From: Buttiauxella selenatireducens
GTDB taxonomy: Bacteria > Pseudomonadota > Gammaproteobacteria > Enterobacterales > Enterobacteriaceae
Direction: 5' to 3'
Assembly: GCF_031432975.1 (NCBI RefSeq)
Contig: NZ_CP133838.1
Location: 496,001-560,000 of the forward strand
DNA: 64,000 bases
Part shown: piece after piece, positions 1-64,000 of the stretch
Layout of the letters: every line of letters begins with the position of its first letter
How positions within the stretch are numbered: position 1 is the first letter of the stretch
Notes under the pieces: model-generated
Databases searched by the model: none
Told to the model about the DNA's origin: nothing
What the model saw: only the letters and a program-made list of their open reading frames with translations
Program-made: the position numbers and the translations under genes

Positions 1-126
1 AGTACCGGCTTCGTTACGCAACATCACCTCAGCATCAAAGCTTTGTACCAATTCGAACAGCTTCATTGCTGGGCGTGCATGCATGCCCAGTTTGTTGGTT
101 ATTTCAACGGTCTGTTTTACGGTCAT
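1..126 (-). CDS. npr: Nitrogen-PTS phosphocarrier NPr (HPr-like), 5' part only
   Basis: This is the first 42 codons of the HPr-like phosphocarrier of the nitrogen PTS; the rest lies outside the window. The visible N-terminus carries the HPr active-site motif HARPA, whose His (residue 16) takes phosphate from EI-Ntr (PtsP) and passes it to EIIA-Ntr (PtsN). The start codon overlaps the rapZ stop (ATGA, 123-126), so the two are translationally coupled, as in E. coli rpoN-hpf-ptsN-rapZ-npr. The identification rests on motif and position. Confidence 0.93.
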
Positions 127-977
127 GTTTTGCGTTTTTCCAGCGTACGGTGGCGGGACTGCACATTCTTGCCACGCGAGCGAAAATAATCTGCCAACTG
201 TTCAGCAATATAAACTGAACGGTGTTTACCGCCGGTACATCCAATCGCCACCGTCAGATAGCTACGATTGTTGGTTTCCAGCATGGGTAACCATAGCTCA
301 AGATAGCTACGTGTTTGGTAGATAAAATTGTGCACTTCGGTATGACGGTCGAGGAACGCAGCCACTGGTCTATCCAAACCCGTCATCGGACGCAGTTTCG
401 GGTCCCAGTGTGGGTTTGGCAGGAAGCGTACGTCAAACACATAATCCGCATCAATCGGAATACCGTGTTTAAAGCCAAAAGATTCGAAGACCATGGTCAG
501 TTCGCGTTCACGCTTACCAAGCAGACGGGTACGCAACATTTCCGCGAGCTCATGCACTGACATCTCAGAAGTATCAATGATCAGGTCGGCTCTTGATTTC
601 AATGGCTCCAGCAAATCACTTTCTTCATCTATCGCACTTTCCAGCGATAGATTTTTACTTGAAAGCGGATGCAGACGGCGAGTGTCACTATAACGACGAA
701 TCAGCGTGTTGCGATCGGCATCAAGGAACAACAATTGCGGCGAGAATGTATCAGGCAGATTAGTCATTGCCTGTTCAAAAATTTCTGGGTTTTCCGGCAT
801 GTTACGCACATCAATGCTGACTGCCGCAGAAATTTGGCGCTCTGCGAGAGTTTTGGCAAGATCAGGCAACAGTACCACTGGCAGGTTATCTACACAGTAG
901 AATCCCATATCTTCTAATGCACGCAAGGCTACAGACTTCCCTGAACCAGAGCGGCCGCTGACAATCATCAGCACCAT
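123..977 (-). CDS. rapZ: RNase adaptor protein RapZ
   Basis: RapZ binds the small RNA GlmZ and presents it to RNase E, which lowers glmS translation when glucosamine-6-phosphate is plentiful. The 284 residues match the E. coli length. A P-loop GRSGSGKS lies at residues 8-15, and the C-terminal domain that binds RNA and GlcN6P ends in a basic tail (RHRTLEKRK). It lies 53 bp downstream of ptsN and overlaps npr by 4 bp, so it is a member of the rpoN operon. Nothing is unusual about it. Confidence 0.96.
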
Positions 978-1030
978 GTCATCACTCCCCCAACTTCTCT
1001 TGCTGTGGCTTTCGCATGACCGCAGCCAGA

Positions 1031-1522
1031 TTATTCACTTTCACTACCTTGTTCTGTTTCGGTAATGATCTGATAAAGCTCTTCATCGCTCTGTGCGGAT
1101 CGCAGGCGTCGGCAAATCGTTTTGTCAGCCAGACGTTTCGCTACCAAAGACAAAGTATGCAAATGCGTTTTTGTTTGATCCGCAGGAACAAGCAGCGCAA
1201 ACATCAGGTCAACCGGCTGATTATCGATAGCATCAAAGGCGATAGGGGTTTCCAGTTTAATAAAGACCCCGACAGCACGAGTGGTATCTTCTTCCAGTTT
1301 TCCATGGGGAATGGCGATACCATTACCGATACCGGTACTACCCATGCGTTCGCGCGTCAACACTGCCTCAAACACCACTTGTGGTGGCAGGCCGAGCTGT
1401 TTAGCTGCCAGTTCACTGATGATTTCCAGCGCACGTTTTTTACTCTGGCAATGTACATTGGTACGGGTACATTCCTTGTTCAGGACATTACTAAGTTGTA
1501 GAGCAGAATCGTTGTTCATCAT
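1031..1522 (-). CDS. ptsN: PTS IIA-like nitrogen regulatory protein EIIA-Ntr
   Basis: This is the final phosphoacceptor of the nitrogen PTS (PtsP-NPr-PtsN). In E. coli its unphosphorylated form inhibits TrkA and activates KdpD, linking nitrogen status to potassium uptake. It is a single PTS EIIA type-2 domain of 163 residues, the family size. The active-site motif IPHGK places the phosphorylated His at residue 73. It lies between hpf and rapZ. The 142-bp gap to hpf holds a short ERIC-derived palindrome. Confidence 0.96.
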
Positions 1523-1580
1523 AAGTTCACCTAAGCACCCTGTTATGCTAACGGCCCGTTACGCCATGCAACGAGCCGTC

Positions 1581-1641
1581 TATATCCATCATCCTTCAAG
1601 CTGCAGCCAACACCCCTGCAACTCGAATGCTAATGGATATA
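1581..1641. repeat. ERIC-derived miniature palindrome (61 bp)
   Basis: The ends TATATCCAT and ATGGATATA are exact inverted repeats. The inside keeps only the two outer ERIC arms (CTTCAAGCTGCAG and CTGCAACTCGAAT); the roughly 65-bp centre of a full ERIC is missing. It sits in the ptsN-hpf spacer and would fold as a hairpin in the operon transcript. Compare the intact copy at 3433-3559. Confidence 0.7.
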
Positions 1642-1664
1642 TGCTTGTACAGTTGCCCGGATTA

Positions 1665-1952
1665 TCAGTGTTGTTTTAGTTTATCTTTATGTTTGGTTAA
1701 CTGGCGTGCCAGTTTATCAATCAAACCATCAATCGCCGCATACATATCCTGGCCTTCCGCGCTGGCATGAATTTCACCACCATTTACATGTAGCGTCGCA
1801 TCGGCAATATGCGTGACTTTTTCCACTTTTAACACAATATAGACTTGGTTAATTCTTTCGAAGTACTGCTCCAGTTTGGCAAACTTCGTACTCACAAAAT
1901 CGCGTAGTGCGTCAGTGATTTCGACGTTATGTCCTGTAATGTTGAGCTGCAT
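1665..1952 (-). CDS. hpf: Ribosome hibernation promoting factor HPF (short form)
   Basis: HPF binds the 30S decoding site in stationary phase and, with RMF, converts 70S ribosomes to silent 100S dimers. I start the gene at the ATG giving MQLNITGHN. That yields 95 residues, the usual short-HPF length; the open frame continues upstream into the rpoN 3' end, but that extension has no family counterpart. It is a single sigma-54 modulation/S30EA domain. It lies 22 bp after rpoN in the same operon. Confidence 0.95.
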   Translation of the reverse strand: MQLNITGHNVEITDALRDFVSTKFAKLEQYFERINQVYIVLKVEKVTHIADATLHVNGGEIHASAEGQDMYAAIDGLIDKLARQLTKHKDKLKQH

Positions 1953-1974
1953 AGTGTCTTCCTTATCGGTTAAG

Positions 1975-3408
1975 TCAAACCAATTGCTTACGCTGATTTG
2001 ACGGAGGTATGGATAAAGACTCTCGGTACTTCGCAACGGTGCGGCGTGCCACCATGATCCCCTGATCGGATAGCATAGTCGTTAACTTGCTATCACTCAG
2101 TGGTTTCGCAGGGTTTTCCGCAGCAATTAATTTCTTCACCAATGCACGAATTGCCGTCGAGGAGGCTTCACCCCCACCTTCGGTATTTACGTGGCTTGAG
2201 AAGAAATACTTCAATTCAAATATACCGCGTGGGCTATGCAGGTATTTCTGCGTGGTCACACGGGAAATGGTCGACTCATGCATTTCGACCACCTGGGCGA
2301 TATCAGCGAGAACCATCGGTTTCATGTGTTCTTCGCCAAGTTCAAAAAAGCCCTGCTGTTGCTCTACAATGCAGCGGCTGACGCGCAGCAGCGTGTCGTT
2401 CCGGCTTTCCAGACTTTTAATCAGCCATTTTGCTTCTTGTAAGTTACTGCGAATAAACTGCGAGTCGCTGTCATTGCGGGCGTTGGTGCCCATCGCAGCA
2501 TACTGCTGATTTATTTTCAAACGTGGAATGCTGTCAGCGTTCAGTTCTACCGTCCAGCGACCCTGTATTTTTTTCACCAGCACATCCGGAATGACATATT
2601 CCGGTTCGCTGGTCTGAATAGATTGTCCTGGGCGCGGGTCAAGAGATTGAATCAGGCACATTGCCTCTTTCAATACGTCCTCTTTCAGACGCGTGACGCG
2701 CATCAGGCTGCGGAAGTCATGGTTGGCGAGCAGATCAAGGTGATCGCTGACAATCAAGCGGGCTTCCGTTAGCCACGGTGTTTCGCGGGCAAATTGCGAA
2801 AGCTGTATAAGCAGGCAATCGCGCAGATCGCGTGCGGCGACACCAACAGGATCGAAACGTTGTACGCGTTTGAGAACCGCTTCCACTTCGTCGAGGGTGA
2901 TTTCGTCATCACCCATGCTTTCCAGAATTTCTTCCAGAGAGACCGTGAGGTAACCCATTTCGTCAACGGCATCGACAATAGACGTAGCTATCGCTGTGTC
3001 GGTATCTGAAAACGGGGTGAGATCGACCTGCCACATCAAATAATCTTGCAGCGTTTGTGTCGTTTCACCCTGATAAACCGGCAGTTCATCGTCAATGTAA
3101 TCTGTTCCGGTTCCTGATGGCGTGCCCGCGGTGTAGATTTCATCCCAGCTGGCATCCAGTGGTAACTCGTCGGGCATCTCTTTTTGTTCAAGTGCCTCAC
3201 GAGTGTCTAACGCTTCATCTTCACGAACTTCCTGAGTATCAATTTCTTCATGCAGATCGGTTTGCTCAAGCAGTGGGTTACTTTCCAGTGCTTGCTGAAG
3301 TTCTTGCTGTAGCTCTAACGTCGACAGTTGCAACAGACGAATTGCCTGCTGTAACTGGGGGGTCATAGCAAGTTGTTGGCTAAGCCTTAATTGCAAACCT
3401 TGCTTCAT
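1975..3408 (-). CDS. rpoN: RNA polymerase sigma-54 factor RpoN
   Basis: This is the alternative sigma factor for nitrogen-regulated and other enhancer-dependent promoters. Using the ATG for [18 protein letters not shown] gives 477 residues, the E. coli length. The frame extends 12 codons further, but those codons belong to the adjacent ERIC repeat, so that start is rejected. Visible domains are the Gln-rich activator-interacting region I (about 1-50), an acidic region II, the core-binding region, a helix-turn-helix and the RpoN box [10 protein letters not shown] at residues 454-463. It heads hpf-ptsN-rapZ-npr. Confidence 0.97.
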
Positions 3409-3432
3409 ATTCAGAGCGAACTTCCTCAGGTG

Positions 3433-3559
<127 letters not shown>

Positions 3560-3581
3560 GTCGTTAATTATTCCTACCCTA

Positions 3582-4307
3582 TCAGAGTCTGAACTCTTCG
3601 CCCAGATACACGCGCTTAACGTGCTCGTCTTCCAGGATTTCAGCTGGAGTGCCATGGGCGATTAAATGGCCCTGGCTTACGATGTAGGCGCGTTCGCAAA
3701 CAGCCAACGTTTCACGTACGTTATGGTCAGTAATCAGCACTCCGAGCCCGCTGTCGCGCAGGTGCTCAATGATTCGCTTGATGTCGATGACAGAAATCGG
3801 GTCAACACCAGCAAAAGGTTCATCCAGAAGAATAAATTTTGGATTAGCCGCAAGTGCGCGGGCAATTTCGACACGACGGCGCTCACCACCAGACAATGAC
3901 TGCCCGAGGTTATTGCGCAAATGTTCGATGTGGAACTCTTCCATCAGCTCATTGGCGCGGTCTTCACGCTGCTCAACAGACAAGTCGTCACGGATTTGCA
4001 GCACTGCCATCAAGTTATCGAACACACTTAAACGGCGGAAAATCGATGCTTCTTGCGGTAAGTAGCCGATTCCTCGACGAGCACGAGCATGTAATGGCAG
4101 CAGACTAATATCTTCATCATCAATAATGATGTTGCCTGCATCACGCGGCACAATGCCAACCACCATGTAAAAGGTTGTGGTTTTCCCTGCACCGTTTGGG
4201 CCAAGTAATCCCACAATTTCACCAGACTTAACAGTCAGGCTGACATCTTCTACGACGCGGCGGCCTTTGTAGGCTTTGGCGAGATTTTTTGCAATTAAAG
4301 TAGCCAT
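3582..4307 (-). CDS. lptB: LPS export ABC transporter ATP-binding protein LptB
   Basis: This is the cytoplasmic ATPase of the LptB2FG complex that extracts LPS from the inner membrane and pushes it along the Lpt bridge. The 241 residues are the family length. Walker A is GPNGAGKTT (Lys42), the signature is LSGGERRR, and Walker B is [12 protein letters not shown] with the catalytic Glu163. An H-loop (TDHNVRET) follows. It starts 6 bp after lptA in the kdsD-kdsC-lptC-lptA-lptB operon. Confidence 0.97.
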
Positions 4308-4313
4308 AATGAA

Positions 4314-4877
4314 TTAGTTACTCTTTTTCTGCGCAGGGGCTGGTGCCGGAGCCTGGCCGTCTTTTTTCTGCAACTGAGATGGGACCAGAACGGTCGTGAC
4401 ACGTTTACCTTTTTCGCTAAAGGCCTGCATCTTCTGTTCTTTTACCAGGTAAGTAATCTTGTCGCCTTTGATATTGCTATCCAATTGTTCCAGATATGCA
4501 TTTCCGGTCAGCACGACGAAATCATTTTGTAGCTCATAGTGCATGGTAGACGCGTGGCCTTTAACTGGCTTACCGCTATCCTGCATCTGATAGAAAGTAG
4601 CAGGATTACCATAGCCATCAATGACTTCCTTGCCTTCTTCACCGCCAGGACGAGTCACAACGACTTTATCGGCGTTAATTTTGATACTGCCTTGCGTCAC
4701 GATCACATTGCCAGTAAAGGTGACGACGTTACCTTGCATATCCAGCGACTGTTGGTCAGATTCAATGTGAATCGGCTGGTCGGTATCACCGGTCAGCGCA
4801 AATGCCGAAAAACTGGCGGCTAAAAGCGTACTGGTTAGTACTAAATTACGGCTGAGTTTGTTTATTTTGGATTTCAT
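4314..4877 (-). CDS. lptA: Periplasmic LPS transport bridge protein LptA
   Basis: LptA is the periplasmic beta-jellyroll that forms the bridge carrying LPS from LptC to LptD. Starting at the ATG for MKSKINKLS gives 187 residues (E. coli has 185) with a Sec signal peptide cleaved after AFA (about residue 27). An upstream in-frame ATG would add 7 residues ahead of the signal peptide and is rejected. The OstA/LptA domain and a Pro/Ala/Lys-rich tail follow. The start lies inside the last 32 bp of lptC, so the two are probably coupled. Confidence 0.95.
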   Translation of the reverse strand: MKSKINKLSRNLVLTSTLLAASFSAFALTGDTDQPIHIESDQQSLDMQGNVVTFTGNVIVTQGSIKINADKVVVTRPGGEEGKEVIDGYGNPATFYQMQDSGKPVKGHASTMHYELQNDFVVLTGNAYLEQLDSNIKGDKITYLVKEQKMQAFSEKGKRVTTVLVPSQLQKKDGQAPAPAPAQKKSN

Positions 4878-5421
4878 AGGATGTTCTAACCTTTTCAATC
4901 AGCTCGGCATTTTTGCTGCGTAAGTTTCCACGCATTTTGAGGCCGGTGGAGTTAAAGCTGGTTCCATACAAGGTTACCTGGTCATCAGAGGCAACATCCT
5001 GAGTGACTAAATTAACCTGCGCATTGTCCGTGGTAATTTTGCGTAGCTGAGAGTCTGGTGTAAGAGCGGTCAGCACCACATTCCCATACAAATACAGCAT
5101 CCGATCGTTAGTAAGTTTGGCGCGATCTGCTCGTAATGACCAGGTTGCAACTTTGTTTTCGTCGTACTGCGTCATCACTGGGTTGGTGAACCACGAAATG
5201 GCGGTATCGGAAAAATATTCAACGTGTTCCGCAACCAACCGATAATTCAGAGCCCCTTCCGGACTGTAGGCGAGGGTCGTGGAATGTTCACTTTGATAGG
5301 TTGGCTCGTTGCTGCTTACCGTCGGTTGAACAACGGTATCTTTATCGGCCAGATTTACGCCAATCAATATCAATACCAGCAATGAAAGCAGGATGATAAC
5401 CCAACGTCTGGTATTACTCAT
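4846..5421 (-). CDS. lptC: LPS export protein LptC
   Basis: LptC is a bitopic inner-membrane protein that receives LPS from LptB2FG and hands it to LptA. It has 191 residues as in E. coli. One N-terminal membrane helix (about 8-25, VIILLSLLVLILIGVNLA) precedes a periplasmic LptA-like jellyroll. It overlaps kdsC by 4 bp upstream (ATGA) and lptA by 32 bp downstream, the compact arrangement typical of this operon. Confidence 0.96.
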   Translation of the reverse strand: MSNTRRWVIILLSLLVLILIGVNLADKDTVVQPTVSSNEPTYQSEHSTTLAYSPEGALNYRLVAEHVEYFSDTAISWFTNPVMTQYDENKVATWSLRADRAKLTNDRMLYLYGNVVLTALTPDSQLRKITTDNAQVNLVTQDVASDDQVTLYGTSFNSTGLKMRGNLRSKNAELIEKVRTSYEIQNKQTQP

Positions 5422-5984
5422 ATAGATAGCCCTTTGGCCTCATCAAGCTTTCCTTGTGCCAGTAACAGGAGATCACACACTTCGCGAACCGCCCCACGCC
5501 CGCCAGCAATGCGTGTCACATAGTCGGCACGAGGTATAAGCAAAGGATGAGCATCGGAAACCGCAACGCTCAAACCCACTTTAGCCATAACTGGCCAGTC
5601 GATTAAGTCATCACCAACATAAGCGACGTGCTCCGCTGGGATAGCGAGTTTCTCTAATAGATCATCAAAAGCCACAAGCTTGTCAGATTGCCCTTGATAG
5701 AGATGGGTAATACCCAGCGTTTCACATCGGTCTTCAAGAAGCTTTGCTTTGCGGCCAGTAATAATCGCAACTTCGATATCAGAAGTCAGCGCGCAGCGAA
5801 TCCCGTAGCCGTCACGCACGTTGAATGCTTTCAGTTCTTCGCCGCTATTACCCATGTAAATCAGGCCATCAGACATCACACCATCAACATCTAAAATAAG
5901 CAGGCGCACGTTTGCGGCCCGCTCCATCACGCGCGTGCTTACCGGGCCATAACAGGTGGCAAGTGACGCTTCATGGTTACTCAT
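5418..5984 (-). CDS. kdsC: 3-deoxy-D-manno-octulosonate-8-phosphate phosphatase KdsC
   Basis: KdsC hydrolyses Kdo-8-phosphate to Kdo, the third step of Kdo synthesis for the LPS inner core. It is a HAD-family enzyme with nucleophile motif DVDGV (Asp32/Asp34) and the later GDDLIDWP motif that binds Mg. Starting at MSNHEASLATCYG gives 188 residues, the E. coli length; the open frame reaches upstream into kdsD and that extension is rejected. Its stop overlaps the lptC start. Confidence 0.96.
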   Translation of the reverse strand: MSNHEASLATCYGPVSTRVMERAANVRLLILDVDGVMSDGLIYMGNSGEELKAFNVRDGYGIRCALTSDIEVAIITGRKAKLLEDRCETLGITHLYQGQSDKLVAFDDLLEKLAIPAEHVAYVGDDLIDWPVMAKVGLSVAVSDAHPLLIPRADYVTRIAGGRGAVREVCDLLLLAQGKLDEAKGLSI

Positions 5985-6000
5985 TAAGGCTAATCCTTTG

Positions 6001-6987
6001 TTAAACCACGCCAGCGCGTAGCATGTCATGCATATGTACCACACCGAGTAATTGGTCGCCATCTGCAACCAATACTGAGGTAATGTGGCGAGACTGCATC
6101 AGATTGAGAGCATCTACCGCCAGTAGTGACGGACGAACTCGAATTCCGCCTGGAGTCATGACATCTGCGATATTCACGGAGTGGAGGTCCACGCCCATAT
6201 CAAAGACACGGCGTAAATCGCCATCCGTGAAGATCCCTTCGATTTTCATCAAAGAGTCACAAATCACGGTCATCCCCATATTTTTACGCGTAATTTCCAG
6301 TAATGCATCGCGCAATGACGCATCTTTACTGACATGAGGGATCTCATTACCGCTGTGCATGATATCGCTAACGCGTAGTAACAGTTTACGACCCAATGCG
6401 CCGCCTGGGTGAGAAAGTGCAAAATCTTCTGCGGTAAAGCCTCGAGCTTTAAGCAACGCAACGGCAAGAGCATCACCCATCACCAGAGTTGCTGTGGTGC
6501 TTGAGGTTGGGGCCAGGCCAAGTGGGCAGGCCTCTTGCGGTACTTTGACACACAAATGGACATCAGCCGCTTTGCCCATGGAGCTTTCCGGGCGGCTGGT
6601 GATGCAGATGAGTGGAACCTGTAAGCGCTTGAGAACCGGAATCAGTGCCAAAATTTCGTTTGACTCACCGGAGTTTGAAATCGCGATAACAATATCTTGT
6701 GCGCTTACCATCCCGAGATCGCCGTGGCTTGCTTCACCTGGATGGACGAAGAATGACGGTGTGCCGGTGCTGGCAAAGGTCGCTGCCATCTTCTTACCGA
6801 TGTGGCCGGACTTGCCCATGCCCATAACGACGACTTTACCTTTGCAATAAAACATTTTTTCACAGGCCGCAGAGAAGTCTGTGTTGATGTATTGCTCAAG
6901 TTGATCCAGGCCTTCACGTTCGATCTTCAGGACTTCTTTGCCTGCTTGTTGAAAGTCAAAACCCGGTTGTAAATCTATCTGTGACAT
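6001..6987 (-). CDS. kdsD: Arabinose-5-phosphate isomerase KdsD
   Basis: KdsD converts ribulose-5-phosphate to arabinose-5-phosphate, the first step of Kdo synthesis. It has 328 residues: an N-terminal SIS sugar-isomerase domain (about 40-180, with GMGKSGHIGKK and the SNSGESNE phosphate-binding segment), then two CBS domains (about 205-325). It lies between yrbG and kdsC with 16-bp spacing on either side. It is standard for the family. Confidence 0.96.
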   Translation of the reverse strand: MSQIDLQPGFDFQQAGKEVLKIEREGLDQLEQYINTDFSAACEKMFYCKGKVVVMGMGKSGHIGKKMAATFASTGTPSFFVHPGEASHGDLGMVSAQDIVIAISNSGESNEILALIPVLKRLQVPLICITSRPESSMGKAADVHLCVKVPQEACPLGLAPTSSTTATLVMGDALAVALLKARGFTAEDFALSHPGGALGRKLLLRVSDIMHSGNEIPHVSKDASLRDALLEITRKNMGMTVICDSLMKIEGIFTDGDLRRVFDMGVDLHSVNIADVMTPGGIRVRPSLLAVDALNLMQSRHITSVLVADGDQLLGVVHMHDMLRAGVV

Positions 6988-7002
6988 AATTTCCGTTCCG
7001 TT

Positions 7003-7980
7003 TTACCCAACGACCGGTGATGCAACAAACCACAGCACCACAATCCATACGAAGAAGCTACATGTTAACAGAGCACCGACCGTCTTGCCGATAGAGCGAG
7101 ACTTACGCCAGCAAAGTACGGCGAAAATGGCACTGACTACCAACATCACCCAATAGTCTCGTGCAAAAGCAAGAGGGTTGATTTCGCCCGGTGCGATTAA
7201 CGCAGGAATACCCAGTACCAGAACAATATTGAAAATGTTCGAGCCAATGATATTGCCAATCGCAATATCATCTTCGCCTTTACGCGCACCCGCTATGGTT
7301 GTTGCAAGCTCAGGCAGGCTAGTGCCAACCGAAATAATCGTCAGGCCAATCACTAACTCACTTACACCAAAGTAATGTGCCAACACGCTGGCGTTATCGA
7401 TAACCATGCGCGTGGCCATTGGCATAATAATGAGGGCAACGGCGAGCCACAAAAATGCGACGGGGCGGCTCCCTTCACGAGGAAGCTCTGACAACTGCTC
7501 ACGCGTCAGTTTGTCGGCACCTTCATTTCCGGCAAGGCGCGCTATTTTAATCGTAAACAGCAGATACGCCACCGCTACAGTAATTAAAATAACACCATCA
7601 ACAACGCTTAACTGGTTGTCAAAAAGTAGCCAGCCAATAATGGCGCTGACGACTAACATTAGGGGTAATTCGCGCCGAAGAATATCGGAATTCACGGTAA
7701 ATGGATGCAAAAGGGCGGCTAAGCCAAGAATGAGCAAAATATTGGTGATATTTGAGCCTAAGGCCGTTCCTACCGCTAAATCTAACTGGCCATGAAAGGC
7801 CGCAGAACTGGCAACGATGAGTTCAGGTAACGAAGTGCCGATACTGACGACCGTCAAGCCGATCAGCAGCGGGGGAACCCCAAAACTGCGGCAAAGTATT
7901 GATGCGGCAAACACCAGTCGGTCGGCACCATAGACGACCAAAAGCAAACCAATAATTAACAGAGCTGTAGCTAACAGCAT
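7003..7980 (-). CDS. yrbG: Calcium/sodium:proton antiporter family protein YrbG
   Basis: This is an inner-membrane protein of the CaCA (Na/Ca exchanger) superfamily with 325 residues and about ten hydrophobic helices. The two inverted alpha repeats each carry the ion-site motif GTSLPE: SIGTSLPELIVASS in the first half and SVGTSLPELATTIA in the second. It is the first gene of the minus-strand kds/lpt operon and diverges from mlaF. The transport substrate in enterobacteria is not firmly known to me; it is dispensable in E. coli. Confidence 0.93.
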   Translation of the reverse strand: MLLATALLIIGLLLVVYGADRLVFAASILCRSFGVPPLLIGLTVVSIGTSLPELIVASSAAFHGQLDLAVGTALGSNITNILLILGLAALLHPFTVNSDILRRELPLMLVVSAIIGWLLFDNQLSVVDGVILITVAVAYLLFTIKIARLAGNEGADKLTREQLSELPREGSRPVAFLWLAVALIIMPMATRMVIDNASVLAHYFGVSELVIGLTIISVGTSLPELATTIAGARKGEDDIAIGNIIGSNIFNIVLVLGIPALIAPGEINPLAFARDYWVMLVVSAIFAVLCWRKSRSIGKTVGALLTCSFFVWIVVLWFVASPVVG

Positions 7981-8210
7981 GCAAAATCCTTAATTCAGGT
8001 ATAATCGCCGGTCTTGTGCTGTGAAAGTACCGGCAGAGCATACAGATCTGTAGGGCCGGGCAAGATTCTTAATTCTGACTTTATGTGGCAGAAAAGTAAA
8101 ACAAATGCCAGTTTTCGCTAATATGGACAGGTAATATTCTGTAAGGATATTAGGTTGGAACTGAGTTTCCAATTAATGCTTCGTCCGTGAACTTGATAAA
8201 AGGAAATACG

Positions 8211-9026
8211 ATGAGCCAGACGCAGACGAATCTGGTCGAAATTCGCGGAGTGACTTTTACTCGCGGTAGTCGGCGCATCTTTGACAATATTTCTCTGAAC
8301 GTGCCACGGGGTAAAATTACCGCCATAATGGGGCCGTCAGGTATTGGCAAAACAACTTTATTGCGGTTGATAGGCGGTCAAATTCAACCTGACAGCGGTG
8401 AAATCCTGTTTGACGGTGAAAACGTACCGGCCATGTCGCGCTCGCGTTTATACACTGTTCGTAAACGCATGAGTATGCTGTTCCAGTCTGGTGCGCTGTT
8501 TACTGACCTGAATGTCTTTGAAAATGTGGCCTATCCACTGCGTGAACATCGCCGCTTGCCGGAAGAGTTGCTGCGCAGCACCGTGATGATGAAGCTTGAG
8601 GCGGTGGGATTACGCGGTGCCGCTAAACTGATGCCGAACGAACTCTCTGGCGGCATGGCTCGACGTGCAGCCCTCGCTCGCGCCATCGCGCTCGAACCCG
8701 ATTTGATCATGTTTGATGAGCCATTTGTTGGCCAGGATCCTATTACTATGGGGGTGTTGGTCAAACTGATTTCAGAATTGAACAGCGCTCTGGGTGTGAC
8801 TTGTATTGTGGTTTCTCACGACGTACCTGAAGTGCTGAGTATTGCCGATTACGCCTATATTGCAGCGGATCAGCACATTGTGGCTGAAGGAACCCCTGCG
8901 GCTCTGCGTGAAAATTGCGACCCGCGGGTGCGCCAGTTCCTCGATGGTATTGCCGATGGGCCAGTACCGTTCCGCTATCCGGCGATGGATTATCGGAATG
9001 ACTTATTATCAGAAACAGGGAGTTAA
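8211..9026 (+). CDS. mlaF: Phospholipid ABC transporter ATP-binding protein MlaF
   Basis: MlaF is the ATPase of the MlaFEDB complex that moves phospholipids between the inner membrane and MlaC and keeps the outer membrane asymmetric. Starting at [13 protein letters not shown], after AAAAGGAA, gives 271 residues (E. coli 269). An upstream in-frame ATG is rejected because it would add eight residues and weaken the SD. Visible are Walker [10 protein letters not shown], the signature LSGGMARR, Walker [13 protein letters not shown], and a C-terminal extension that contacts MlaB. Confidence 0.96.
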
Positions 9027-9033
9027 GTTGCTC

Positions 9034-9816
9034 ATGTTCTTTAATGCACTGGCATCATTCGGACGGCGGGGATTGAAAACCTGCGCGTCATTTGGCCGGG
9101 CTGGGATAATGCTTTTCAATGCGGTGGTGGGGAAGCCTGAATTCCGCAAACACACACCGTTGCTTATTCGCCAACTGTATAACGTCGGCGTTCTTTCGCT
9201 GATTATCATTATTGTTTCTGGCTTGTTTATCGGCATGGTGCTTGGTCTGCAAGGCTACTTAGTTTTGACGACCTACAGTGCGGAATCAAGCCTCGGCATG
9301 TTGGTCGCCTTGTCTTTACTGCGAGAGCTTGGTCCTGTCGTCGCAGCACTTCTGTTCGCCGGGCGCGCTGGCTCAGCGCTGACCGCAGAAATCGGCCTGA
9401 TGAAGGCAACAGAACAACTCTCCAGTATGGAAATGATGGCAGTTGATCCTTTACGTCGAGTCGTTTCACCTCGTTTTTGGGCGGGTGTCATTTCATTGCC
9501 ATTGCTGACACTTATTTTTGTCGCAGTGGGTATTTGGGGTGGCGCGCTGGTGGGGGTGAACTGGAAGGGCATCGACTCAGGGTTCTTCTGGTCTGCAATG
9601 CAAAATGCCGTCAATTGGCGTACTGATTTGGTTAACTGTGTCATCAAAAGTGTCGTGTTTGCGATAACAGTAACCTGGATTGCGTTATTCAACGGCTACG
9701 ATGCTATTCCAACGTCCGCAGGGATTAGCCGGGCAACAACACGAACCGTTGTGCACGCTTCATTGGCCGTTTTAGGTCTGGATTTTGTGCTCACAGCACT
9801 GATGTTTGGGAATTAA
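9034..9816 (+). CDS. mlaE: Phospholipid ABC transporter permease MlaE
   Basis: MlaE is the membrane permease of the Mla complex, with 260 residues (the E. coli length) from the ATG giving [14 protein letters not shown] two codons upstream (9028) sits closer to the GGGAG Shine-Dalgarno and is a possible alternative start. The MlaE domain has five to six hydrophobic segments and the conserved coupling region [19 protein letters not shown], followed by [15 protein letters not shown]. It starts 7 bp after mlaF. Confidence 0.95.
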
Positions 9817-9820
9817 GTTC

Positions 9821-10372
9821 ATGCAAACTAAGAAATTTGAAACTGGGGTTGGAGCATTTTTAATTATTGCGCTGGCAGCCATCGTATTCTTGTGTCTGAA
9901 AGTGGCGAACGTTACCTCGCTGCGCAACGAGCCAACTTACCGGATTTATGCGACCTTTGATAACATTGGCAGCCTGAAAACGGGTTCTCCGTTGCGCCTT
10001 GGCGGTGTGGTGATCGGGCGAGTTGACGATATTACTCTGGATCCTAAAACGTACTTACCTCGTGTTACCCTCGATATTGAACAACGCTATGACCATATTC
10101 CTGACACCAGTTCACTGGCTATCCGCACTTCGGGTTTGCTGGGTGAGCAGTATCTGGCATTAAACCTCGGTTTTGATGACCCAGAACTCGGCTCATCTAT
10201 CCTGAAAGAAGGCGGGACGATTCAGGATACGAAATCAGCTCTGGTGCTGGAGGACCTGATTGGCCAATTCCTGTATAAGAGCGGAAATGGTGATAATCAG
10301 AATTCAGGGGATACCCCATCGCAGGATTCAGAGAATAATAGTGCAGCGCCACAGCCTGGCACCACGCACTAA
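9821..10372 (+). CDS. mlaD: Phospholipid transport substrate-binding protein MlaD (MCE protein)
   Basis: MlaD is anchored in the inner membrane and forms a hexameric MCE ring through which phospholipid passes to MlaC. It has 183 residues as in E. coli, with an N-terminal membrane helix (about 8-26) followed by one MCE domain (about 38-115) with the GSLKTGSPLRLGGVVIG core. A low-complexity acidic/Ser/Pro tail follows. It starts 4 bp after mlaE. Confidence 0.95.
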   Translation: MQTKKFETGVGAFLIIALAAIVFLCLKVANVTSLRNEPTYRIYATFDNIGSLKTGSPLRLGGVVIGRVDDITLDPKTYLPRVTLDIEQRYDHIPDTSSLAIRTSGLLGEQYLALNLGFDDPELGSSILKEGGTIQDTKSALVLEDLIGQFLYKSGNGDNQNSGDTPSQDSENNSAAPQPGTTH

Positions 10373-10390
10373 TCTAAGAGGAAAAGTGTT

Positions 10391-11020
10391 ATGTTTAAAC
10401 GACTTATTATGATTGCTATGCTGGTCATCGCGCCGCTGGCAAATGCTGCGGATCAAAGTAACCCTTACAAATTGATGGGCGAAGCGGCGCAAAAAACTTT
10501 TGACCGTCTTAAAAATGAGCAACCTAAAATTCGCCAAAATCCTGACTATCTGCGCGAAGTCGTCGGCCAGGAACTGTTACCTTATGTGCAGGTTAAATAC
10601 GCAGGGGCTCTGGTTCTGGGACGTTATTATAAAGATGCGACACCTGCACAACGTGATGCCTATTTCAAAGCATTCGAAGAATACCTGAAACAAGCTTACG
10701 GCCAGGCTCTTGCCATGTATAACGGGCAGTCCTACCAAATTGCCCCTGAGCAGCCGCTGGGTGATGCCACTATCGTTGCAATTCGTGTAACCATCATCGA
10801 TCCAAACGGTCGTCCGCCGGTACGTCTTGATTTCCAGTGGCGTAAAAACACCCAGACCGGTCATTGGCAAGCGTACGACATGATTGCGGAAGGTGTCAGT
10901 ATGATCACCACCAAGCAAAATGAGTGGAGCGATATCCTGCGTACCAAAGGTATCGATGGTTTGACGGCGCAACTGCAAACTATCTCCCGCATGCCAATTA
11001 CACTGGAAGCGAAAAAGTAA
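10391..11020 (+). CDS. mlaC: Periplasmic phospholipid-binding protein MlaC
   Basis: MlaC is the periplasmic shuttle carrying phospholipids between the MlaA-OmpC complex and MlaD. It has 209 residues (E. coli 211) with a Sec signal peptide cleaved after ANA (about residue 20). The mature part is one Tol-tolerance/MlaC domain. Its TAA stop overlaps the mlaB ATG by one base (TAATG, 11018-11022). Confidence 0.95.
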
Positions 11021-11322
11021 TGGCGGGTGGGCTTAACTGGCAGCGTGAAGCCGCAACCTTGCACCTGACGGGTGAGCTGGACAGCGATACCGTAGGGCCT
11101 TTATGGCGCCAACGTCAGCAAATCATGGCAGGTATCAAGACTCTTAACCTTTCTGGCTTATCTCGTGTAGATACCTCAGGCTTAGCGTTGTTGATTCATC
11201 TTGTGGCTTTCTCCAGACGTCAAAACGTTGAGGTGGAGCTCCAGGGAGCCAGTGATAACTTACAGACACTGACTAAACTTTATAACCTACCCGAAGACAT
11301 CCTCCCTGCATTTGCAGGCTAG
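11020..11322 (+). CDS. mlaB: STAS-domain protein MlaB
   Basis: MlaB is the small cytoplasmic STAS-domain partner that binds MlaF and stabilises the transporter. The start is the ATG overlapping the mlaC stop, giving 100 residues (E. coli 97); the frame is open further upstream, but that part overlaps mlaC and has no family match. The STAS core SGLSRVDTSGLALLIHL is visible. A strong terminator follows at 11347, so this looks like the operon end. Confidence 0.93.
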   Translation: MAGGLNWQREAATLHLTGELDSDTVGPLWRQRQQIMAGIKTLNLSGLSRVDTSGLALLIHLVAFSRRQNVEVELQGASDNLQTLTKLYNLPEDILPAFAG

Positions 11323-11346
11323 TGTTTTCATAGCGTTACTATCGTT

Positions 11347-11378
11347 GCCCCTGATCTATTAAGATCAGGGGCTTTTTG
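11347..11378 (+). terminator. Intrinsic terminator after mlaFEDCB
   Basis: There is a perfect 10-bp stem GCCCCTGATC / GATCAGGGGC with a 6-base loop, followed by TTTTT. It lies 25 bp after the mlaB stop. Confidence 0.9.
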
Positions 11379-11447
11379 CTTATTTAAGCTCGCGCCACTT
11401 TCCTCTAAGATGTGTGGCTTGTTTCATTAACCGACGAATTATATCCC

Positions 11448-11702
11448 ATGGAAAATCATGAAATTCAGACAGTGCTGATGAACGCACTGCCCCTCCAGGA
11501 AGTCCACGTCTCAGGCGATGGCAGCCATTTTCAGGTGATTGCGGTGGGTGAGTTATTCGCCGAGTTAAGTCGCGTGAAGAAGCAACAGACAGTTTATGCG
11601 CCATTGATGGAGCTGATTGCTGATAACCGCATTCATGCGGTTTCCATCAAGACCTATACTCCGCAAGAGTGGGATCGCGATCGTAAACTTAATGGTTTTT
11701 GA
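11448..11702 (+). CDS. ibaG: BolA-family protein IbaG
   Basis: IbaG is an acid-stress-related BolA-family protein that pairs with the monothiol glutaredoxin Grx4 in iron-sulfur handling. Starting at [10 protein letters not shown] gives 84 residues, the E. coli length. An upstream in-frame ATG lies right behind the mla terminator and is rejected. The BolA domain contains the invariant [11 protein letters not shown] segment. It lies 53 bp upstream of murA and is probably co-transcribed with it. Confidence 0.95.
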
Positions 11703-11740
11703 GCAATTCGCCACGGCGGGTTGTAACGACTTGAATTTAA

Positions 11741-13024
<1,284 letters not shown>

Positions 13025-13042
13025 TTTTCGTTATTAAAAGAG

Positions 13043-13067
13043 AAAACCGGGCATGCCCGGTTTTTTT
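13043..13067 (+). terminator. Terminator between convergent murA and sfsB
   Basis: The stem ACCGGGC / GCCCGGT with a 2-base loop is preceded by AAAA and followed by seven T. It can serve murA and, on the other strand, sfsB. Confidence 0.85.
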
Positions 13068-13329
13068 ATCGCTTACGCATCAATTTCGCGCGATTAATTA
13101 ACTGATTATTTTGTGGATCATAATAGCGTGAGGGCCAAATCATCCACGGCGAAATATCCAGTGCCTGTGCGATAATCAATTCTCCCTTTGGCCACGGACG
13201 CGTCAACGCGTTAGCGAGGGTCGATGAGCTTAGCCCCGCTTTTCGTGATTCAGCCGCCAGCGATGTTCCCCGTTTATGTAACCCTGCGATGATGTCTGCT
13301 GGGTGCCAGTCAGAATTTTTACTTTCCAT
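13066..13329 (-). CDS. sfsB: Ner/Nlp-family DNA-binding transcriptional regulator SfsB
   Basis: This small helix-turn-helix protein is related to the phage Mu Ner repressor; the E. coli homologue (Nlp/SfsB) stimulates maltose-gene expression when overproduced. Starting at MESKNSDWHP, behind GGGAGA, gives 87 residues (E. coli 92). The open frame extends 13 codons upstream with no family match. The HTH covers about residues 18-60 (SLAAESRKAGLSSSTLANAL). Its C-terminus is shorter than in E. coli. The true target is unknown. Confidence 0.88.
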   Translation of the reverse strand: MESKNSDWHPADIIAGLHKRGTSLAAESRKAGLSSSTLANALTRPWPKGELIIAQALDISPWMIWPSRYYDPQNNQLINRAKLMRKR

Positions 13330-13518
13330 GTCTCTCCCTGTAACCGCTGAATTTACCGGTTTAACCAAAGGAAGTTATAGCATAGTGATAATTCAAAAGA
13401 TTCCAATAATTGCGTGAAAAATCAAATCTGTGTATTTCCACACAAAGTGAATGAAAATCAATGAAAACAGTGTGGTGGGGATAAGAGTGAAGATGGGATG
13501 GAATAATTTATTGGAAAC

Positions 13519-13545
13519 TTAGCGCGCCTTTTAACGGCGCGCTAA
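13519..13545 (-). terminator. Hairpin after ispB
   Basis: A perfect 10-bp stem TTAGCGCGCC / GGCGCGCTAA lies 6 bp beyond the ispB stop. The base run after it on the ispB strand is only weakly U-rich (AGTTTCC), so it is a probable but not textbook terminator. The rest of the gap to sfsB (13330-13518) is AT-rich with nothing else that I recognise. Confidence 0.55.
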
Positions 13546-13550
13546 AAAGT

Positions 13551-14522
13551 TTAGCGGTCGCGCTGAACGGCCATATGAGCCAAAGCAATCAGCGCGTGTT
13601 TATGCTCGCTTTCTGGCAGGATATTCAGGGCAGCAATCGCTTTGTCAGCTTCCTGCTCTGCTCGTAATTGAGTCCATTCCAGCGAGCCACAGGCCGCCAT
13701 CGCGTCCAGTACCGGTTGCAGCAAATGACGCCCGTTACCATGTTCAATGGCTTCACGAATCATCTTTTCTTGCTCTGCTGTGCCGTTACGCATTGCGTGC
13801 AGGAGCGGGAGAGTAGGCTTGCCTTCGTTAAGGTCATCACCGACATTCTTGCCCAGAGTTTGCCCGTCAGCGCTGTAATCCAGCAGGTCATCAATGAGCT
13901 GGAATGCGGTACCCAGATAGCGACCATAATCCTGAAGCGCTTTCTCTTGCTCTGCAGTGGCATCAGCTAAAATACCCGAGCATTGAGCGGCAGCTTCAAA
14001 CAAACGTGCTGTTTTGCTGTAGATCACCCGCATATAGCTTTCTTCGGTGATATCCGGGTCATTGCAGTTCATCAATTGCAGAACTTCGCCTTCCGCAATG
14101 ACGTTCACCGCTTCTGACATGACCTCAAGCACCTTGAGTGAACCGAGCTGAGTCATCATCTGGAAGGCACGGGTGTAAATAAAATCGCCGACCAGAACAC
14201 TGGCAGCATTGCCAAACGCTGCGTTGGCCGTGGCCTTACCTCGGCGCATATCCGATTCATCTACCACGTCATCGTGTAATAACGTCGCCGTGTGAATAAA
14301 CTCGATGAGTGCTGCAATATTGACATGCGCATTGCCCTGATAACCGAGCGCACGAGCAGCAAGTACAGCAATCATTGGGCGGATACGCTTACCACCGCCA
14401 CTGACGATGTAATACCCTAACTGATTGATCAATTGGACATCTGAATTCAACTGTTCAAGGATGACCGCATTGACACCCGCCATATCTTGCGCGGTTAACT
14501 CATTAATTTTTTCTAAATTCAT
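13551..14522 (-). CDS. ispB: Octaprenyl diphosphate synthase IspB
   Basis: IspB extends farnesyl diphosphate with isopentenyl units to octaprenyl diphosphate, the side chain of ubiquinone-8 and menaquinone-8. Starting at MNLEKINELTAQ gives 323 residues as in E. coli; the frame opens 17 codons further upstream and that part is rejected. The two Asp-rich Mg-binding motifs are DDVVD (84-88) and DDLLD (211-215). It diverges from rplU. Confidence 0.96.
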   Translation of the reverse strand: MNLEKINELTAQDMAGVNAVILEQLNSDVQLINQLGYYIVSGGGKRIRPMIAVLAARALGYQGNAHVNIAALIEFIHTATLLHDDVVDESDMRRGKATANAAFGNAASVLVGDFIYTRAFQMMTQLGSLKVLEVMSEAVNVIAEGEVLQLMNCNDPDITEESYMRVIYSKTARLFEAAAQCSGILADATAEQEKALQDYGRYLGTAFQLIDDLLDYSADGQTLGKNVGDDLNEGKPTLPLLHAMRNGTAEQEKMIREAIEHGNGRHLLQPVLDAMAACGSLEWTQLRAEQEADKAIAALNILPESEHKHALIALAHMAVQRDR

Positions 14523-14681
14523 CGCAAAATTCTGGCATAAAGTCCTGTTTACCACATGTCTATACGAAATCACGTGAGGGTAGAGGAGTAATAATGTAGT
14601 ACAGATTGTACTGAAAAAACGAGGCAGATAAACGGCTGGTGTGATGTTGCGTTTTTTTTCTACTCTGTTTCATGACAGGGC

Positions 14682-14710
14682 TTGTCAAAGGCTCTCGTTT
14701 TGCGTAATAT
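14682..14710 (+). promoter_or_regulatory. Sigma-70 promoter for rplU-rpmA
   Basis: The -35 is TTGTCA (14682-14687), the spacer is exactly 17 bp, and the -10 is TAATAT (14705-14710), about 74 bp before the rplU ATG. It is a near-consensus promoter, as expected for ribosomal protein genes. Confidence 0.75.
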
Positions 14711-14726
14711 TCGCGCCCTATTGTGA

Positions 14727-15095
<369 letters not shown>

Positions 15096-15113
15096 TACAG
15101 GGGAGCATATTAA

Positions 15114-15371
<258 letters not shown>

Positions 15372-15398
15372 GTTTTTCGCGTCCCGGTAACGGATAGA

Positions 15399-15426
15399 AG
15401 CCCCGCAACACGTTGCGGGGCTTTTT
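15399..15426 (+). terminator. Intrinsic terminator after rpmA
   Basis: The stem AGCCCCGCAA / TTGCGGGGCT with a CACG loop is followed by a T run. It sits between rpmA and yhbE, so yhbE and obgE are probably expressed by read-through or from their own promoter. Confidence 0.88.
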
Positions 15427-15469
15427 ACATTCTGCGACCGGTAAATCATGCAGTCGCAGGGATCACGCA

Positions 15470-17624
<2,155 letters not shown>

Positions 17625-17635
17625 AACGTTATCAT

Positions 17636-17667
17636 AAAAAAGGCCGGAGAATTCCGGCCTTTTTTTA
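17636..17667. terminator. Bidirectional terminator between obgE and pmrB-like gene
   Basis: An 8-bp stem AGGCCGGA / TCCGGCCT with a GAAT loop is flanked by an A run and seven T, so it can act for both convergent genes. Confidence 0.88.
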
Positions 17668-18723
17668 TTGGTTCTGCGATGGGATCCAACAGCTTGCTTG
17701 CAGACCAACGCCATCGGTACCGTTATCCAACGCCAGTTTTCCATGATGAAGCTGGACGATTCGTTGGACAATATTCAGCCCAAGTCCACTTCCACCATAA
17801 CGTTCATCCATTCGACGGAATGGATCGGTAATTGTCTGGCGATGTTTTTCGTCGATGCCCGGTCCCTGGTCTGAAACCGTGAGCTTCGCCCCGTTATCCT
17901 GGGCGGTTAATGATATCGAAATGGTACTTTTAGGCGGACTATATCGAGATGCGTTTTCCATCAGGTTACGCAACATCAGGCGAAGTAGCACTGCATCACC
18001 CTGAACGGTATTTTGGCCTTCATGTGGCCAGATAATGGTTTGCTCGCGCAAGAGTACCATTTCTTCCATTTCAATCTTGAGCGGCGAAATGATGTCACGA
18101 TGCCAGTCAAGCGTATCGTAATGACCACTCGCCAGCGCTTGTCCGGCACGCGAGAGCATCAGCAATTGTTCAATGGTATGCATCAACTGGTCTATACGTT
18201 CCAACAGCATAGGAGCTTGCTGAACGCCTGAGTTTGCCATCAACTCGAGGTGTAGCCGAATGCCAGCAAGAGGCGTTCGTAGTTCATGTGCGGCATCTGC
18301 GGTAAATAAGCGTTCTTGCTGAATGGTATGGTTGAGCCGCGCCAGGAGTTGGTTCAGTGAGTTGGTCACGGCTACCATTTCGTCCATATCTGAATACATG
18401 GAGAGCGGTGACAGGTTGTCAGCAGACCGATTTGCCAGGCTTGTGCGCAGGCGGTTCAAGGGACGGGTTATCCAGGTAATCGCCCAAAATGAGAAGAACA
18501 ACGTGAAGCCAATCATCACCAGAGAAGGTACCAGTAATGACGCAATCGCTTCGCGGATTTCCTTCTCTACATGTTGATTTCGGGATTTAGCTGAAAGCGT
18601 TTCGCTGACCAGGAAACTGATTTGCTCACGACTTTCATGCCACAACCAGATAACGCTAATCAATTGAAAAAACAAAAGAATAAGTGCAAGAAGCACCATC
18701 AGCCGCTGGCGCATACTGTTCAT
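17665..18723 (-). CDS. pmrB: Two-component sensor histidine kinase, PmrB/BasS-like
   Basis: This is an inner-membrane sensor kinase of 352 residues. Two membrane helices (about 8-28 and 64-85) flank a short 35-residue periplasmic loop, followed by HAMP, the H-box FTADAAHELRTPL with His146, and a HATPase domain with N, G1 (DQGPGI) and G2 (GGSGLGL) boxes. PmrB-type kinases sense Fe(III)/Al(III)/low pH and switch on lipid A modification. Its place between obgE and dacB matches where I recall pmrAB-like genes in Klebsiella and Enterobacter. The signal here is inferred, and QseC-like function cannot be excluded. Confidence 0.7.
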   Translation of the reverse strand: MNSMRQRLMVLLALILLFFQLISVIWLWHESREQISFLVSETLSAKSRNQHVEKEIREAIASLLVPSLVMIGFTLFFSFWAITWITRPLNRLRTSLANRSADNLSPLSMYSDMDEMVAVTNSLNQLLARLNHTIQQERLFTADAAHELRTPLAGIRLHLELMANSGVQQAPMLLERIDQLMHTIEQLLMLSRAGQALASGHYDTLDWHRDIISPLKIEMEEMVLLREQTIIWPHEGQNTVQGDAVLLRLMLRNLMENASRYSPPKSTISISLTAQDNGAKLTVSDQGPGIDEKHRQTITDPFRRMDERYGGSGLGLNIVQRIVQLHHGKLALDNGTDGVGLQASCWIPSQNQ

Positions 18724-19382
18724 ACACGGCTATCCAGTCGATAACCCACGCCACGAATGGTTTTGATCCTGTCTTTGCCTAATTTACGTCTCAGGTTGTG
18801 GATATGCACCTCAAGCGTATTTGAACCAGGATCGTCCTGCCAGCTGTAGATATCCTGTTGCAACGTTTCGCGGTGCACAGTCTGCCCGATACGCATCATC
18901 AAACGTGTCAGTAAGGCGAACTCTTTTGGGGTGATTTCGACGGGTTGATCTTGCAATAGTACCTGCTGAGTTTGCAGGTTGAGCGTCAGGTCATCATGTT
19001 GAATAAGGTTATCGCTATGCCCCTGATAACGACGGATTAGAGCCCGCGTACGGGCTTGCAATTCCGCGAGCGCAAAGGGTTTAACCAAATAGTCATCGGC
19101 ACCAGAATCCAGACCATTGACGCGATCTTCCAGTGCATCGCGAGCTGTCAGTATCAGCACAGGCGTGCTGATACTGCGACGCCGCCATTGCCTTAACAGT
19201 GCGGCGCCATCTTTATCTGGCAGACCAAGATCGAGAATAATCATGCCGTACTCGCCACTTTCGATCAGCGCATCAGCTTCGGCAGCGGTCGTGGCACAAT
19301 CAAGCGCGTAACCCTCGGCGTTCATTGCCAGTACCAGGCCTTCCCGCAACAGTAAATCGTCTTCAACAATCAGTAGTTTCAT
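18720..19382 (-). CDS. pmrA: Two-component response regulator, PmrA/BasR-like (OmpR family)
   Basis: The partner regulator has 220 residues. The receiver domain (1-115) has the acidic pair ED (7-8), phospho-acceptor Asp51 in MIILDLGLPD and conserved Lys in LVKPFA. The OmpR/PhoB winged helix (about 125-218) ends in IKTIRGVGYRL. The stop overlaps the kinase start by 4 bp, so the two are coupled. It resembles BasR/PmrA more than QseB (NTLEVHIHNLRRKLGK). Expected targets are arn and eptA, none of which is in this window. Confidence 0.7.
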   Translation of the reverse strand: MKLLIVEDDLLLREGLVLAMNAEGYALDCATTAAEADALIESGEYGMIILDLGLPDKDGAALLRQWRRRSISTPVLILTARDALEDRVNGLDSGADDYLVKPFALAELQARTRALIRRYQGHSDNLIQHDDLTLNLQTQQVLLQDQPVEITPKEFALLTRLMMRIGQTVHRETLQQDIYSWQDDPGSNTLEVHIHNLRRKLGKDRIKTIRGVGYRLDSRV

Positions 19383-19385
19383 AAC

Positions 19386-20819
19386 TCAATTATTCTGGTA
19401 GATATCCTTATAGAGGCGGCTTTCAAAGCGCACTAACGGGATACGACGGTTACGTTGATCGGCAGGCTCGACAGCATAGCCTGACAAATATTGCACAAAG
19501 GCCATTCTTTGACCGCTGGCAGTGGTAATAAATCCAGCAAGGTTATAAACACCTTGCAGTGAACCCGTTTTCGCAGAAACTTTACCATCAACCCCGGCCT
19601 GATGAAGGCCAGCACGATATTGTAAGGAGCCGTCATAACCCGCTAACGGTAACATTGAGATAAAGTTTAGCTCGGTGTCATTTTGGGCGATGTACTGAAG
19701 TACCTGCATCATGGTGGCAGGGGAAATGAGATTGTGACGCGACAACCCAGAACCATCGACCACGATACTATTTCCTAAATCAACGCCTGCTTTCTGCCGA
19801 AGGATTTGCCGAACGGCATCTGCTCCGGAGCGCCAGGTTCCCGGTACACCAAAACGGTTATGGCCGATAGTTCGAAAAACAGTATCGGCAATCATGTTGT
19901 CCGATTTCTTGAGCATAATCTTTAACAAATCGTGCAGTGGCGCGGATTGCTTGCTGGCGATAACCGTACCGGGGGTATTCGATTGTGTTTGACGTAACAA
20001 GGTTCCGCTATAACTGATACCCGCTTCTTTAAGCTCAGCTTTCAAAATCGCACCCGCGTAACTGGCGCCATCTTGTATCGCGAATGCCAGTGGGAGAGGG
20101 TCTGCTCGCTGGGTCATACAGCCGGTTAGCGTAAAGCGATTTAAATCACCTGGAACAACATCCAGTTCGCAATATTGTGCATCAGGGGAACCTTTTGCTA
20201 GCGTACGAACCTGGCTGAACATCACTACCGGATAGTAAGAAGCGATACGAATAAACGCTAAATCATCCGCTTTTGGTGCGCTGTAGAGTGAAATAGAAAA
20301 ACAGTTTCGGTCGACAATAGCGGCGGCTGGCGGTGCGCTAAAACACTGCGTCATATCATTCCATGGCCAACCTGGCGCTTTGTCATGACTGGCGAAAACC
20401 GACGTATCAACCAGCACATTGCCCTGAATTTGTTGCACACCTGATTTTTTCAGAACAGCCACCATATTGCGAATATCCTGACGTTTTAACGTTGGATCGC
20501 CACCAAATCGCGCAATAAGGTCCCCTTGCAAGATGCCATTACTGACTTGAGCATGGCTTTCAAGGGTGGTCGTAAACCTGAAGTCTGGCCCTAACTGTAG
20601 GAGTGCTGCCAGAGCAGTGATGACCTTTTGAGTACTAGCAGGCAGCGCCATCTGTTGACTGTGATAGTCAATCGAGGGAGCGGGCGCACCTACTTTTTGC
20701 ACCATCAAAGCCAGATTCGCACCTGCAGGCAATTGGGAGGTATAGTCTTCTACGTTGGCAGCCTGGACGCTGAACACCACAGCACTGGTCAATCCAATGA
20801 CAAATCTAAAAAATCGCAT
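19386..20819 (-). CDS. dacB: D-alanyl-D-alanine carboxypeptidase/endopeptidase PBP4
   Basis: This periplasmic penicillin-binding protein trims pentapeptides and cleaves D-Ala-mDAP crosslinks. It has 477 residues as in E. coli, with a signal peptide cleaved after VQA (about residue 20). The active-site motifs are S62-x-x-K65 (ASTQK), SDN (KKSDN) and KTG (SAKTGS); the large inserted domain between SxxK and SDN is present. It is 3 bp downstream of the PmrA-like gene's start and diverges from greA. Confidence 0.96.
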   Translation of the reverse strand: MRFFRFVIGLTSAVVFSVQAANVEDYTSQLPAGANLALMVQKVGAPAPSIDYHSQQMALPASTQKVITALAALLQLGPDFRFTTTLESHAQVSNGILQGDLIARFGGDPTLKRQDIRNMVAVLKKSGVQQIQGNVLVDTSVFASHDKAPGWPWNDMTQCFSAPPAAAIVDRNCFSISLYSAPKADDLAFIRIASYYPVVMFSQVRTLAKGSPDAQYCELDVVPGDLNRFTLTGCMTQRADPLPLAFAIQDGASYAGAILKAELKEAGISYSGTLLRQTQSNTPGTVIASKQSAPLHDLLKIMLKKSDNMIADTVFRTIGHNRFGVPGTWRSGADAVRQILRQKAGVDLGNSIVVDGSGLSRHNLISPATMMQVLQYIAQNDTELNFISMLPLAGYDGSLQYRAGLHQAGVDGKVSAKTGSLQGVYNLAGFITTASGQRMAFVQYLSGYAVEPADQRNRRIPLVRFESRLYKDIYQNN

Positions 20820-20884
20820 AATCTCGCGGTAACAACCTGGAAACGTGCCGTCATACTACGGTGCATCGCGGTGCAAAGTAAACG

Positions 20885-20913
20885 ATGACCCTCAGTGAAC
20901 TCCAGGGTAAAAT
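20885..20913 (+). promoter_or_regulatory. Candidate sigma-70 promoter for greA
   Basis: The -35 ATGACC (4 of 6 consensus), a 17-bp spacer and the -10 TAAAAT (20908-20913) predict transcription from about 20920. That would place the leader terminator at 20941 some 50 nt downstream, as for GraL in E. coli. Confidence 0.5.
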
Positions 20914-20919
20914 ACAGGT

Positions 20920-20973
20920 CAATTTGGAAACCGTTCCTGGCCTGGTGCTTTGCACCGGGTCAGTTTTATTTTG
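20920..20973 (+). ncRNA. graL: GraL-type short leader RNA of greA
   Basis: An 8-bp stem CCTGGTGC / GCACCGGG with a TTT loop (20941-20959) followed by a T-rich run (TTTTATTTT) forms an intrinsic terminator inside the greA leader. In E. coli the greA leader terminator yields the short GraL RNAs. The position and promoter-to-terminator distance fit; the RNA ends are inferred. Confidence 0.5.
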
Positions 20974-21072
20974 CTTAGTGCCAGGGGTTTGCCTTATTTA
21001 TGCAAACCAGGCTCTGGATTCAGAAGTGCCGCAGGGCAGTTCTGAACAGGAAAGTTTTGAAGAGGTATAACA

Positions 21073-21549
21073 ATGCAACCTATTCCGATGACCCTACGTG
21101 GCGCAGAAAGATTACGTGAAGAGCTGGATTTCCTGAAGTCTGTGCGCCGCCCACAAATTATTGCCGCGATCGCTGATGCCCGCGAACATGGCGATTTAAA
21201 AGAAAACGCTGAATATCATGCTGCGCGTGAGCAACAGGGTTTTTGTGAAGGTCGAATCCAGGATATTGAAGCTAAGCTGTCCAATGCTCAGGTTATCGAT
21301 ATCACAAAAATGCCAAATAACGGTCGTGTCATTTTTGGTGCGAGCGTGACGGTTTTGAATCTGGATAACGACGAAGAGCAGACTTATCGCATTGTTGGCG
21401 ATGATGAAGCTGATTTTAAACAGAATCTAATTTCTGTGAACTCACCAATCGCTCGTGGTCTTGTGGGTAAAGAAGAAGATGATGTTGTGGTTATCCGCAC
21501 GCCGGGTGGCGATGTAGAGTTCGAAATTGTAAAAGTGGAATATTTATAA
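21073..21549 (+). CDS. greA: Transcript cleavage factor GreA
   Basis: GreA rescues backtracked RNA polymerase by stimulating cleavage of the nascent RNA 3' end. It has 158 residues as in E. coli. The N-terminal coiled-coil hairpin (about 8-75) carries the acidic tip [15 protein letters not shown], which includes the catalytic Asp/Glu pair; the C-terminal globular domain follows. It is probably controlled by leader termination (see the upstream hairpin). Confidence 0.97.
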
Positions 21550-21593
21550 TTTCTGCTACGCTTTTTTATAGCGTGGCGTATTGTAAAGAAAGG

Positions 21594-21618
21594 AAAAAGG
21601 CCGCATCGCGGCCTTTTA
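21594..21618. terminator. Bidirectional terminator between greA and yhbY
   Basis: The stem AAAGGCCGC / GCGGCCTTT with an ATC loop is flanked by an A-rich run and followed by T. A second weaker hairpin (CTACGC / GCGTGG) lies just after greA. Confidence 0.8.
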
Positions 21619-21655
21619 TCAACTAACAGAGCGTGGCATTTTGCACACTCTCTGC

Positions 21656-21949
21656 TTATTTTGGCAGAGAAATCTTGCGCTCTTTAGACGGGCGATAGAG
21701 CACCAGCGTTTTACCGATAACCTGTACATTACAGGCGCCGGTTTCACGCACGATGGCATCTACAATCAAGGTTTTAGTTTCGCGATCTTCCGTTGCGATT
21801 TTCACCTTGATTAACTCATGATGTTCAAGCGCTTGTTCAATCTCGGCCAGTACCCCTTCGGTCAAACCGTTATTGCCAAGCATAACTACAGGCTTGAGCG
21901 GATGAGCAAGACCTTTCAGGTGCTGTTTTTGTTTAGTACTCAGATTCAT
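21656..21949 (-). CDS. yhbY: Ribosome assembly RNA-binding protein YhbY
   Basis: This is a single CRM (CRS1-YhbY) RNA-binding domain protein of 97 residues that associates with pre-50S particles. The GNNGLTEGVL loop and the KIATEDRETKTLIV segment are family hallmarks. It is a single gene, convergent with greA and divergent from rlmE-ftsH. Confidence 0.94.
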   Translation of the reverse strand: MNLSTKQKQHLKGLAHPLKPVVMLGNNGLTEGVLAEIEQALEHHELIKVKIATEDRETKTLIVDAIVRETGACNVQVIGKTLVLYRPSKERKISLPK

Positions 21950-22075
21950 CGTATTTTTTGCTTACTTTGGGATTGAAAACGGTTCATTCTACCGCCATCT
22001 CTACTGTATCGCCAAATCGGTTGTGCTGAGAACTCTACAGCCTGCTATTCACGATGAACAAAGTTGGAATTTGAG

Positions 22076-22705
22076 ATGACAGGTAAAAAGCGTTCTGCCA
22101 GCTCCAGTCGCTGGCTGCAGGAACACTTTAGCGATAAATATGTAATTCAGGCACAGAAAAAGGGGTTGCGTTCCCGTGCCTGGTTTAAACTTGATGAAAT
22201 ACAGCAAAGTGACAAACTTTTTAAGCCAGGAATGACGATTGTTGATCTTGGTGCTGCTCCCGGAGGCTGGTCACAATATGTGGTGACTCAAATCGGGAAT
22301 CAGGGGCGAATCATTGCTTGCGATCTTTTACCAATGGATCCTATCGTTGGTGTTGATTTCCTTCAGGGTGATTTTCGTGATGAACTAGTCGTGAAAGCTC
22401 TGTTGGATCGTGTTGGTGACAGTAAAGTTCAGGTTGTCATGTCAGATATGGCTCCAAATATGAGCGGGACACCGGCAGTAGATATTCCTCGGGCTATGTA
22501 TTTAGTAGAACTGGCACTGGAAATGTGTCGTGACGTTCTGGCCCCAGGCGGTAGTTTTTTAGTGAAAGTGTTTCAGGGCGAAGGTTTCGATGAATACCTG
22601 CGAGAAATTCGCTCCCTGTTTACGACAGTTAAAGTTCGTAAACCGGACTCTTCTCGTGCCCGCTCACGTGAAGTGTACATTGTAGCGACAGGGCGAAAAC
22701 TATAG
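22076..22705 (+). CDS. rlmE: 23S rRNA 2'-O-methyltransferase RlmE (FtsJ/RrmJ)
   Basis: RlmE methylates the 2'-O of U2552 in the A loop of 23S rRNA using S-adenosylmethionine and is needed for late 50S assembly. Starting at [13 protein letters not shown] gives 209 residues as in E. coli. The SAM-binding motif is [12 protein letters not shown], with the catalytic Asp in [10 protein letters not shown] and Lys in [10 protein letters not shown]. It is probably co-transcribed with ftsH 47 bp downstream. Confidence 0.96.
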
Positions 22706-22752
22706 TACCCTGACGCTGTTTGTTAACACAGTTGTAATATGAGGTTAATCCC

Positions 22753-24699
22753 TTGAGTGACATGGCGAAAAACCTAATACTCTGGCTGGTCATCGCGGTT
22801 GTGCTGATGTCTGTGTTCCAGAGCTTTGGGCCCAGCGAGTCAAATGGCCGTAGGGTGGATTACTCCACTTTCCTGTCTGAAGTAAATCAGGACCAGGTAC
22901 GCGAAGCGCGTATTAACGGACGTGAAATCAACGTTACCAAGAAAGATAGTAACCGATACACGACTTACATCCCCGTTAACGATCCTAAACTGCTTGATAA
23001 CCTGCTGACCAAAAATGTGAAAGTAGTAGGCGAACCGCCTGAAGAGCCAAGCTTGCTGGCTTCTATTTTCATCTCCTGGTTCCCAATGCTATTGCTTATT
23101 GGGGTCTGGATCTTCTTTATGCGTCAAATGCAGGGCGGCGGTGGCAAAGGTGCCATGTCGTTCGGTAAGAGCAAGGCGCGTATGCTCACCGAAGACCAAA
23201 TTAAGACCACTTTTGCTGACGTCGCAGGTTGTGATGAAGCAAAAGAAGAGGTCGCAGAACTGGTTGAGTATCTTCGTGAGCCGAGCCGCTTCCAGAAACT
23301 GGGCGGTAAAATCCCGAAAGGTGTGCTGATGGTTGGCCCTCCGGGTACCGGTAAAACCTTGCTGGCGAAAGCCATCGCAGGTGAAGCGAAAGTACCATTC
23401 TTTACAATTTCCGGTTCTGACTTCGTTGAAATGTTCGTGGGCGTGGGTGCATCTCGTGTTCGTGACATGTTTGAACAAGCTAAGAAAGCGGCACCTTGCA
23501 TCATCTTCATTGATGAAATTGACGCCGTTGGCCGTCAGCGTGGTGCAGGTCTGGGCGGTGGTCACGATGAACGTGAACAAACGCTGAACCAGATGCTGGT
23601 TGAAATGGATGGTTTCGAAGGTAACGAAGGTATTATCGTTATCGCCGCAACAAACCGTCCTGACGTACTTGACCCAGCATTGCTGCGTCCAGGCCGTTTT
23701 GACCGTCAAGTTGTGGTTGGCCTGCCAGATGTGCGTGGCCGCGAACAAATTCTGAAAGTCCATATGCGTCGCGTACCGTTGTCTCCAGACATCGATGCAG
23801 CAATTATTGCACGTGGTACTCCAGGCTTCTCTGGTGCTGACCTTGCAAACCTGGTTAACGAAGCTGCTCTGTTTGCTGCCCGTGGTAACAAACGTGTGGT
23901 CTCGATGGTTGAATTCGAAAAAGCGAAAGACAAAATCATGATGGGTGCGGAACGCCGCTCCATGGTGATGACAGAAGCGCAAAAAGAATCCACCGCATAC
24001 CATGAAGCAGGTCACGCGATTATTGGTCGCCTGGTTCCTGAACACGATCCGGTACACAAAGTGACAATCATTCCACGCGGTCGTGCGTTGGGTGTGACTT
24101 TCTTCCTGCCGGAAGGTGATGCGATCAGTGCCAGCCGTCAGAAACTGGAAAGCCAGATTTCTACGTTGTACGGTGGTCGTCTTGCTGAAGAGATTATTTA
24201 TGGTGCTGAACATGTTTCTACTGGCGCGTCTAACGACATCAAAGTAGCAACATCCATCGCTCGTAACATGGTTACCCAATGGGGCTTCTCTGAGAAACTC
24301 GGTCCGTTGCTGTACGCGGAAGAGGAAGGTGAAGTGTTCTTGGGTCGTTCAGTGGCGAAAGCGAAACATATGTCCGATGAAACTGCGCGTATCATCGATC
24401 AGGAAGTTAAGCTGTTGATTGAGCGTAACTACGCTCGTGCTCGCCAGCTGCTGAATGAAAATATGGATATTCTCCACACCATGAAAGACGCATTGATGAA
24501 GTATGAAACCATCGATGCGCCACAGATTGATGATCTGATGAATCGCCGCGATGTGCGTCCGCCAGCAGGTTGGGAAGATTCAAACAACGGCAACAACAAT
24601 TCTGACAACAATGGTACACCACGTGCACCGCGTCCGGTCGATGAACCGCGTACGCCGAATCCTGGTAATACAATGTCAGAGCAGTTGGGCGACAAATAA
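22753..24699 (+). CDS. ftsH: ATP-dependent zinc metalloprotease FtsH
   Basis: This is a membrane-anchored AAA+ protease that degrades LpxC, sigma-32, SecY and other proteins. Two N-terminal membrane helices (about 8-25 and 100-122) flank a periplasmic domain; then come the AAA module (Walker A GPPGTGKT, Walker [12 protein letters not shown]) and the protease domain with HEAGH. I use the TTG at 22753 (648 aa) because GAGG sits 8 bp before it; the in-frame ATG at 22762 gives 645 aa, closer to the E. coli annotation (644), but is 17 bp from the SD. Confidence 0.96.
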
Positions 24700-24735
24700 G
24701 TCGTAACTGCCGGATGTTAATGCAGTAATCTATTT

Positions 24736-24763
24736 AAACCCTGGGCTTGTCCCAGGGTTTTTT
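24736..24763 (+). terminator. Intrinsic terminator after ftsH
   Basis: A perfect 10-bp stem AAACCCTGGG / CCCAGGGTTT with a CTTGT loop runs into a T tract. Confidence 0.88.
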
Positions 24764-24801
24764 ATTTTGGAAATAGCCTTAGTTAACACAAGGGAATCTC
24801 G

Positions 24802-25650
24802 ATGAAACTCACAGCTCAGGGCAGCACGCTTGATCTTTCACATCCACATATCATGGGGATTTTGAACGTCACGCCAGACTCCTTTTCCGACGGTGGACAG
24901 CACAATTCGTTAGTGGAGGCCGTTAAACACGCTAACTTAATGATCAACGCAGGCGCGACGATTATTGATATTGGTGGTGAGTCGACGCGTCCTGGAGCGG
25001 CTGAAGTGAGCGTCGATGAGGAGTTATCCCGGGTCATTCCTGCCGTTGAGGCTATCGCGCAACGTTTTGAAGTCTGGATCTCAGTGGATACCTCCAAACC
25101 GGAAGTTATTCGTGAATCGGCGCGAGTCGGCGCGCATATCATCAATGATATACGTTCGTTGCAGGAGCCCGGTGCACTTGAAGCGGCCGCAGAAACCGGT
25201 TTGCCGGTTTGTCTGATGCATATGCAGGGCGAGCCTAAGAATATGCAGCAGGCGCCACATTACGAAGATGTCTTTGCCGATGTGAATCGATTCTTTATCG
25301 ACCAAATTGCTCGCTGTGAAGCGGCTGGTATCGCAAAAGAAAAATTGTTGCTCGACCCAGGCTTCGGTTTCGGTAAAAATCTTACACACAATTACCAACT
25401 TTTGGCCCGACTATCCGAACTCCATCACTTTGGTTTACCATTGTTGGTGGGAATGTCGCGTAAATCAATGGTTGGCCAACTGCTTAACGTCGGGCCAGAT
25501 CAACGCCTGAGTGGCAGCCTTGCTTGTGCAGTGATAGCCGCAATGCAGGGGGCTAATATCATTCGAGTTCACGATGTGAAAGAGTCAGTCGAAGCGATGC
25601 GCGTGGTGGAAGCCACACTTTCAGCGAAGGAAAAAAAACGCTATGAGTAA
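24802..25650 (+). CDS. folP: Dihydropteroate synthase FolP
   Basis: FolP condenses 6-hydroxymethyl-dihydropterin diphosphate with p-aminobenzoate in folate synthesis and is the sulfonamide target. It has 282 residues as in E. coli. The two pterin-binding signatures are present: [14 protein letters not shown] near the N-terminus and [11 protein letters not shown] after it. It overlaps glmM by 8 bp. Confidence 0.97.
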
Positions 25651-26980
25651 CCGTAAATATTTTGGCACAGACGGCATTCGCGGTCGTGTAGGCGATTCCC
25701 CAATTACCCCTGATTTCGTCCTTAAACTTGGCTGGGCTGCGGGTAAAGTGTTAGCTCGTCACGGCTCACGTAAAATTATTATCGGTAAAGACACCCGTAT
25801 TTCAGGTTATATGCTGGAGTCTGCGTTAGAAGCGGGCCTGGCGGCGGCGGGTTTATCTGCCTCATTCACCGGCCCGATGCCAACACCAGCTGTTGCTTAT
25901 CTGACCCGCGCATTCCGTGCAGAAGCAGGGATTGTTATCTCCGCTTCGCATAACCCATTCTATGATAACGGGATTAAATTCTTCTCTATCGACGGCACTA
26001 AATTGCCTGATGACGTTGAAGAAGCCATTGAAGCTGAAATGGAAAAAGAAATCACGTGCGTGGATTCTGCCGAGTTGGGTAAAGCCAGCCGTATCGTTGA
26101 TGCAGCGGGCCGCTATATCGAATTTTGCAAAGGCACTTTCCCGAACGAGTTAAGCCTTAATGGTCTTAAAATTGTCGTTGATTGTGCTAACGGCGCGACT
26201 TACCACATTGCACCAAATGTACTGCGCGAGTTAGGTGCCACTGTTATCCCTGTTGGCTGTGAGCCAAACGGCGTTAACATCAACGAAAAATGCGGTGCAA
26301 CTGACGTGCGTATGCTTCAGGAGCGCGTGTTGGCTGAAAAAGCGGATATTGGTATCGCACTGGATGGTGATGGTGACCGTGTAATCATGGTGGATAACCT
26401 GGGCCATAAAGTTGATGGCGACCAAATCCTCTACATCATCGCTCGTGAAGGATTACGTCAGGGTCAATTGCGCGGTGGTGCAGTAGGCACGCTGATGAGC
26501 AATATGGGCCTCGAGTTGGCTCTTAAACAGTTAGGTATCCCGTTTGCGCGTGCAAAAGTGGGTGACCGTTATGTCCTGGAAAAACTGCAGGAAAAAGGCT
26601 GGAGAATTGGTGCTGAAAATTCAGGGCACGTGATTCTGCTGGATAAAACGACTACCGGTGACGGCATCGTTGCAGGTTTGCAAGTACTTACCGCGATGGT
26701 GCGCAACCACATGAGTCTGCACGATTTGTGCAGTGGAATGAAATTGTTCCCTCAGATTCTGGTAAACGTACGCTTTACTGCGGGTAGCGGCGATCCACTT
26801 GAGCATGACACAGTGAAGAAAACCACTGCAGAAGTGGAAGAAGCGCTGGGCAGCCGTGGTCGCGTGTTGCTGCGTAAATCCGGGACTGAACCTTTAATCC
26901 GCGTAATGGTTGAAGGGGAAGACGAAGCACTGGTTATCGAGTATGCAAATCGCATTGCTGATGCAGTAAAAGCGGTATAA
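25643..26980 (+). CDS. glmM: Phosphoglucosamine mutase GlmM
   Basis: GlmM isomerises glucosamine-6-phosphate to glucosamine-1-phosphate on the way to UDP-GlcNAc for peptidoglycan and LPS. It has 445 residues as in E. coli. The active-site phosphoserine is Ser102 in ISASHNP, the Mg loop is DGDGDR and the phosphate-binding loop [10 protein letters not shown] lies near the C-terminus. It starts inside folP, so the two are coupled. Confidence 0.97.
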
Positions 26981-27003
26981 AGCATTCGCGTGTGAATTGT
27001 GTG

Positions 27004-27029
27004 AAAAGGCGGCGTTTGTCGCCTTTTTT
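27004..27029 (+). terminator. Intrinsic terminator after glmM
   Basis: The stem AAAAGGCG / CGCCTTTT with an 8-base loop is followed by further T. Confidence 0.85.
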
Positions 27030-27092
27030 CTAAGCGAAAGTGCGTGTATTGCTGTTTTTTTCCGCAGTCAGCGAAATGTGAATAAATTGCCC

Positions 27093-27121
27093 TTGCGCAG
27101 ATCGAAGGCTTTGGTTAGTAT
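27093..27121 (+). promoter_or_regulatory. Candidate sigma-70 promoter for secG and the tRNAs
   Basis: TTGCGC (27093-27098), a 17-bp spacer and TAGTAT (27116-27121) lie about 90 bp before the secG ATG. The spacing is ideal and each hexamer is four or five of six to consensus. Confidence 0.5.
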
Positions 27122-27212
27122 TCTCACCCGCTTCAGTGGGTAAACTTAAACGTATCCGCTTGACTGGTTTGAAGCTTTGGTATGCGGTAATACCGCAAGG
27201 AACAGGTTGATT

Positions 27213-27542
27213 ATGTACGAAGCTCTTTTAGTTGTTTTCCTTATTGTAGCGTTAGGCCTTGTTGGTCTTATCATGCTGCAGCAAGGTAAAGGCGCTGATA
27301 TGGGAGCCTCCTTTGGAGCAGGCGCTTCCGCGACACTGTTTGGTTCAAGTGGCTCAGGTAATTTCATGACCCGCATGACCGCTGTGTTAGCAACGCTGTT
27401 CTTTATCATCAGCCTGGTACTGGGTAACCTCAATACCAACAAAACCGATAAAGGAAGTGTGTGGGATAATTTAACTCAGCCAACAAAAACTGAGTCACAG
27501 CCAGCGGCACCTACCAAGCCGAGCAGCGATATCCCGCAGTAA
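27213..27542 (+). CDS. secG: Preprotein translocase subunit SecG
   Basis: SecG is the small accessory subunit of the SecYEG channel that stimulates SecA-driven export. Starting at [15 protein letters not shown] gives 109 residues (E. coli 110); the ORF upstream has no match. Two membrane helices (about 2-22 and 52-72) are joined by the cytoplasmic [20 protein letters not shown] loop, and a polar Pro/Thr-rich tail follows. It lies just before tRNA-Leu. Confidence 0.96.
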
Positions 27543-27587
27543 GTTGTCAGCATTGATGCGGTAAGAATTGATTACCGTATCCAGAGT

Positions 27588-27674
27588 GCCGAGGTGGTGG
27601 AATTGGTAGACACGCTACCTTGAGGTGGTAGTGCCCGATTGGGCTTACGGGTTCAAGTCCCGTCCTCGGTACCA
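27588..27674 (+). tRNA. leuU: tRNA-Leu (GAG anticodon)
   Basis: This is an 87-nt class II tRNA with an encoded CCA end. The acceptor arms GCCGAGG / CCTCGGT pair, the anticodon loop is TTGAGGT (GAG, reading CUC/CUU), there is a long variable arm and the T loop is GTTCAAGTC. It lies downstream of secG, as leuU does in E. coli. Confidence 0.97.
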
Positions 27675-27734
27675 AAATATCTGCATTTCTTGCATTTTAT
27701 GCAATATCGGCGTAATATTTGCCACGTTTTCGGA

Positions 27735-27811
<77 letters not shown>

Positions 27812-27940
27812 CTTTCCCTGAGAGTTCTTTTTCAAATATACTGTGAACACCAGTTGGTGCCTCGCGAAGAATTTAGAAAAAAATTCTCCTGGATGGTGTC
27901 CGGGCCGCTGTTGCGGTATACAGGGTTCAGTTATATAAAG

Positions 27941-27963
27941 CCTCGATTTATCGGGGTTTTTTG
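27941..27963 (+). terminator. Terminator/attenuator between metY and rimP
   Basis: A 6-bp stem CCTCGA / TCGGGG with a TTTA loop is followed by TTTTTT. In E. coli the metY-nusA transcript is partly terminated here and read through by antitermination control. Confidence 0.7.
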
Positions 27964-28021
27964 TTATCTGACTTCAGAATAACTGGGCTATATGCCCTTT
28001 TTTCATTTCTTGGGGGTGGGC

Positions 28022-28474
28022 TTGTCCACATTAGAGCAAAAATTAACAGAGATGATTTCAGCACCGGTCGAGGCGCTGGGCTATGAATTGGTAGGGATCG
28101 AATTTGTTCGAGGTCGCCAATCCACGCTGCGCATCTATATTGATAGTGAAGCAGGCATCAATGTTGATGATTGTGCTGATGTCAGTCACCAGGTAAGTGC
28201 AGTACTGGACGTCGAAGACCCTATCACTGTGGCTTACAACCTGGAAGTTTCCTCACCAGGCCTTGATCGCCCAATGTTCTCAGCAGAGCATTACGTTCGC
28301 TTTACTGGCGAAGAAGTGAGCATTGTGTTGCGCATGGCCGTGCAAAACCGTCGTAAATGGCAGGGTATTATTAAAGCCGTAGAAGGTGAGATGATCACGG
28401 TTACGGTGGAAGGCAAAGATGAAGTGTTCGCGCTGAGCAACATCCAGAAAGCGAACCTGGTACCCCACTTTTAA
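28022..28474 (+). CDS. rimP: Ribosome maturation factor RimP
   Basis: RimP is a 30S assembly factor acting early around S12/uS19. The start is TTG at 28022, behind GGGGGTGGG, giving 150 residues, the E. coli length (the E. coli gene also starts with TTG); the ATG 30 bp upstream would add family-foreign residues. The N-terminal alpha/beta domain includes [19 protein letters not shown], and a C-terminal SH3-like barrel follows. It is the first gene of the nusA-infB operon. Confidence 0.95.
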
Positions 28475-28501
28475 TAGTTTGGATTGAGGTGAAAACCCAG
28501 G

Positions 28502-29989
28502 ATGAACAAAGAAATTTTGGCTGTTGTTGAAGCAGTTTCCAACGAAAAATCATTGCCGCGTGAGAAGATTTTCGAAGCGCTGGAAAGTGCACTGGCAACA
28601 GCGACGAAGAAAAAATACGAACAAGAGATTGATGTTCGCGTTAGCATCGATCGTAAAAGTGGTGACTTTGATACTTTCCGCCGCTGGGTCATTGTAGAAG
28701 AAGTTACCCAACCAACGCGTGAAATCACCCTTGATGCAGCACAATTCGAAGACCCAGCGCTGAATGTTGGCGAATACGTTGAAGACCAAATCGAATCTGT
28801 GACTTTCGACCGTATCACCACCCAGACTGCAAAACAGGTTATCGTACAAAAAGTACGTGAAGCTGAACGTGCAATGGTTGTTGATCAGTTCCGCGAACAC
28901 GAAGGTGAGATCATCACCGGTGTTGTGAAGAAAGTTAACCGCGAGAACATCTCTTTGGATCTCGGAAGCAACGCCGAAGCGGTGATTTTGCGTGAAGATA
29001 TGCTTCCGCGTGAAAACTTCCGCCCGGGTGACCGTATCCGCGGTGTGCTTTATGCTGTGCGTCCGGAAGCTCGCGGTGCTCAACTGTTTGTTAGCCGTTC
29101 CAAGCCTGAAATGCTGATCGAACTGTTCCGCATTGAAGTGCCGGAAATTGGCGAAGAAGTTATTGAAATCAAAGCCGCTGCTCGTGATCCTGGTTCTCGC
29201 GCGAAAATCGCTGTGAAAACCAACGATAAACGTATCGACCCAGTAGGTGCTTGTGTTGGCATGCGTGGTGCGCGTGTTCAGGCAGTATCTACAGAATTGG
29301 GTGGTGAGCGTATTGATATCGTGCTGTGGGACGATAACCCGGCACAATTCGTTATCAACGCTATGGCACCGGCTGACGTGGCTTCCATTGTTGTCGATGA
29401 AGACAAACATACAATGGACATCGCGGTAGAGGCAGGCAATCTGGCACAAGCAATCGGTCGTAACGGTCAGAACGTGCGCCTGGCAGCCCAACTGAGCGGC
29501 TGGGAACTCAACGTAATGACTGTTGATGACCTGCAAGCTAAGCATCAGGCTGAAGCACATGCGGCCATTGATACCTTTACCAAATACCTCGAGATCGACG
29601 AGGATTTCGCCACTGTATTGGTAGAAGAAGGTTTCTCCACTCTCGAAGAATTGGCATACGTGCCGATGAAAGAGCTGCTGGAAATAGATGGCCTTGATGA
29701 AGATACAGTGGAAGCATTACGTGATCGCGCCAAAAACGCCCTCACCACACTGGCATTGGCGCAGGAAGAAAGCCTGGGCGATAACAAACCTCAAGAGGAT
29801 CTGCTGAACCTCGAAGGTATGGATCGCAATCTGGCCTTTAAACTCGCTTCGCGCGGTGTGAGCTCGCTTGAAGACCTGGCTGAGCAAGGTGTCGACGATC
29901 TGTCAGATATTGAAGGTTTAACCAACGAGAAGGCCGGTGAATTGATCATGGCTGCTCGCAATATCTGCTGGTTTGGCGGCGAAGCGTAA
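28502..29989 (+). CDS. nusA: Transcription elongation/termination factor NusA
   Basis: NusA binds RNA polymerase and regulates pausing, intrinsic and Rho termination and antitermination. It has 495 residues as in E. coli. In order it has an N-terminal RNAP-binding domain (1-135), an S1 domain, two KH domains (GxxG in [11 protein letters not shown] and [11 protein letters not shown]), and two acidic repeats AR1/AR2 at the C-terminus that bind alpha-CTD/lambda N. It lies between rimP and infB. Confidence 0.98.
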
Positions 29990-30013
29990 TAAACTGTAGC
30001 AGGAAGGAACAGC

Positions 30014-32695
30014 ATGACAGATGTAACCGTAAAAGCGCTGGCCGCAGAGATTCAGACCTCCGTGGACCGCCTGGTACAGCAATTTGCTGATGCAGGGATC
30101 CCTAAGGCTGCTGATGATTCTGTCTCGGCCCAGGAAAAACAAACCTTACTGGCGCACCTGAACCGTGAACATGGTTCCGCGCCGGATAAGTTGACATTAC
30201 AGCGCAAAACGCGCAGTACTTTAAACATTCCAGGTACCGGTGGGAAAAGTAAATCGGTACAAATCGAAGTCCGCAAGAAGCGCACCTTTGTGAAACGTGA
30301 TCCGCAAGAGACTGAACGTCTTGCCGCGGAAGAACAGGCGCAGCGTGAAGCGGAAGAGCAAGCCCAACGTGAGGCGCAGGAAGCTGCCAATCGTCAGGCG
30401 CAAGAAAAAGCTAAACGTGAAGCTGAAGAGAAAGCTAAGCGTGAAGCCGCTGATAAAGCGAAACGTGAAGCTGCGGAAAAAGACAAAGTGAGCAATCAAG
30501 ACGATATGACGAAAAGCGCCCAGGCCGACAAAGCCCGTCGCGAAGCTGAAGCTGCAGAGCTGAAGCGTAAAGCGGAAGAAGAAGCCCGTCGCAAATTAGA
30601 AGAAGACGCCCGTCGTGTAGCTGAAGAGGCCCGTAAAATGGCTGAAGCTAACGCAGGTGTGTGGACGGAAGAAGAGAAAGTGGAAGACGATAAATCAGAT
30701 TACCATGTCACCACCTCTCAGCATGCGCGCCAGGCTGAAGACGAAAACGACCGCGAAGTAGAAGCTGGCCGTACTCGTGCTCGTACTGCTACAACTAAAG
30801 CACCGCGCCAGAAGAAAGGCGGAAAACACGGCGAGTCTAAAGCTGACCGTGAAGAAGCTCGTGCTGCGGTTCGTGGTGGTAAAGGCAAGCGTAAACCAAG
30901 TTCACTGCAACAAGGCTTCAACAAGCCTGCTCAGGCAGTTAACCGTGACGTCGTCATCGGCGAAACCGTTACTGTTGCAGAACTGGCAAACAAAATGGCT
31001 GTTAAAGGCTCTCAGGTCATCAAAGCGATGATGAAACTGGGCGCTATGGCGACCATTAACCAGGTCATCGACCAGGAAACCGCACAGCTGGTTGCCGAAG
31101 AGATGGGCCACAAAGTTATCCTGCGTCGTGAAAACGAGCTGGAAGAAGCGCTGATGAGCGATCGTGATACTGATGCAGTTGCAGAATCACGTGCGCCGGT
31201 TGTTACCATCATGGGTCACGTTGACCACGGTAAAACCTCTCTGCTTGACTATATTCGTTCTACTAAAGTTGCGTCCGGCGAAGCGGGTGGTATTACCCAG
31301 CACATCGGTGCATACCACGTAGAAACTGACAACGGTATGATCACCTTCCTGGATACCCCAGGCCACGCAGCGTTTACTTCTATGCGTGCTCGTGGTGCTC
31401 AGGCAACGGATATCGTTGTTCTGGTTGTTGCTGCTGACGACGGCGTGATGCCACAAACTATCGAAGCAATCCAGCACGCAAAAGCGGCGCAGGTGCCAGT
31501 AGTTGTAGCAGTGAACAAAATTGATAAGCCAGAAGCTGATCCAGACCGCGTTAAGCAAGAACTGTCTCAGTACGGCATCATGCCAGAAGAGTGGGGCGGC
31601 GAAAGCCAGTTCGTACACGTATCTGCTAAAGCGGGCACGGGTATTGACGAACTGCTGGACGCAATCCTGCTGCAAGCTGAAGTTCTTGAACTGAAAGCAA
31701 TGCGCAAAGGCATGGCAAGCGGTGTGGTTATCGAATCCTTCTTGGATAAAGGTCGTGGTCCGGTAGCAACTGTTCTGGTTCGTGAAGGTTCTCTGAACAA
31801 AGGCGACATCGTTCTTTGTGGCTTCGAGTATGGCCGTGTTCGTGCAATGCGTGACGAAATGGGTCGTGAAGTTGCAGAAGCAGGTCCGTCTATTCCTGTT
31901 GAAATCCTGGGTCTGTCCGGTGTTCCGGCAGCGGGTGATGAAGTAACAGTTGTTCGTGATGAGAAGAAAGCTCGTGAAGTTGCTCTGTATCGTCAGGGTA
32001 AATTCCGCGAAGTTAAACTGGCTCGCCAGCAGAAATCTAAACTGGAAAACATGTTCGCCAACATGACCGAAGGCGAAGTGTCCGAAGTGAACATCGTGCT
32101 GAAAGCCGACGTTCAGGGTTCTGTTGAAGCGATTAGCGATTCCTTGCTGAAACTGTCTACTGATGAAGTTAAAGTTAAAATCATCGGTTCTGGCGTAGGC
32201 GGTATCACTGAGACTGACGCAACACTGGCTGCAGCATCTAACGCTATCCTTGTTGGCTTCAACGTCCGTGCTGATGCATCTGCACGTCGCGTCATTGAGT
32301 CAGAAAGCCTGGATCTGCGTTACTACTCCGTCATCTACCATCTGATCGACGAAGTGAAAGCGGCAATGAGCGGCATGCTGTCTCCGGAACTGAAACAACA
32401 GATCCTCGGCCTGGCCGAAGTTCGCGATGTGTTCAAATCGCCGAAATTTGGCGCCATCGCAGGTTGTATGGTTACCGAAGGTGTGGTCAAACGTCACAAC
32501 CCAATCCGTGTACTGCGCGACAACGTGGTTATCTATGAAGGCGAGCTGGAATCCCTGCGCCGCTTCAAAGATGACGCTAACGAAGTTCGTAACGGTATGG
32601 AATGTGGTATCGGCGTGAAGAACTACAACGATGTACGTGTTGGTGATGTTATCGAAGTCTTCGAAATCATCGAAATCCAGCGTACTATCGCCTGA
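30014..32695 (+). CDS. infB: Translation initiation factor IF-2
   Basis: IF-2 is the GTPase that delivers fMet-tRNA to the 30S P site and drives subunit joining. It has 893 residues (E. coli 890): an IF2 N-terminal fold, a highly charged coiled-coil Lys/Glu/Arg/Ala-rich segment (about 95-215), a second IF2-N domain, the G domain with [14 protein letters not shown] and NKID, then the beta barrels and C2 tRNA-binding domain. Two internal start sites are kept: GTG at 30488 (codon 159) and ATG at 30506 (codon 165), matching E. coli IF2-2 and IF2-3. Confidence 0.98.
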
Positions 32696-32763
32696 TATCA
32701 GCCGAGTACATAGCTAATATCTTTAGGGGGCCGAGCGCCCCCTGATTTTATGGAGAATTTATT

Positions 32764-33168
32764 ATGGCGAAAGAATTTGGTCGCCCACAGCGTGTTTCTC
32801 AGGAATTGCAGAAAGAAATCGCAATCATCCTGCAGCGCGAAATTAAAGACCCGCGTCTGGGCATGATGACCACCGTTTCTGGTGTCGAAGTGTCGCGCGA
32901 TCTGGCTTATGCCAAAGTGTTTGTTACGTTCCTGAACGACAAAGACGAACAAGCTGTGAAAGAAGGCATCAAGGTTCTGCAAGATGCGTCTGGCTACATT
33001 CGCTCTTTGCTGGGTAAAGCAATGCGCTTGCGCATCGTGCCTGAATTGACTTTCTTCTACGATAACTCGTTAGTTGAAGGCATGCGCATGTCGAATCTGG
33101 TTTCAAACGTCATCAGAAACGATGATGAGCGCCGTGTAAACGATACGGATGACAGCAAGGAGGATTAA
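32764..33168 (+). CDS. rbfA: 30S ribosome-binding factor RbfA
   Basis: RbfA is a cold-shock 30S maturation factor acting on the 5' end of 16S rRNA. It has 134 residues (E. coli 133) and a single KH-type fold with the conserved AKVFVTF strand and [11 protein letters not shown]. Its stop overlaps the truB start (TAATG). A G/C-rich hairpin lies in the infB-rbfA spacer. Confidence 0.96.
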
Positions 33169-34112
33169 TGAGTCGTCCTCGTCGTCGTGGTCGTGATATC
33201 CACGGAGTATTGTTGTTGGATAAACCTCAGGGGTTATCTTCTAACGATGCGTTGCAGAAGGTTAAGCGTATTTATAACGCTAACCGTGCCGGCCATACCG
33301 GAGCGCTTGACCCGCTTGCAACGGGAATGTTGCCGATTTGCCTCGGTGAAGCGACGAAGTTCTCACGCTATTTGTTGGACTCCGATAAGCGTTACCGTGT
33401 TATTGCCCGCCTGGGGCAACGTACTGATACCTCTGATGCCGATGGCACCGTGGTTCAGGAACGTCCGGTCACCTTTACCGAGCAAGAACTGGCAACTGCG
33501 TTAGAAAGTTTTCGTGGCGAAACTCAGCAAGTCCCATCGATGTACTCCGCACTGAAATATCAAGGCAAACCGCTTTATGAATATGCGCGCCAGGGTATCG
33601 AAGTGCCGCGTGAAGCACGATCCATCACTGTCTACGAATTGTTGTTTATTCGCCATGAAGGGAATGAACTGGAACTGGAAATTCACTGCTCTAAAGGGAC
33701 ATATATTCGCACTATCACCGATGATTTAGGTGAGAAGCTCGGATGTGGGGCCCACGTGACTTTCCTGCGCCGTCTGGCGGTGAGTAAGTATCCTGTCGAA
33801 CGCATGGTGACGCTTGAGCAACTGAATGCGTTGCTTGAGCAAGCACAAGAGCAAGGTATTGAGCCATCCGTGCTGTTAGATCCCCTGCTGATGCCAATGG
33901 ACAGTCCTGCTTCGGATTTCCCAATCGTGAATTTGCAACCTGCTGTTGCGGGTTACTTCAAGAATGGGCAACCGGTGCAAGTATCTGGTAGCCCAGCAGA
34001 AGGGCTTGTCCGAGTCACCGAAGGTGATGAAGGCAAATTTATCGGTATGGCTGAAATTGATGATGATGGGCGTGTAGCGCCTCGTCGTCTGGTCGTAGAG
34101 TATCCCGTCTGA
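33168..34112 (+). CDS. truB: tRNA pseudouridine-55 synthase TruB
   Basis: TruB makes pseudouridine 55 in the T loop of all tRNAs and also acts as a tRNA folding chaperone. It has 314 residues as in E. coli. The catalytic Asp48 lies in [15 protein letters not shown]; a PUA-like C-terminal region follows. Translation is coupled to rbfA by a one-base overlap. Confidence 0.97.
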
Positions 34113-34126
34113 CATTTGTAGTTGCC

Positions 34127-34155
34127 TTGCGATAACAGGTTGCTACAGGTAAAAT
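34127..34155 (+). promoter_or_regulatory. Sigma-70 promoter for rpsO
   Basis: TTGCGA (34127-34132), a 17-bp spacer and TAAAAT (34150-34155) lie just after truB, about 110 bp before rpsO. The leader then contains a 10-bp hairpin CATTCTCACC / GGTGGGAATG. In E. coli S15 represses its own translation by binding near the rpsO start. Confidence 0.65.
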
Positions 34156-34217
34156 GGCGCGGCTTAACATTCTCACCATTGTTTTACAGCGGTGGGAATG
34201 TGCACTGGAGTTGCTGA

Positions 34218-34535
<318 letters not shown>

Positions 34536-34551
34536 GTCTTGCGAGTTTCAG

Positions 34552-34580
34552 AAAAAGGGGCCTTTTAAGGCCCCTTTTTT
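34552..34580 (+). terminator. Intrinsic terminator after rpsO
   Basis: An 11-bp stem AAAAAGGGGCC / GGCCCCTTTTT with a TTTTAA loop ends in T. It is the counterpart of the E. coli rpsO t1 terminator, which also marks the start of RNase E processing. Confidence 0.9.
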
Positions 34581-34651
34581 CAACCATATGGCAGCAATTC
34601 TATGGAAACTAATGTATTGTTGCAGGGTGTGATCTTTATTGCAGAGGTTCG

Positions 34652-34707
34652 CGCGGCTAATGAGAGGCTTTATCCGCAGGGGCGGGTCAGGGTTGTCATT
34701 AGTCGCG
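34652..34707 (+). promoter_or_regulatory. pnp leader stem-loop, RNase III target
   Basis: A 12-bp stem CGCGGCTAATGA / TCATTAGTCGCG with one G-U pair closes a 32-base loop in the pnp leader. In E. coli RNase III cuts such a long stem-loop and PNPase then degrades its own mRNA. The structure and position match. Confidence 0.75.
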
Positions 34708-34780
34708 AGGATGCGATTTAGATCGGGTTAAACGTAGCGCGTGCAATCACCTGCTACCAAAGATTATTAAGGATATTATT

Positions 34781-36910
34781 TTGCTAAATCCGATTGTCCG
34801 TAAATTCCAGTACGGTCAACATACGGTCACTATTGAGACCGGTATGATGGCTCGCCAGGCTACCGCAGCAGTAATGGTAAGCATGGATGACACTGCTGTA
34901 TTCGTGACCGTTGTTGGTCAGAAAAAAGCGAAAGCAGGTCAAGACTTCTTCCCGCTGACTGTTAACTATCAGGAGCGTACTTACGCTGCTGGTCGTATCC
35001 CAGGCAGCTTCTTCCGTCGTGAAGGCCGTCCAAGTGAAGGCGAAACACTGATCGCGCGTCTGATTGACCGTCCAGTGCGTCCGCTGTTCCCGGAAGGTTT
35101 CGTTAACGAAGTACAGGTTATCGCAACTGTCGTTTCTGTGAACCCACAAGTTCACCCAGACATCGTTGCAATGATCGGTGCTTCTGCAGCTCTGAGCCTG
35201 TCTGGTATTCCATTCAATGGCCCAATTGGTGCAGCACGTGTTGGTTATATCAATGACCAGTATGTTCTGAACCCGACTGCTGACGAACTGAAAACCAGCA
35301 AACTGGACCTGGTTGTTGCCGGTACCGAAGGTGCTGTGCTGATGGTTGAATCCGAAGCTGAACTGCTGAGCGAAGACCAGATGCTGGGTGCTGTAGTATT
35401 CGGCCACGAACAACAGCAGGTTGTTATCCAGAACATCAATTCCCTGGTTGCTGAAGCTGGCAAACCACGTTGGGATTGGCAGCCAGAAGCTGCTAACGAA
35501 GCGCTGAATGCGCGTGTTGCAGCACTTGCTGAATCTCGCTTGAGTGATGCTTACCGTATCACTGACAAGCAAGAGCGTTACGCACAAGTCGATATCATCA
35601 AGTCTGACGTTATCGCTGCTTTGTCAGCTGAAGACGAAACCATTGATGCTGGTGAAGTGAGCGACATTCTGCACGCTATCGAGAAAAACGTTGTTCGTAG
35701 TCGTATTCTGGCGGGTGAACTGCGTATCGATGGCCGCGAAAAAGACATGATCCGTGGTCTGGATGTGCGTACTGGCGTTCTGCCACGTACTCACGGTTCT
35801 GCACTATTCACCCGTGGTGAAACTCAGGCGCTGGTTACAGCAACTCTGGGTACCGCTCGTGATGCGCAGAATCTGGATGAGTTGATGGGCGAACGTACCG
35901 ACAACTTCCTGTTCCACTACAACTTCCCTCCGTACTCTGTAGGCGAAACCGGTATGGTCGGTTCACCTAAGCGTCGTGAGATTGGTCACGGTCGTCTGGC
36001 TAAGCGTGGCGTACTGGCTGTTATGCCAGATGCTGACCGCTTCCCATACACTGTACGTGTCGTGTCTGAAATTACCGAATCTAACGGTTCTTCTTCCATG
36101 GCTTCCGTATGTGGTGCTTCTCTGGCACTGATGGATGCAGGCGTGCCAATCAAAGCCGCTGTAGCCGGTATTGCGATGGGCCTGGTTAAAGAAGGCGAAA
36201 ACTTTGTCGTTCTGTCTGACATTCTGGGTGATGAAGACCACCTGGGCGACATGGACTTTAAAGTTGCTGGTAGCCGTGAAGGTATCTCTGCACTGCAGAT
36301 GGATATCAAAATTGAAGGTATCACCCGCGAAATCATGCAGGTGGCTCTGAACCAGGCTAAAGGTGCGCGTCTGCATATCCTTGGCGTGATGGAACAAGCT
36401 ATCAATGCTCCGCGTGGCGACATCTCTGAGTTCGCTCCACGTATTCACACTATCAAAATCAACCCAGACAAGATCAAAGACGTGATCGGTAAGGGTGGCT
36501 CTGTGATTCGTGCGCTGACCGAAGAAACCGGTACGACTATCGAAATCGAAGATGACGGCACAGTGAAAATCGCTGCGACCGATGGCGACAAAGCGAAATT
36601 CGCAATTCGTCGTATCGAAGAGATCACTGCTGAAATCGAAGTTGGACGTATCTACAACGGTAAAGTAACTCGTATCGTTGATTTCGGTGCATTCGTTGCG
36701 ATTGGCGGCGGTAAAGAAGGTCTGGTACACATTTCTCAAATCGCTGATAAGCGCGTAGAGAAAGTGACTGACTACCTGCAAATGGGTCAAGAAGTTCCAG
36801 TTAAAGTACTGGAAGTTGATCGCCAGGGCCGTGTACGTCTGAGCATCAAAGAAGCAACAGAGCAGTCAACAGCCGAAAGCGCAGCACCAGCTGCACCTGA
36901 AGCTGAGTAA
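34781..36910 (+). CDS. pnp: Polyribonucleotide nucleotidyltransferase (PNPase)
   Basis: PNPase is a 3'-5' phosphorolytic exoribonuclease and a degradosome component. It starts at TTG (34781) behind TAAGGA, as in E. coli, giving 709 residues (E. coli 711). It has two RNase PH domains joined by an all-alpha linker, then KH ([17 protein letters not shown]) and S1 ([19 protein letters not shown]) domains; the tail is Ala/Glu/Pro-rich. The leader hairpin implies autoregulation with RNase III. Confidence 0.98.
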
Positions 36911-36923
36911 GCGATACCGATTA

Positions 36924-36956
36924 AACTCTCCATGGCGACATGGAGAGTTATTTATT
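36924..36956 (+). terminator. Terminator after pnp
   Basis: A perfect 10-bp stem AACTCTCCAT / ATGGAGAGTT with a GGCGAC loop is followed by a T/A-rich run. Confidence 0.75.
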
Positions 36957-37027
36957 ACGGGGCAGGGAGTCTCGTTTTAGAGCCGGTGGACAGGACGTCA
37001 TCCATTAGTTGTCTTCGGGAGTGGGAA

Positions 37028-37912
37028 ATGAAGCCTTTTTTGCGCTGGTGTTTCGTTGCGACAGCTCTCACGCTTGCAGGATGCAGCAACTCTGCCTGGC
37101 GTAAAAGCGAAGTCCTGGCGGTACCATTGCAGCCGACTTTGCAGCAAGAAGTCATTCTTGCACGCATGGAACAGATACTTGCCAGCCGGGCTTTAACCGA
37201 TGATGAACGCGCGCAGCTTTTATATGAGCGCGGAGTGTTGTATGATAGCCTCGGCTTGCGGGCTCTGGCGCGAAATGATTTTTCACAAGCGTTGGCAATC
37301 CGCCCCGATATGCCTGAAGTATTCAATTACTTAGGCATATATTTAACGCAGGCAGGCAATTTTGATGCTGCCTATGAAGCGTTTGATTCTGTACTTGAGC
37401 TTGATCCAACTTACAACTACGCGCATTTAAATCGCGGTATCGCCCTCTACTACGGTGGTCGTTATCGTTTAGCGCAAGATGATCTGCTGGCGTTTTATCA
37501 AGACGATCCCAACGATCCTTTCCGTAGTCTGTGGCTCTATCTTGCCGAAAGCAATTTAGATGCAAAGCAGGCTAAAGTGGCGTTACAACAGCGCCTCGAT
37601 AAATCGGATAAAGAGCAATGGGGATGGAACATTGTCGAGTTCTACCTGGGGAACATTAACGAAGCTACGTTAATGGAACGCCTCAAGGCGGACGCAACGG
37701 ATAACACCTCGCTCGCTGAGCATCTCAGTGAAACCAACTTCTATTTAGGTAAGTACTACCTAAGTCTGGGGGAAAAGGACAGCGCCACGGCACTGTTCAA
37801 GTTAGCGGTCGCTAACAACGTACACAACTACGTTGAGCATCGTTATGCATTGTTGGAATTAGCGCTCTTGGGCCAGGAGCAAGATGACCTGGCAGAATCG
37901 GACCAGCAATAG
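37028..37912 (+). CDS. nlpI: Outer-membrane lipoprotein NlpI
   Basis: NlpI is an outer-membrane TPR lipoprotein that scaffolds peptidoglycan hydrolases and, with Prc, degrades MepS. Starting at MKPFLRWCF gives 294 residues as in E. coli; the frame upstream runs over the pnp terminator and is rejected. The lipobox is LAGC with Cys19, followed by Ser-Asn. TPR repeats span about 60-280. Confidence 0.96.
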
Positions 37913-38022
37913 CTGACGAACATCGATCAGCCCATAAACTTTTTTATTAAAGTCATCACCTTAACGGGTGAGGGCGTTTTTGTTCGTTAATCAACCAAAT
38001 TTGAGCCGGTTCACACTTTTCA

Positions 38023-38100
38023 ATGAAAATTGCAGGTCAATTTCACGATGAGTTACGTAGACTGGCCGCCATCAACGAGGCACATGTACTACATGACTGA
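38023..38100 (+). CDS. yrbN: Small protein YrbN, overlapping deaD
   Basis: This 25-codon ORF begins [18 protein letters not shown] and lies between nlpI and deaD, where E. coli encodes the tiny protein YrbN. Its stop overlaps the deaD start by 8 bp (ATGACTGA). No good Shine-Dalgarno is visible. The role is unknown; the overlap suggests it couples ribosomes into deaD. The call rests on remembered similarity and position, so it is solid for presence but not for function. Confidence 0.75.
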
Positions 38101-40060
38101 TATCATCGAAACTACTACCATCGAAACTACTTTTACCGATCTGGGGCTGAACGCCTCCATCCTTAAAGCCCTGAACGATCTGGGTTATGAAAAACCATCT
38201 CCAATCCAGGCAGAATGTATTCCACAACTGCTGGCTGGCCGCGATGTACTGGGTATGGCCCAGACGGGTAGCGGCAAAACTGCAGCGTTCTCTTTACCGT
38301 TGCTGCATAACCTTGATCCAGAGCTGAAAGCACCACAAATCCTGGTGCTGGCACCGACCCGCGAACTGGCGGTTCAGGTTGCTGAAGCCATGACGGATTT
38401 CTCTAAACATATGCACGGCGTAAACGTTGTGGCCCTTTACGGTGGGCAGCGTTATGACGTGCAACTGCGCGCCCTGCGTCAGGGACCACAAATTGTTGTT
38501 GGTACCCCAGGCCGCCTGCTTGACCACTTAAAACGCGGTACGCTGAACCTGTCTAACCTGAAAGGTCTGGTACTGGACGAAGCAGATGAAATGCTGCGTA
38601 TGGGCTTCATCGAAGACGTTGAAACCATCATGGCTCAGATCCCAGAAGGTCATCAGACCGCTCTGTTCTCTGCAACTATGCCAGAAGCGATTCGTCGTAT
38701 TACTCGTCGTTTCATGAAAGATCCACAGGAAGTTCGCATTCAATCTAGCGTAACGACTCGTCCGGACATCAGCCAGAGCTACTGGACTGTGCACGGTATG
38801 CGTAAGAACGAAGCGCTGGTTCGTTTCCTGGAATCTGAAGATTTTGATGCGGCGATCATTTTCGTACGTACCAAAAACGCAACTCTGGAAGTGGCTGAAG
38901 CGCTGGAACAAAGCGGCTATAACAGCGCAGCATTGAACGGTGACATGAACCAGGCACTGCGTGAGCAGACTCTGGAGCGTCTGAAAGATGGTCGTCTGGA
39001 CATCCTGATTGCAACCGACGTTGCGGCCCGTGGCCTTGATGTTGAGCGTATCAGTCTGGTTGTGAACTACGACATCCCAATGGACTCCGAATCTTACGTT
39101 CACCGTATCGGTCGTACCGGTCGTGCGGGTCGTGCTGGCCGTGCGCTGCTGTTCGTTGAGAACCGTGAGCGTCGTCTGCTGCGTAACATCGAACGCACCA
39201 TGAAGCTGACTATTCCTGAAGTAGAGCTGCCAAACCGTGAACTGCTGAGCGAGCGTCGTCTGGCTAAGTTCGCAGCTAAAGTTCAGCAGCAACTGGAAAG
39301 CAGCGATCTGGATCTGTACCGTGGCCTGCTGGCAAAAATTCAGCCTACCGCTGAAGAAGAGCTGGATATGGAAACGCTGGCAGCAGCATTGCTGAAAATG
39401 GCACAGGGCGAACGTCCTCTGATCCTGCCACCAGATGCGCCGATGCGTCCACGTCGTGAATTCCGTGAACGTGATGAGCGTTTCGAACGTTCAGATCGTG
39501 CTCCACGTGGCGACCGTGCACCACGCGGTGATCGTCCAGAGCGTTCAGATCGTCCACAGCGTGATGGCGATGCACCACGTCGCGAACGTCGTGATGTTGG
39601 CGATATGGAACTGTACCGCATTGAAGTTGGCCGTGATGATGGTGTTGAAGTTCGTCACATTGTTGGCGCTATCGCTAACGAAGGCGACATCAGCAGCCGT
39701 TACATCGGTAACATCAAGCTGTTTGGTACCCACTCCACCATCGAGCTGCCAAAAGGCATGCCAGGTGAAGTTCTGCAGCACTTTACCCGTACTCGTATTC
39801 TGAACAAACCAATGAATATGCAGCTGATGGGTGATGCACAACCACGTACTGACCGTGGTGGCGAACGTCGTGGCGGTGGTGCTGGTCGTGGTTTCGGTGG
39901 CGGTGAACGTCGTGAAGGCGGTCGCGGTCCACGTCGTGATGGTCCTGGTGCTGGTACTGGCGCACCACGTAGCTTCAGCGGCGAACGTCGTGAAGGCGGT
40001 CGTGGCCCACGTCGTGAAGATGGCTCAGCTCCGGCTCGTCGTCGTACCACTGAAGCATAA
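38093..40060 (+). CDS. deaD: Cold-shock DEAD-box RNA helicase DeaD (CsdA)
   Basis: DeaD is an ATP-dependent RNA helicase for 50S assembly and mRNA decay in the cold. I start at the ATG overlapping yrbN ([18 protein letters not shown]), giving 655 residues; E. coli annotations range from 629 to 646. It has the Q motif, [12 protein letters not shown] (VLDEADEML), SAT, and [11 protein letters not shown] motifs, then the dimerisation and RNA-binding domains. The C-terminal tail (about 460-500 and 585-655) is rich in Arg/Gly and acidic-basic repeats. Confidence 0.96.
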
Positions 40061-40106
40061 TTGACAGAAGTTTATGCCTGCTGTTAATCAGCAGGCAGTG
40101 ATAAAA

Positions 40107-40136
40107 ATCCTGGTTAATGCAACCGGGATTTTTTTT
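40107..40136 (+). terminator. Terminator after deaD
   Basis: The stem ATCCTGGTT / AACCGGGAT with an AATGC loop (one G-U) is followed by seven or more T. Confidence 0.87.
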
Positions 40137-40144
40137 ATCCAAAT

Positions 40145-40164
40145 TGTACTCATGTACTGGTACA
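40145..40164. promoter_or_regulatory. TrpR operator of mtr
   Basis: The sequence TGTACTCATGTACTGGTACA is a trp-operator-type site with repeated GTAC cores, 55 bp before the mtr ATG. It matches what I recall of the E. coli mtr operator except for about one base. It implies repression by TrpR with tryptophan; I do not see a clear TyrR box. Confidence 0.75.
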
Positions 40165-40219
40165 ATGTTGCGCAGTAAACCTGTCGCTTCGACAGCCGTT
40201 CATTGTTTCAGGGATTCGT

Positions 40220-41464
40220 ATGGCAACCTTATCGACCACTCAGGCATCGCCCTCTATATTTGGCGGGGTTATGATTATTGGCGGCACAATTATTGGTGCA
40301 GGGATGTTTTCCCTGCCGGTGGTGATGTCCGGTGCGTGGTTTTTCTGGTCTTTAGCGGCATTGCTTGTGACCTGGTTTTGCATGCTGCACTCGGGTTTGA
40401 TGATTCTGGAAGCCAACCTAAATTACCGCGTGGGCTCAAGCTTTGACACCGTGACCAAAGATCTGCTGGGTAAAGGCTGGAATCTGATTAACGGCCTTTC
40501 CATCGCCTTTGTCCTGTATATCCTGACCTACGCCTACATCTCGGCAAGCGGCTCAGTGATTCATCACACACTGGGCAAAATGTCTGTCGATTTCCCCGCA
40601 CGATTTGCCGGTCTGATTTTTGCTCTCGTGGTGGCCTTTATCGTTTGGCTCAGCACGCGCGCAGTGAGTCGTATGACGACGATAGTGCTCGGTGCAAAAA
40701 TCCTGACTTTTTTTATGACGTTCGGAGGGTTGATGTGGCATGTCGAACCCGCAACGTTGCTGGATAGCAAAGCGATAAATCCAAGCTATCTGCCGTACCT
40801 ATTTATGACGCTACCATTTTGCCTCGCCTCGTTTGGTTATCATGGCAACGTGCCGAGTTTGATGAAGTATTACGGCAAAGATCCTCAGACCATCAAACGC
40901 TGCCTTATCTGGGGAACGCTGATGGCGCTGGGGCTGTACGTCATTTGGTTGATTGGCAGTATGGGGAATATTCCGCGCAGCGACTTTATCGCCATTGCGG
41001 ATAAAGGCGGAAATATCGATGTGCTGGTCGGTGCATTGAGTGGCGTGTTAAACAGCCGCGCGTTGGATTTGCTGCTGATCGTTTTCTCCAACTTTGCCGT
41101 TGCCAGCTCATTCCTTGGCGTGACGCTAGGTTTATTCGATTATCTCGCTGACTTATTTAAGTTCGACGACTCACCGCTTGGGCGTCTGAAAACGGCATTA
41201 GTGACATTTATTCCGCCAATGTTGGGTGGCGTTATCTGGCCTGACGGTTTTATTTATGCGATAGGTTTCGCGGGTTTGGCCGCAACTATCTGGGCGGCAA
41301 TCGTTCCAGCACTGCTGGCAAAAGCCTCACGTAAGAAGTTTGGCAGCCCGATTTATCGTGTGTGGGGTGGGAACAAAATGATTGTACTGATACTGATCTT
41401 CGGTGTGACGAATGCTGTGATTCATATCCTGTCGAGCTTCGATCTGTTACCGGTCTATCATTAA
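40220..41464 (+). CDS. mtr: Tryptophan-specific permease Mtr
   Basis: Mtr is a high-affinity tryptophan:proton symporter of the aromatic amino acid (HAAAP) family. It has 414 residues as in E. coli, with eleven predicted membrane helices. The first helix carries [15 protein letters not shown], the family substrate-site motif. It is a single gene with a TrpR operator upstream and a hairpin downstream. Confidence 0.96.
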
Positions 41465-41467
41465 ATT

Positions 41468-41493
41468 TTTCGCCCCTCAATCGAGGGGCGAAA
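41468..41493. terminator. Hairpin between convergent mtr and yhbW
   Basis: The stem TTTCGCCCCTC / GAGGGGCGAAA with an AATC loop lies just after both stops. Neither strand has a run of T after the stem, so it may be a weak terminator or a 3'-end stabilising hairpin. Confidence 0.6.
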
Positions 41494-41496
41494 TCA

Positions 41497-42507
41497 TCAA
41501 CCCATTAAACTCTCATAAACATCCATTGCTAAATCAAACGAATGCAGTCGGGCTTCTGTATCAAAGATCTGGCCGTTAACCATAATTTCATCGGCCTTAG
41601 TTTCTCGCAGCAATGAAATCAGCCCGTGACGAACTTTCGCTTTGTCACCGACCAGCGACATGCTAAGTGCCTGCTGTACGCCATACTGTTCCGCCGGGCT
41701 CCAGAAGCTATCCATGTTTTCAATCGGCGGAGGCAACTGTCCCGTTTCCCCACGGCGCAATTTCACGAAGGCTTGCTGCATCGAGGTAAACAAAAACTCG
41801 GCGTCGCGGTTGCTGTCGGCCGCAATAATATTAATGCAAACCATCGCATACGGCTTTTCAAGGCGCGCAGAGGGTTTAAATTGGGCGCGGTAAAGTTGAA
41901 GCGCCTGGAACAACATATCTGGCGCAAAGTGAGACGCAAAGGCAAATGGAAGCCCAAGCTGTGCCGCCAACTGTGCGCTGTAAAGGCTTGAGCCTAACAA
42001 CCAGACAGGGATTCTGGTGTTGTAACCAGGGACCGGACGAACGGCAGGATTCGGATCGGTGGCATCAAACCAGGACACCAGCTCGCTCACATCGCGGGGG
42101 AAATTATCAATATCCCCACTCATATGGCGTCGGAGCGCCATCATGGTGCGCTGATCGCTACCCGGCGCGCGGCCTAATCCCAAATCGATACGCCCGGGAT
42201 AAAGAGTTTCCAGGGTGCCAAACTGTTCAGCAATGACCAAAGGTGAATGGTTTGGCAGCATCACGCCGCCAGAACCCAGACGTAAAGTTTCGGTATTTGC
42301 CGCCAGATAGCCAATCAGTACTGACGTAGCTGCGCTGGCAATCCCGGTCATGTTGTGGTGTTCAGCCAGCCAGTAGCGGTGATATCCACGCTTTTCAGCA
42401 AGACGAGCTAAATCCAGCGAGCGATGAAACGCGTCGCGAGGCTGAGAGCCTTGTGGGATAGGGGCTAAATCGAGTAAAGAGAACGGAACTTGGGCAGATT
42501 CAGACAT
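41497..42507 (-). CDS. yhbW: Luciferase-like flavin-dependent monooxygenase YhbW
   Basis: This is a bacterial luciferase-family (LLM class) TIM-barrel protein of 336 residues, E. coli YhbW length. Family features visible include [12 protein letters not shown] at the start, YWLAEHHNM and [13 protein letters not shown]. The substrate is unknown. It lies downstream of ubiUV on the same strand with a 103-bp gap, so it may have its own promoter. Confidence 0.92.
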
Positions 42508-42610
42508 AACGGCTCACTTTGTTAGACGAAGTGGGTAACTTCGTTTGCTGATAATTAGGCTCAGTATTGCCGAAAATTATCAACAATTAAGTAACAAAGT
42601 GAGCCTTTTA

Positions 42611-43495
42611 TCAGCTCTGAGTAACTAACTCTAAACCAGCGACGCGACGCCAGTAGCCATTACAATCGCTCTGCGCGGCCAGTGACAAAGGTGCGCTGCC
42701 ATTTTCATTTTTACGAAATGCTTCCAGAACGCGCAATGTTTCCATACCCATCGGGGATAAACGCACCATATCGACCAAACCTTTCATCGATGTCAGTTCG
42801 TTACCGAGGTTGTAAACATAACCGCTCATGGTCTGAATGCCGTTAAGCACAAACACTTGCTGATTTTCCTGGGAAAGCATGTTGCGCCCGACAGGATATT
42901 TAATGCAGCAGGTTTCGCATTCATCTTTTGGCTTGTCTTCTGAACGCGCGGTAAAGCAACGAGCGGAATAGGCCAGTGGTAAATGACCGTAGCTGAGAAC
43001 TTCCACTTCAAACTTGTTGCGGATGCCCAATTCGTCGCACTGAATGAGCATGTTTGCCAGCCAGTCTCGCGACAACTCAACCGGCATACACCAGCGAACC
43101 ATGCCTTGCTTGAGCAGCAAGCGCAGAGTCACTGCGTTGTAGCAGTTAAGCGCATGCCCTGCGACAAACGGAAGCTTGCGTTCTGCTGCCATGTTCACCG
43201 CGCCCAGATCATTGGCTTCAATTAAGAATTCACCGTTCTCGACGTAGCGTTTGAGTTCGTTCAACTCAGACGGTGCCTGAACCAGTGCTAAAGTGGAAAG
43301 CACCACTTGCTTGCCCTGGCCGGCCAGGCTTTTCGCCATATCCAGCCAGTCACCGGTTTTGGTGGCACGACGTTTGCTGCAAACAGACTCGCCAAGATAA
43401 ATAGTTTCAGCACTGCTTTTAACGGCAGACTGGTAAAATTTTTCCAGCGTCTCTTTTGGCCAATAATACAGCACCGGCCCTAACGAATATTTCAT
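42611..43495 (-). CDS. ubiV: O2-independent ubiquinone hydroxylation protein UbiV
   Basis: UbiV works with UbiU as a heterodimer to hydroxylate ubiquinone precursors without oxygen, probably from prephenate. It belongs to the U32 peptidase family. Starting at MKYSLGPVLYYWP gives 294 residues (E. coli 292). The four Cys for the 4Fe-4S cluster are present: Cys39 and the cluster in RCFTARSE...ECETCC. It starts 8 bp after ubiU. Confidence 0.94.
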   Translation of the reverse strand: MKYSLGPVLYYWPKETLEKFYQSAVKSSAETIYLGESVCSKRRATKTGDWLDMAKSLAGQGKQVVLSTLALVQAPSELNELKRYVENGEFLIEANDLGAVNMAAERKLPFVAGHALNCYNAVTLRLLLKQGMVRWCMPVELSRDWLANMLIQCDELGIRNKFEVEVLSYGHLPLAYSARCFTARSEDKPKDECETCCIKYPVGRNMLSQENQQVFVLNGIQTMSGYVYNLGNELTSMKGLVDMVRLSPMGMETLRVLEAFRKNENGSAPLSLAAQSDCNGYWRRVAGLELVTQS

Positions 43496-43503
43496 GGGAT
43501 TTC

Positions 43504-44499
43504 CTACTGCCATTTACGGTGATAGGCACCGAGAGTGGTTTGCGTGCCTTCGGCCATCGCCCCTAATGCTTCCATCCATGCCGGTTGTGCACGGTAATTT
43601 TCCGGACTGGCCATGCAAAGGTCGATTGCCTGCCGCCACACTTTGGCGACCTGGCTGACATACGCCGGGCTACGCTGACGGCCTTCAATTTTCACCGAGG
43701 CAATATTGGCGGCTAATAATTCAGGTAGCAGCTCAAGCGTATTCAGACTGGTTGGCTCTTCTAGCGCGTGATATTTCTGGTCATCGACAAGATAGCGCCC
43801 TTTGCAAAGCGTCGGATAACCGGCATTTTCGCCGTCCTGATAGCGGTCAATCAATACATCATTAAGACGTGACTCCAGACCTTGTGGGGTTTGCTGCCAA
43901 CGAACAAAGCGAGCGGGTGAGCATGCGCCCACGGTGTTCGGTGATTCACCGGTCAGATAAGAAGAGAGATAACAACGGCCTTCAGCCATGATACACAGGC
44001 TACCGAAAGCGAAAACCTCCAGCGGAACCGGGGTCACTCGGGCTAACTGTTTTACCTGATGGATGGATAGCACGCGTGGCAGAACGACACGAGCCACATC
44101 GAAATGGCGATGATAAAAACGAATCGCTTCTTCATTGGTGGCGGAAGCTTGCACCGAGACATGGCGTTCAATATGTGGATAGCGTTCAGCTGCGTACTCA
44201 AGCATAGCGAGATCAGCCAAAATGAGGGCGTCGGCTCCGAGTTGCGCTGCCATATCCACTGCTCGTTGCCAGCGCACATAGCCGTCAGGGTGCGCGAACG
44301 TATTGATAGCGATATGCAGTTTACGGCGATGTTGATGCACGTAACTCACCGCTTCTTGCAGCTTCTTCTCCGTGAAATTTAGTCCAGCAAAATGGCGGGC
44401 GTTGGTATCATCTTTCAGACCAATGTAAACCGCGTCGGCACCATTATCGATGGCCGCTTTCAACGCCGGTAAGTTTCCGGCTGGGCAAAGCAACTCCAT
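43504..44499 (-). CDS. ubiU: O2-independent ubiquinone hydroxylation protein UbiU
   Basis: UbiU is the partner of UbiV in anaerobic ubiquinone synthesis, also a U32-family Fe-S protein, with 331 residues as in E. coli. Cluster cysteines are visible in SLCIMAEGRCYLSS and NTVGACSPARF. It diverges from ubiT across a 258-bp gap. In E. coli this region is Fnr controlled; here I see several TTGAT half-sites (around 44612-44660) but no full Fnr palindrome. Confidence 0.94.
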   Translation of the reverse strand: MELLCPAGNLPALKAAIDNGADAVYIGLKDDTNARHFAGLNFTEKKLQEAVSYVHQHRRKLHIAINTFAHPDGYVRWQRAVDMAAQLGADALILADLAMLEYAAERYPHIERHVSVQASATNEEAIRFYHRHFDVARVVLPRVLSIHQVKQLARVTPVPLEVFAFGSLCIMAEGRCYLSSYLTGESPNTVGACSPARFVRWQQTPQGLESRLNDVLIDRYQDGENAGYPTLCKGRYLVDDQKYHALEEPTSLNTLELLPELLAANIASVKIEGRQRSPAYVSQVAKVWRQAIDLCMASPENYRAQPAWMEALGAMAEGTQTTLGAYHRKWQ

Positions 44500-44757
44500 A
44501 ATTTATCCTGAATCATCGGGAAACCTCAGAGGTAACCCATGCCGCCCATGTAAGGGGCAGCAAAATTGTTAACGAACTGGGATTTTAGTTAACCCGACCA
44601 CGACAAATTTTGATTTAAGGCAGCTAATGGCGTATTGATGACTTATTGATAAGGTTGATAAGTGGTATCTATAACCCGCGCAATTGTTGATTTGCACCGC
44701 TACAGAGAATGGTTGGTGTGGCAAAATAGCGGTTAAATTTCTCAAGGAGTAAAGCTC

Positions 44758-45282
44758 GTGCTGGATAAATTGCGCTCACGCCTGGTCCATCGTGGCCCGT
44801 CACTGTTAAGAACACCGGTTAAATTGACGCCCTTTGCTCTAAAGCGGCAGGTGCTTGAGCAGGTGCTTGGCTGGCAGTTTCGTCAGGCGATGGAAGATGG
44901 TGAACTCGAATTTCTTGAGGGACGCTGGTTGAGTATTGAAGTGCGCGACCTCGGTCTGAAGTGGTTTACTTCGGTACAAGATAATAAACTGGTAGTGCGT
45001 GAAGATGCCCCAGCAGATGTCAGCTTCAGTGCAACCGCCAACGATCTGCTGATGATCGCCGCACGTAAGCAAGATCCCGATACGTTGTTTTTCCAGCGTC
45101 GTCTGGTCATTGAAGGTGACACAGAACTTGGGCTGTATGTTAAAAATCTAATGGATGCCATTGAGCTGGATGCAATGCCTAAACCATTACGCATGCTGCT
45201 GCTGCAACTGGCTGATTTTGTCGAAGCAGGGATGAAGCATCAACCTGCTCCAGAAAGTAACTCGGTAGGTGAGCCATGTTAA
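44758..45282 (+). CDS. ubiT: SCP2-domain ubiquinone accessory protein UbiT
   Basis: UbiT is a lipid-binding SCP2-domain protein needed for O2-independent ubiquinone synthesis, the anaerobic counterpart of UbiJ. The GTG start at 44758 sits behind CAAGGAG and gives 174 residues as in E. coli. The SCP2 fold covers about 45-140. Its stop overlaps yhbS by 7 bp. Confidence 0.94.
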   Translation: MLDKLRSRLVHRGPSLLRTPVKLTPFALKRQVLEQVLGWQFRQAMEDGELEFLEGRWLSIEVRDLGLKWFTSVQDNKLVVREDAPADVSFSATANDLLMIAARKQDPDTLFFQRRLVIEGDTELGLYVKNLMDAIELDAMPKPLRMLLLQLADFVEAGMKHQPAPESNSVGEPC

Positions 45283-45782
45283 TTCGTGTAGAAATACCCA
45301 TTGATGCACCAGGCATCGATGCCTTACTTCGCCGTTCCTTTAATGGGAATGGTGAAGCTGATTTGGTTAAGGCTTTACGAGAAGACGGGCTGCTAACGCT
45401 TGGCGTTGTTGCCACCGACGACGAAGGTCAGGTGGTCGGTTATGTTGCCTTTAGCCCCGTTGCGGTAGAGGGTGAAGAACTCCAGTGGGTTGGCCTGGCG
45501 CCACTCGCGGTAGACGAAGCTTATCGCGGCCAGGGTTTGGCAAAAAAACTGGTATACGAAGGGCTGGATTCACTCAATGAATTTGGCTACGCAGCAGTGG
45601 TCACTTTAGGTGAACCGGCGATGTACGAGCGTTTCGGTTTTGTTCCCGCCGCGCAGTATGGTTTGCGTTGCGCCTGGCCCGATACCGAAGCTTACTTCCT
45701 GATTCATCCGCTGGCTGATGATGCGCTTAATGGTGTTTCTGGGCTGGTGGAGTATCACGAACACTTCAATCGCGAATTCTGA
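45276..45782 (+). CDS. yhbS: GNAT-family N-acetyltransferase YhbS
   Basis: This 168-residue protein with one GNAT domain is the E. coli YhbS counterpart (167). The acetyl-CoA binding loop appears as YRGQGLAKKL after the strand LQWVGLAPLAV. The substrate is not known to me. It starts inside ubiT and is probably co-translated with it. Confidence 0.92.
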   Translation: MLIRVEIPIDAPGIDALLRRSFNGNGEADLVKALREDGLLTLGVVATDDEGQVVGYVAFSPVAVEGEELQWVGLAPLAVDEAYRGQGLAKKLVYEGLDSLNEFGYAAVVTLGEPAMYERFGFVPAAQYGLRCAWPDTEAYFLIHPLADDALNGVSGLVEYHEHFNREF

Positions 45783-45786
45783 TCCC

Positions 45787-46074
45787 CTATGTCTTTTGAA
45801 GGTCTGCCAACAGATCTTCAAAAGACAATTTCCCTGCCACTAGCATCTCTTTCTGCGCTTTAGTCAGCTGTTTTATACGGTATTCCAGGCGCAAAGCTGA
45901 TGAGCGATCGCCCACCAGATGACTAAACGCCAATTTCAGCTCACCTTTTCCGCGTAGCGCTTTCGCCCCTTTTCCAGACTGGTGTTGACCAAAACGACGC
46001 ACGACATCGGTAGTGATGCCGGTATACAAACGGTTATCGAGGGTGCGGACTAAATAGAGATACCAGGGAGACAT
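45787..46074 (-). CDS. yhbQ: GIY-YIG nuclease-superfamily protein YhbQ
   Basis: This 95-residue protein is a single GIY-YIG domain, with the motif appearing as WYLYLV...LYTGIT, conserved Arg in DVVRRFGQH and Glu in LEYRIKQL. E. coli YhbQ (100 aa) has been linked to DNA damage response and nuclease activity. It is convergent with yhbS, 4 bp apart. Confidence 0.92.
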
Positions 46075-46076
46075 AA

Positions 46077-46574
<498 letters not shown>

Positions 46575-46589
46575 GCGACAGGAGATCTT

Positions 46590-47240
46590 ATGAGCCAGGT
46601 TTTACTCACAGGGGCTACGGGCCTCATCGGTGGACATCTGTTACGCATGTTGATTGGGGAGCCGCAAGTCAGCCACATCGTTGCGGCAACACGCCGTCCC
46701 TTGCCTGCGATGAACAAAGTCACCAATCTATACGATCCCCAGTTGAGCGATGTGCTCACCCAATTAACCGAGCCGCTTGATACGGTTTTCTGCTGCCTCG
46801 GCACCACCATGAAAGAAGCCGGCAGCAAAGAGGCTTTCGTATTAGCGGATTACACGCTGGTGGTGGATACCGCGATAACTGGCTTGCGTCTGGGTGCAAA
46901 ACATATGCTGGTGGTCAGCGCTATCGGTGCAAACAGCAAATCGCCGTTCTTCTACAACCGGGTGAAAGGGGAAATGGAAGAGGCGCTTATCGCACAAGAG
47001 TGGCCGCGCCTGACGATTGCCCGCCCGTCTATGCTGCTTGGGCACCGTGAATCACAGCGTTTTAATGAATCGCTGTTTGCACCGTTGTTTAAACTCATGC
47101 CGGGAAAATGGAAGTCTATTGAGGCCAGGGATGTGGCGAAGGCGATGCTACATGAAGCGATTTCCCCCTCACACGAAGCCGTGAGTATCCTCGACTCGCG
47201 CGAGTTGCGGGAAATCGCTCAACGCACTACTGCTGACTAA
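46590..47240 (+). CDS. yraR: NAD(P)H-binding epimerase-like protein YraR
   Basis: This is an atypical short-chain dehydrogenase, NAD(P)-binding Rossmann protein of 216 residues. The dinucleotide motif is [10 protein letters not shown] (about 7-16); [22 protein letters not shown] and RPSMLLG are conserved with E. coli YraR. The catalytic role is unknown. It is the last gene of the 71-min block: dolP and diaA, which follow nearby in E. coli, are missing, and its stop overlaps the stop of the next, convergent gene. Confidence 0.88.
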
Positions 47241-49339
47241 TTTTCCTCACCCATTTGTCGCTCAAAGGCCTGACGTATCAATCCCATGACGTAGGGCAAC
47301 TGATCTAGGGAGGAAAGCCCAACCTCAACATTACCGTTGCCCCAACGGCCTAAATGCGTGACGTCTTTTGCCAGGCCTTTAGGGTCGGACAGTTCATAAA
47401 AGGGCATATAGATCGATAATCTCAGGCGGCTCTTTTGCGGCACGACATCAACGAAATTCGTTTCTGCTTTATAAACGACATAAAGCTTGGTGAATTCCTC
47501 CGTCACTCCCGCATCTATTTCCAGCACCTGTTGGCGAAAAGCATCAAAAACAGCTCTCATTGGAGCGTTACTCGATAAATGTGGATGGTCGTTCAGACTC
47601 CAGGCTGTGTTTCTGGTTTTTTTCTCGGCATAACCGACAAGGATTCCTGATGGAAGCTTTGGTGCTTGCCAGACATCGACTGCGGTCTGCGCCAACATTT
47701 GTGCTCGACCGATAATCCCCTGTTCGTTCCAGTGGTTTAAACTGCCTAAGCCTTTATTCAAACGCAGCGGGCTTTCTTTAAATCCACCTTTCATATTGCA
47801 CTTATCGGCAAAAATGCGATTGCTGTATTCAGAGTTATAGCCTGTTAGCGTCAGGTTACCGAGCGTATGCAAATACGTTTCCTGGATCTGTTTCCAGTTA
47901 CTCCCCAGCGCTTCCTGCCAGGCAGTGGGCAGTGGCGTTTGCTGTGGCAGAATGTGCTCAATGGTATATTCATCTACCGCGACACGTTCTTTACGGCCTT
48001 CATTTTCCAGGCGGCGCAGCCAGTAACTACGGTTGCGAAAGTTATAAAGATCGCGTTTTTGAATTTCACGTTTAAATTCTTCGTCATCAGGAAAACGCCG
48101 ATAAGACGGTAAAGCTTGCAGGTACGCCTGAATACTTTCCAGATAAGATTTTTTATTTAGTGATTTCTTAATGGTTGCAAAAGTTTTATTCAGTGAATTA
48201 GTGGGTATGGCACAAACGGCACGACGAAAAACATAGGATTCAATTAGCCTTATCGCCGACACAAAATCCGTTACCGAAAAATGATTATGTTGATAATCAT
48301 GATAAAGCTCTAACAAGAAAGGATAGGCGACATCAACTTTCAGTTCGCGTAAATCTTTGAAACCTAAAGCAAGCTGCTTATCGGATTCTCTGTTCAGTGC
48401 CATTGCGCAATAGTAACCAGCGTATATTTGAATATCAGCTACCAGTTGGTCTACGCCACTATTGTGATTTTTTGGCTCAAGGGCATAAGCTTTAAAAGCT
48501 TCATAAACATCATCTATACGCGGAATATTTCCGGTTTTTACCGTCAGATAATGGCGCATAAAACTGTCAAATTGCGCGTTATAACCTTCCTGCCCGAATG
48601 CGACTTCCATCGGACGCCAATAGTCTTCATATAATCGGGTTTGATGCTCTGGCTCCAGCCCCATCAAAATAAAATTACGGATGAGGTCTGCCTGGCTCAA
48701 AGCTTTACCCGTAGAGTTCATACTTTCAAATATGAGTTGAGGATTATCCTGCCCGCGGCTTAGTGCGACATCAACAATCAATAGCTTTGCCAGCCCTTTA
48801 CAGACAAACAGTAAATTTTCTGGATATTTGCCTAATTGCTCGTCAAAGAAATCAAAGTTTTCTTTCAGGCGAAGCGAATAGTTTTCTGGCCACGACTTTT
48901 GTCGCAGTAAGGCAAGCAAAGATTCTTTATCTGTTTGTGTCAGAAGGAGTTTGAACGCTCGTTCGCCTGCTTCAAGATCGTTTAACAAATAATAATGGCG
49001 CAATTTGCGGGCAGAGAAACCCTCCAGAGGTTCGCTATCACCCAGGTGCCGACATAGTGCTTCAATGATTAATGTTGCCGTAGTCAGGCGCTGTTGGCCG
49101 TCAATGACTAAAAGCGCTGATTGACTACTTACCTGATAAAGCCCTTGCTCGATATAGACCACCGAGCCAATGAAGTGGGCCGGGATATCTTCTCTTTGCC
49201 CGGCGCGAATAATGTCGTCCCAAAGTTGCTGGCATTGAGCAAGCGTCCAGGAATAATTGCGTTGATAAATGGGAATGACAAATTGCGGTGACTTCTTCAA
49301 AAAATCAAACAGGCGGGCTTCCGTGGCTTTCATAAGCAT
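47237..49339 (-). CDS. DUF262-DUF1524 (GmrSD-like) protein, probable type IV restriction/defence nuclease
   Basis: This 700-residue protein is not part of the E. coli core at this place. The N-terminal DUF262 (GmrS-like, ParB-type NTPase) domain has [10 protein letters not shown] (22-31), IDGQQRLTT (79-87) and [19 protein letters not shown] (204-222). The DUF1524 (GmrD-like, HNH-type) region has EH (461-462), [10 protein letters not shown] (493-502) and N507. A further C-terminal domain (about 570-700) looks like DUF5655. GmrSD fusions cleave phage DNA with modified cytosines; that is known for relatives and only inferred here. All key motif residues look intact. Its middle (48.1-48.6 kb) is visibly AT-richer than its neighbours. 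It sits at the synteny junction. Confidence 0.8.
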
Positions 49340-49462
49340 CCTTAACTCGGACCGATGTCGATTGCGGGGTTAAAAGTTGCAGGAAGCTTAGCGCTAAGAG
49401 GAAAATGAAATAGAGTGCTGCATCAAAGGGTTGTGTTAGAGATGTTAGGTTTTAGTGCTTTT

Positions 49463-49517
49463 CGACCCCAGAGAGCTAATCAATTTGCTATAGCTCTTTG
49501 ATAGCTTCATGGGGTCG
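49463..49517. repeat. Long imperfect inverted repeat at the synteny junction
   Basis: The outer arms CGACCCCA / TGGGGTCG are a perfect 8-bp pair, and an inner arm AGCTAATCAA / TTGATAGCT pairs with one bulge. It lies 13 bp beyond the nrdG stop. No T run follows on either strand, so it is not a standard terminator. The rest of the 49340-49530 spacer shows no other feature. Confidence 0.6.
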
Positions 49518-49530
49518 TTGAAGAAACGCT

Positions 49531-49995
49531 TTATCGCAAATGATGTACAACCTGGTTACTGCTGCCGCGCCAGATGAGTGACGGGTCTTTCAAATCCTGC
49601 ACGAATTTGCCGTCGATAAGCACGTTAATCAAATCCACCACTTCGCGCTGATCCGCAGTTAACTCATCAAGCTTATAACCGGTCCATATCCAGATATCTT
49701 TTCCGGGGCATTCTTCACGTACTCGCTTCACGAGTTTCAGGACGTCCGCAATATTTTGTGGATGAAGCGGATCGCCACCCGAAAGCGATAATCCCTGGCG
49801 GCGAATGCGGGTGTCGTTAAGATCGGCAATGATCCGATCTTCCATTTCCTGCGTGAAAGCCATACCGGAATTCAGCCGCCAGGTGCTTTTGTTGTAGCAC
49901 CCTGGGCATTCATGCACGCAGCCTGAAACAAACAGGGTGCAGCGGGTTCCTGGTCCGTTGACGATGTCGACGGGGTAGTATTGATGATAATTCAT
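49531..49995 (-). CDS. nrdG: Anaerobic ribonucleotide reductase activating protein NrdG
   Basis: NrdG is the radical SAM enzyme that installs the glycyl radical on NrdD. Starting at MNYHQYYPVDIVNGPG gives 154 residues as in E. coli; the longer open frame runs through the REP-like repeats upstream and is rejected. The 4Fe-4S/SAM motif is Cys26-x3-Cys30-x2-Cys33 (CVHECPGC), and LSGGDPL is the SAM-binding GGE-type loop. It is downstream of nrdD in one operon. Confidence 0.96.
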   Translation of the reverse strand: MNYHQYYPVDIVNGPGTRCTLFVSGCVHECPGCYNKSTWRLNSGMAFTQEMEDRIIADLNDTRIRRQGLSLSGGDPLHPQNIADVLKLVKRVREECPGKDIWIWTGYKLDELTADQREVVDLINVLIDGKFVQDLKDPSLIWRGSSNQVVHHLR

Positions 49996-50023
49996 TTCTG
50001 GTTCTCTAATGAGTACGCTGGTG

Positions 50024-50179
50024 CCCTCACCCCGGCCCTCTCCCACGGGGAGAGGGGGAAAAAAGTACCGCCCAGAAGGAGAGGTGAAAACTGTGCCGGG
50101 CAATCCCCTCTCCCACGGGGAGAGGGAGGAAAGCAGATTTGTCCCCTCTCCCTTGAGGGAGAGGGTTAGGGTGAGGGGG
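50024..50179. repeat. REP/BIME-like hairpin cluster between nrdD and nrdG
   Basis: Three near-identical hairpins with 9-bp arms CCCTCTCCC / GGGAGAGGG lie at 50036-50056, 50106-50126 and 50144-50165. The cluster is bounded by CCCTCACCCC (50024-50033) and GGGTGAGGGGG (50169-50179), so the outer units face each other. This is the layout of a bacterial interspersed mosaic element. Placed after nrdD in the nrdD-nrdG mRNA, it could protect nrdD from 3' decay. Confidence 0.8.
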
Positions 50180-50195
50180 AAAATCGCGTAGAAGA

Positions 50196-52331
50196 TTAGC
50201 CGATTTGCCCGTTACCCAAATGCTTCACACGGCGCTTCACTTCTTCTTGCTTACCGGCGTTAAACGGACGGGCATCAGGGCTGCCGAGGTAGCCACAAAC
50301 CCTGCGGGTGACGGAAACGCGAGCCGCATCGTGGTTGCCGCATTTCGGGCAGGTGAAGCCTTTGCTGGTGCATTCAAACTCACCGGTAAAGCCGCACTCG
50401 TAGCACTCATCAATTGGCGTGTTGGTGCCGTAATACGGAACGTGCTGGTAGCTATAATCCCAGACATCTTCCAACGCTTTCAGGTTGTGCTGAATGTTAG
50501 GATATTCGCCGTAGCAGATGAAGCCACCGTTAGCGACAGGCGGATACGCGGCTTCAAAGTCGATTTTGTCGTAAGGGTTAACCTTCTTCTCAACGTCTAA
50601 GTGGAAGCTGTTGGTGTAGTAACCTTTATCGGTCACGCCTGGCACCACACCAAATTCAGCGGTATCAAGGCGGCAGAAGCGATCGCACAGGTTTTCACTT
50701 GGTGTGCTGTACAGGCTGAAGCCGTAGCCGGTTTCTTCTTTCCAGCTGTCAGTTGCCTGACGCAGACGCTCAACAATCGCCACCGCTTTCGCACGCAGCT
50801 CTTCGCTGTCGTACACGTGCTGATTGCCAAACAACGCATTCACTGTTTCGTGGATGCCGATGTAACCGAGGGAAATAGACGCACGGCCATTTTTGAAGAT
50901 CTCAGAAACGTCGTCGTCCGCTTTCAGGCGCACGCCGCAAGCCCCTTCCATATACAGGATTGGCGCAACGCGAGCTTTCACACCTTCCAGACGGGCAATA
51001 CGCGTCATCAGGGCTTTACAAGCCAGCTCCAGGCGGTCATCAAGAAGCGTCCAGAAAGTCGCTTCGTCGCCTTTGGCTTCCAGTGCGATACGCGGCAAGT
51101 TAAGGCTGATAACGCCGATGTTGTTACGGCCATCGTGAATTTGCTCGCCGTTTTCTTCATACACGCCGAGGAAACTACGGCAGCCCATCGGCGTTTTGAA
51201 CGAGCCGGTCACTTTCACAACCTGGTCATAGTTCAGGATATCTGGGTACATGCGCTTGCTGGCGCATTCCAGAGCCAGCTGCTTGATGTCGTAGTTCGCA
51301 TCGCCAGCTTTGTGGTTCAGGCCATCTTTAATCGCGAAGACCAGTTTCGGGAACACGGCCGTTTTGCGGTTTTTGCCAAGACCTGCAATACGATTACGCA
51401 GAATAGAGGTCTGAATCAGGCGCGATTCCCAACTGGTTCCCAGACCAAAACCGAAGGTCACAAATGGCGTTTGGCCATTAGCGGTATGCAGCGTATTCAC
51501 TTCATATTCCAGTGACTGGAAGGCGTCGTAACACTCTTTCTCAGTACGGGAAAGCGCATAGCCTTCAGCATCCGGGATCTGCCATTCTTCAGCCGTCTGA
51601 CGATGTTTTTCGAAGCTTGCGGTGACAAACGGTGCAAGCACCTCATCAATACGGTTGATGGTGGTGCCGCCGTAAATGTGGCTGGCAACCTGGGCAATGA
51701 TTTGTGCCGTTACCGCCGTAGCGGTAGAGATGGACTTGGGTGGCTCAATTTCAGCATTACCCATCTTAAAGCCATGCGTCAGCATACCTTTGAGATCGAT
51801 AAGCATGCAGTTAAACATTGGGAAGAACGGTGAGTAATCCAGATCGTGATAGTGGATATCGCCACGCTCGTGCGCCAGCACCACATCACGTGGCAACAAA
51901 TGCTGTGAAGCATAGTGTTTTGCCACAATCCCAGCTAACAGGTCACGTTGAGTCGGGATTACCTTGCTGTCTTTGTTCGCATTTTCGTTGAGCAAGGCGG
52001 AGTTCGTTTGTTCTACCAGGCCACGGATTTCCTGGTTTAAGCGGCCACGTTTCTCGCGTTCAATATCACGATCATGGCGATATTCGATGTAAGCGCGTGC
52101 CAGTTGCTTGTAGTCGCCCGCCATCAGTTGGTTTTCAACGGCAGTCTGGATTTCGCGAATATCAACCTGGCTGCGGCCTTCCATCTGAGCACGCACAATA
52201 TCTGCGACGGTGGCGCAATAGTCTGCGTCATCGACTCCCGCTGCTTTAGCTGCACGAAGAATAGCTTCTTTAATGCGCTCTGATGTGAAAGGCACTTTGC
52301 ACCCGTCTCTTTTCATCACATGCGGTGTCAT
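50196..52331 (-). CDS. nrdD: Anaerobic ribonucleoside-triphosphate reductase NrdD
   Basis: NrdD is the class III ribonucleotide reductase making dNTPs without oxygen. Starting at MTPHVMKRDGCKVPF, behind GGAGA, gives 711 residues (E. coli 712); the frame extends 36 codons upstream over the DnaA boxes and is rejected. It has an ATP-cone (about 3-95), the ten-stranded barrel, a zinc site of two C-x2-C pairs (CYEC and CPKC) and the glycyl radical site RVCGYLG with Gly680. Confidence 0.97.
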   Translation of the reverse strand: MTPHVMKRDGCKVPFTSERIKEAILRAAKAAGVDDADYCATVADIVRAQMEGRSQVDIREIQTAVENQLMAGDYKQLARAYIEYRHDRDIEREKRGRLNQEIRGLVEQTNSALLNENANKDSKVIPTQRDLLAGIVAKHYASQHLLPRDVVLAHERGDIHYHDLDYSPFFPMFNCMLIDLKGMLTHGFKMGNAEIEPPKSISTATAVTAQIIAQVASHIYGGTTINRIDEVLAPFVTASFEKHRQTAEEWQIPDAEGYALSRTEKECYDAFQSLEYEVNTLHTANGQTPFVTFGFGLGTSWESRLIQTSILRNRIAGLGKNRKTAVFPKLVFAIKDGLNHKAGDANYDIKQLALECASKRMYPDILNYDQVVKVTGSFKTPMGCRSFLGVYEENGEQIHDGRNNIGVISLNLPRIALEAKGDEATFWTLLDDRLELACKALMTRIARLEGVKARVAPILYMEGACGVRLKADDDVSEIFKNGRASISLGYIGIHETVNALFGNQHVYDSEELRAKAVAIVERLRQATDSWKEETGYGFSLYSTPSENLCDRFCRLDTAEFGVVPGVTDKGYYTNSFHLDVEKKVNPYDKIDFEAAYPPVANGGFICYGEYPNIQHNLKALEDVWDYSYQHVPYYGTNTPIDECYECGFTGEFECTSKGFTCPKCGNHDAARVSVTRRVCGYLGSPDARPFNAGKQEEVKRRVKHLGNGQIG

Positions 52332-52354
52332 GATCTCTCCGTTTTTAAAATAGG

Positions 52355-52363
52355 TTATCCACA
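52355..52363 (+). promoter_or_regulatory. DnaA box (perfect TTATCCACA), proximal
   Basis: This is an exact consensus DnaA box, 23 bp upstream of the nrdD ATG and thus within the predicted nrdD 5' untranslated region. A second exact copy in the same orientation lies 77 bp away. Confidence 0.7.
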
Positions 52364-52431
52364 AAAGGATGTAACAGCCCGGAAGCAGATATAGGTGAGT
52401 ATTGCCAAAGACTTCCGGATTTCGGCCCACT

Positions 52432-52440
52432 TTATCCACA
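52432..52440 (+). promoter_or_regulatory. DnaA box (perfect TTATCCACA), distal
   Basis: This second exact consensus box is a direct repeat of 52355-52363. It lies about 35 bp downstream of the predicted nrdD -10 element. It suggests that DnaA-ATP level may influence nrdDG expression, as described for nrdAB in E. coli; here that is inference. Confidence 0.7.
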
Positions 52441-52473
52441 GTTAATCCCCAGAGTTATGCTGTGGGCTGTATC

Positions 52474-52479
52474 ATTATA
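52474..52479 (-). promoter_or_regulatory. Candidate -10 element of the nrdD promoter
   Basis: On the nrdD strand this reads TATAAT, a perfect -10, about 145 bp upstream of the nrdD start. No good -35 is seen at 17 bp; the NrdR-like box lies there instead, consistent with an activator-dependent (anaerobic) and repressible promoter. Confidence 0.5.
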
Positions 52480-52490
52480 GTAGTCGATAA

Positions 52491-52537
52491 ATACAACATA
52501 TTGGGCCGGCGTGCATTTTAAGGTCTATATGTAGTGA
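52491..52537. promoter_or_regulatory. Pair of NrdR-like boxes upstream of nrdD
   Basis: Two 16-bp sites, ATACAACATATTGGGC (52491-52506) and GGTCTATATGTAGTGA (52522-52537), match the NrdR consensus ACACwATATATwGTGT at about 12 and 11 positions. Their start-to-start distance is exactly 31 bp, the three-helical-turn spacing typical of NrdR box pairs. They overlap the region just upstream of the -10. Confidence 0.6.
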
Positions 52538-52608
52538 TTTGCATCAAACATGTTTGTGATTTTATTGATTCAGGACAAAGTAATTTGAGCGGTGCAGGAG
52601 GGAAGGGG

Positions 52609-52746
52609 ATGATCAAAAATGCGGAGGAGTTTTTTCGGAGAAATACTCGCCAGCTTGCGAGTCATAACTCACCAATGAAAAATTTTGGTGAGGTATGTCT
52701 GAACGAACAGACCTCACCAGGAGCAGATTATTACTGTAACCAATAA
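52609..52746 (+). CDS. Possible small ORF (45 aa) between nrdD and treC
   Basis: The ATG at 52609 is preceded by a very strong Shine-Dalgarno (GGAGG, 7 bp spacing) and opens 45 codons, starting MIKNAEEFFRRNTRQLASHN, to a TAA at 52746 inside the 3' end of antisense treC. I recognise no homologue. Three hairpins, including the treC terminator, fall within it, which argues that it may only be leader or terminator sequence. It has no clear promoter of its own. Confidence 0.2.
   Translation: MIKNAEEFFRRNTRQLASHNSPMKNFGEVCLNEQTSPGADYYCNQ
52687..52718 (-). terminator. Terminator after treC
   Basis: The stem GGTGAGGT / ACCTCACC with an inner GTCTG / CAGAC is followed on the treC strand by AAAATTTTT. 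A competing pairing with CTCACC at 52668-52673 is possible on either transcript. The hairpin ACTCGC / GCGAGT at 52645-52662 lies beyond it. Confidence 0.65.
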
Positions 52747-54380
52747 ACCGCTTCAAATGGCCTTAAGCTCATCTCGCCAGGGTTAGGTGCTGCATCAGCG
52801 TAGTTCTTCATCAGCACTTCCCAGTTGCCTTCGAAGGCTTCTGGCATCCACCACTGATTCTCACGGCTAAGGTTTGCGGCAACAATCAGCGTTTGCCCTT
52901 GCCATTCGCGACGATAACACCACAAATACGGATGTTCTGGCAGTAAGTCCTGATAGTTACCCCAGGTGAAGATAGGGTTAGCCTTACGCAATTTAATCAG
53001 CTGCTGATAGGCATAAAACACAGAGTCAGGGTCATTCACTGCTGCTTTGGCATTGATGGTTTGATAGTTATCACACAGGTTGATCCACGGCGTGCCGGTG
53101 GTAAATCCTGCATTTTCACCCTCGTCCCACTGCATCGGCGTACGGCTGTTATCGCGGGATTTACTGGCGAGGATCGCCAACAGATTATCGCTGTCCCGGC
53201 CCTGCGCGCGCAGCTCAGCGTACATGTTATGGCTTTCGACATCGCGGTAATCAATGATGCGTTTGAAATGCGGATTGGTCATCCCCAGCTCTTCGCCCTG
53301 ATAGATATACGGCGTACCTTGCATGCCGTGCAGCACCATCGCCAACATTTTCGCCGCCGGAACCCGCAGTTCACCTTCGTCACCAAAGCGCGACACAATG
53401 CGCGGCTGATCGTGGTTACACCAGAACAACGCATTCCATGCCACGTTGTGCATGCCCTGTTGCCAGTGGCTAAAAATCGCTTTCAGCGCGACGTAATCAG
53501 GCGCTGCCAGGGTCCATTTTTGCCCGCCAGGATAATCCACTTTGAGGTGATGGAAGTTAAACGTCATCGACAGTTCATTGCTATTGAGCGCGGCATACTG
53601 CTGGCAGTTATCGAGCGTGGTGGAGGACATTTCGCCTACGGTCATCAGCCCACGTGGCACAAACACATCGCGGCTCATTTCTTGTAGATATTCATGGACC
53701 CGCGGCCCGTCGGTGTAGAAACGCCGCCCGTCGCCACTTTCAATATCGTTCGGGAAATCCTGGTCTTTCGATATCAGGTTGATCACATCAAGACGTAAAC
53801 CATCCACGCCACGATCGGCCCAGAATTCGCAGACCTTTTTCAGCTCGTCGCGCACCTGCGGGTTTTCCCAGTTGAGATCCGCCTGCTCCGGCGCAAACAG
53901 GTGCAGATAATACTGGCCGCTCTCTGCGTGCCAGCGCCAGGCATTACCGCCGAATTTAGAGCGCCAGTTGTTGGGCAAAATGTCCGGCGTACCGTCACGC
54001 CAGATATAAAATTCGCGGTACGGGCTGTTCTTGTTAAGCGACTCGTGGAACCAGGCATGCTGCGTGGAAGTATGGTTAAACACCATATCCAGAATGATAC
54101 GAATGCCGCGTTCATGAGCGCCTGCTACCAGCAAATCAAAGTCATCCAACGTGCCGTAGGTATGATCGATTGCACAGTAGTTTGCCACGTCATAGCCATT
54201 ATCGATCTGCGGCGAGACATAAAACGGCGTCAGCCAAATAGCATCAACGCCCAGCAGTTTGAGATAATCAAGGCGCTTAATAACACCGATTAAGTCACCG
54301 GTTCCATTGCCAGTCGTATCCTGAAAACTCTTCGGGTAGATTTGGTAGATGACGCCATGTTGCCACCAGGTTGTATTCAT
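52731..54380 (-). CDS. treC: Trehalose-6-phosphate hydrolase TreC
   Basis: TreC is a cytoplasmic GH13 enzyme that splits trehalose-6-phosphate into glucose and glucose-6-phosphate after PTS import. It has 549 residues (E. coli 551). The alpha-amylase regions are visible: DMVFNHTS, GLRLDVINL (nucleophile Asp), VGEMSS (acid Glu) and WCNHDQPR (transition-state Asp). It lies 45 bp after treB with a G/C-rich hairpin between. Confidence 0.96.
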   Translation of the reverse strand: MNTTWWQHGVIYQIYPKSFQDTTGNGTGDLIGVIKRLDYLKLLGVDAIWLTPFYVSPQIDNGYDVANYCAIDHTYGTLDDFDLLVAGAHERGIRIILDMVFNHTSTQHAWFHESLNKNSPYREFYIWRDGTPDILPNNWRSKFGGNAWRWHAESGQYYLHLFAPEQADLNWENPQVRDELKKVCEFWADRGVDGLRLDVINLISKDQDFPNDIESGDGRRFYTDGPRVHEYLQEMSRDVFVPRGLMTVGEMSSTTLDNCQQYAALNSNELSMTFNFHHLKVDYPGGQKWTLAAPDYVALKAIFSHWQQGMHNVAWNALFWCNHDQPRIVSRFGDEGELRVPAAKMLAMVLHGMQGTPYIYQGEELGMTNPHFKRIIDYRDVESHNMYAELRAQGRDSDNLLAILASKSRDNSRTPMQWDEGENAGFTTGTPWINLCDNYQTINAKAAVNDPDSVFYAYQQLIKLRKANPIFTWGNYQDLLPEHPYLWCYRREWQGQTLIVAANLSRENQWWMPEAFEGNWEVLMKNYADAAPNPGEMSLRPFEAVYWLQ

Positions 54381-54399
54381 AAAGCCTTCCTAAAGCGAA

Positions 54400-54417
54400 G
54401 GGGCCGCTTACGGCCCC
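54400..54417 (-). terminator. Intercistronic hairpin between treB and treC
   Basis: The 7-bp stem GGGGCCG / CGGCCCC with a CTTA loop has no T run after it on the treB strand. It is more likely an mRNA processing or stability element than a terminator. Confidence 0.45.
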
Positions 54418-54425
54418 GATAAAAA

Positions 54426-55844
54426 CTAAACCACTAACAGCGTGCCCTGACGGTGTTTGCGTTTATACATCACGCTGGTCAATACAATCGGCACGATCAC
54501 GGCGATCAGAATCGCGAGGGAATACACTTCCCAGTAACGCGGCTGAATGGACAAAATACCCGGCAAGCCGCCAACGCCAATCCCATTCGCCATCACGCCG
54601 CTCAAACCACACAGCAAGCCAGCCAGACCCGAGCCGATCATTGCGCACAGCATTGGGAATCGGTATTTCAGGTTGATGCCGTACATCGCCGGTTCGGTCA
54701 CGCCGAGGTAGGCCGAGATCGCCGCCGGAACGGAAATCTCACGCTCGTTATGTTTACGGCTACAAATAATGATGCCGACGACAGCGGATGCCTGAGCAAT
54801 ATTCGACAGCGCGATCAGTGGCCAAACAGGCGTTCCGCCCATGCTCTGAATCATCTGCATATCAATGGCGAGCGTTGTCTGATGTACACCGGTAATCACA
54901 AGCGGTGCGTACAGGAAGCCAAACAGCGCGGCACCAATCGGGGCAAAACTGCCGGTCATCAAGTGGCGAACCGCAAATGCCACACCGTCACCAATCCAAC
55001 GACCAAACGGGCCGATAAACGCATGCGCCAGGAATACCGCCAGAATCAGTGAACACACAGGCACTACTACAAGATAGAGGTAATCTGGCACGATGCGTTT
55101 CAGACGCGTCTCAATAAAGCCCAAAGCCAGGCCCGCCAGCAACGCGGGGATCACCTGCGCCTGGTAGCCCACTTTTTCGATGGTAAACAGGCCAAAATTC
55201 CACACTTCAGGAATTTTGCTACCCAATTCATAGGCATTCATTAGCTGCGGTGATACCAGCGTGACGCCAAGTACTATCCCAAGGATAGGTGTCCCACCCA
55301 CTTTTCGCACAGCAGACCAGCAAATACCGACCGGCAAATAGAAGAATATCGCCTCGCCAATCAGCCATAAAAAGTTATAAATCGATTGCAGCGACGGGTA
55401 CATTTGCGCAAGCGTCTGCCCGTTGCTCATCGGCAAATCGCCGATCACATTGCGGAAACCTAAGATCAAGCCGCCGCTTATCAAGGCCGGTAACAGGGGG
55501 AAGAAGATCTCCGCGAAATGGGAGATCAACTGCTCATGCCATTTCATGTTCTGGCGTGCCGCGAGTTTGGCTTGTTCTTTGTCTGAATGACTGTGACCAC
55601 TGGTGGCGATCAACGCCTGATAGTAATCACCCACCTCTGGGCCAATCACCACCTGGAACTGCCCGGCATTCGTAAAGCAGCCTTTGACCATCGGCAGCTC
55701 TTCGATCTCTTTTGGCCTGGCAATAGCGGGATCGTTGAGCACAAAGCGCAGTCGCGTAATGCAATGACTGACGGTTGCGATATTCTGGCGCCCGCCGACC
55801 AGGTCAATCAGCTTGTCTATATCCTGTTGTTTCACTTTGGTCAT
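54426..55844 (-). CDS. treB: Trehalose-specific PTS enzyme IIBC TreB
   Basis: TreB imports trehalose and phosphorylates it to trehalose-6-phosphate, with phosphate from the glucose EIIA (Crr). It has 472 residues (E. coli 473). The N-terminal EIIB domain has its phospho-Cys at residue 28 in SHCITRLRFVL; the membrane EIIC domain (about 105-460) has around ten helices and the conserved GxTEPAMYG-type motif (GVTEPAMYG). It is the first gene of treBC. Confidence 0.96.
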   Translation of the reverse strand: MTKVKQQDIDKLIDLVGGRQNIATVSHCITRLRFVLNDPAIARPKEIEELPMVKGCFTNAGQFQVVIGPEVGDYYQALIATSGHSHSDKEQAKLAARQNMKWHEQLISHFAEIFFPLLPALISGGLILGFRNVIGDLPMSNGQTLAQMYPSLQSIYNFLWLIGEAIFFYLPVGICWSAVRKVGGTPILGIVLGVTLVSPQLMNAYELGSKIPEVWNFGLFTIEKVGYQAQVIPALLAGLALGFIETRLKRIVPDYLYLVVVPVCSLILAVFLAHAFIGPFGRWIGDGVAFAVRHLMTGSFAPIGAALFGFLYAPLVITGVHQTTLAIDMQMIQSMGGTPVWPLIALSNIAQASAVVGIIICSRKHNEREISVPAAISAYLGVTEPAMYGINLKYRFPMLCAMIGSGLAGLLCGLSGVMANGIGVGGLPGILSIQPRYWEVYSLAILIAVIVPIVLTSVMYKRKHRQGTLLVV

Positions 55845-55907
55845 GATGATGTCCCGAGGTGTTGTTATCTGCCGGCAAGGTTATCTTTTAATCTTTTTTT
55901 CGAAAAT

Positions 55908-55919
55908 GGGAACGTTCCC
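55908..55919. promoter_or_regulatory. TreR operator upstream of treB
   Basis: GGGAACGTTCCC is a perfect 12-bp palindrome located 64 bp before the treB start and 42 bp from the treR stop; it fits a LacI-family (TreR) operator. A TGTGA half-site for CRP lies just upstream (about 55933). Confidence 0.8.
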
Positions 55920-55961
55920 GAAACAAGGCGACGATCACAATAAACCGTAAACGAGGGGAGA

Positions 55962-56909
55962 TTACTGCAATGATCCAGGGATAACGATCTGCCGTAGATC
56001 GCACGTTTGTGTGATTTGGCCGATCAACTGCCTTGCGGCCTGACGACCTGCTTCGGCGTAGCCAGGATCAACGGTGACAATTTCTGGATGGAGGAATTTC
56101 ATCAGCGGCGTGCTGCCGACGCTCGCCAGTTGCAGGCTGGTATGTTGATGTTCTTGCAGATATTTACTGGCACCCAAAGCGAGAGTATCGGTGGCACACA
56201 CCAGGGCGGTGGTGTCGGGTGTCAGTACTTCCTCAACGTGATCATAGCCCTGCTTCATGGCCAGGCCAGGCAGCACAAAGTTGGGCGTCAGCTGGTGGGT
56301 TTCGCAGAAGGCAAGATAGGCCTGATGGCGACGGAAACCGGTGGTGACATCACTATGGGGAACACCGAGGAAGCTTATCTGACGATGCCCTTGTTCATAC
56401 AGATGTGACATTAAAATATTGATGGCACCCTCATCGTCATAACACACAGACGCAAACCCTTTGGCGTCTCTGGCCATCAGAACAAGCGTCGACTGCCACG
56501 TCTGCAAAATTTTCTCGTTGATACCGGTGAAACCAAACAAAATCACGCCGTCGATATTACGACGCTGCAATATACCCAAATGCTCTTCAACCAGTTTTGG
56601 GGAAAACTGACTTTCCATCATGATCGGATCGTACCCTTGCTCATAGAGCGACGGCAGCATGGTTTGCACCGCGAGGTTTTCCGATAGCGAGTCCAGACGC
56701 GTCACAATAATGGCGACCACTTTATCGCTCTGCCCACGCATGGCGCGTGCCGAACGAGAAGGGGAGAAACCTTCTTGCTGCATCACCGCTTCCACACGCT
56801 CACGTGTGCGGGCACTGACCCCGCTTTCATTATTCAGAACTCGTGAGACAGTGGATTTACCCACACCGCTTAAACGCGCGATGTCTTTGATGGTGAGACG
56901 GTTTTGCAT
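55962..56909 (-). CDS. treR: Trehalose operon repressor TreR
   Basis: TreR is a LacI-family repressor of treBC, induced by trehalose-6-phosphate. It has 315 residues as in E. coli. The N-terminal HTH (TIKDIARLSGVGKSTVSRVLNNE, split over residues 5-27) and hinge helix are followed by the periplasmic-binding-protein-like sensor domain. It lies directly upstream of treB and diverges from mgtL-mgtA. Confidence 0.96.
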   Translation of the reverse strand: MQNRLTIKDIARLSGVGKSTVSRVLNNESGVSARTRERVEAVMQQEGFSPSRSARAMRGQSDKVVAIIVTRLDSLSENLAVQTMLPSLYEQGYDPIMMESQFSPKLVEEHLGILQRRNIDGVILFGFTGINEKILQTWQSTLVLMARDAKGFASVCYDDEGAINILMSHLYEQGHRQISFLGVPHSDVTTGFRRHQAYLAFCETHQLTPNFVLPGLAMKQGYDHVEEVLTPDTTALVCATDTLALGASKYLQEHQHTSLQLASVGSTPLMKFLHPEIVTVDPGYAEAGRQAARQLIGQITQTCDLRQIVIPGSLQ

Positions 56910-56994
56910 TGTTCTGGTTTTTCCCGGTTTTCAATGGCTTGTGATTTATACATTAAACTCGCGCCATCCAACAAACGACAAAGGGACAAAATCT

Positions 56995-57011
56995 GGTTTA
57001 CGTAACGTTTA
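56995..57011 (+). promoter_or_regulatory. PhoP box of the mgtA promoter
   Basis: GGTTTA-N5-CGTTTA matches the PhoP direct repeat (T/G)GTTTA-N5-(T/G)GTTTA in all but one base. A possible -10 TAAGAT starts 12 bp downstream, so the box occupies the -35 region as in PhoP-activated promoters. It implies induction by low Mg through PhoPQ. Confidence 0.75.
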
Positions 57012-57094
57012 GAAAGGCAGGAGTAAGATATACGCACTTTCATTGTGCCCAGTTGCGTAATGAAAGCATCCCATATTCTTTAACCGGAGGCGAC

Positions 57095-57145
57095 ATGGAA
57101 CCTGATCCCAGTCCAAAACCTGTAATGACAGGAACCATCCGGTAA
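57095..57145 (+). CDS. mgtL: mgtA leader peptide MgtL
   Basis: This 16-codon ORF reads MEPDPSPKPVMTGTIR and follows GGAGG with ideal spacing. E. coli MgtL begins with the same Met-Glu-Pro-Asp-Pro motif and regulates mgtA by ribosome behaviour at low Mg and proline. The start motif is conserved but the second half differs: the Arg-rich part of E. coli MgtL is missing and Pro count is lower. Confidence 0.85.
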   Translation: MEPDPSPKPVMTGTIR

Positions 57146-57165
57146 GACACTCTTCTTTGAAGTGG

Positions 57166-57191
57166 CTGCCTTACCGGAACACGTAAGGCAG
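57166..57191 (+). promoter_or_regulatory. Stem-loop of the mgtA Mg-responsive leader
   Basis: A 9-bp perfect stem CTGCCTTAC / GTAAGGCAG with an 8-base loop starts 20 bp after mgtL. It lies where the switching stems of the mgtA leader are found in E. coli and Salmonella. I cannot assign which published stem it equals. Confidence 0.55.
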
Positions 57192-57197
57192 TGACTC

Positions 57198-57320
57198 TAC
57201 CCATCATACTTCAAGTTACAGATGTATTAGTCGCGCGCGTAAACCCGAAAAATTGACTCTTGTAAGTTCATCGGGAATCGCTGGCGTTCGCCCACCCTGT
57301 AGCCGAATTATTTTGGTCTA
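57198..57320. repeat. Decayed ERIC element inside the mgtA leader
   Basis: This 123-bp stretch aligns with the intact ERIC at 3433-3559: it shares TCATACTTCAAGTT, central CCCGAA and TAAGTTCATCG-type segments, and GAATTATTTTGG at the far end, with many substitutions between. It separates mgtL and its stem-loop from mgtA. Confidence 0.75.
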
Positions 57321-57430
57321 TCATCCTGTTCGATGATGTCCCTGCTGATGAAAAAATTGGCCTGCAAGGCAAGGAATAGCCGCGCCTGCATGTCACCAGG
57401 TACCGCATATCGTGGTGCCGAGGGACTATT

Positions 57431-60145
57431 ATGCTGTTAAAAAATCTGACCCGGCAGTTGTTTGCACAACTTAGCCGCCACCTGCCTCGTCGCTTGATCC
57501 AACGCGACCTGATGCTGGACGACAACACCGTTGCACAGGCACAAGAGATACCCGCTTCGCTGAGCGAATCCTGCCTGAAATATGCCGCAGCTTCTGACGA
57601 ACAACTGTATCGCGATTTCCACAGCCATCCTGAAGGGCTGAATGCGCGAGAAGTTGAAAGCGCTATCGAACGTCATGGCCCAAACCAAATTCCGGCGCAA
57701 AAAGCGTCGCCTTGGTGGGTTCATCTGTGGCTGTGCTACCGGAATCCTTTCAATCTCTTACTGACTATTCTCGGCATTTTCTCCTACTCGACTGAGGATC
57801 TTTTTGCCGCAGGCGTGATAGCTCTGATGGTAGTGATTGCGACCTTGCTGAACTTCGTTCAGGAAGCGCGCTCCACCAAAGCGGCGGATACCTTAAAAGC
57901 GATGGTCAGCAACACCGCGACCGTACTGCGTGTGGTTAATGAAAACGGCGAAAACGCGTTTGTCGAAATCTCGCTCGATAAGCTGGTGCCGGGCGATATC
58001 GTGAAACTTGCCGCAGGAGACATGATCCCGGCGGATCTGCGTGTGTTGCAGGCGCGCGATCTTTTCGTCAGCCAGGCGTCACTCACTGGCGAATCGTTAC
58101 CGGTTGAAAAGGTCGCGGTCGCCCGTGATATGTCACACAACAACCCGCTGGAATGCGACACGTTGTGCTTTATGGGCACCAACGTCGTGAGCGGAACGGC
58201 GCTGGCGATGATTATCGCCACCGGTGGCAACACCTGGTTTGGCCAACTGGCCGGGCGTGTCACTCAACAAGAAAGCGAGCCGAACGCGTTCCAGAAAGGG
58301 ATCAGCCGTGTGAGCTGGGTGCTTATCCGTTTCATGCTGGTGATGACGCCTATCGTATTGCTGATTAACGGCTTCACTAAAGGTGACTGGTGGGAAGCGG
58401 CGCTGTTCTCGCTCTCTGTCGCAGTGGGTTTGACGCCGGAAATGTTACCGATGATCGTCACCTCGACGCTGGCTCGCGGTGCGGTAAAACTCTCTAAACA
58501 GAAAGTGATCGTCAAGCACCTCGACGCGATTCAGAACTTTGGTGCAATGGATATTCTGTGCACCGATAAAACCGGCACGCTGACGCAAGACCGCATTGTT
58601 CTGGAATCCCACACCGATATTCTCGGTGCGGTGAGCAACCATGTTTTGCATACCGCCTGGCTTAACAGCCATTACCAGACCGGGCTGAAAAACCTGCTGG
58701 ACGTGGCGGTACTGGAAGGCGTTGAAGAAGAGAGCGCGCGCGACGCCGCAGCACGCTGGCAAAAAGTGGATGAGATCCCATTCGACTTTGAACGCCGCCG
58801 CATGTCGGTGGTGGTCTCCGAGCAGCCGGAAGTGCATCAGTTGATCTGCAAAGGCGCGTTACAGGAGATCCTCAATGTGTGTACGCAAGTTCGCTACGGT
58901 GATGAAATCGTGCCGCTTAGCGATTCCCTGCTGGAGCGCATTCGCCGTGTGACCGACTCCCTGAACCGCCAGGGTTTGCGTGTGGTGGCCGTTGCCACCA
59001 AATTCCTGCCTGCGCGTTGTGAGGATTACGGCCGCGTTGATGAATCTGACCTGATCCTCGAAGGCTACATCGCGTTCCTGGATCCACCGAAAGAAACCAC
59101 CGCACCAGCCTTGAAAGCGCTGAAAGAAAGCGGGATCACCGTGAAGATCCTGACCGGTGACAGCGAACTGGTCGCCGCGAAAGTGTGCCGCGAAGTCGGG
59201 CTGGATGTGGGTGAAGTTGCCATCGGCAGCGAAATCGAGAATATGGCAGATGTTGACCTTGCCGCTCTGGCATTACGCACCACACTGTTTGCCCGCCTGA
59301 CACCTATGCACAAAGAGCGCATTGTGCGCCTGCTGCGTGGTGAAGGTCATGTTGTCGGCTTTATGGGCGATGGCATCAACGACGCACCGGCATTACGTGC
59401 GGCCGACATTGGTATTTCAGTCGATGGCGCGGTGGATATTGCCCGTGAAGCGGCCGATATCATCCTGCTGGAAAAAAGCCTGATGGTGCTGGAAGAGGGC
59501 GTGATTGAAGGGCGCAGAACCTTCGCCAACATGCTGAAATACATCAAAATGACCGCCAGTTCTAACTTCGGTAACGTGTTCAGCGTGCTGGTGGCCAGCG
59601 CCTTCCTGCCGTTCCTGCCGATGCTGCCGCTTCACTTACTGATTCAGAACCTGCTGTACGATGTCTCCCAGGTGGCGATTCCGTTCGATAACGTCGATGA
59701 CGAGCAAATCAAGAAACCGCAGCGCTGGAACCCGGCGGACTTAGGGCGCTTTATGGTGTTCTTCGGGCCAATCAGTTCTATCTTCGACATTCTGACATTT
59801 TGCGTCATGTGGTGGGTGTTCAAGGCTAACGTGCCGGAAATGCAAACCCTGTTCCAGACCGGTTGGTTTGTGGTGGGTCTGCTGTCGCAAACATTGATTG
59901 TGCATATGATTCGTACCCGTCGGATTCCGTTCATTCAGAGCCGTGCCGCGTGGCCATTAATGATCATGACGCTGGTGGTGATGGTGGTCGGGGTTAGCCT
60001 GCCGTTCACTCCGCTGGCAAGCTACCTGCAACTTCAGGCGCTGCCGCTGAGCTACTTCCCATGGCTGATTGCAATCCTTGCGGGATATATGACGCTCACC
60101 CAGTGTATGAAGGGCTTCTTTAGCCGCCGCTACGGCTGGCAGTAA
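57431..60145 (+). CDS. mgtA: Magnesium-transporting P-type ATPase MgtA
   Basis: MgtA is a P3B-type ATPase importing Mg from the periplasm under limitation. It has 904 residues (E. coli 898); the first 60 residues diverge most. The actuator loop has TGES, the phosphorylation site is DKTGTLTQ, and the hinge is MGDGINDAPALRAADIG. Ten membrane helices fit the family. It is controlled by the PhoP box and by the leader. Confidence 0.97.
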   Translation: MLLKNLTRQLFAQLSRHLPRRLIQRDLMLDDNTVAQAQEIPASLSESCLKYAAASDEQLYRDFHSHPEGLNAREVESAIERHGPNQIPAQKASPWWVHLWLCYRNPFNLLLTILGIFSYSTEDLFAAGVIALMVVIATLLNFVQEARSTKAADTLKAMVSNTATVLRVVNENGENAFVEISLDKLVPGDIVKLAAGDMIPADLRVLQARDLFVSQASLTGESLPVEKVAVARDMSHNNPLECDTLCFMGTNVVSGTALAMIIATGGNTWFGQLAGRVTQQESEPNAFQKGISRVSWVLIRFMLVMTPIVLLINGFTKGDWWEAALFSLSVAVGLTPEMLPMIVTSTLARGAVKLSKQKVIVKHLDAIQNFGAMDILCTDKTGTLTQDRIVLESHTDILGAVSNHVLHTAWLNSHYQTGLKNLLDVAVLEGVEEESARDAAARWQKVDEIPFDFERRRMSVVVSEQPEVHQLICKGALQEILNVCTQVRYGDEIVPLSDSLLERIRRVTDSLNRQGLRVVAVATKFLPARCEDYGRVDESDLILEGYIAFLDPPKETTAPALKALKESGITVKILTGDSELVAAKVCREVGLDVGEVAIGSEIENMADVDLAALALRTTLFARLTPMHKERIVRLLRGEGHVVGFMGDGINDAPALRAADIGISVDGAVDIAREAADIILLEKSLMVLEEGVIEGRRTFANMLKYIKMTASSNFGNVFSVLVASAFLPFLPMLPLHLLIQNLLYDVSQVAIPFDNVDDEQIKKPQRWNPADLGRFMVFFGPISSIFDILTFCVMWWVFKANVPEMQTLFQTGWFVVGLLSQTLIVHMIRTRRIPFIQSRAAWPLMIMTLVVMVVGVSLPFTPLASYLQLQALPLSYFPWLIAILAGYMTLTQCMKGFFSRRYGWQ

Positions 60146-60147
60146 TC

Positions 60148-60185
60148 TACCCAATCCCCATGCAACTCGAATGCTAATGGGTATA
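60148..60185. repeat. Very short ERIC-derived palindrome after mgtA
   Basis: TACCCA (60148-60153) and TGGGTA (60178-60183) are inverted, and the inside keeps the ERIC arm TGCAACTCGAATGCTAATGG, also found at 1617-1636 (ending ...ATGG). It is only about 38 bp and lies 3 bp after the mgtA stop. The remaining spacer to the GH20 gene holds a hairpin GCGAGATG / CATCTCGC at 60196-60218. Confidence 0.6.
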
Positions 60186-60318
60186 GTTAATATCAGCGAG
60201 ATGTGATCGGCATCTCGCCATTCCTCGCCATTCCTCTCCATGGTCTTGATGAATATTTCTACGCGTGTTACCAGAGTGTTTTGCTGTTTTCTGGCCCGTC
60301 ACTGTTAAAGGAATATTC

Positions 60319-62709
60319 ATGTTTAAATCAATACGTTTGAGCTTGCTGGCTGGTTGCATCGCGGCAACTTGCCAGGCCTGGGCTGCACCGGCAGGCGATC
60401 TGCCGTTAATGCCCTGGCCGCAGCAGGTTGACCGCCCGGCAGCGGAAGGATCGCTGGTACTGGATAACGCCATCTCCATCAAAATTAGCGGCGATAAACT
60501 TACCCATGCCACAGAGCGCTGGCGTCAGCGTATTTCCCAACAGACCGGCTGGCAACTGCAACCAGCACAGGCCAATCCTGACAAACCCACCATTGATATC
60601 CAAATCAAAACAGCCGTTGCCCCTTTACCGAAACTCGACAGCGATGAAAGCTACGAACTAAGTGTTACCGCAGAAGGCGTGAAGCTCACGGCAAACACGC
60701 GTTTTGGTGCTATGCGCGGCATGGAAACCCTGTTACAGCTGATTCAGAACGGCCCGGAAAATACCGCGATTCCGTTTGTCGTCATCAAAGATAAACCGCG
60801 TTTCCCGTGGCGTGGCTTGTTAGTCGATTCCGCGCGCCATTTCATGCCCATCAAAGATATTCTGCGTCAGTTAGACGGCATGGCAGCCGCCAAAATGAAC
60901 GTCTTTCACTGGCATTTGACGGACGACCAGGGCTGGCGCTTTGCGTCCACCGCGTATCCAAAATTGCAGCAACTGGCCAGTGACGGGGATTTTTACACCC
61001 AGGCGCAGATGAAAGAAGTGGTGCGCTATGCCACTTCACTGGGGATTCGCGTGGTGCCAGAAATGGACTTGCCGGGCCACGCTTCCGCTATTGCGGTGGC
61101 TTATCCAGAATTGATGAGTGCGCCGGGGCCGTATCAAATGGAACGCCATTGGGGCGTGTTAAAACCGCTGCTTAACCCAACCAACGAAGCCGCCTATAAA
61201 TTTGTTGATACGCTGATTGGCGAGCTGACCGCTATTTTCCCGGACAGCTATTTGCATATTGGCGGTGACGAAGTTGATGATTCGCAATGGGCTGCATCGC
61301 CACAAATTCAGGCGTTTATGAAGCAGCATAACCTGGCTGACACCCACGCCTTGCAGACTTACTTCAACCAGCGGCTGGAAAAAATTCTCGAAAAACATCA
61401 TCGCCAGATGATGGGGTGGGATGAGATCTATCACCCTGAATTACCGAAAAATATCCTGATCCAATCCTGGCAAGGGCAGGACGCTTTAGGGGCGGTTGCG
61501 GCGAACGGTTATAAAGGCATCCTCTCTACCGGATTTTACGTTGATCAGCCGCAATCGACCGCCTACCACTACCGCAATGAGATCCTGCCGCAAGGGCTCA
61601 ATGGCATCGATAATATTACCGATGCAGATAGCGCGCAGAGTTGGTTCTTCAGTATGCCGCGTCTGAAAGGCAAAGCAGTAGAAGGCAGTTTTACACTCGT
61701 GAGCAGCAAAGCGGCGTGGCGTGGATTCATCGACTTCAAAGGAAAATCCCGTCGTGCGGTGCGTGATATTGAGTGGTTAAGTCCGACTCAAGTGACCTTT
61801 ACCGTTGATACCTGGATGGGGGAAACGCGTCCGGTACTCACCCTTGATAAGGATAAATTGAGCGGTTATTTGCTGGTGGGCAACGTGCGTTATCCGGCTA
61901 CCGGTCAGAAACTGGATAATATCCCGGATGGCGTCCAACCGGTGGTACCAACGCCTGAACAGATGAGTAATATTCTCGGCGGCGAAGCGGCACTTTGGGC
62001 TGAAAACGTGATATCGCCATTGCTGGATATCAAACTGTGGCCGCGAACGTTTGCGGTGGCAGAACGTTTCTGGTCGGCGGAAGATGTGAAAGACATCGAT
62101 AACATGTACCAGCGTTTGCAGGCGATAGACGCCTGGTCGAGCGTATCTGTTGGTTTGCAGCAGCACACGGCGGCCGCTCAACAGTTGACGCGCCTTGCGG
62201 GCACGCCGGACATTATGCCGCTACAAATTTTGGCTCAGGCCGTTGAACCCGCGCAGTACTACACGCGCCAGCATCTGAAATTCCAGGCGGGAAATTACCA
62301 TCACTTCGAACCGCTAAACCGTTTTGCGGATGCGTTAGGTGCAGAAAGTACGCAGGTGCGGGCGCTGGATCGCTGGGTCGATAAGCTCATCGCCGATCCA
62401 GAAGACGGTAACAGCGCGGATTCTCTGCGCCATACCTTTGCGCGCTGGCAAAGTAACACCTCAGATGTGCTGGAACTTATCGACGGGAATTATCAGCTCA
62501 AGGCATTAAAACCGGTGGCTGAGAATGTCGATAAACTCGCGGGAATGGGGCTGCGGTTAACGGATCTGGTGGCGAAACAGGGAACGTTGAGTGCGGACGA
62601 ATCTCATGCGATTCAAAAACAGCTTGATGACGCAGCACAAACACAGGATGAAGTCGTGATTGCGGCGGTTTATCCGTTGCAGAAACTCTTGCGGGCGTGT
62701 GTGAAGTAA
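60319..62709 (+). CDS. Secreted beta-N-acetylhexosaminidase, GH20
   Basis: This glycoside hydrolase family 20 enzyme likely releases terminal N-acetylglucosamine from chitobiose-type or glycoconjugate substrates in the periplasm or outside. Starting at MFKSIRLSLLAGC, behind AAAGGA, gives 796 residues with a signal peptide cut after AWA (about 22). A GH20b domain (about 30-155) precedes the TIM barrel, with FHWHLTDDQGWR and the catalytic Asp-Glu pair in HIGGDEVDD. An 80-90 residue beta-rich insert (about 450-540) interrupts the barrel before GGEAALWAE. E. coli lacks a gene here. Confidence 0.9.
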   Translation: MFKSIRLSLLAGCIAATCQAWAAPAGDLPLMPWPQQVDRPAAEGSLVLDNAISIKISGDKLTHATERWRQRISQQTGWQLQPAQANPDKPTIDIQIKTAVAPLPKLDSDESYELSVTAEGVKLTANTRFGAMRGMETLLQLIQNGPENTAIPFVVIKDKPRFPWRGLLVDSARHFMPIKDILRQLDGMAAAKMNVFHWHLTDDQGWRFASTAYPKLQQLASDGDFYTQAQMKEVVRYATSLGIRVVPEMDLPGHASAIAVAYPELMSAPGPYQMERHWGVLKPLLNPTNEAAYKFVDTLIGELTAIFPDSYLHIGGDEVDDSQWAASPQIQAFMKQHNLADTHALQTYFNQRLEKILEKHHRQMMGWDEIYHPELPKNILIQSWQGQDALGAVAANGYKGILSTGFYVDQPQSTAYHYRNEILPQGLNGIDNITDADSAQSWFFSMPRLKGKAVEGSFTLVSSKAAWRGFIDFKGKSRRAVRDIEWLSPTQVTFTVDTWMGETRPVLTLDKDKLSGYLLVGNVRYPATGQKLDNIPDGVQPVVPTPEQMSNILGGEAALWAENVISPLLDIKLWPRTFAVAERFWSAEDVKDIDNMYQRLQAIDAWSSVSVGLQQHTAAAQQLTRLAGTPDIMPLQILAQAVEPAQYYTRQHLKFQAGNYHHFEPLNRFADALGAESTQVRALDRWVDKLIADPEDGNSADSLRHTFARWQSNTSDVLELIDGNYQLKALKPVAENVDKLAGMGLRLTDLVAKQGTLSADESHAIQKQLDDAAQTQDEVVIAAVYPLQKLLRACVK

Positions 62710-62718
62710 AGCGGTATT

Positions 62719-62754
62719 TGTAGGGCGGGTTGGTTTGATTCACCCGCCACTACA
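62719..62754. terminator. Hairpin between the GH20 gene and ridA
   Basis: The arms TGTAGGGCGGGT and ACCCGCCACTACA pair with one bulge around an 11-base loop, in the spacer between two convergent genes. The arms look like a dispersed enterobacterial REP-type hairpin and may serve as a shared terminator. Confidence 0.55.
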
Positions 62755-62763
62755 TCTTAATCG

Positions 62764-63153
62764 TTAGCGGCGGATAGCAATCGCTTCGATTTCAATTTTC
62801 ACATCTTTTGGCAGACGAGCCACTTCTACGCAAGAACGCGCTGGGAAAGTCGCTTTGTGCTCAGTAAAGAAGGCTTCGTAAGTCGCATTCACGGTTGCGA
62901 AGTCGTTCAGGTCTTTAACGAAAACCGTCGTTTTAACGATATCGCCCACTTTCAGGCCAGCCGCTTCAACGATGGCTTGCACGTTTTCCAGAGACTGACG
63001 TGCTTGTGCCGCCACATCTTCTGGCACGGTGCCCGTTTTCGGGTTAACCGGGATCTGGCCGGAAGTGATGATCATGCTGCCAAGGTCAACGCCCTGAACG
63101 TATGGGCCGATAGCTGCTGGCGCGTTTTCGGTGCTGATAGTACGAGAAGACAT
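62764..63153 (-). CDS. ridA: Enamine/imine deaminase RidA
   Basis: RidA hydrolyses reactive 2-aminoacrylate and related enamines formed by PLP enzymes, protecting isoleucine synthesis and other pathways. I start at MSSRTISTENAP (129 residues, E. coli 128) because AAGGAA is 5 bp away; the ATG two codons upstream is too close to it. YjgF/Rid fold with the conserved Arg in FPARSCVEVARLP and the C-terminal IEAIA segment. Confidence 0.95.
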   Translation of the reverse strand: MSSRTISTENAPAAIGPYVQGVDLGSMIITSGQIPVNPKTGTVPEDVAAQARQSLENVQAIVEAAGLKVGDIVKTTVFVKDLNDFATVNATYEAFFTEHKATFPARSCVEVARLPKDVKIEIEAIAIRR

Positions 63154-63167
63154 TTTCATTCCTTATA

Positions 63168-63197
63168 AATACCTGCAACTCGAAATCTATAGGTATT
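63168..63197. repeat. Very short ERIC-derived palindrome upstream of ridA
   Basis: AATACCT and AGGTATT are inverted repeats around CTGCAACTCGAAAT, the ERIC outer arm. It lies 14 bp upstream of the ridA start, so it would be in its 5' leader. It is the third such remnant in this window. Confidence 0.55.
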
Positions 63198-63256
63198 GTT
63201 GATGGTAGTGGAAAAGCTCCCGTTCATTATAAGGACGAGAACTATCCCGGCAATGA

Positions 63257-63718
63257 TTAATCAGCCAGCACAACGTAATGTGCGAACTCCTTCTCACAAT
63301 ATTTGCATTTGAGGCTGATACTTTCGTCGCGTTTTTTCACTGCGAATGAAGAATGAACAGGTTCGCTGCGGCTGATGCAGTTGGTATTTGGGCAGACCAG
63401 CACTTTATCAATGCGTGAAGGCAGGCTTGGTTTGCTTTTGCCGACCACTTCGTACTCATCAATACGGTTGACGGTTGCGTGCGGTGCGTACAGCGCCAAC
63501 TGGTTAACTTGCTCGTCGGTCAGGAAGGTATTTTCGATTTTGATAAGATCTTTACGACCTTGTTCGCGTGACGGTAAGTTCAGGCCGATAGTGATGCGCT
63601 GTTCGGTTTCCGTTAACTGGAACAGGGTCAGCAGCTTAAAGCCCACCTGAGCAGGAATATGATCGATAACCGTGCCGCGTTTAATCGCTTCAACTTGTAA
63701 TTTGTTGTCGTGTGTCAT
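63257..63718 (-). CDS. pyrI: Aspartate carbamoyltransferase regulatory chain PyrI
   Basis: PyrI is the regulatory subunit of ATCase that binds CTP, UTP and ATP. Starting at [15 protein letters not shown] gives 153 residues as in E. coli; the upstream in-frame ATG (7 residues) overlaps pyrB and is rejected. The zinc site is formed by CPNTNC and CKYC near the C-terminus. It follows pyrB by 17 bp in the pyrBI operon. Confidence 0.96.
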
Positions 63719-63735
63719 CTTAATCTTCCTCTTAC

Positions 63736-64000
63736 TCAAACCAGTTCAGGATTCAAAACTAACGCCAGCAGTGCCTGGCGAGCATAGATACCGTTGCCTG
63801 CTTGCTGGAAATACCAGGCGTGAGACGTTTTGTCGACATCAGTGGTTATTTCATCAACGCGTGGCAGCGGGTGCAGGACTTTCATATTTTTGCGCGCATC
63901 GACGAGATCGGCAGCACGCAGAACAAACTGCGCCTTCACGTTGGCGTATTCCGACGGGTCAAGACGCTCTTTCTGTACGCGCGTCATGTACAGAATATCC
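63736..64000 (-). CDS. pyrB: Aspartate carbamoyltransferase catalytic subunit PyrB, 3' part only
   Basis: These are the last 87 codons of the catalytic subunit (full length about 311); the rest lies beyond the window. The visible part contains [27 protein letters not shown] (the aspartate/carbamoyl phosphate-binding HPLPR segment) and the C-terminal [12 protein letters not shown]. It catalyses carbamoyl phosphate plus aspartate to carbamoyl aspartate, the first step of pyrimidine synthesis. Confidence 0.95.

Follow-up and report, generated by a model that had tools for sequence, protein, structure and literature searches.

An orphan three-domain GmrSD gene in Buttiauxella selenatireducens, most likely a stand-alone type IV restriction enzyme

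A gene on the minus strand of the Buttiauxella selenatireducens genome (47237..49339 of the 64-kb stretch of DNA analysed here, hereafter the window) appears to encode a single-chain GmrSD nuclease, which we consider most likely to be a stand-alone type IV, modification-dependent restriction enzyme and an orphan copy lying away from the R-M setting. It belongs to a known family and to a subgroup that is already in print. A preliminary description of this DNA had put the gene forward as a candidate for an undescribed system, a proposal that gives way to published passages in which its orthologues in the E. coli immigration control region (ICR) figure as GmrSD homologues (PMC4437046, PMC12707154). 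What may be new are the extra DUF5655 domain and the orphan setting.

Results

The frame is open for 700 codons without interruption, as first described, but its product is probably 698 residues long, starting at Met3 (47237-49333), since an in-frame start codon upstream of the match is absent from 45 of 53 homologue loci, with the match mostly beginning at the Met3 equivalent, and since an RBS-like AAGGA motif precedes Met3 of the window gene by 5 nt. Three Pfam families matched the protein, each above its curated cut-off and all on the minus strand: GmrSD_N (DUF262; residues 12-224, 48668..49306, E 3.4e-34), GmrSD_C (DUF1524, a His-Me nuclease domain; residues 416-551, 47687..48094, E 2e-21) and DUF5655 (residues 587-693, 47261..47581, E 2.7e-13). 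A search of NCBIfam with the window protein returned no family. The features of the GmrSD family are present, namely DUF262 with its DGQQR motif (49088..49102, minus strand) and DUF1524 with a (D/E)HxxP motif, whose E-H pair is encoded at 47954..47959 on the same strand, and an Asn motif (L-G-N-L). In an alignment of 34 sequences, comprising the window protein and 33 homologues from many phyla, the Q-R of IPIYQR, DGQQR, FES-NSTG, E459-H460, P463 and G492-N493-L494 of the GNLTL stretch are invariant (698-residue numbering). The intact DUF262 motifs, the intact DUF1524 region and the DUF5655-like C-terminus that had been read from the letters are thus borne out, the Pfam search proposed at that time having matched both DUF262 and DUF1524; membership of the GmrSD family, as a single gene at its locus, is upheld by the domains, the invariant motifs and the lack of R-M neighbours at the locus. 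The gene is the sole PF03235 match in the 5.22-Mb genome. Its GC content is 0.447, against 0.500 for the window, and its third-position GC is 0.44, against 0.58-0.62 for nrdD, yraR and treC. A scan of the region for promoters and terminators found no more of them than in shuffled sequence.

What is the nature of the junction at which the gene lies? The left neighbour, which we take to be yraR (46590..47240, plus strand), is convergent with the gmrSD gene and overlaps it by 4 bp. The right neighbour, presumably nrdG (49531..50103, minus strand), probably starts at MNYHQ, within the listed ORF. These names, like those of the yhbQ-yhbP-yraR flank, are our assumption, with the domains checked. The order yhbQ-yhbP-yraR followed by nrdG is found in all 12 genomes of the genus examined, the window genome included, and the region of B. 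izardii was read through to nrdG and nrdD. Eight of these sites are empty, with yraR adjoining nrdG and 19-127 bp between the anchors used; two hold a permease (G006 and G010, that of G006 being ArsP_1 by Pfam); and two hold the gmrSD gene, in the window genome and in B. izardii (G005, C18:4774-6867), whose product is 87% identical to the window protein. The remaining genomes of the genus gave distant matches to the window protein or none. A second genome of the same species (G060) lacks any match to the window protein and has an empty site, the flanks of which are ~96-97% identical close to the insertion point; it has 45 bp between the same anchors, relative to which the insert of the window genome spans ~47217..49528 and alters the last codons of yraR. 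Because the junction occurs in 12 of 12 genomes, mostly without the gene, it is older than the gmrSD gene, which is a patchy insert near a convergent terminator and not the product of a rearrangement. The link to a rearrangement junction made in the preliminary description is accordingly dropped: the yraR-nrdG order, which presumably differs from that of E. coli, is the normal arrangement of the genus. The scan of related genomes that had been suggested found the gmrSD gene in only two of 12, so it is not kept in every relative.

At seven of the eight empty sites, visual inspection showed a short inverted repeat with a GC-rich stem, which is apparently a terminator common to them; at the eighth (L074) the repeat differs and is longer. 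In the window genome, the inverted repeat CGACCCCA...TGGGGTCG (49463..49517), seen by eye and missed by the terminator scan, may be a substitute terminator on the side of the insert that faces nrdG. The region upstream of the gmrSD gene (49340..49528, minus strand) is partly alike in the two Buttiauxella copies. A mobile unit with defined ends or target duplications was considered and rejected: a search of the genome with the upstream stretch returned that stretch alone, and inspection by eye against the empty site showed no duplication. The palindrome TTAGCGCTAA (49388-49397) is common to both Buttiauxella upstream regions, which are only two sequences; it was discarded as a conserved operator, a weak candidate that is absent from all 14 other upstream regions compared. 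Separately, palindromic CCCTCTCCC...GGGAGAGGG repeats lie between nrdG and nrdD at 50024-50177, the listed start of the nrdG ORF extends into them, and their exact 22-bp palindrome occurs at eight places in the window genome.

Outside the genus, a scan of GTDB contigs with the window protein yielded 55 loci in many phyla; the identity of copies in other phyla rises to 67% across almost the full protein (in L020, from a Phycisphaerae MAG), a likeness well beyond chance. Within the bacterial family, matches with E of 1e-100 or lower were obtained in 13 of 392 sampled genomes, which represent 11 of 154 genera. PADLOC models divide the protein: the best Orf5 and HEC-06 models extend over approximately residues 2-559, the matches to two PDC-S18 models (of 302 and 365 positions) are confined to residues 585-696, and among the best 25 of 35 rows no best stretch runs across all three domains. 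Annotated phage records gave 12 matches, one covering at least 80% of the window protein, and plasmid records gave 800, of which 33 reach that coverage; one of two plasmid regions inspected lies near type I R-M genes and the other does not. We regard it as improbable that the protein is, like PFLU4242 from P. fluorescens SBW25, a nuclease directed generally against foreign DNA or plasmids, which would act mainly through DNA damage and SOS on entry of certain plasmids rather than by phage restriction. PFLU4242 does carry DUF262 and DUF1524, and its deletion removes the fitness cost of pQBR57 and pQBR103, but its gene is ~1.6 kb long and the cited portion of the source reports two domains, so that it probably represents another subfamily (PMC8544851); phage and plasmid roles would, moreover, be compatible.

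Of 5426 complete E. coli genomes, 1501 contain a match to the window protein, and in 1380 of them the match spans at least 80% of its length; an E. coli copy used as query gives 1461 and 1335, and K-12 mcrBC gives 591 and 576. Among the loci read, the common form precedes symE and adjoins yjiS or an Rpn gene, at the place occupied in K-12 by yjiT, yjiV and mcrBC; the second form (L117 and L118, likewise in the ICR) is intact and divergent from hsdM-hsdS-hsdR, with a Fic-family gene and a brnA antitoxin gene after it. He et al. 2015 listed ICR GmrSD homologues including the 733-aa APECO1_2080 (PMC4437046 section 17, figure legend), a length matched by the APEC O1 copy (L132), in which 697 open codons and 36 upstream make 733. 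APECO1_2080 is 69% identical to the window protein over 694 residues and has the same three domains, but it is flanked by an Rpn gene (with a small ORF) and by symE, with hsdSMR and mrr alongside, whereas the window copy is an orphan between yraR and nrdG rather than at the yjiN-yjiA location of the ICR subgroup. According to one section of a 2025 review, GmrSD occurs in 12% and McrBC in 6% of enterobacterial ICRs (PMC12707154 section 60); one passage of that paper names the ICR gene Eco94GmrSD. The portion of He et al. cited here places Eco94GmrSD itself probably on a prophage, gives its 93% identical APEC O1 homologue as 604 aa, and puts the identity between the active enzyme and the ICR homologue at 24% (PMC4437046).

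The RefSeq annotation suggests that the E. coli copies are decayed pseudogenes. Fifteen copies, chosen from listings and not at random, were read by frame: 12 are uninterrupted and three are broken (L119, L124 and L128), or 13 of 16 uninterrupted with APEC O1 included, and the pseudogene view is rejected for those with open frames. Eleven of the 13 uninterrupted copies (L070, L071, L120, L123, L125, L126, L127, L129, L130, L131 and L132), lying between yjiS or an Rpn gene and symE, are divided by RefSeq into a piece marked as a DUF262 pseudogene and another gene, yet the DNA of each holds a single 697-codon frame; the other two are annotated whole. Judged by aligned length alone, 33 of the 50 E. 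coli matches listed at 99% query cover are in frame and 17 are one base short.

The two Buttiauxella copies differ by a dN of 0.074 and a dS of 3.65 (NG86; dS saturated), a ratio of 0.02, and this low value speaks for selection on the protein. For the same pair, the dS of the flanking genes is 1.26 (yraR), 1.11 (yhbS) and 0.68 (nrdD). The higher dS of the gmrSD gene and the empty sites faintly suggest, dS being saturated, that the gene was gained twice at this site and is not a single ancient gene with many losses; the upstream region, alike in part between the two copies, fits both histories. A passenger without present function might be expected to look in part like this gene, which is absent from most relatives, including one of the same species, and has broken counterparts in E. 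coli, but the intact frame, the invariant catalytic residues and the low dN/dS make such a reading very improbable. In a phylogeny of 48 proteins, the two Buttiauxella copies group together (100/100), within a set of 11 rows (95/81) formed by these two, two Psychrobacter copies and seven other enterobacterial copies including those of the E. coli ICR; another seven copies from enterobacteria fall apart from these in a group of their own (100/99). The tree implies at least two acquisitions of the gene by enterobacteria, and it puts the window copy on a branch separate from the E. coli ICR copies.

The genes surrounding the homologues are dominated by R-M functions. ORFs were called and clustered in 66 loci (the 55 of the GTDB scan and 11 further regions), and the three largest neighbour families are HsdS (27 loci), HsdM (26) and HsdR (25), names that were assigned from sequence, with one HsdR confirmed by Pfam and RefSeq names available in E. 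coli. Counting with cluster-built profiles was confined to 43 loci whose alignments cover 690 residues or more at 40% identity or higher; this leaves out L030, whose gene was lost in ORF picking, and 22 shorter or more distant matches, three of them with hsd genes. At least one hsd gene occurs in 30 of these 43 full-length loci, at least two in 24 and all three in 22 (raw counts), and in 12 of the 43 an hsd gene overlaps the homologue or lies within 50 bp of it. Where both flanks extend for 4.5 kb or more, 21 of 30 loci have an hsd gene. Thirteen of the 43 loci have none, and nine neighbours from six of these were scanned: the homologue of L100 is in a mod/res type III locus, that of L022 lies near an AlwI-type enzyme and that of L057 near a ResIII/PLD protein, while the scanned neighbours in L034, L043 and L103 included no R-M-type gene. 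In L100 (G109:C4), the homologue stands between an SNF2-type helicase gene and type III mod and res, possibly as part of a multi-gene defence operon. GmrSD genes beside type I R-M systems have been published before (PMC4619093 section 15).

Could the protein then be an accessory of R-M systems, in the manner of RloF or of SspE and DndI, its nuclease gated by type I R-M methylation or proteins, and here served by one of two unlinked hsd loci? Several homologue loci have the gene between hsdM, hsdS and hsdR with 4-bp overlaps, a frequent arrangement that could reflect dependence on the hsd genes; Campylobacter RloF lies between hsdS and hsdR (PMC4619093 section 15); and the nearest solved folds, DndI and SspE, are described in the passages cited as sensing phosphorothioate modification (PMC12707154). 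Against such dependence stand the 13 of 43 loci that have no hsd gene in the available sequence, some with other R-M genes, and the portrayal of TgvAB, which lies inside a type I operon, as a separate type IV system in the section cited (PMC11411939). For DndI in particular, a search of the window genome with TIGR03183 (dndC) gave no match; among 14 control genomes the model matched five, none above its cut-off. We judge the accessory role unlikely on balance, and the window genome and B. izardii bear on it further.

The window gene has no adjacent hsd genes, and none of the three PF04313 matches in the genome falls within the window. The claim that the gene stands alone therefore holds for its locus, where no such partners occur, but not for the genome, which has two type I R-M loci elsewhere: an EcoA-like hsdRMS at ~1.39 Mb and an hsdRSM at ~4.49 Mb (L112, G000:C1 ~4.486-4.497 Mb), adjoined by mcrBC. 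The latter locus resembles one in G033 (L094), with HsdR 97% and HsdM 95% identical, in which hsdR is followed by a gmrSD homologue where the window genome has mcrBC; this looks as though one type IV enzyme had replaced another next to the same type I system. The window genome also encodes a 412-aa HSDR_N-domain protein (L114 3378-4616, G000:C1 ~0.237 Mb) beside another ORF, presumably alcohol-dehydrogenase-like. HSDR_N matches also occur in frames of 360-413 aa in several other genomes of the genus. B. izardii has the gmrSD gene, yet a full-length HsdR was not found there by PF04313, the only HSDR_N match being a 394-aa frame similar in size to the 412-aa protein, and this favours a stand-alone function of the gmrSD gene.

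The DUF5655 tail is the least familiar part of the protein. Pfam applied to the tail alone returned DUF5655 only, a search of PDB sequences gave no convincing match (best E 0.58), and the domain was not found by name in the literature searched. Its predicted alpha-beta fold seems to resemble YdhG and the double-wing family of YjbR; a fainter likeness is to the MotA domain of T4, which straddles modified phage DNA.

Discussion

We propose that the window protein is a stand-alone type IV enzyme and infer nuclease activity, a requirement for modified DNA, a role for DUF5655 and an anti-phage effect. In the proposed layout, an N-terminal DUF262 domain (ParB/Srx-like NTPase and sensor) would be followed by a helical linker, the DUF1524 His-Me nuclease and the C-terminal DUF5655 domain, which probably helps the enzyme to grip or read double-stranded DNA. 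The enzyme would recognise phage or plasmid DNA that is abnormal, probably through base modification, and NTP control through DUF262 would license cutting by DUF1524. Inside or near R-M loci, the three-domain gene may act as a further line of defence against DNA that escapes the R-M enzyme through its modification; the window gene would be an orphan copy, displaced from that setting and inserted at the yraR end beside nrdG.

How does this protein compare with characterised relatives? Eco94GmrSD and CT596 GmrSD share the fusion of DUF262 and DUF1524 and the (D/E)H...N nuclease motif, but only two domains are described for them in the portions of the sources cited, against three in the window protein. 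The solved chain of BrxU has 580 residues, ~120 fewer than the window protein, and the enzyme is placed in a plasmid BREX-island setting (PMC12707154, in part). TgvAB of V. cholerae and RloF of C. jejuni are GmrSD-family genes inside type I R-M loci (PMC11411939, PMC4619093), but, in the passages cited, TgvAB consists of two proteins and RloF is described by DUF262 only. Activity on glucosylated DNA has been published for other GmrSD members (PMC4437046 abstract). Among 15 enterobacterial GmrSD groups set against T-even phages, one section reports three named systems and five others as active (PMC12373910 section 10); not every GmrSD group restricts T-even phages by that account, and restriction by the DUF5655-bearing, ICR-type subgroup may already be known.

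We tentatively consider DUF5655, on the strength of its predicted fold, as a possible double-wing DNA-reading domain, fold kin of YjbR and T4 MotA, which would make the enzyme a GmrSD variant in which reading (DUF5655) is separate from NTP control (DUF262) and cutting (DUF1524). MotA grips DNA with glucosyl-hydroxymethylcytosine in the major groove. This proposal offers a concrete candidate role for DUF5655 and, if true, a defence enzyme would rely on the type of fold with which T4 handles its own DNA.

By itself, the window gene is another copy of a known type of defence gene. The splitting of intact E. coli copies in RefSeq means that the family may be undercounted there. The occurrence in Buttiauxella indicates that a three-domain GmrSD-DUF5655 gene, which lies near R-M genes in most loci examined, can become established by itself in an ordinary intergenic region.
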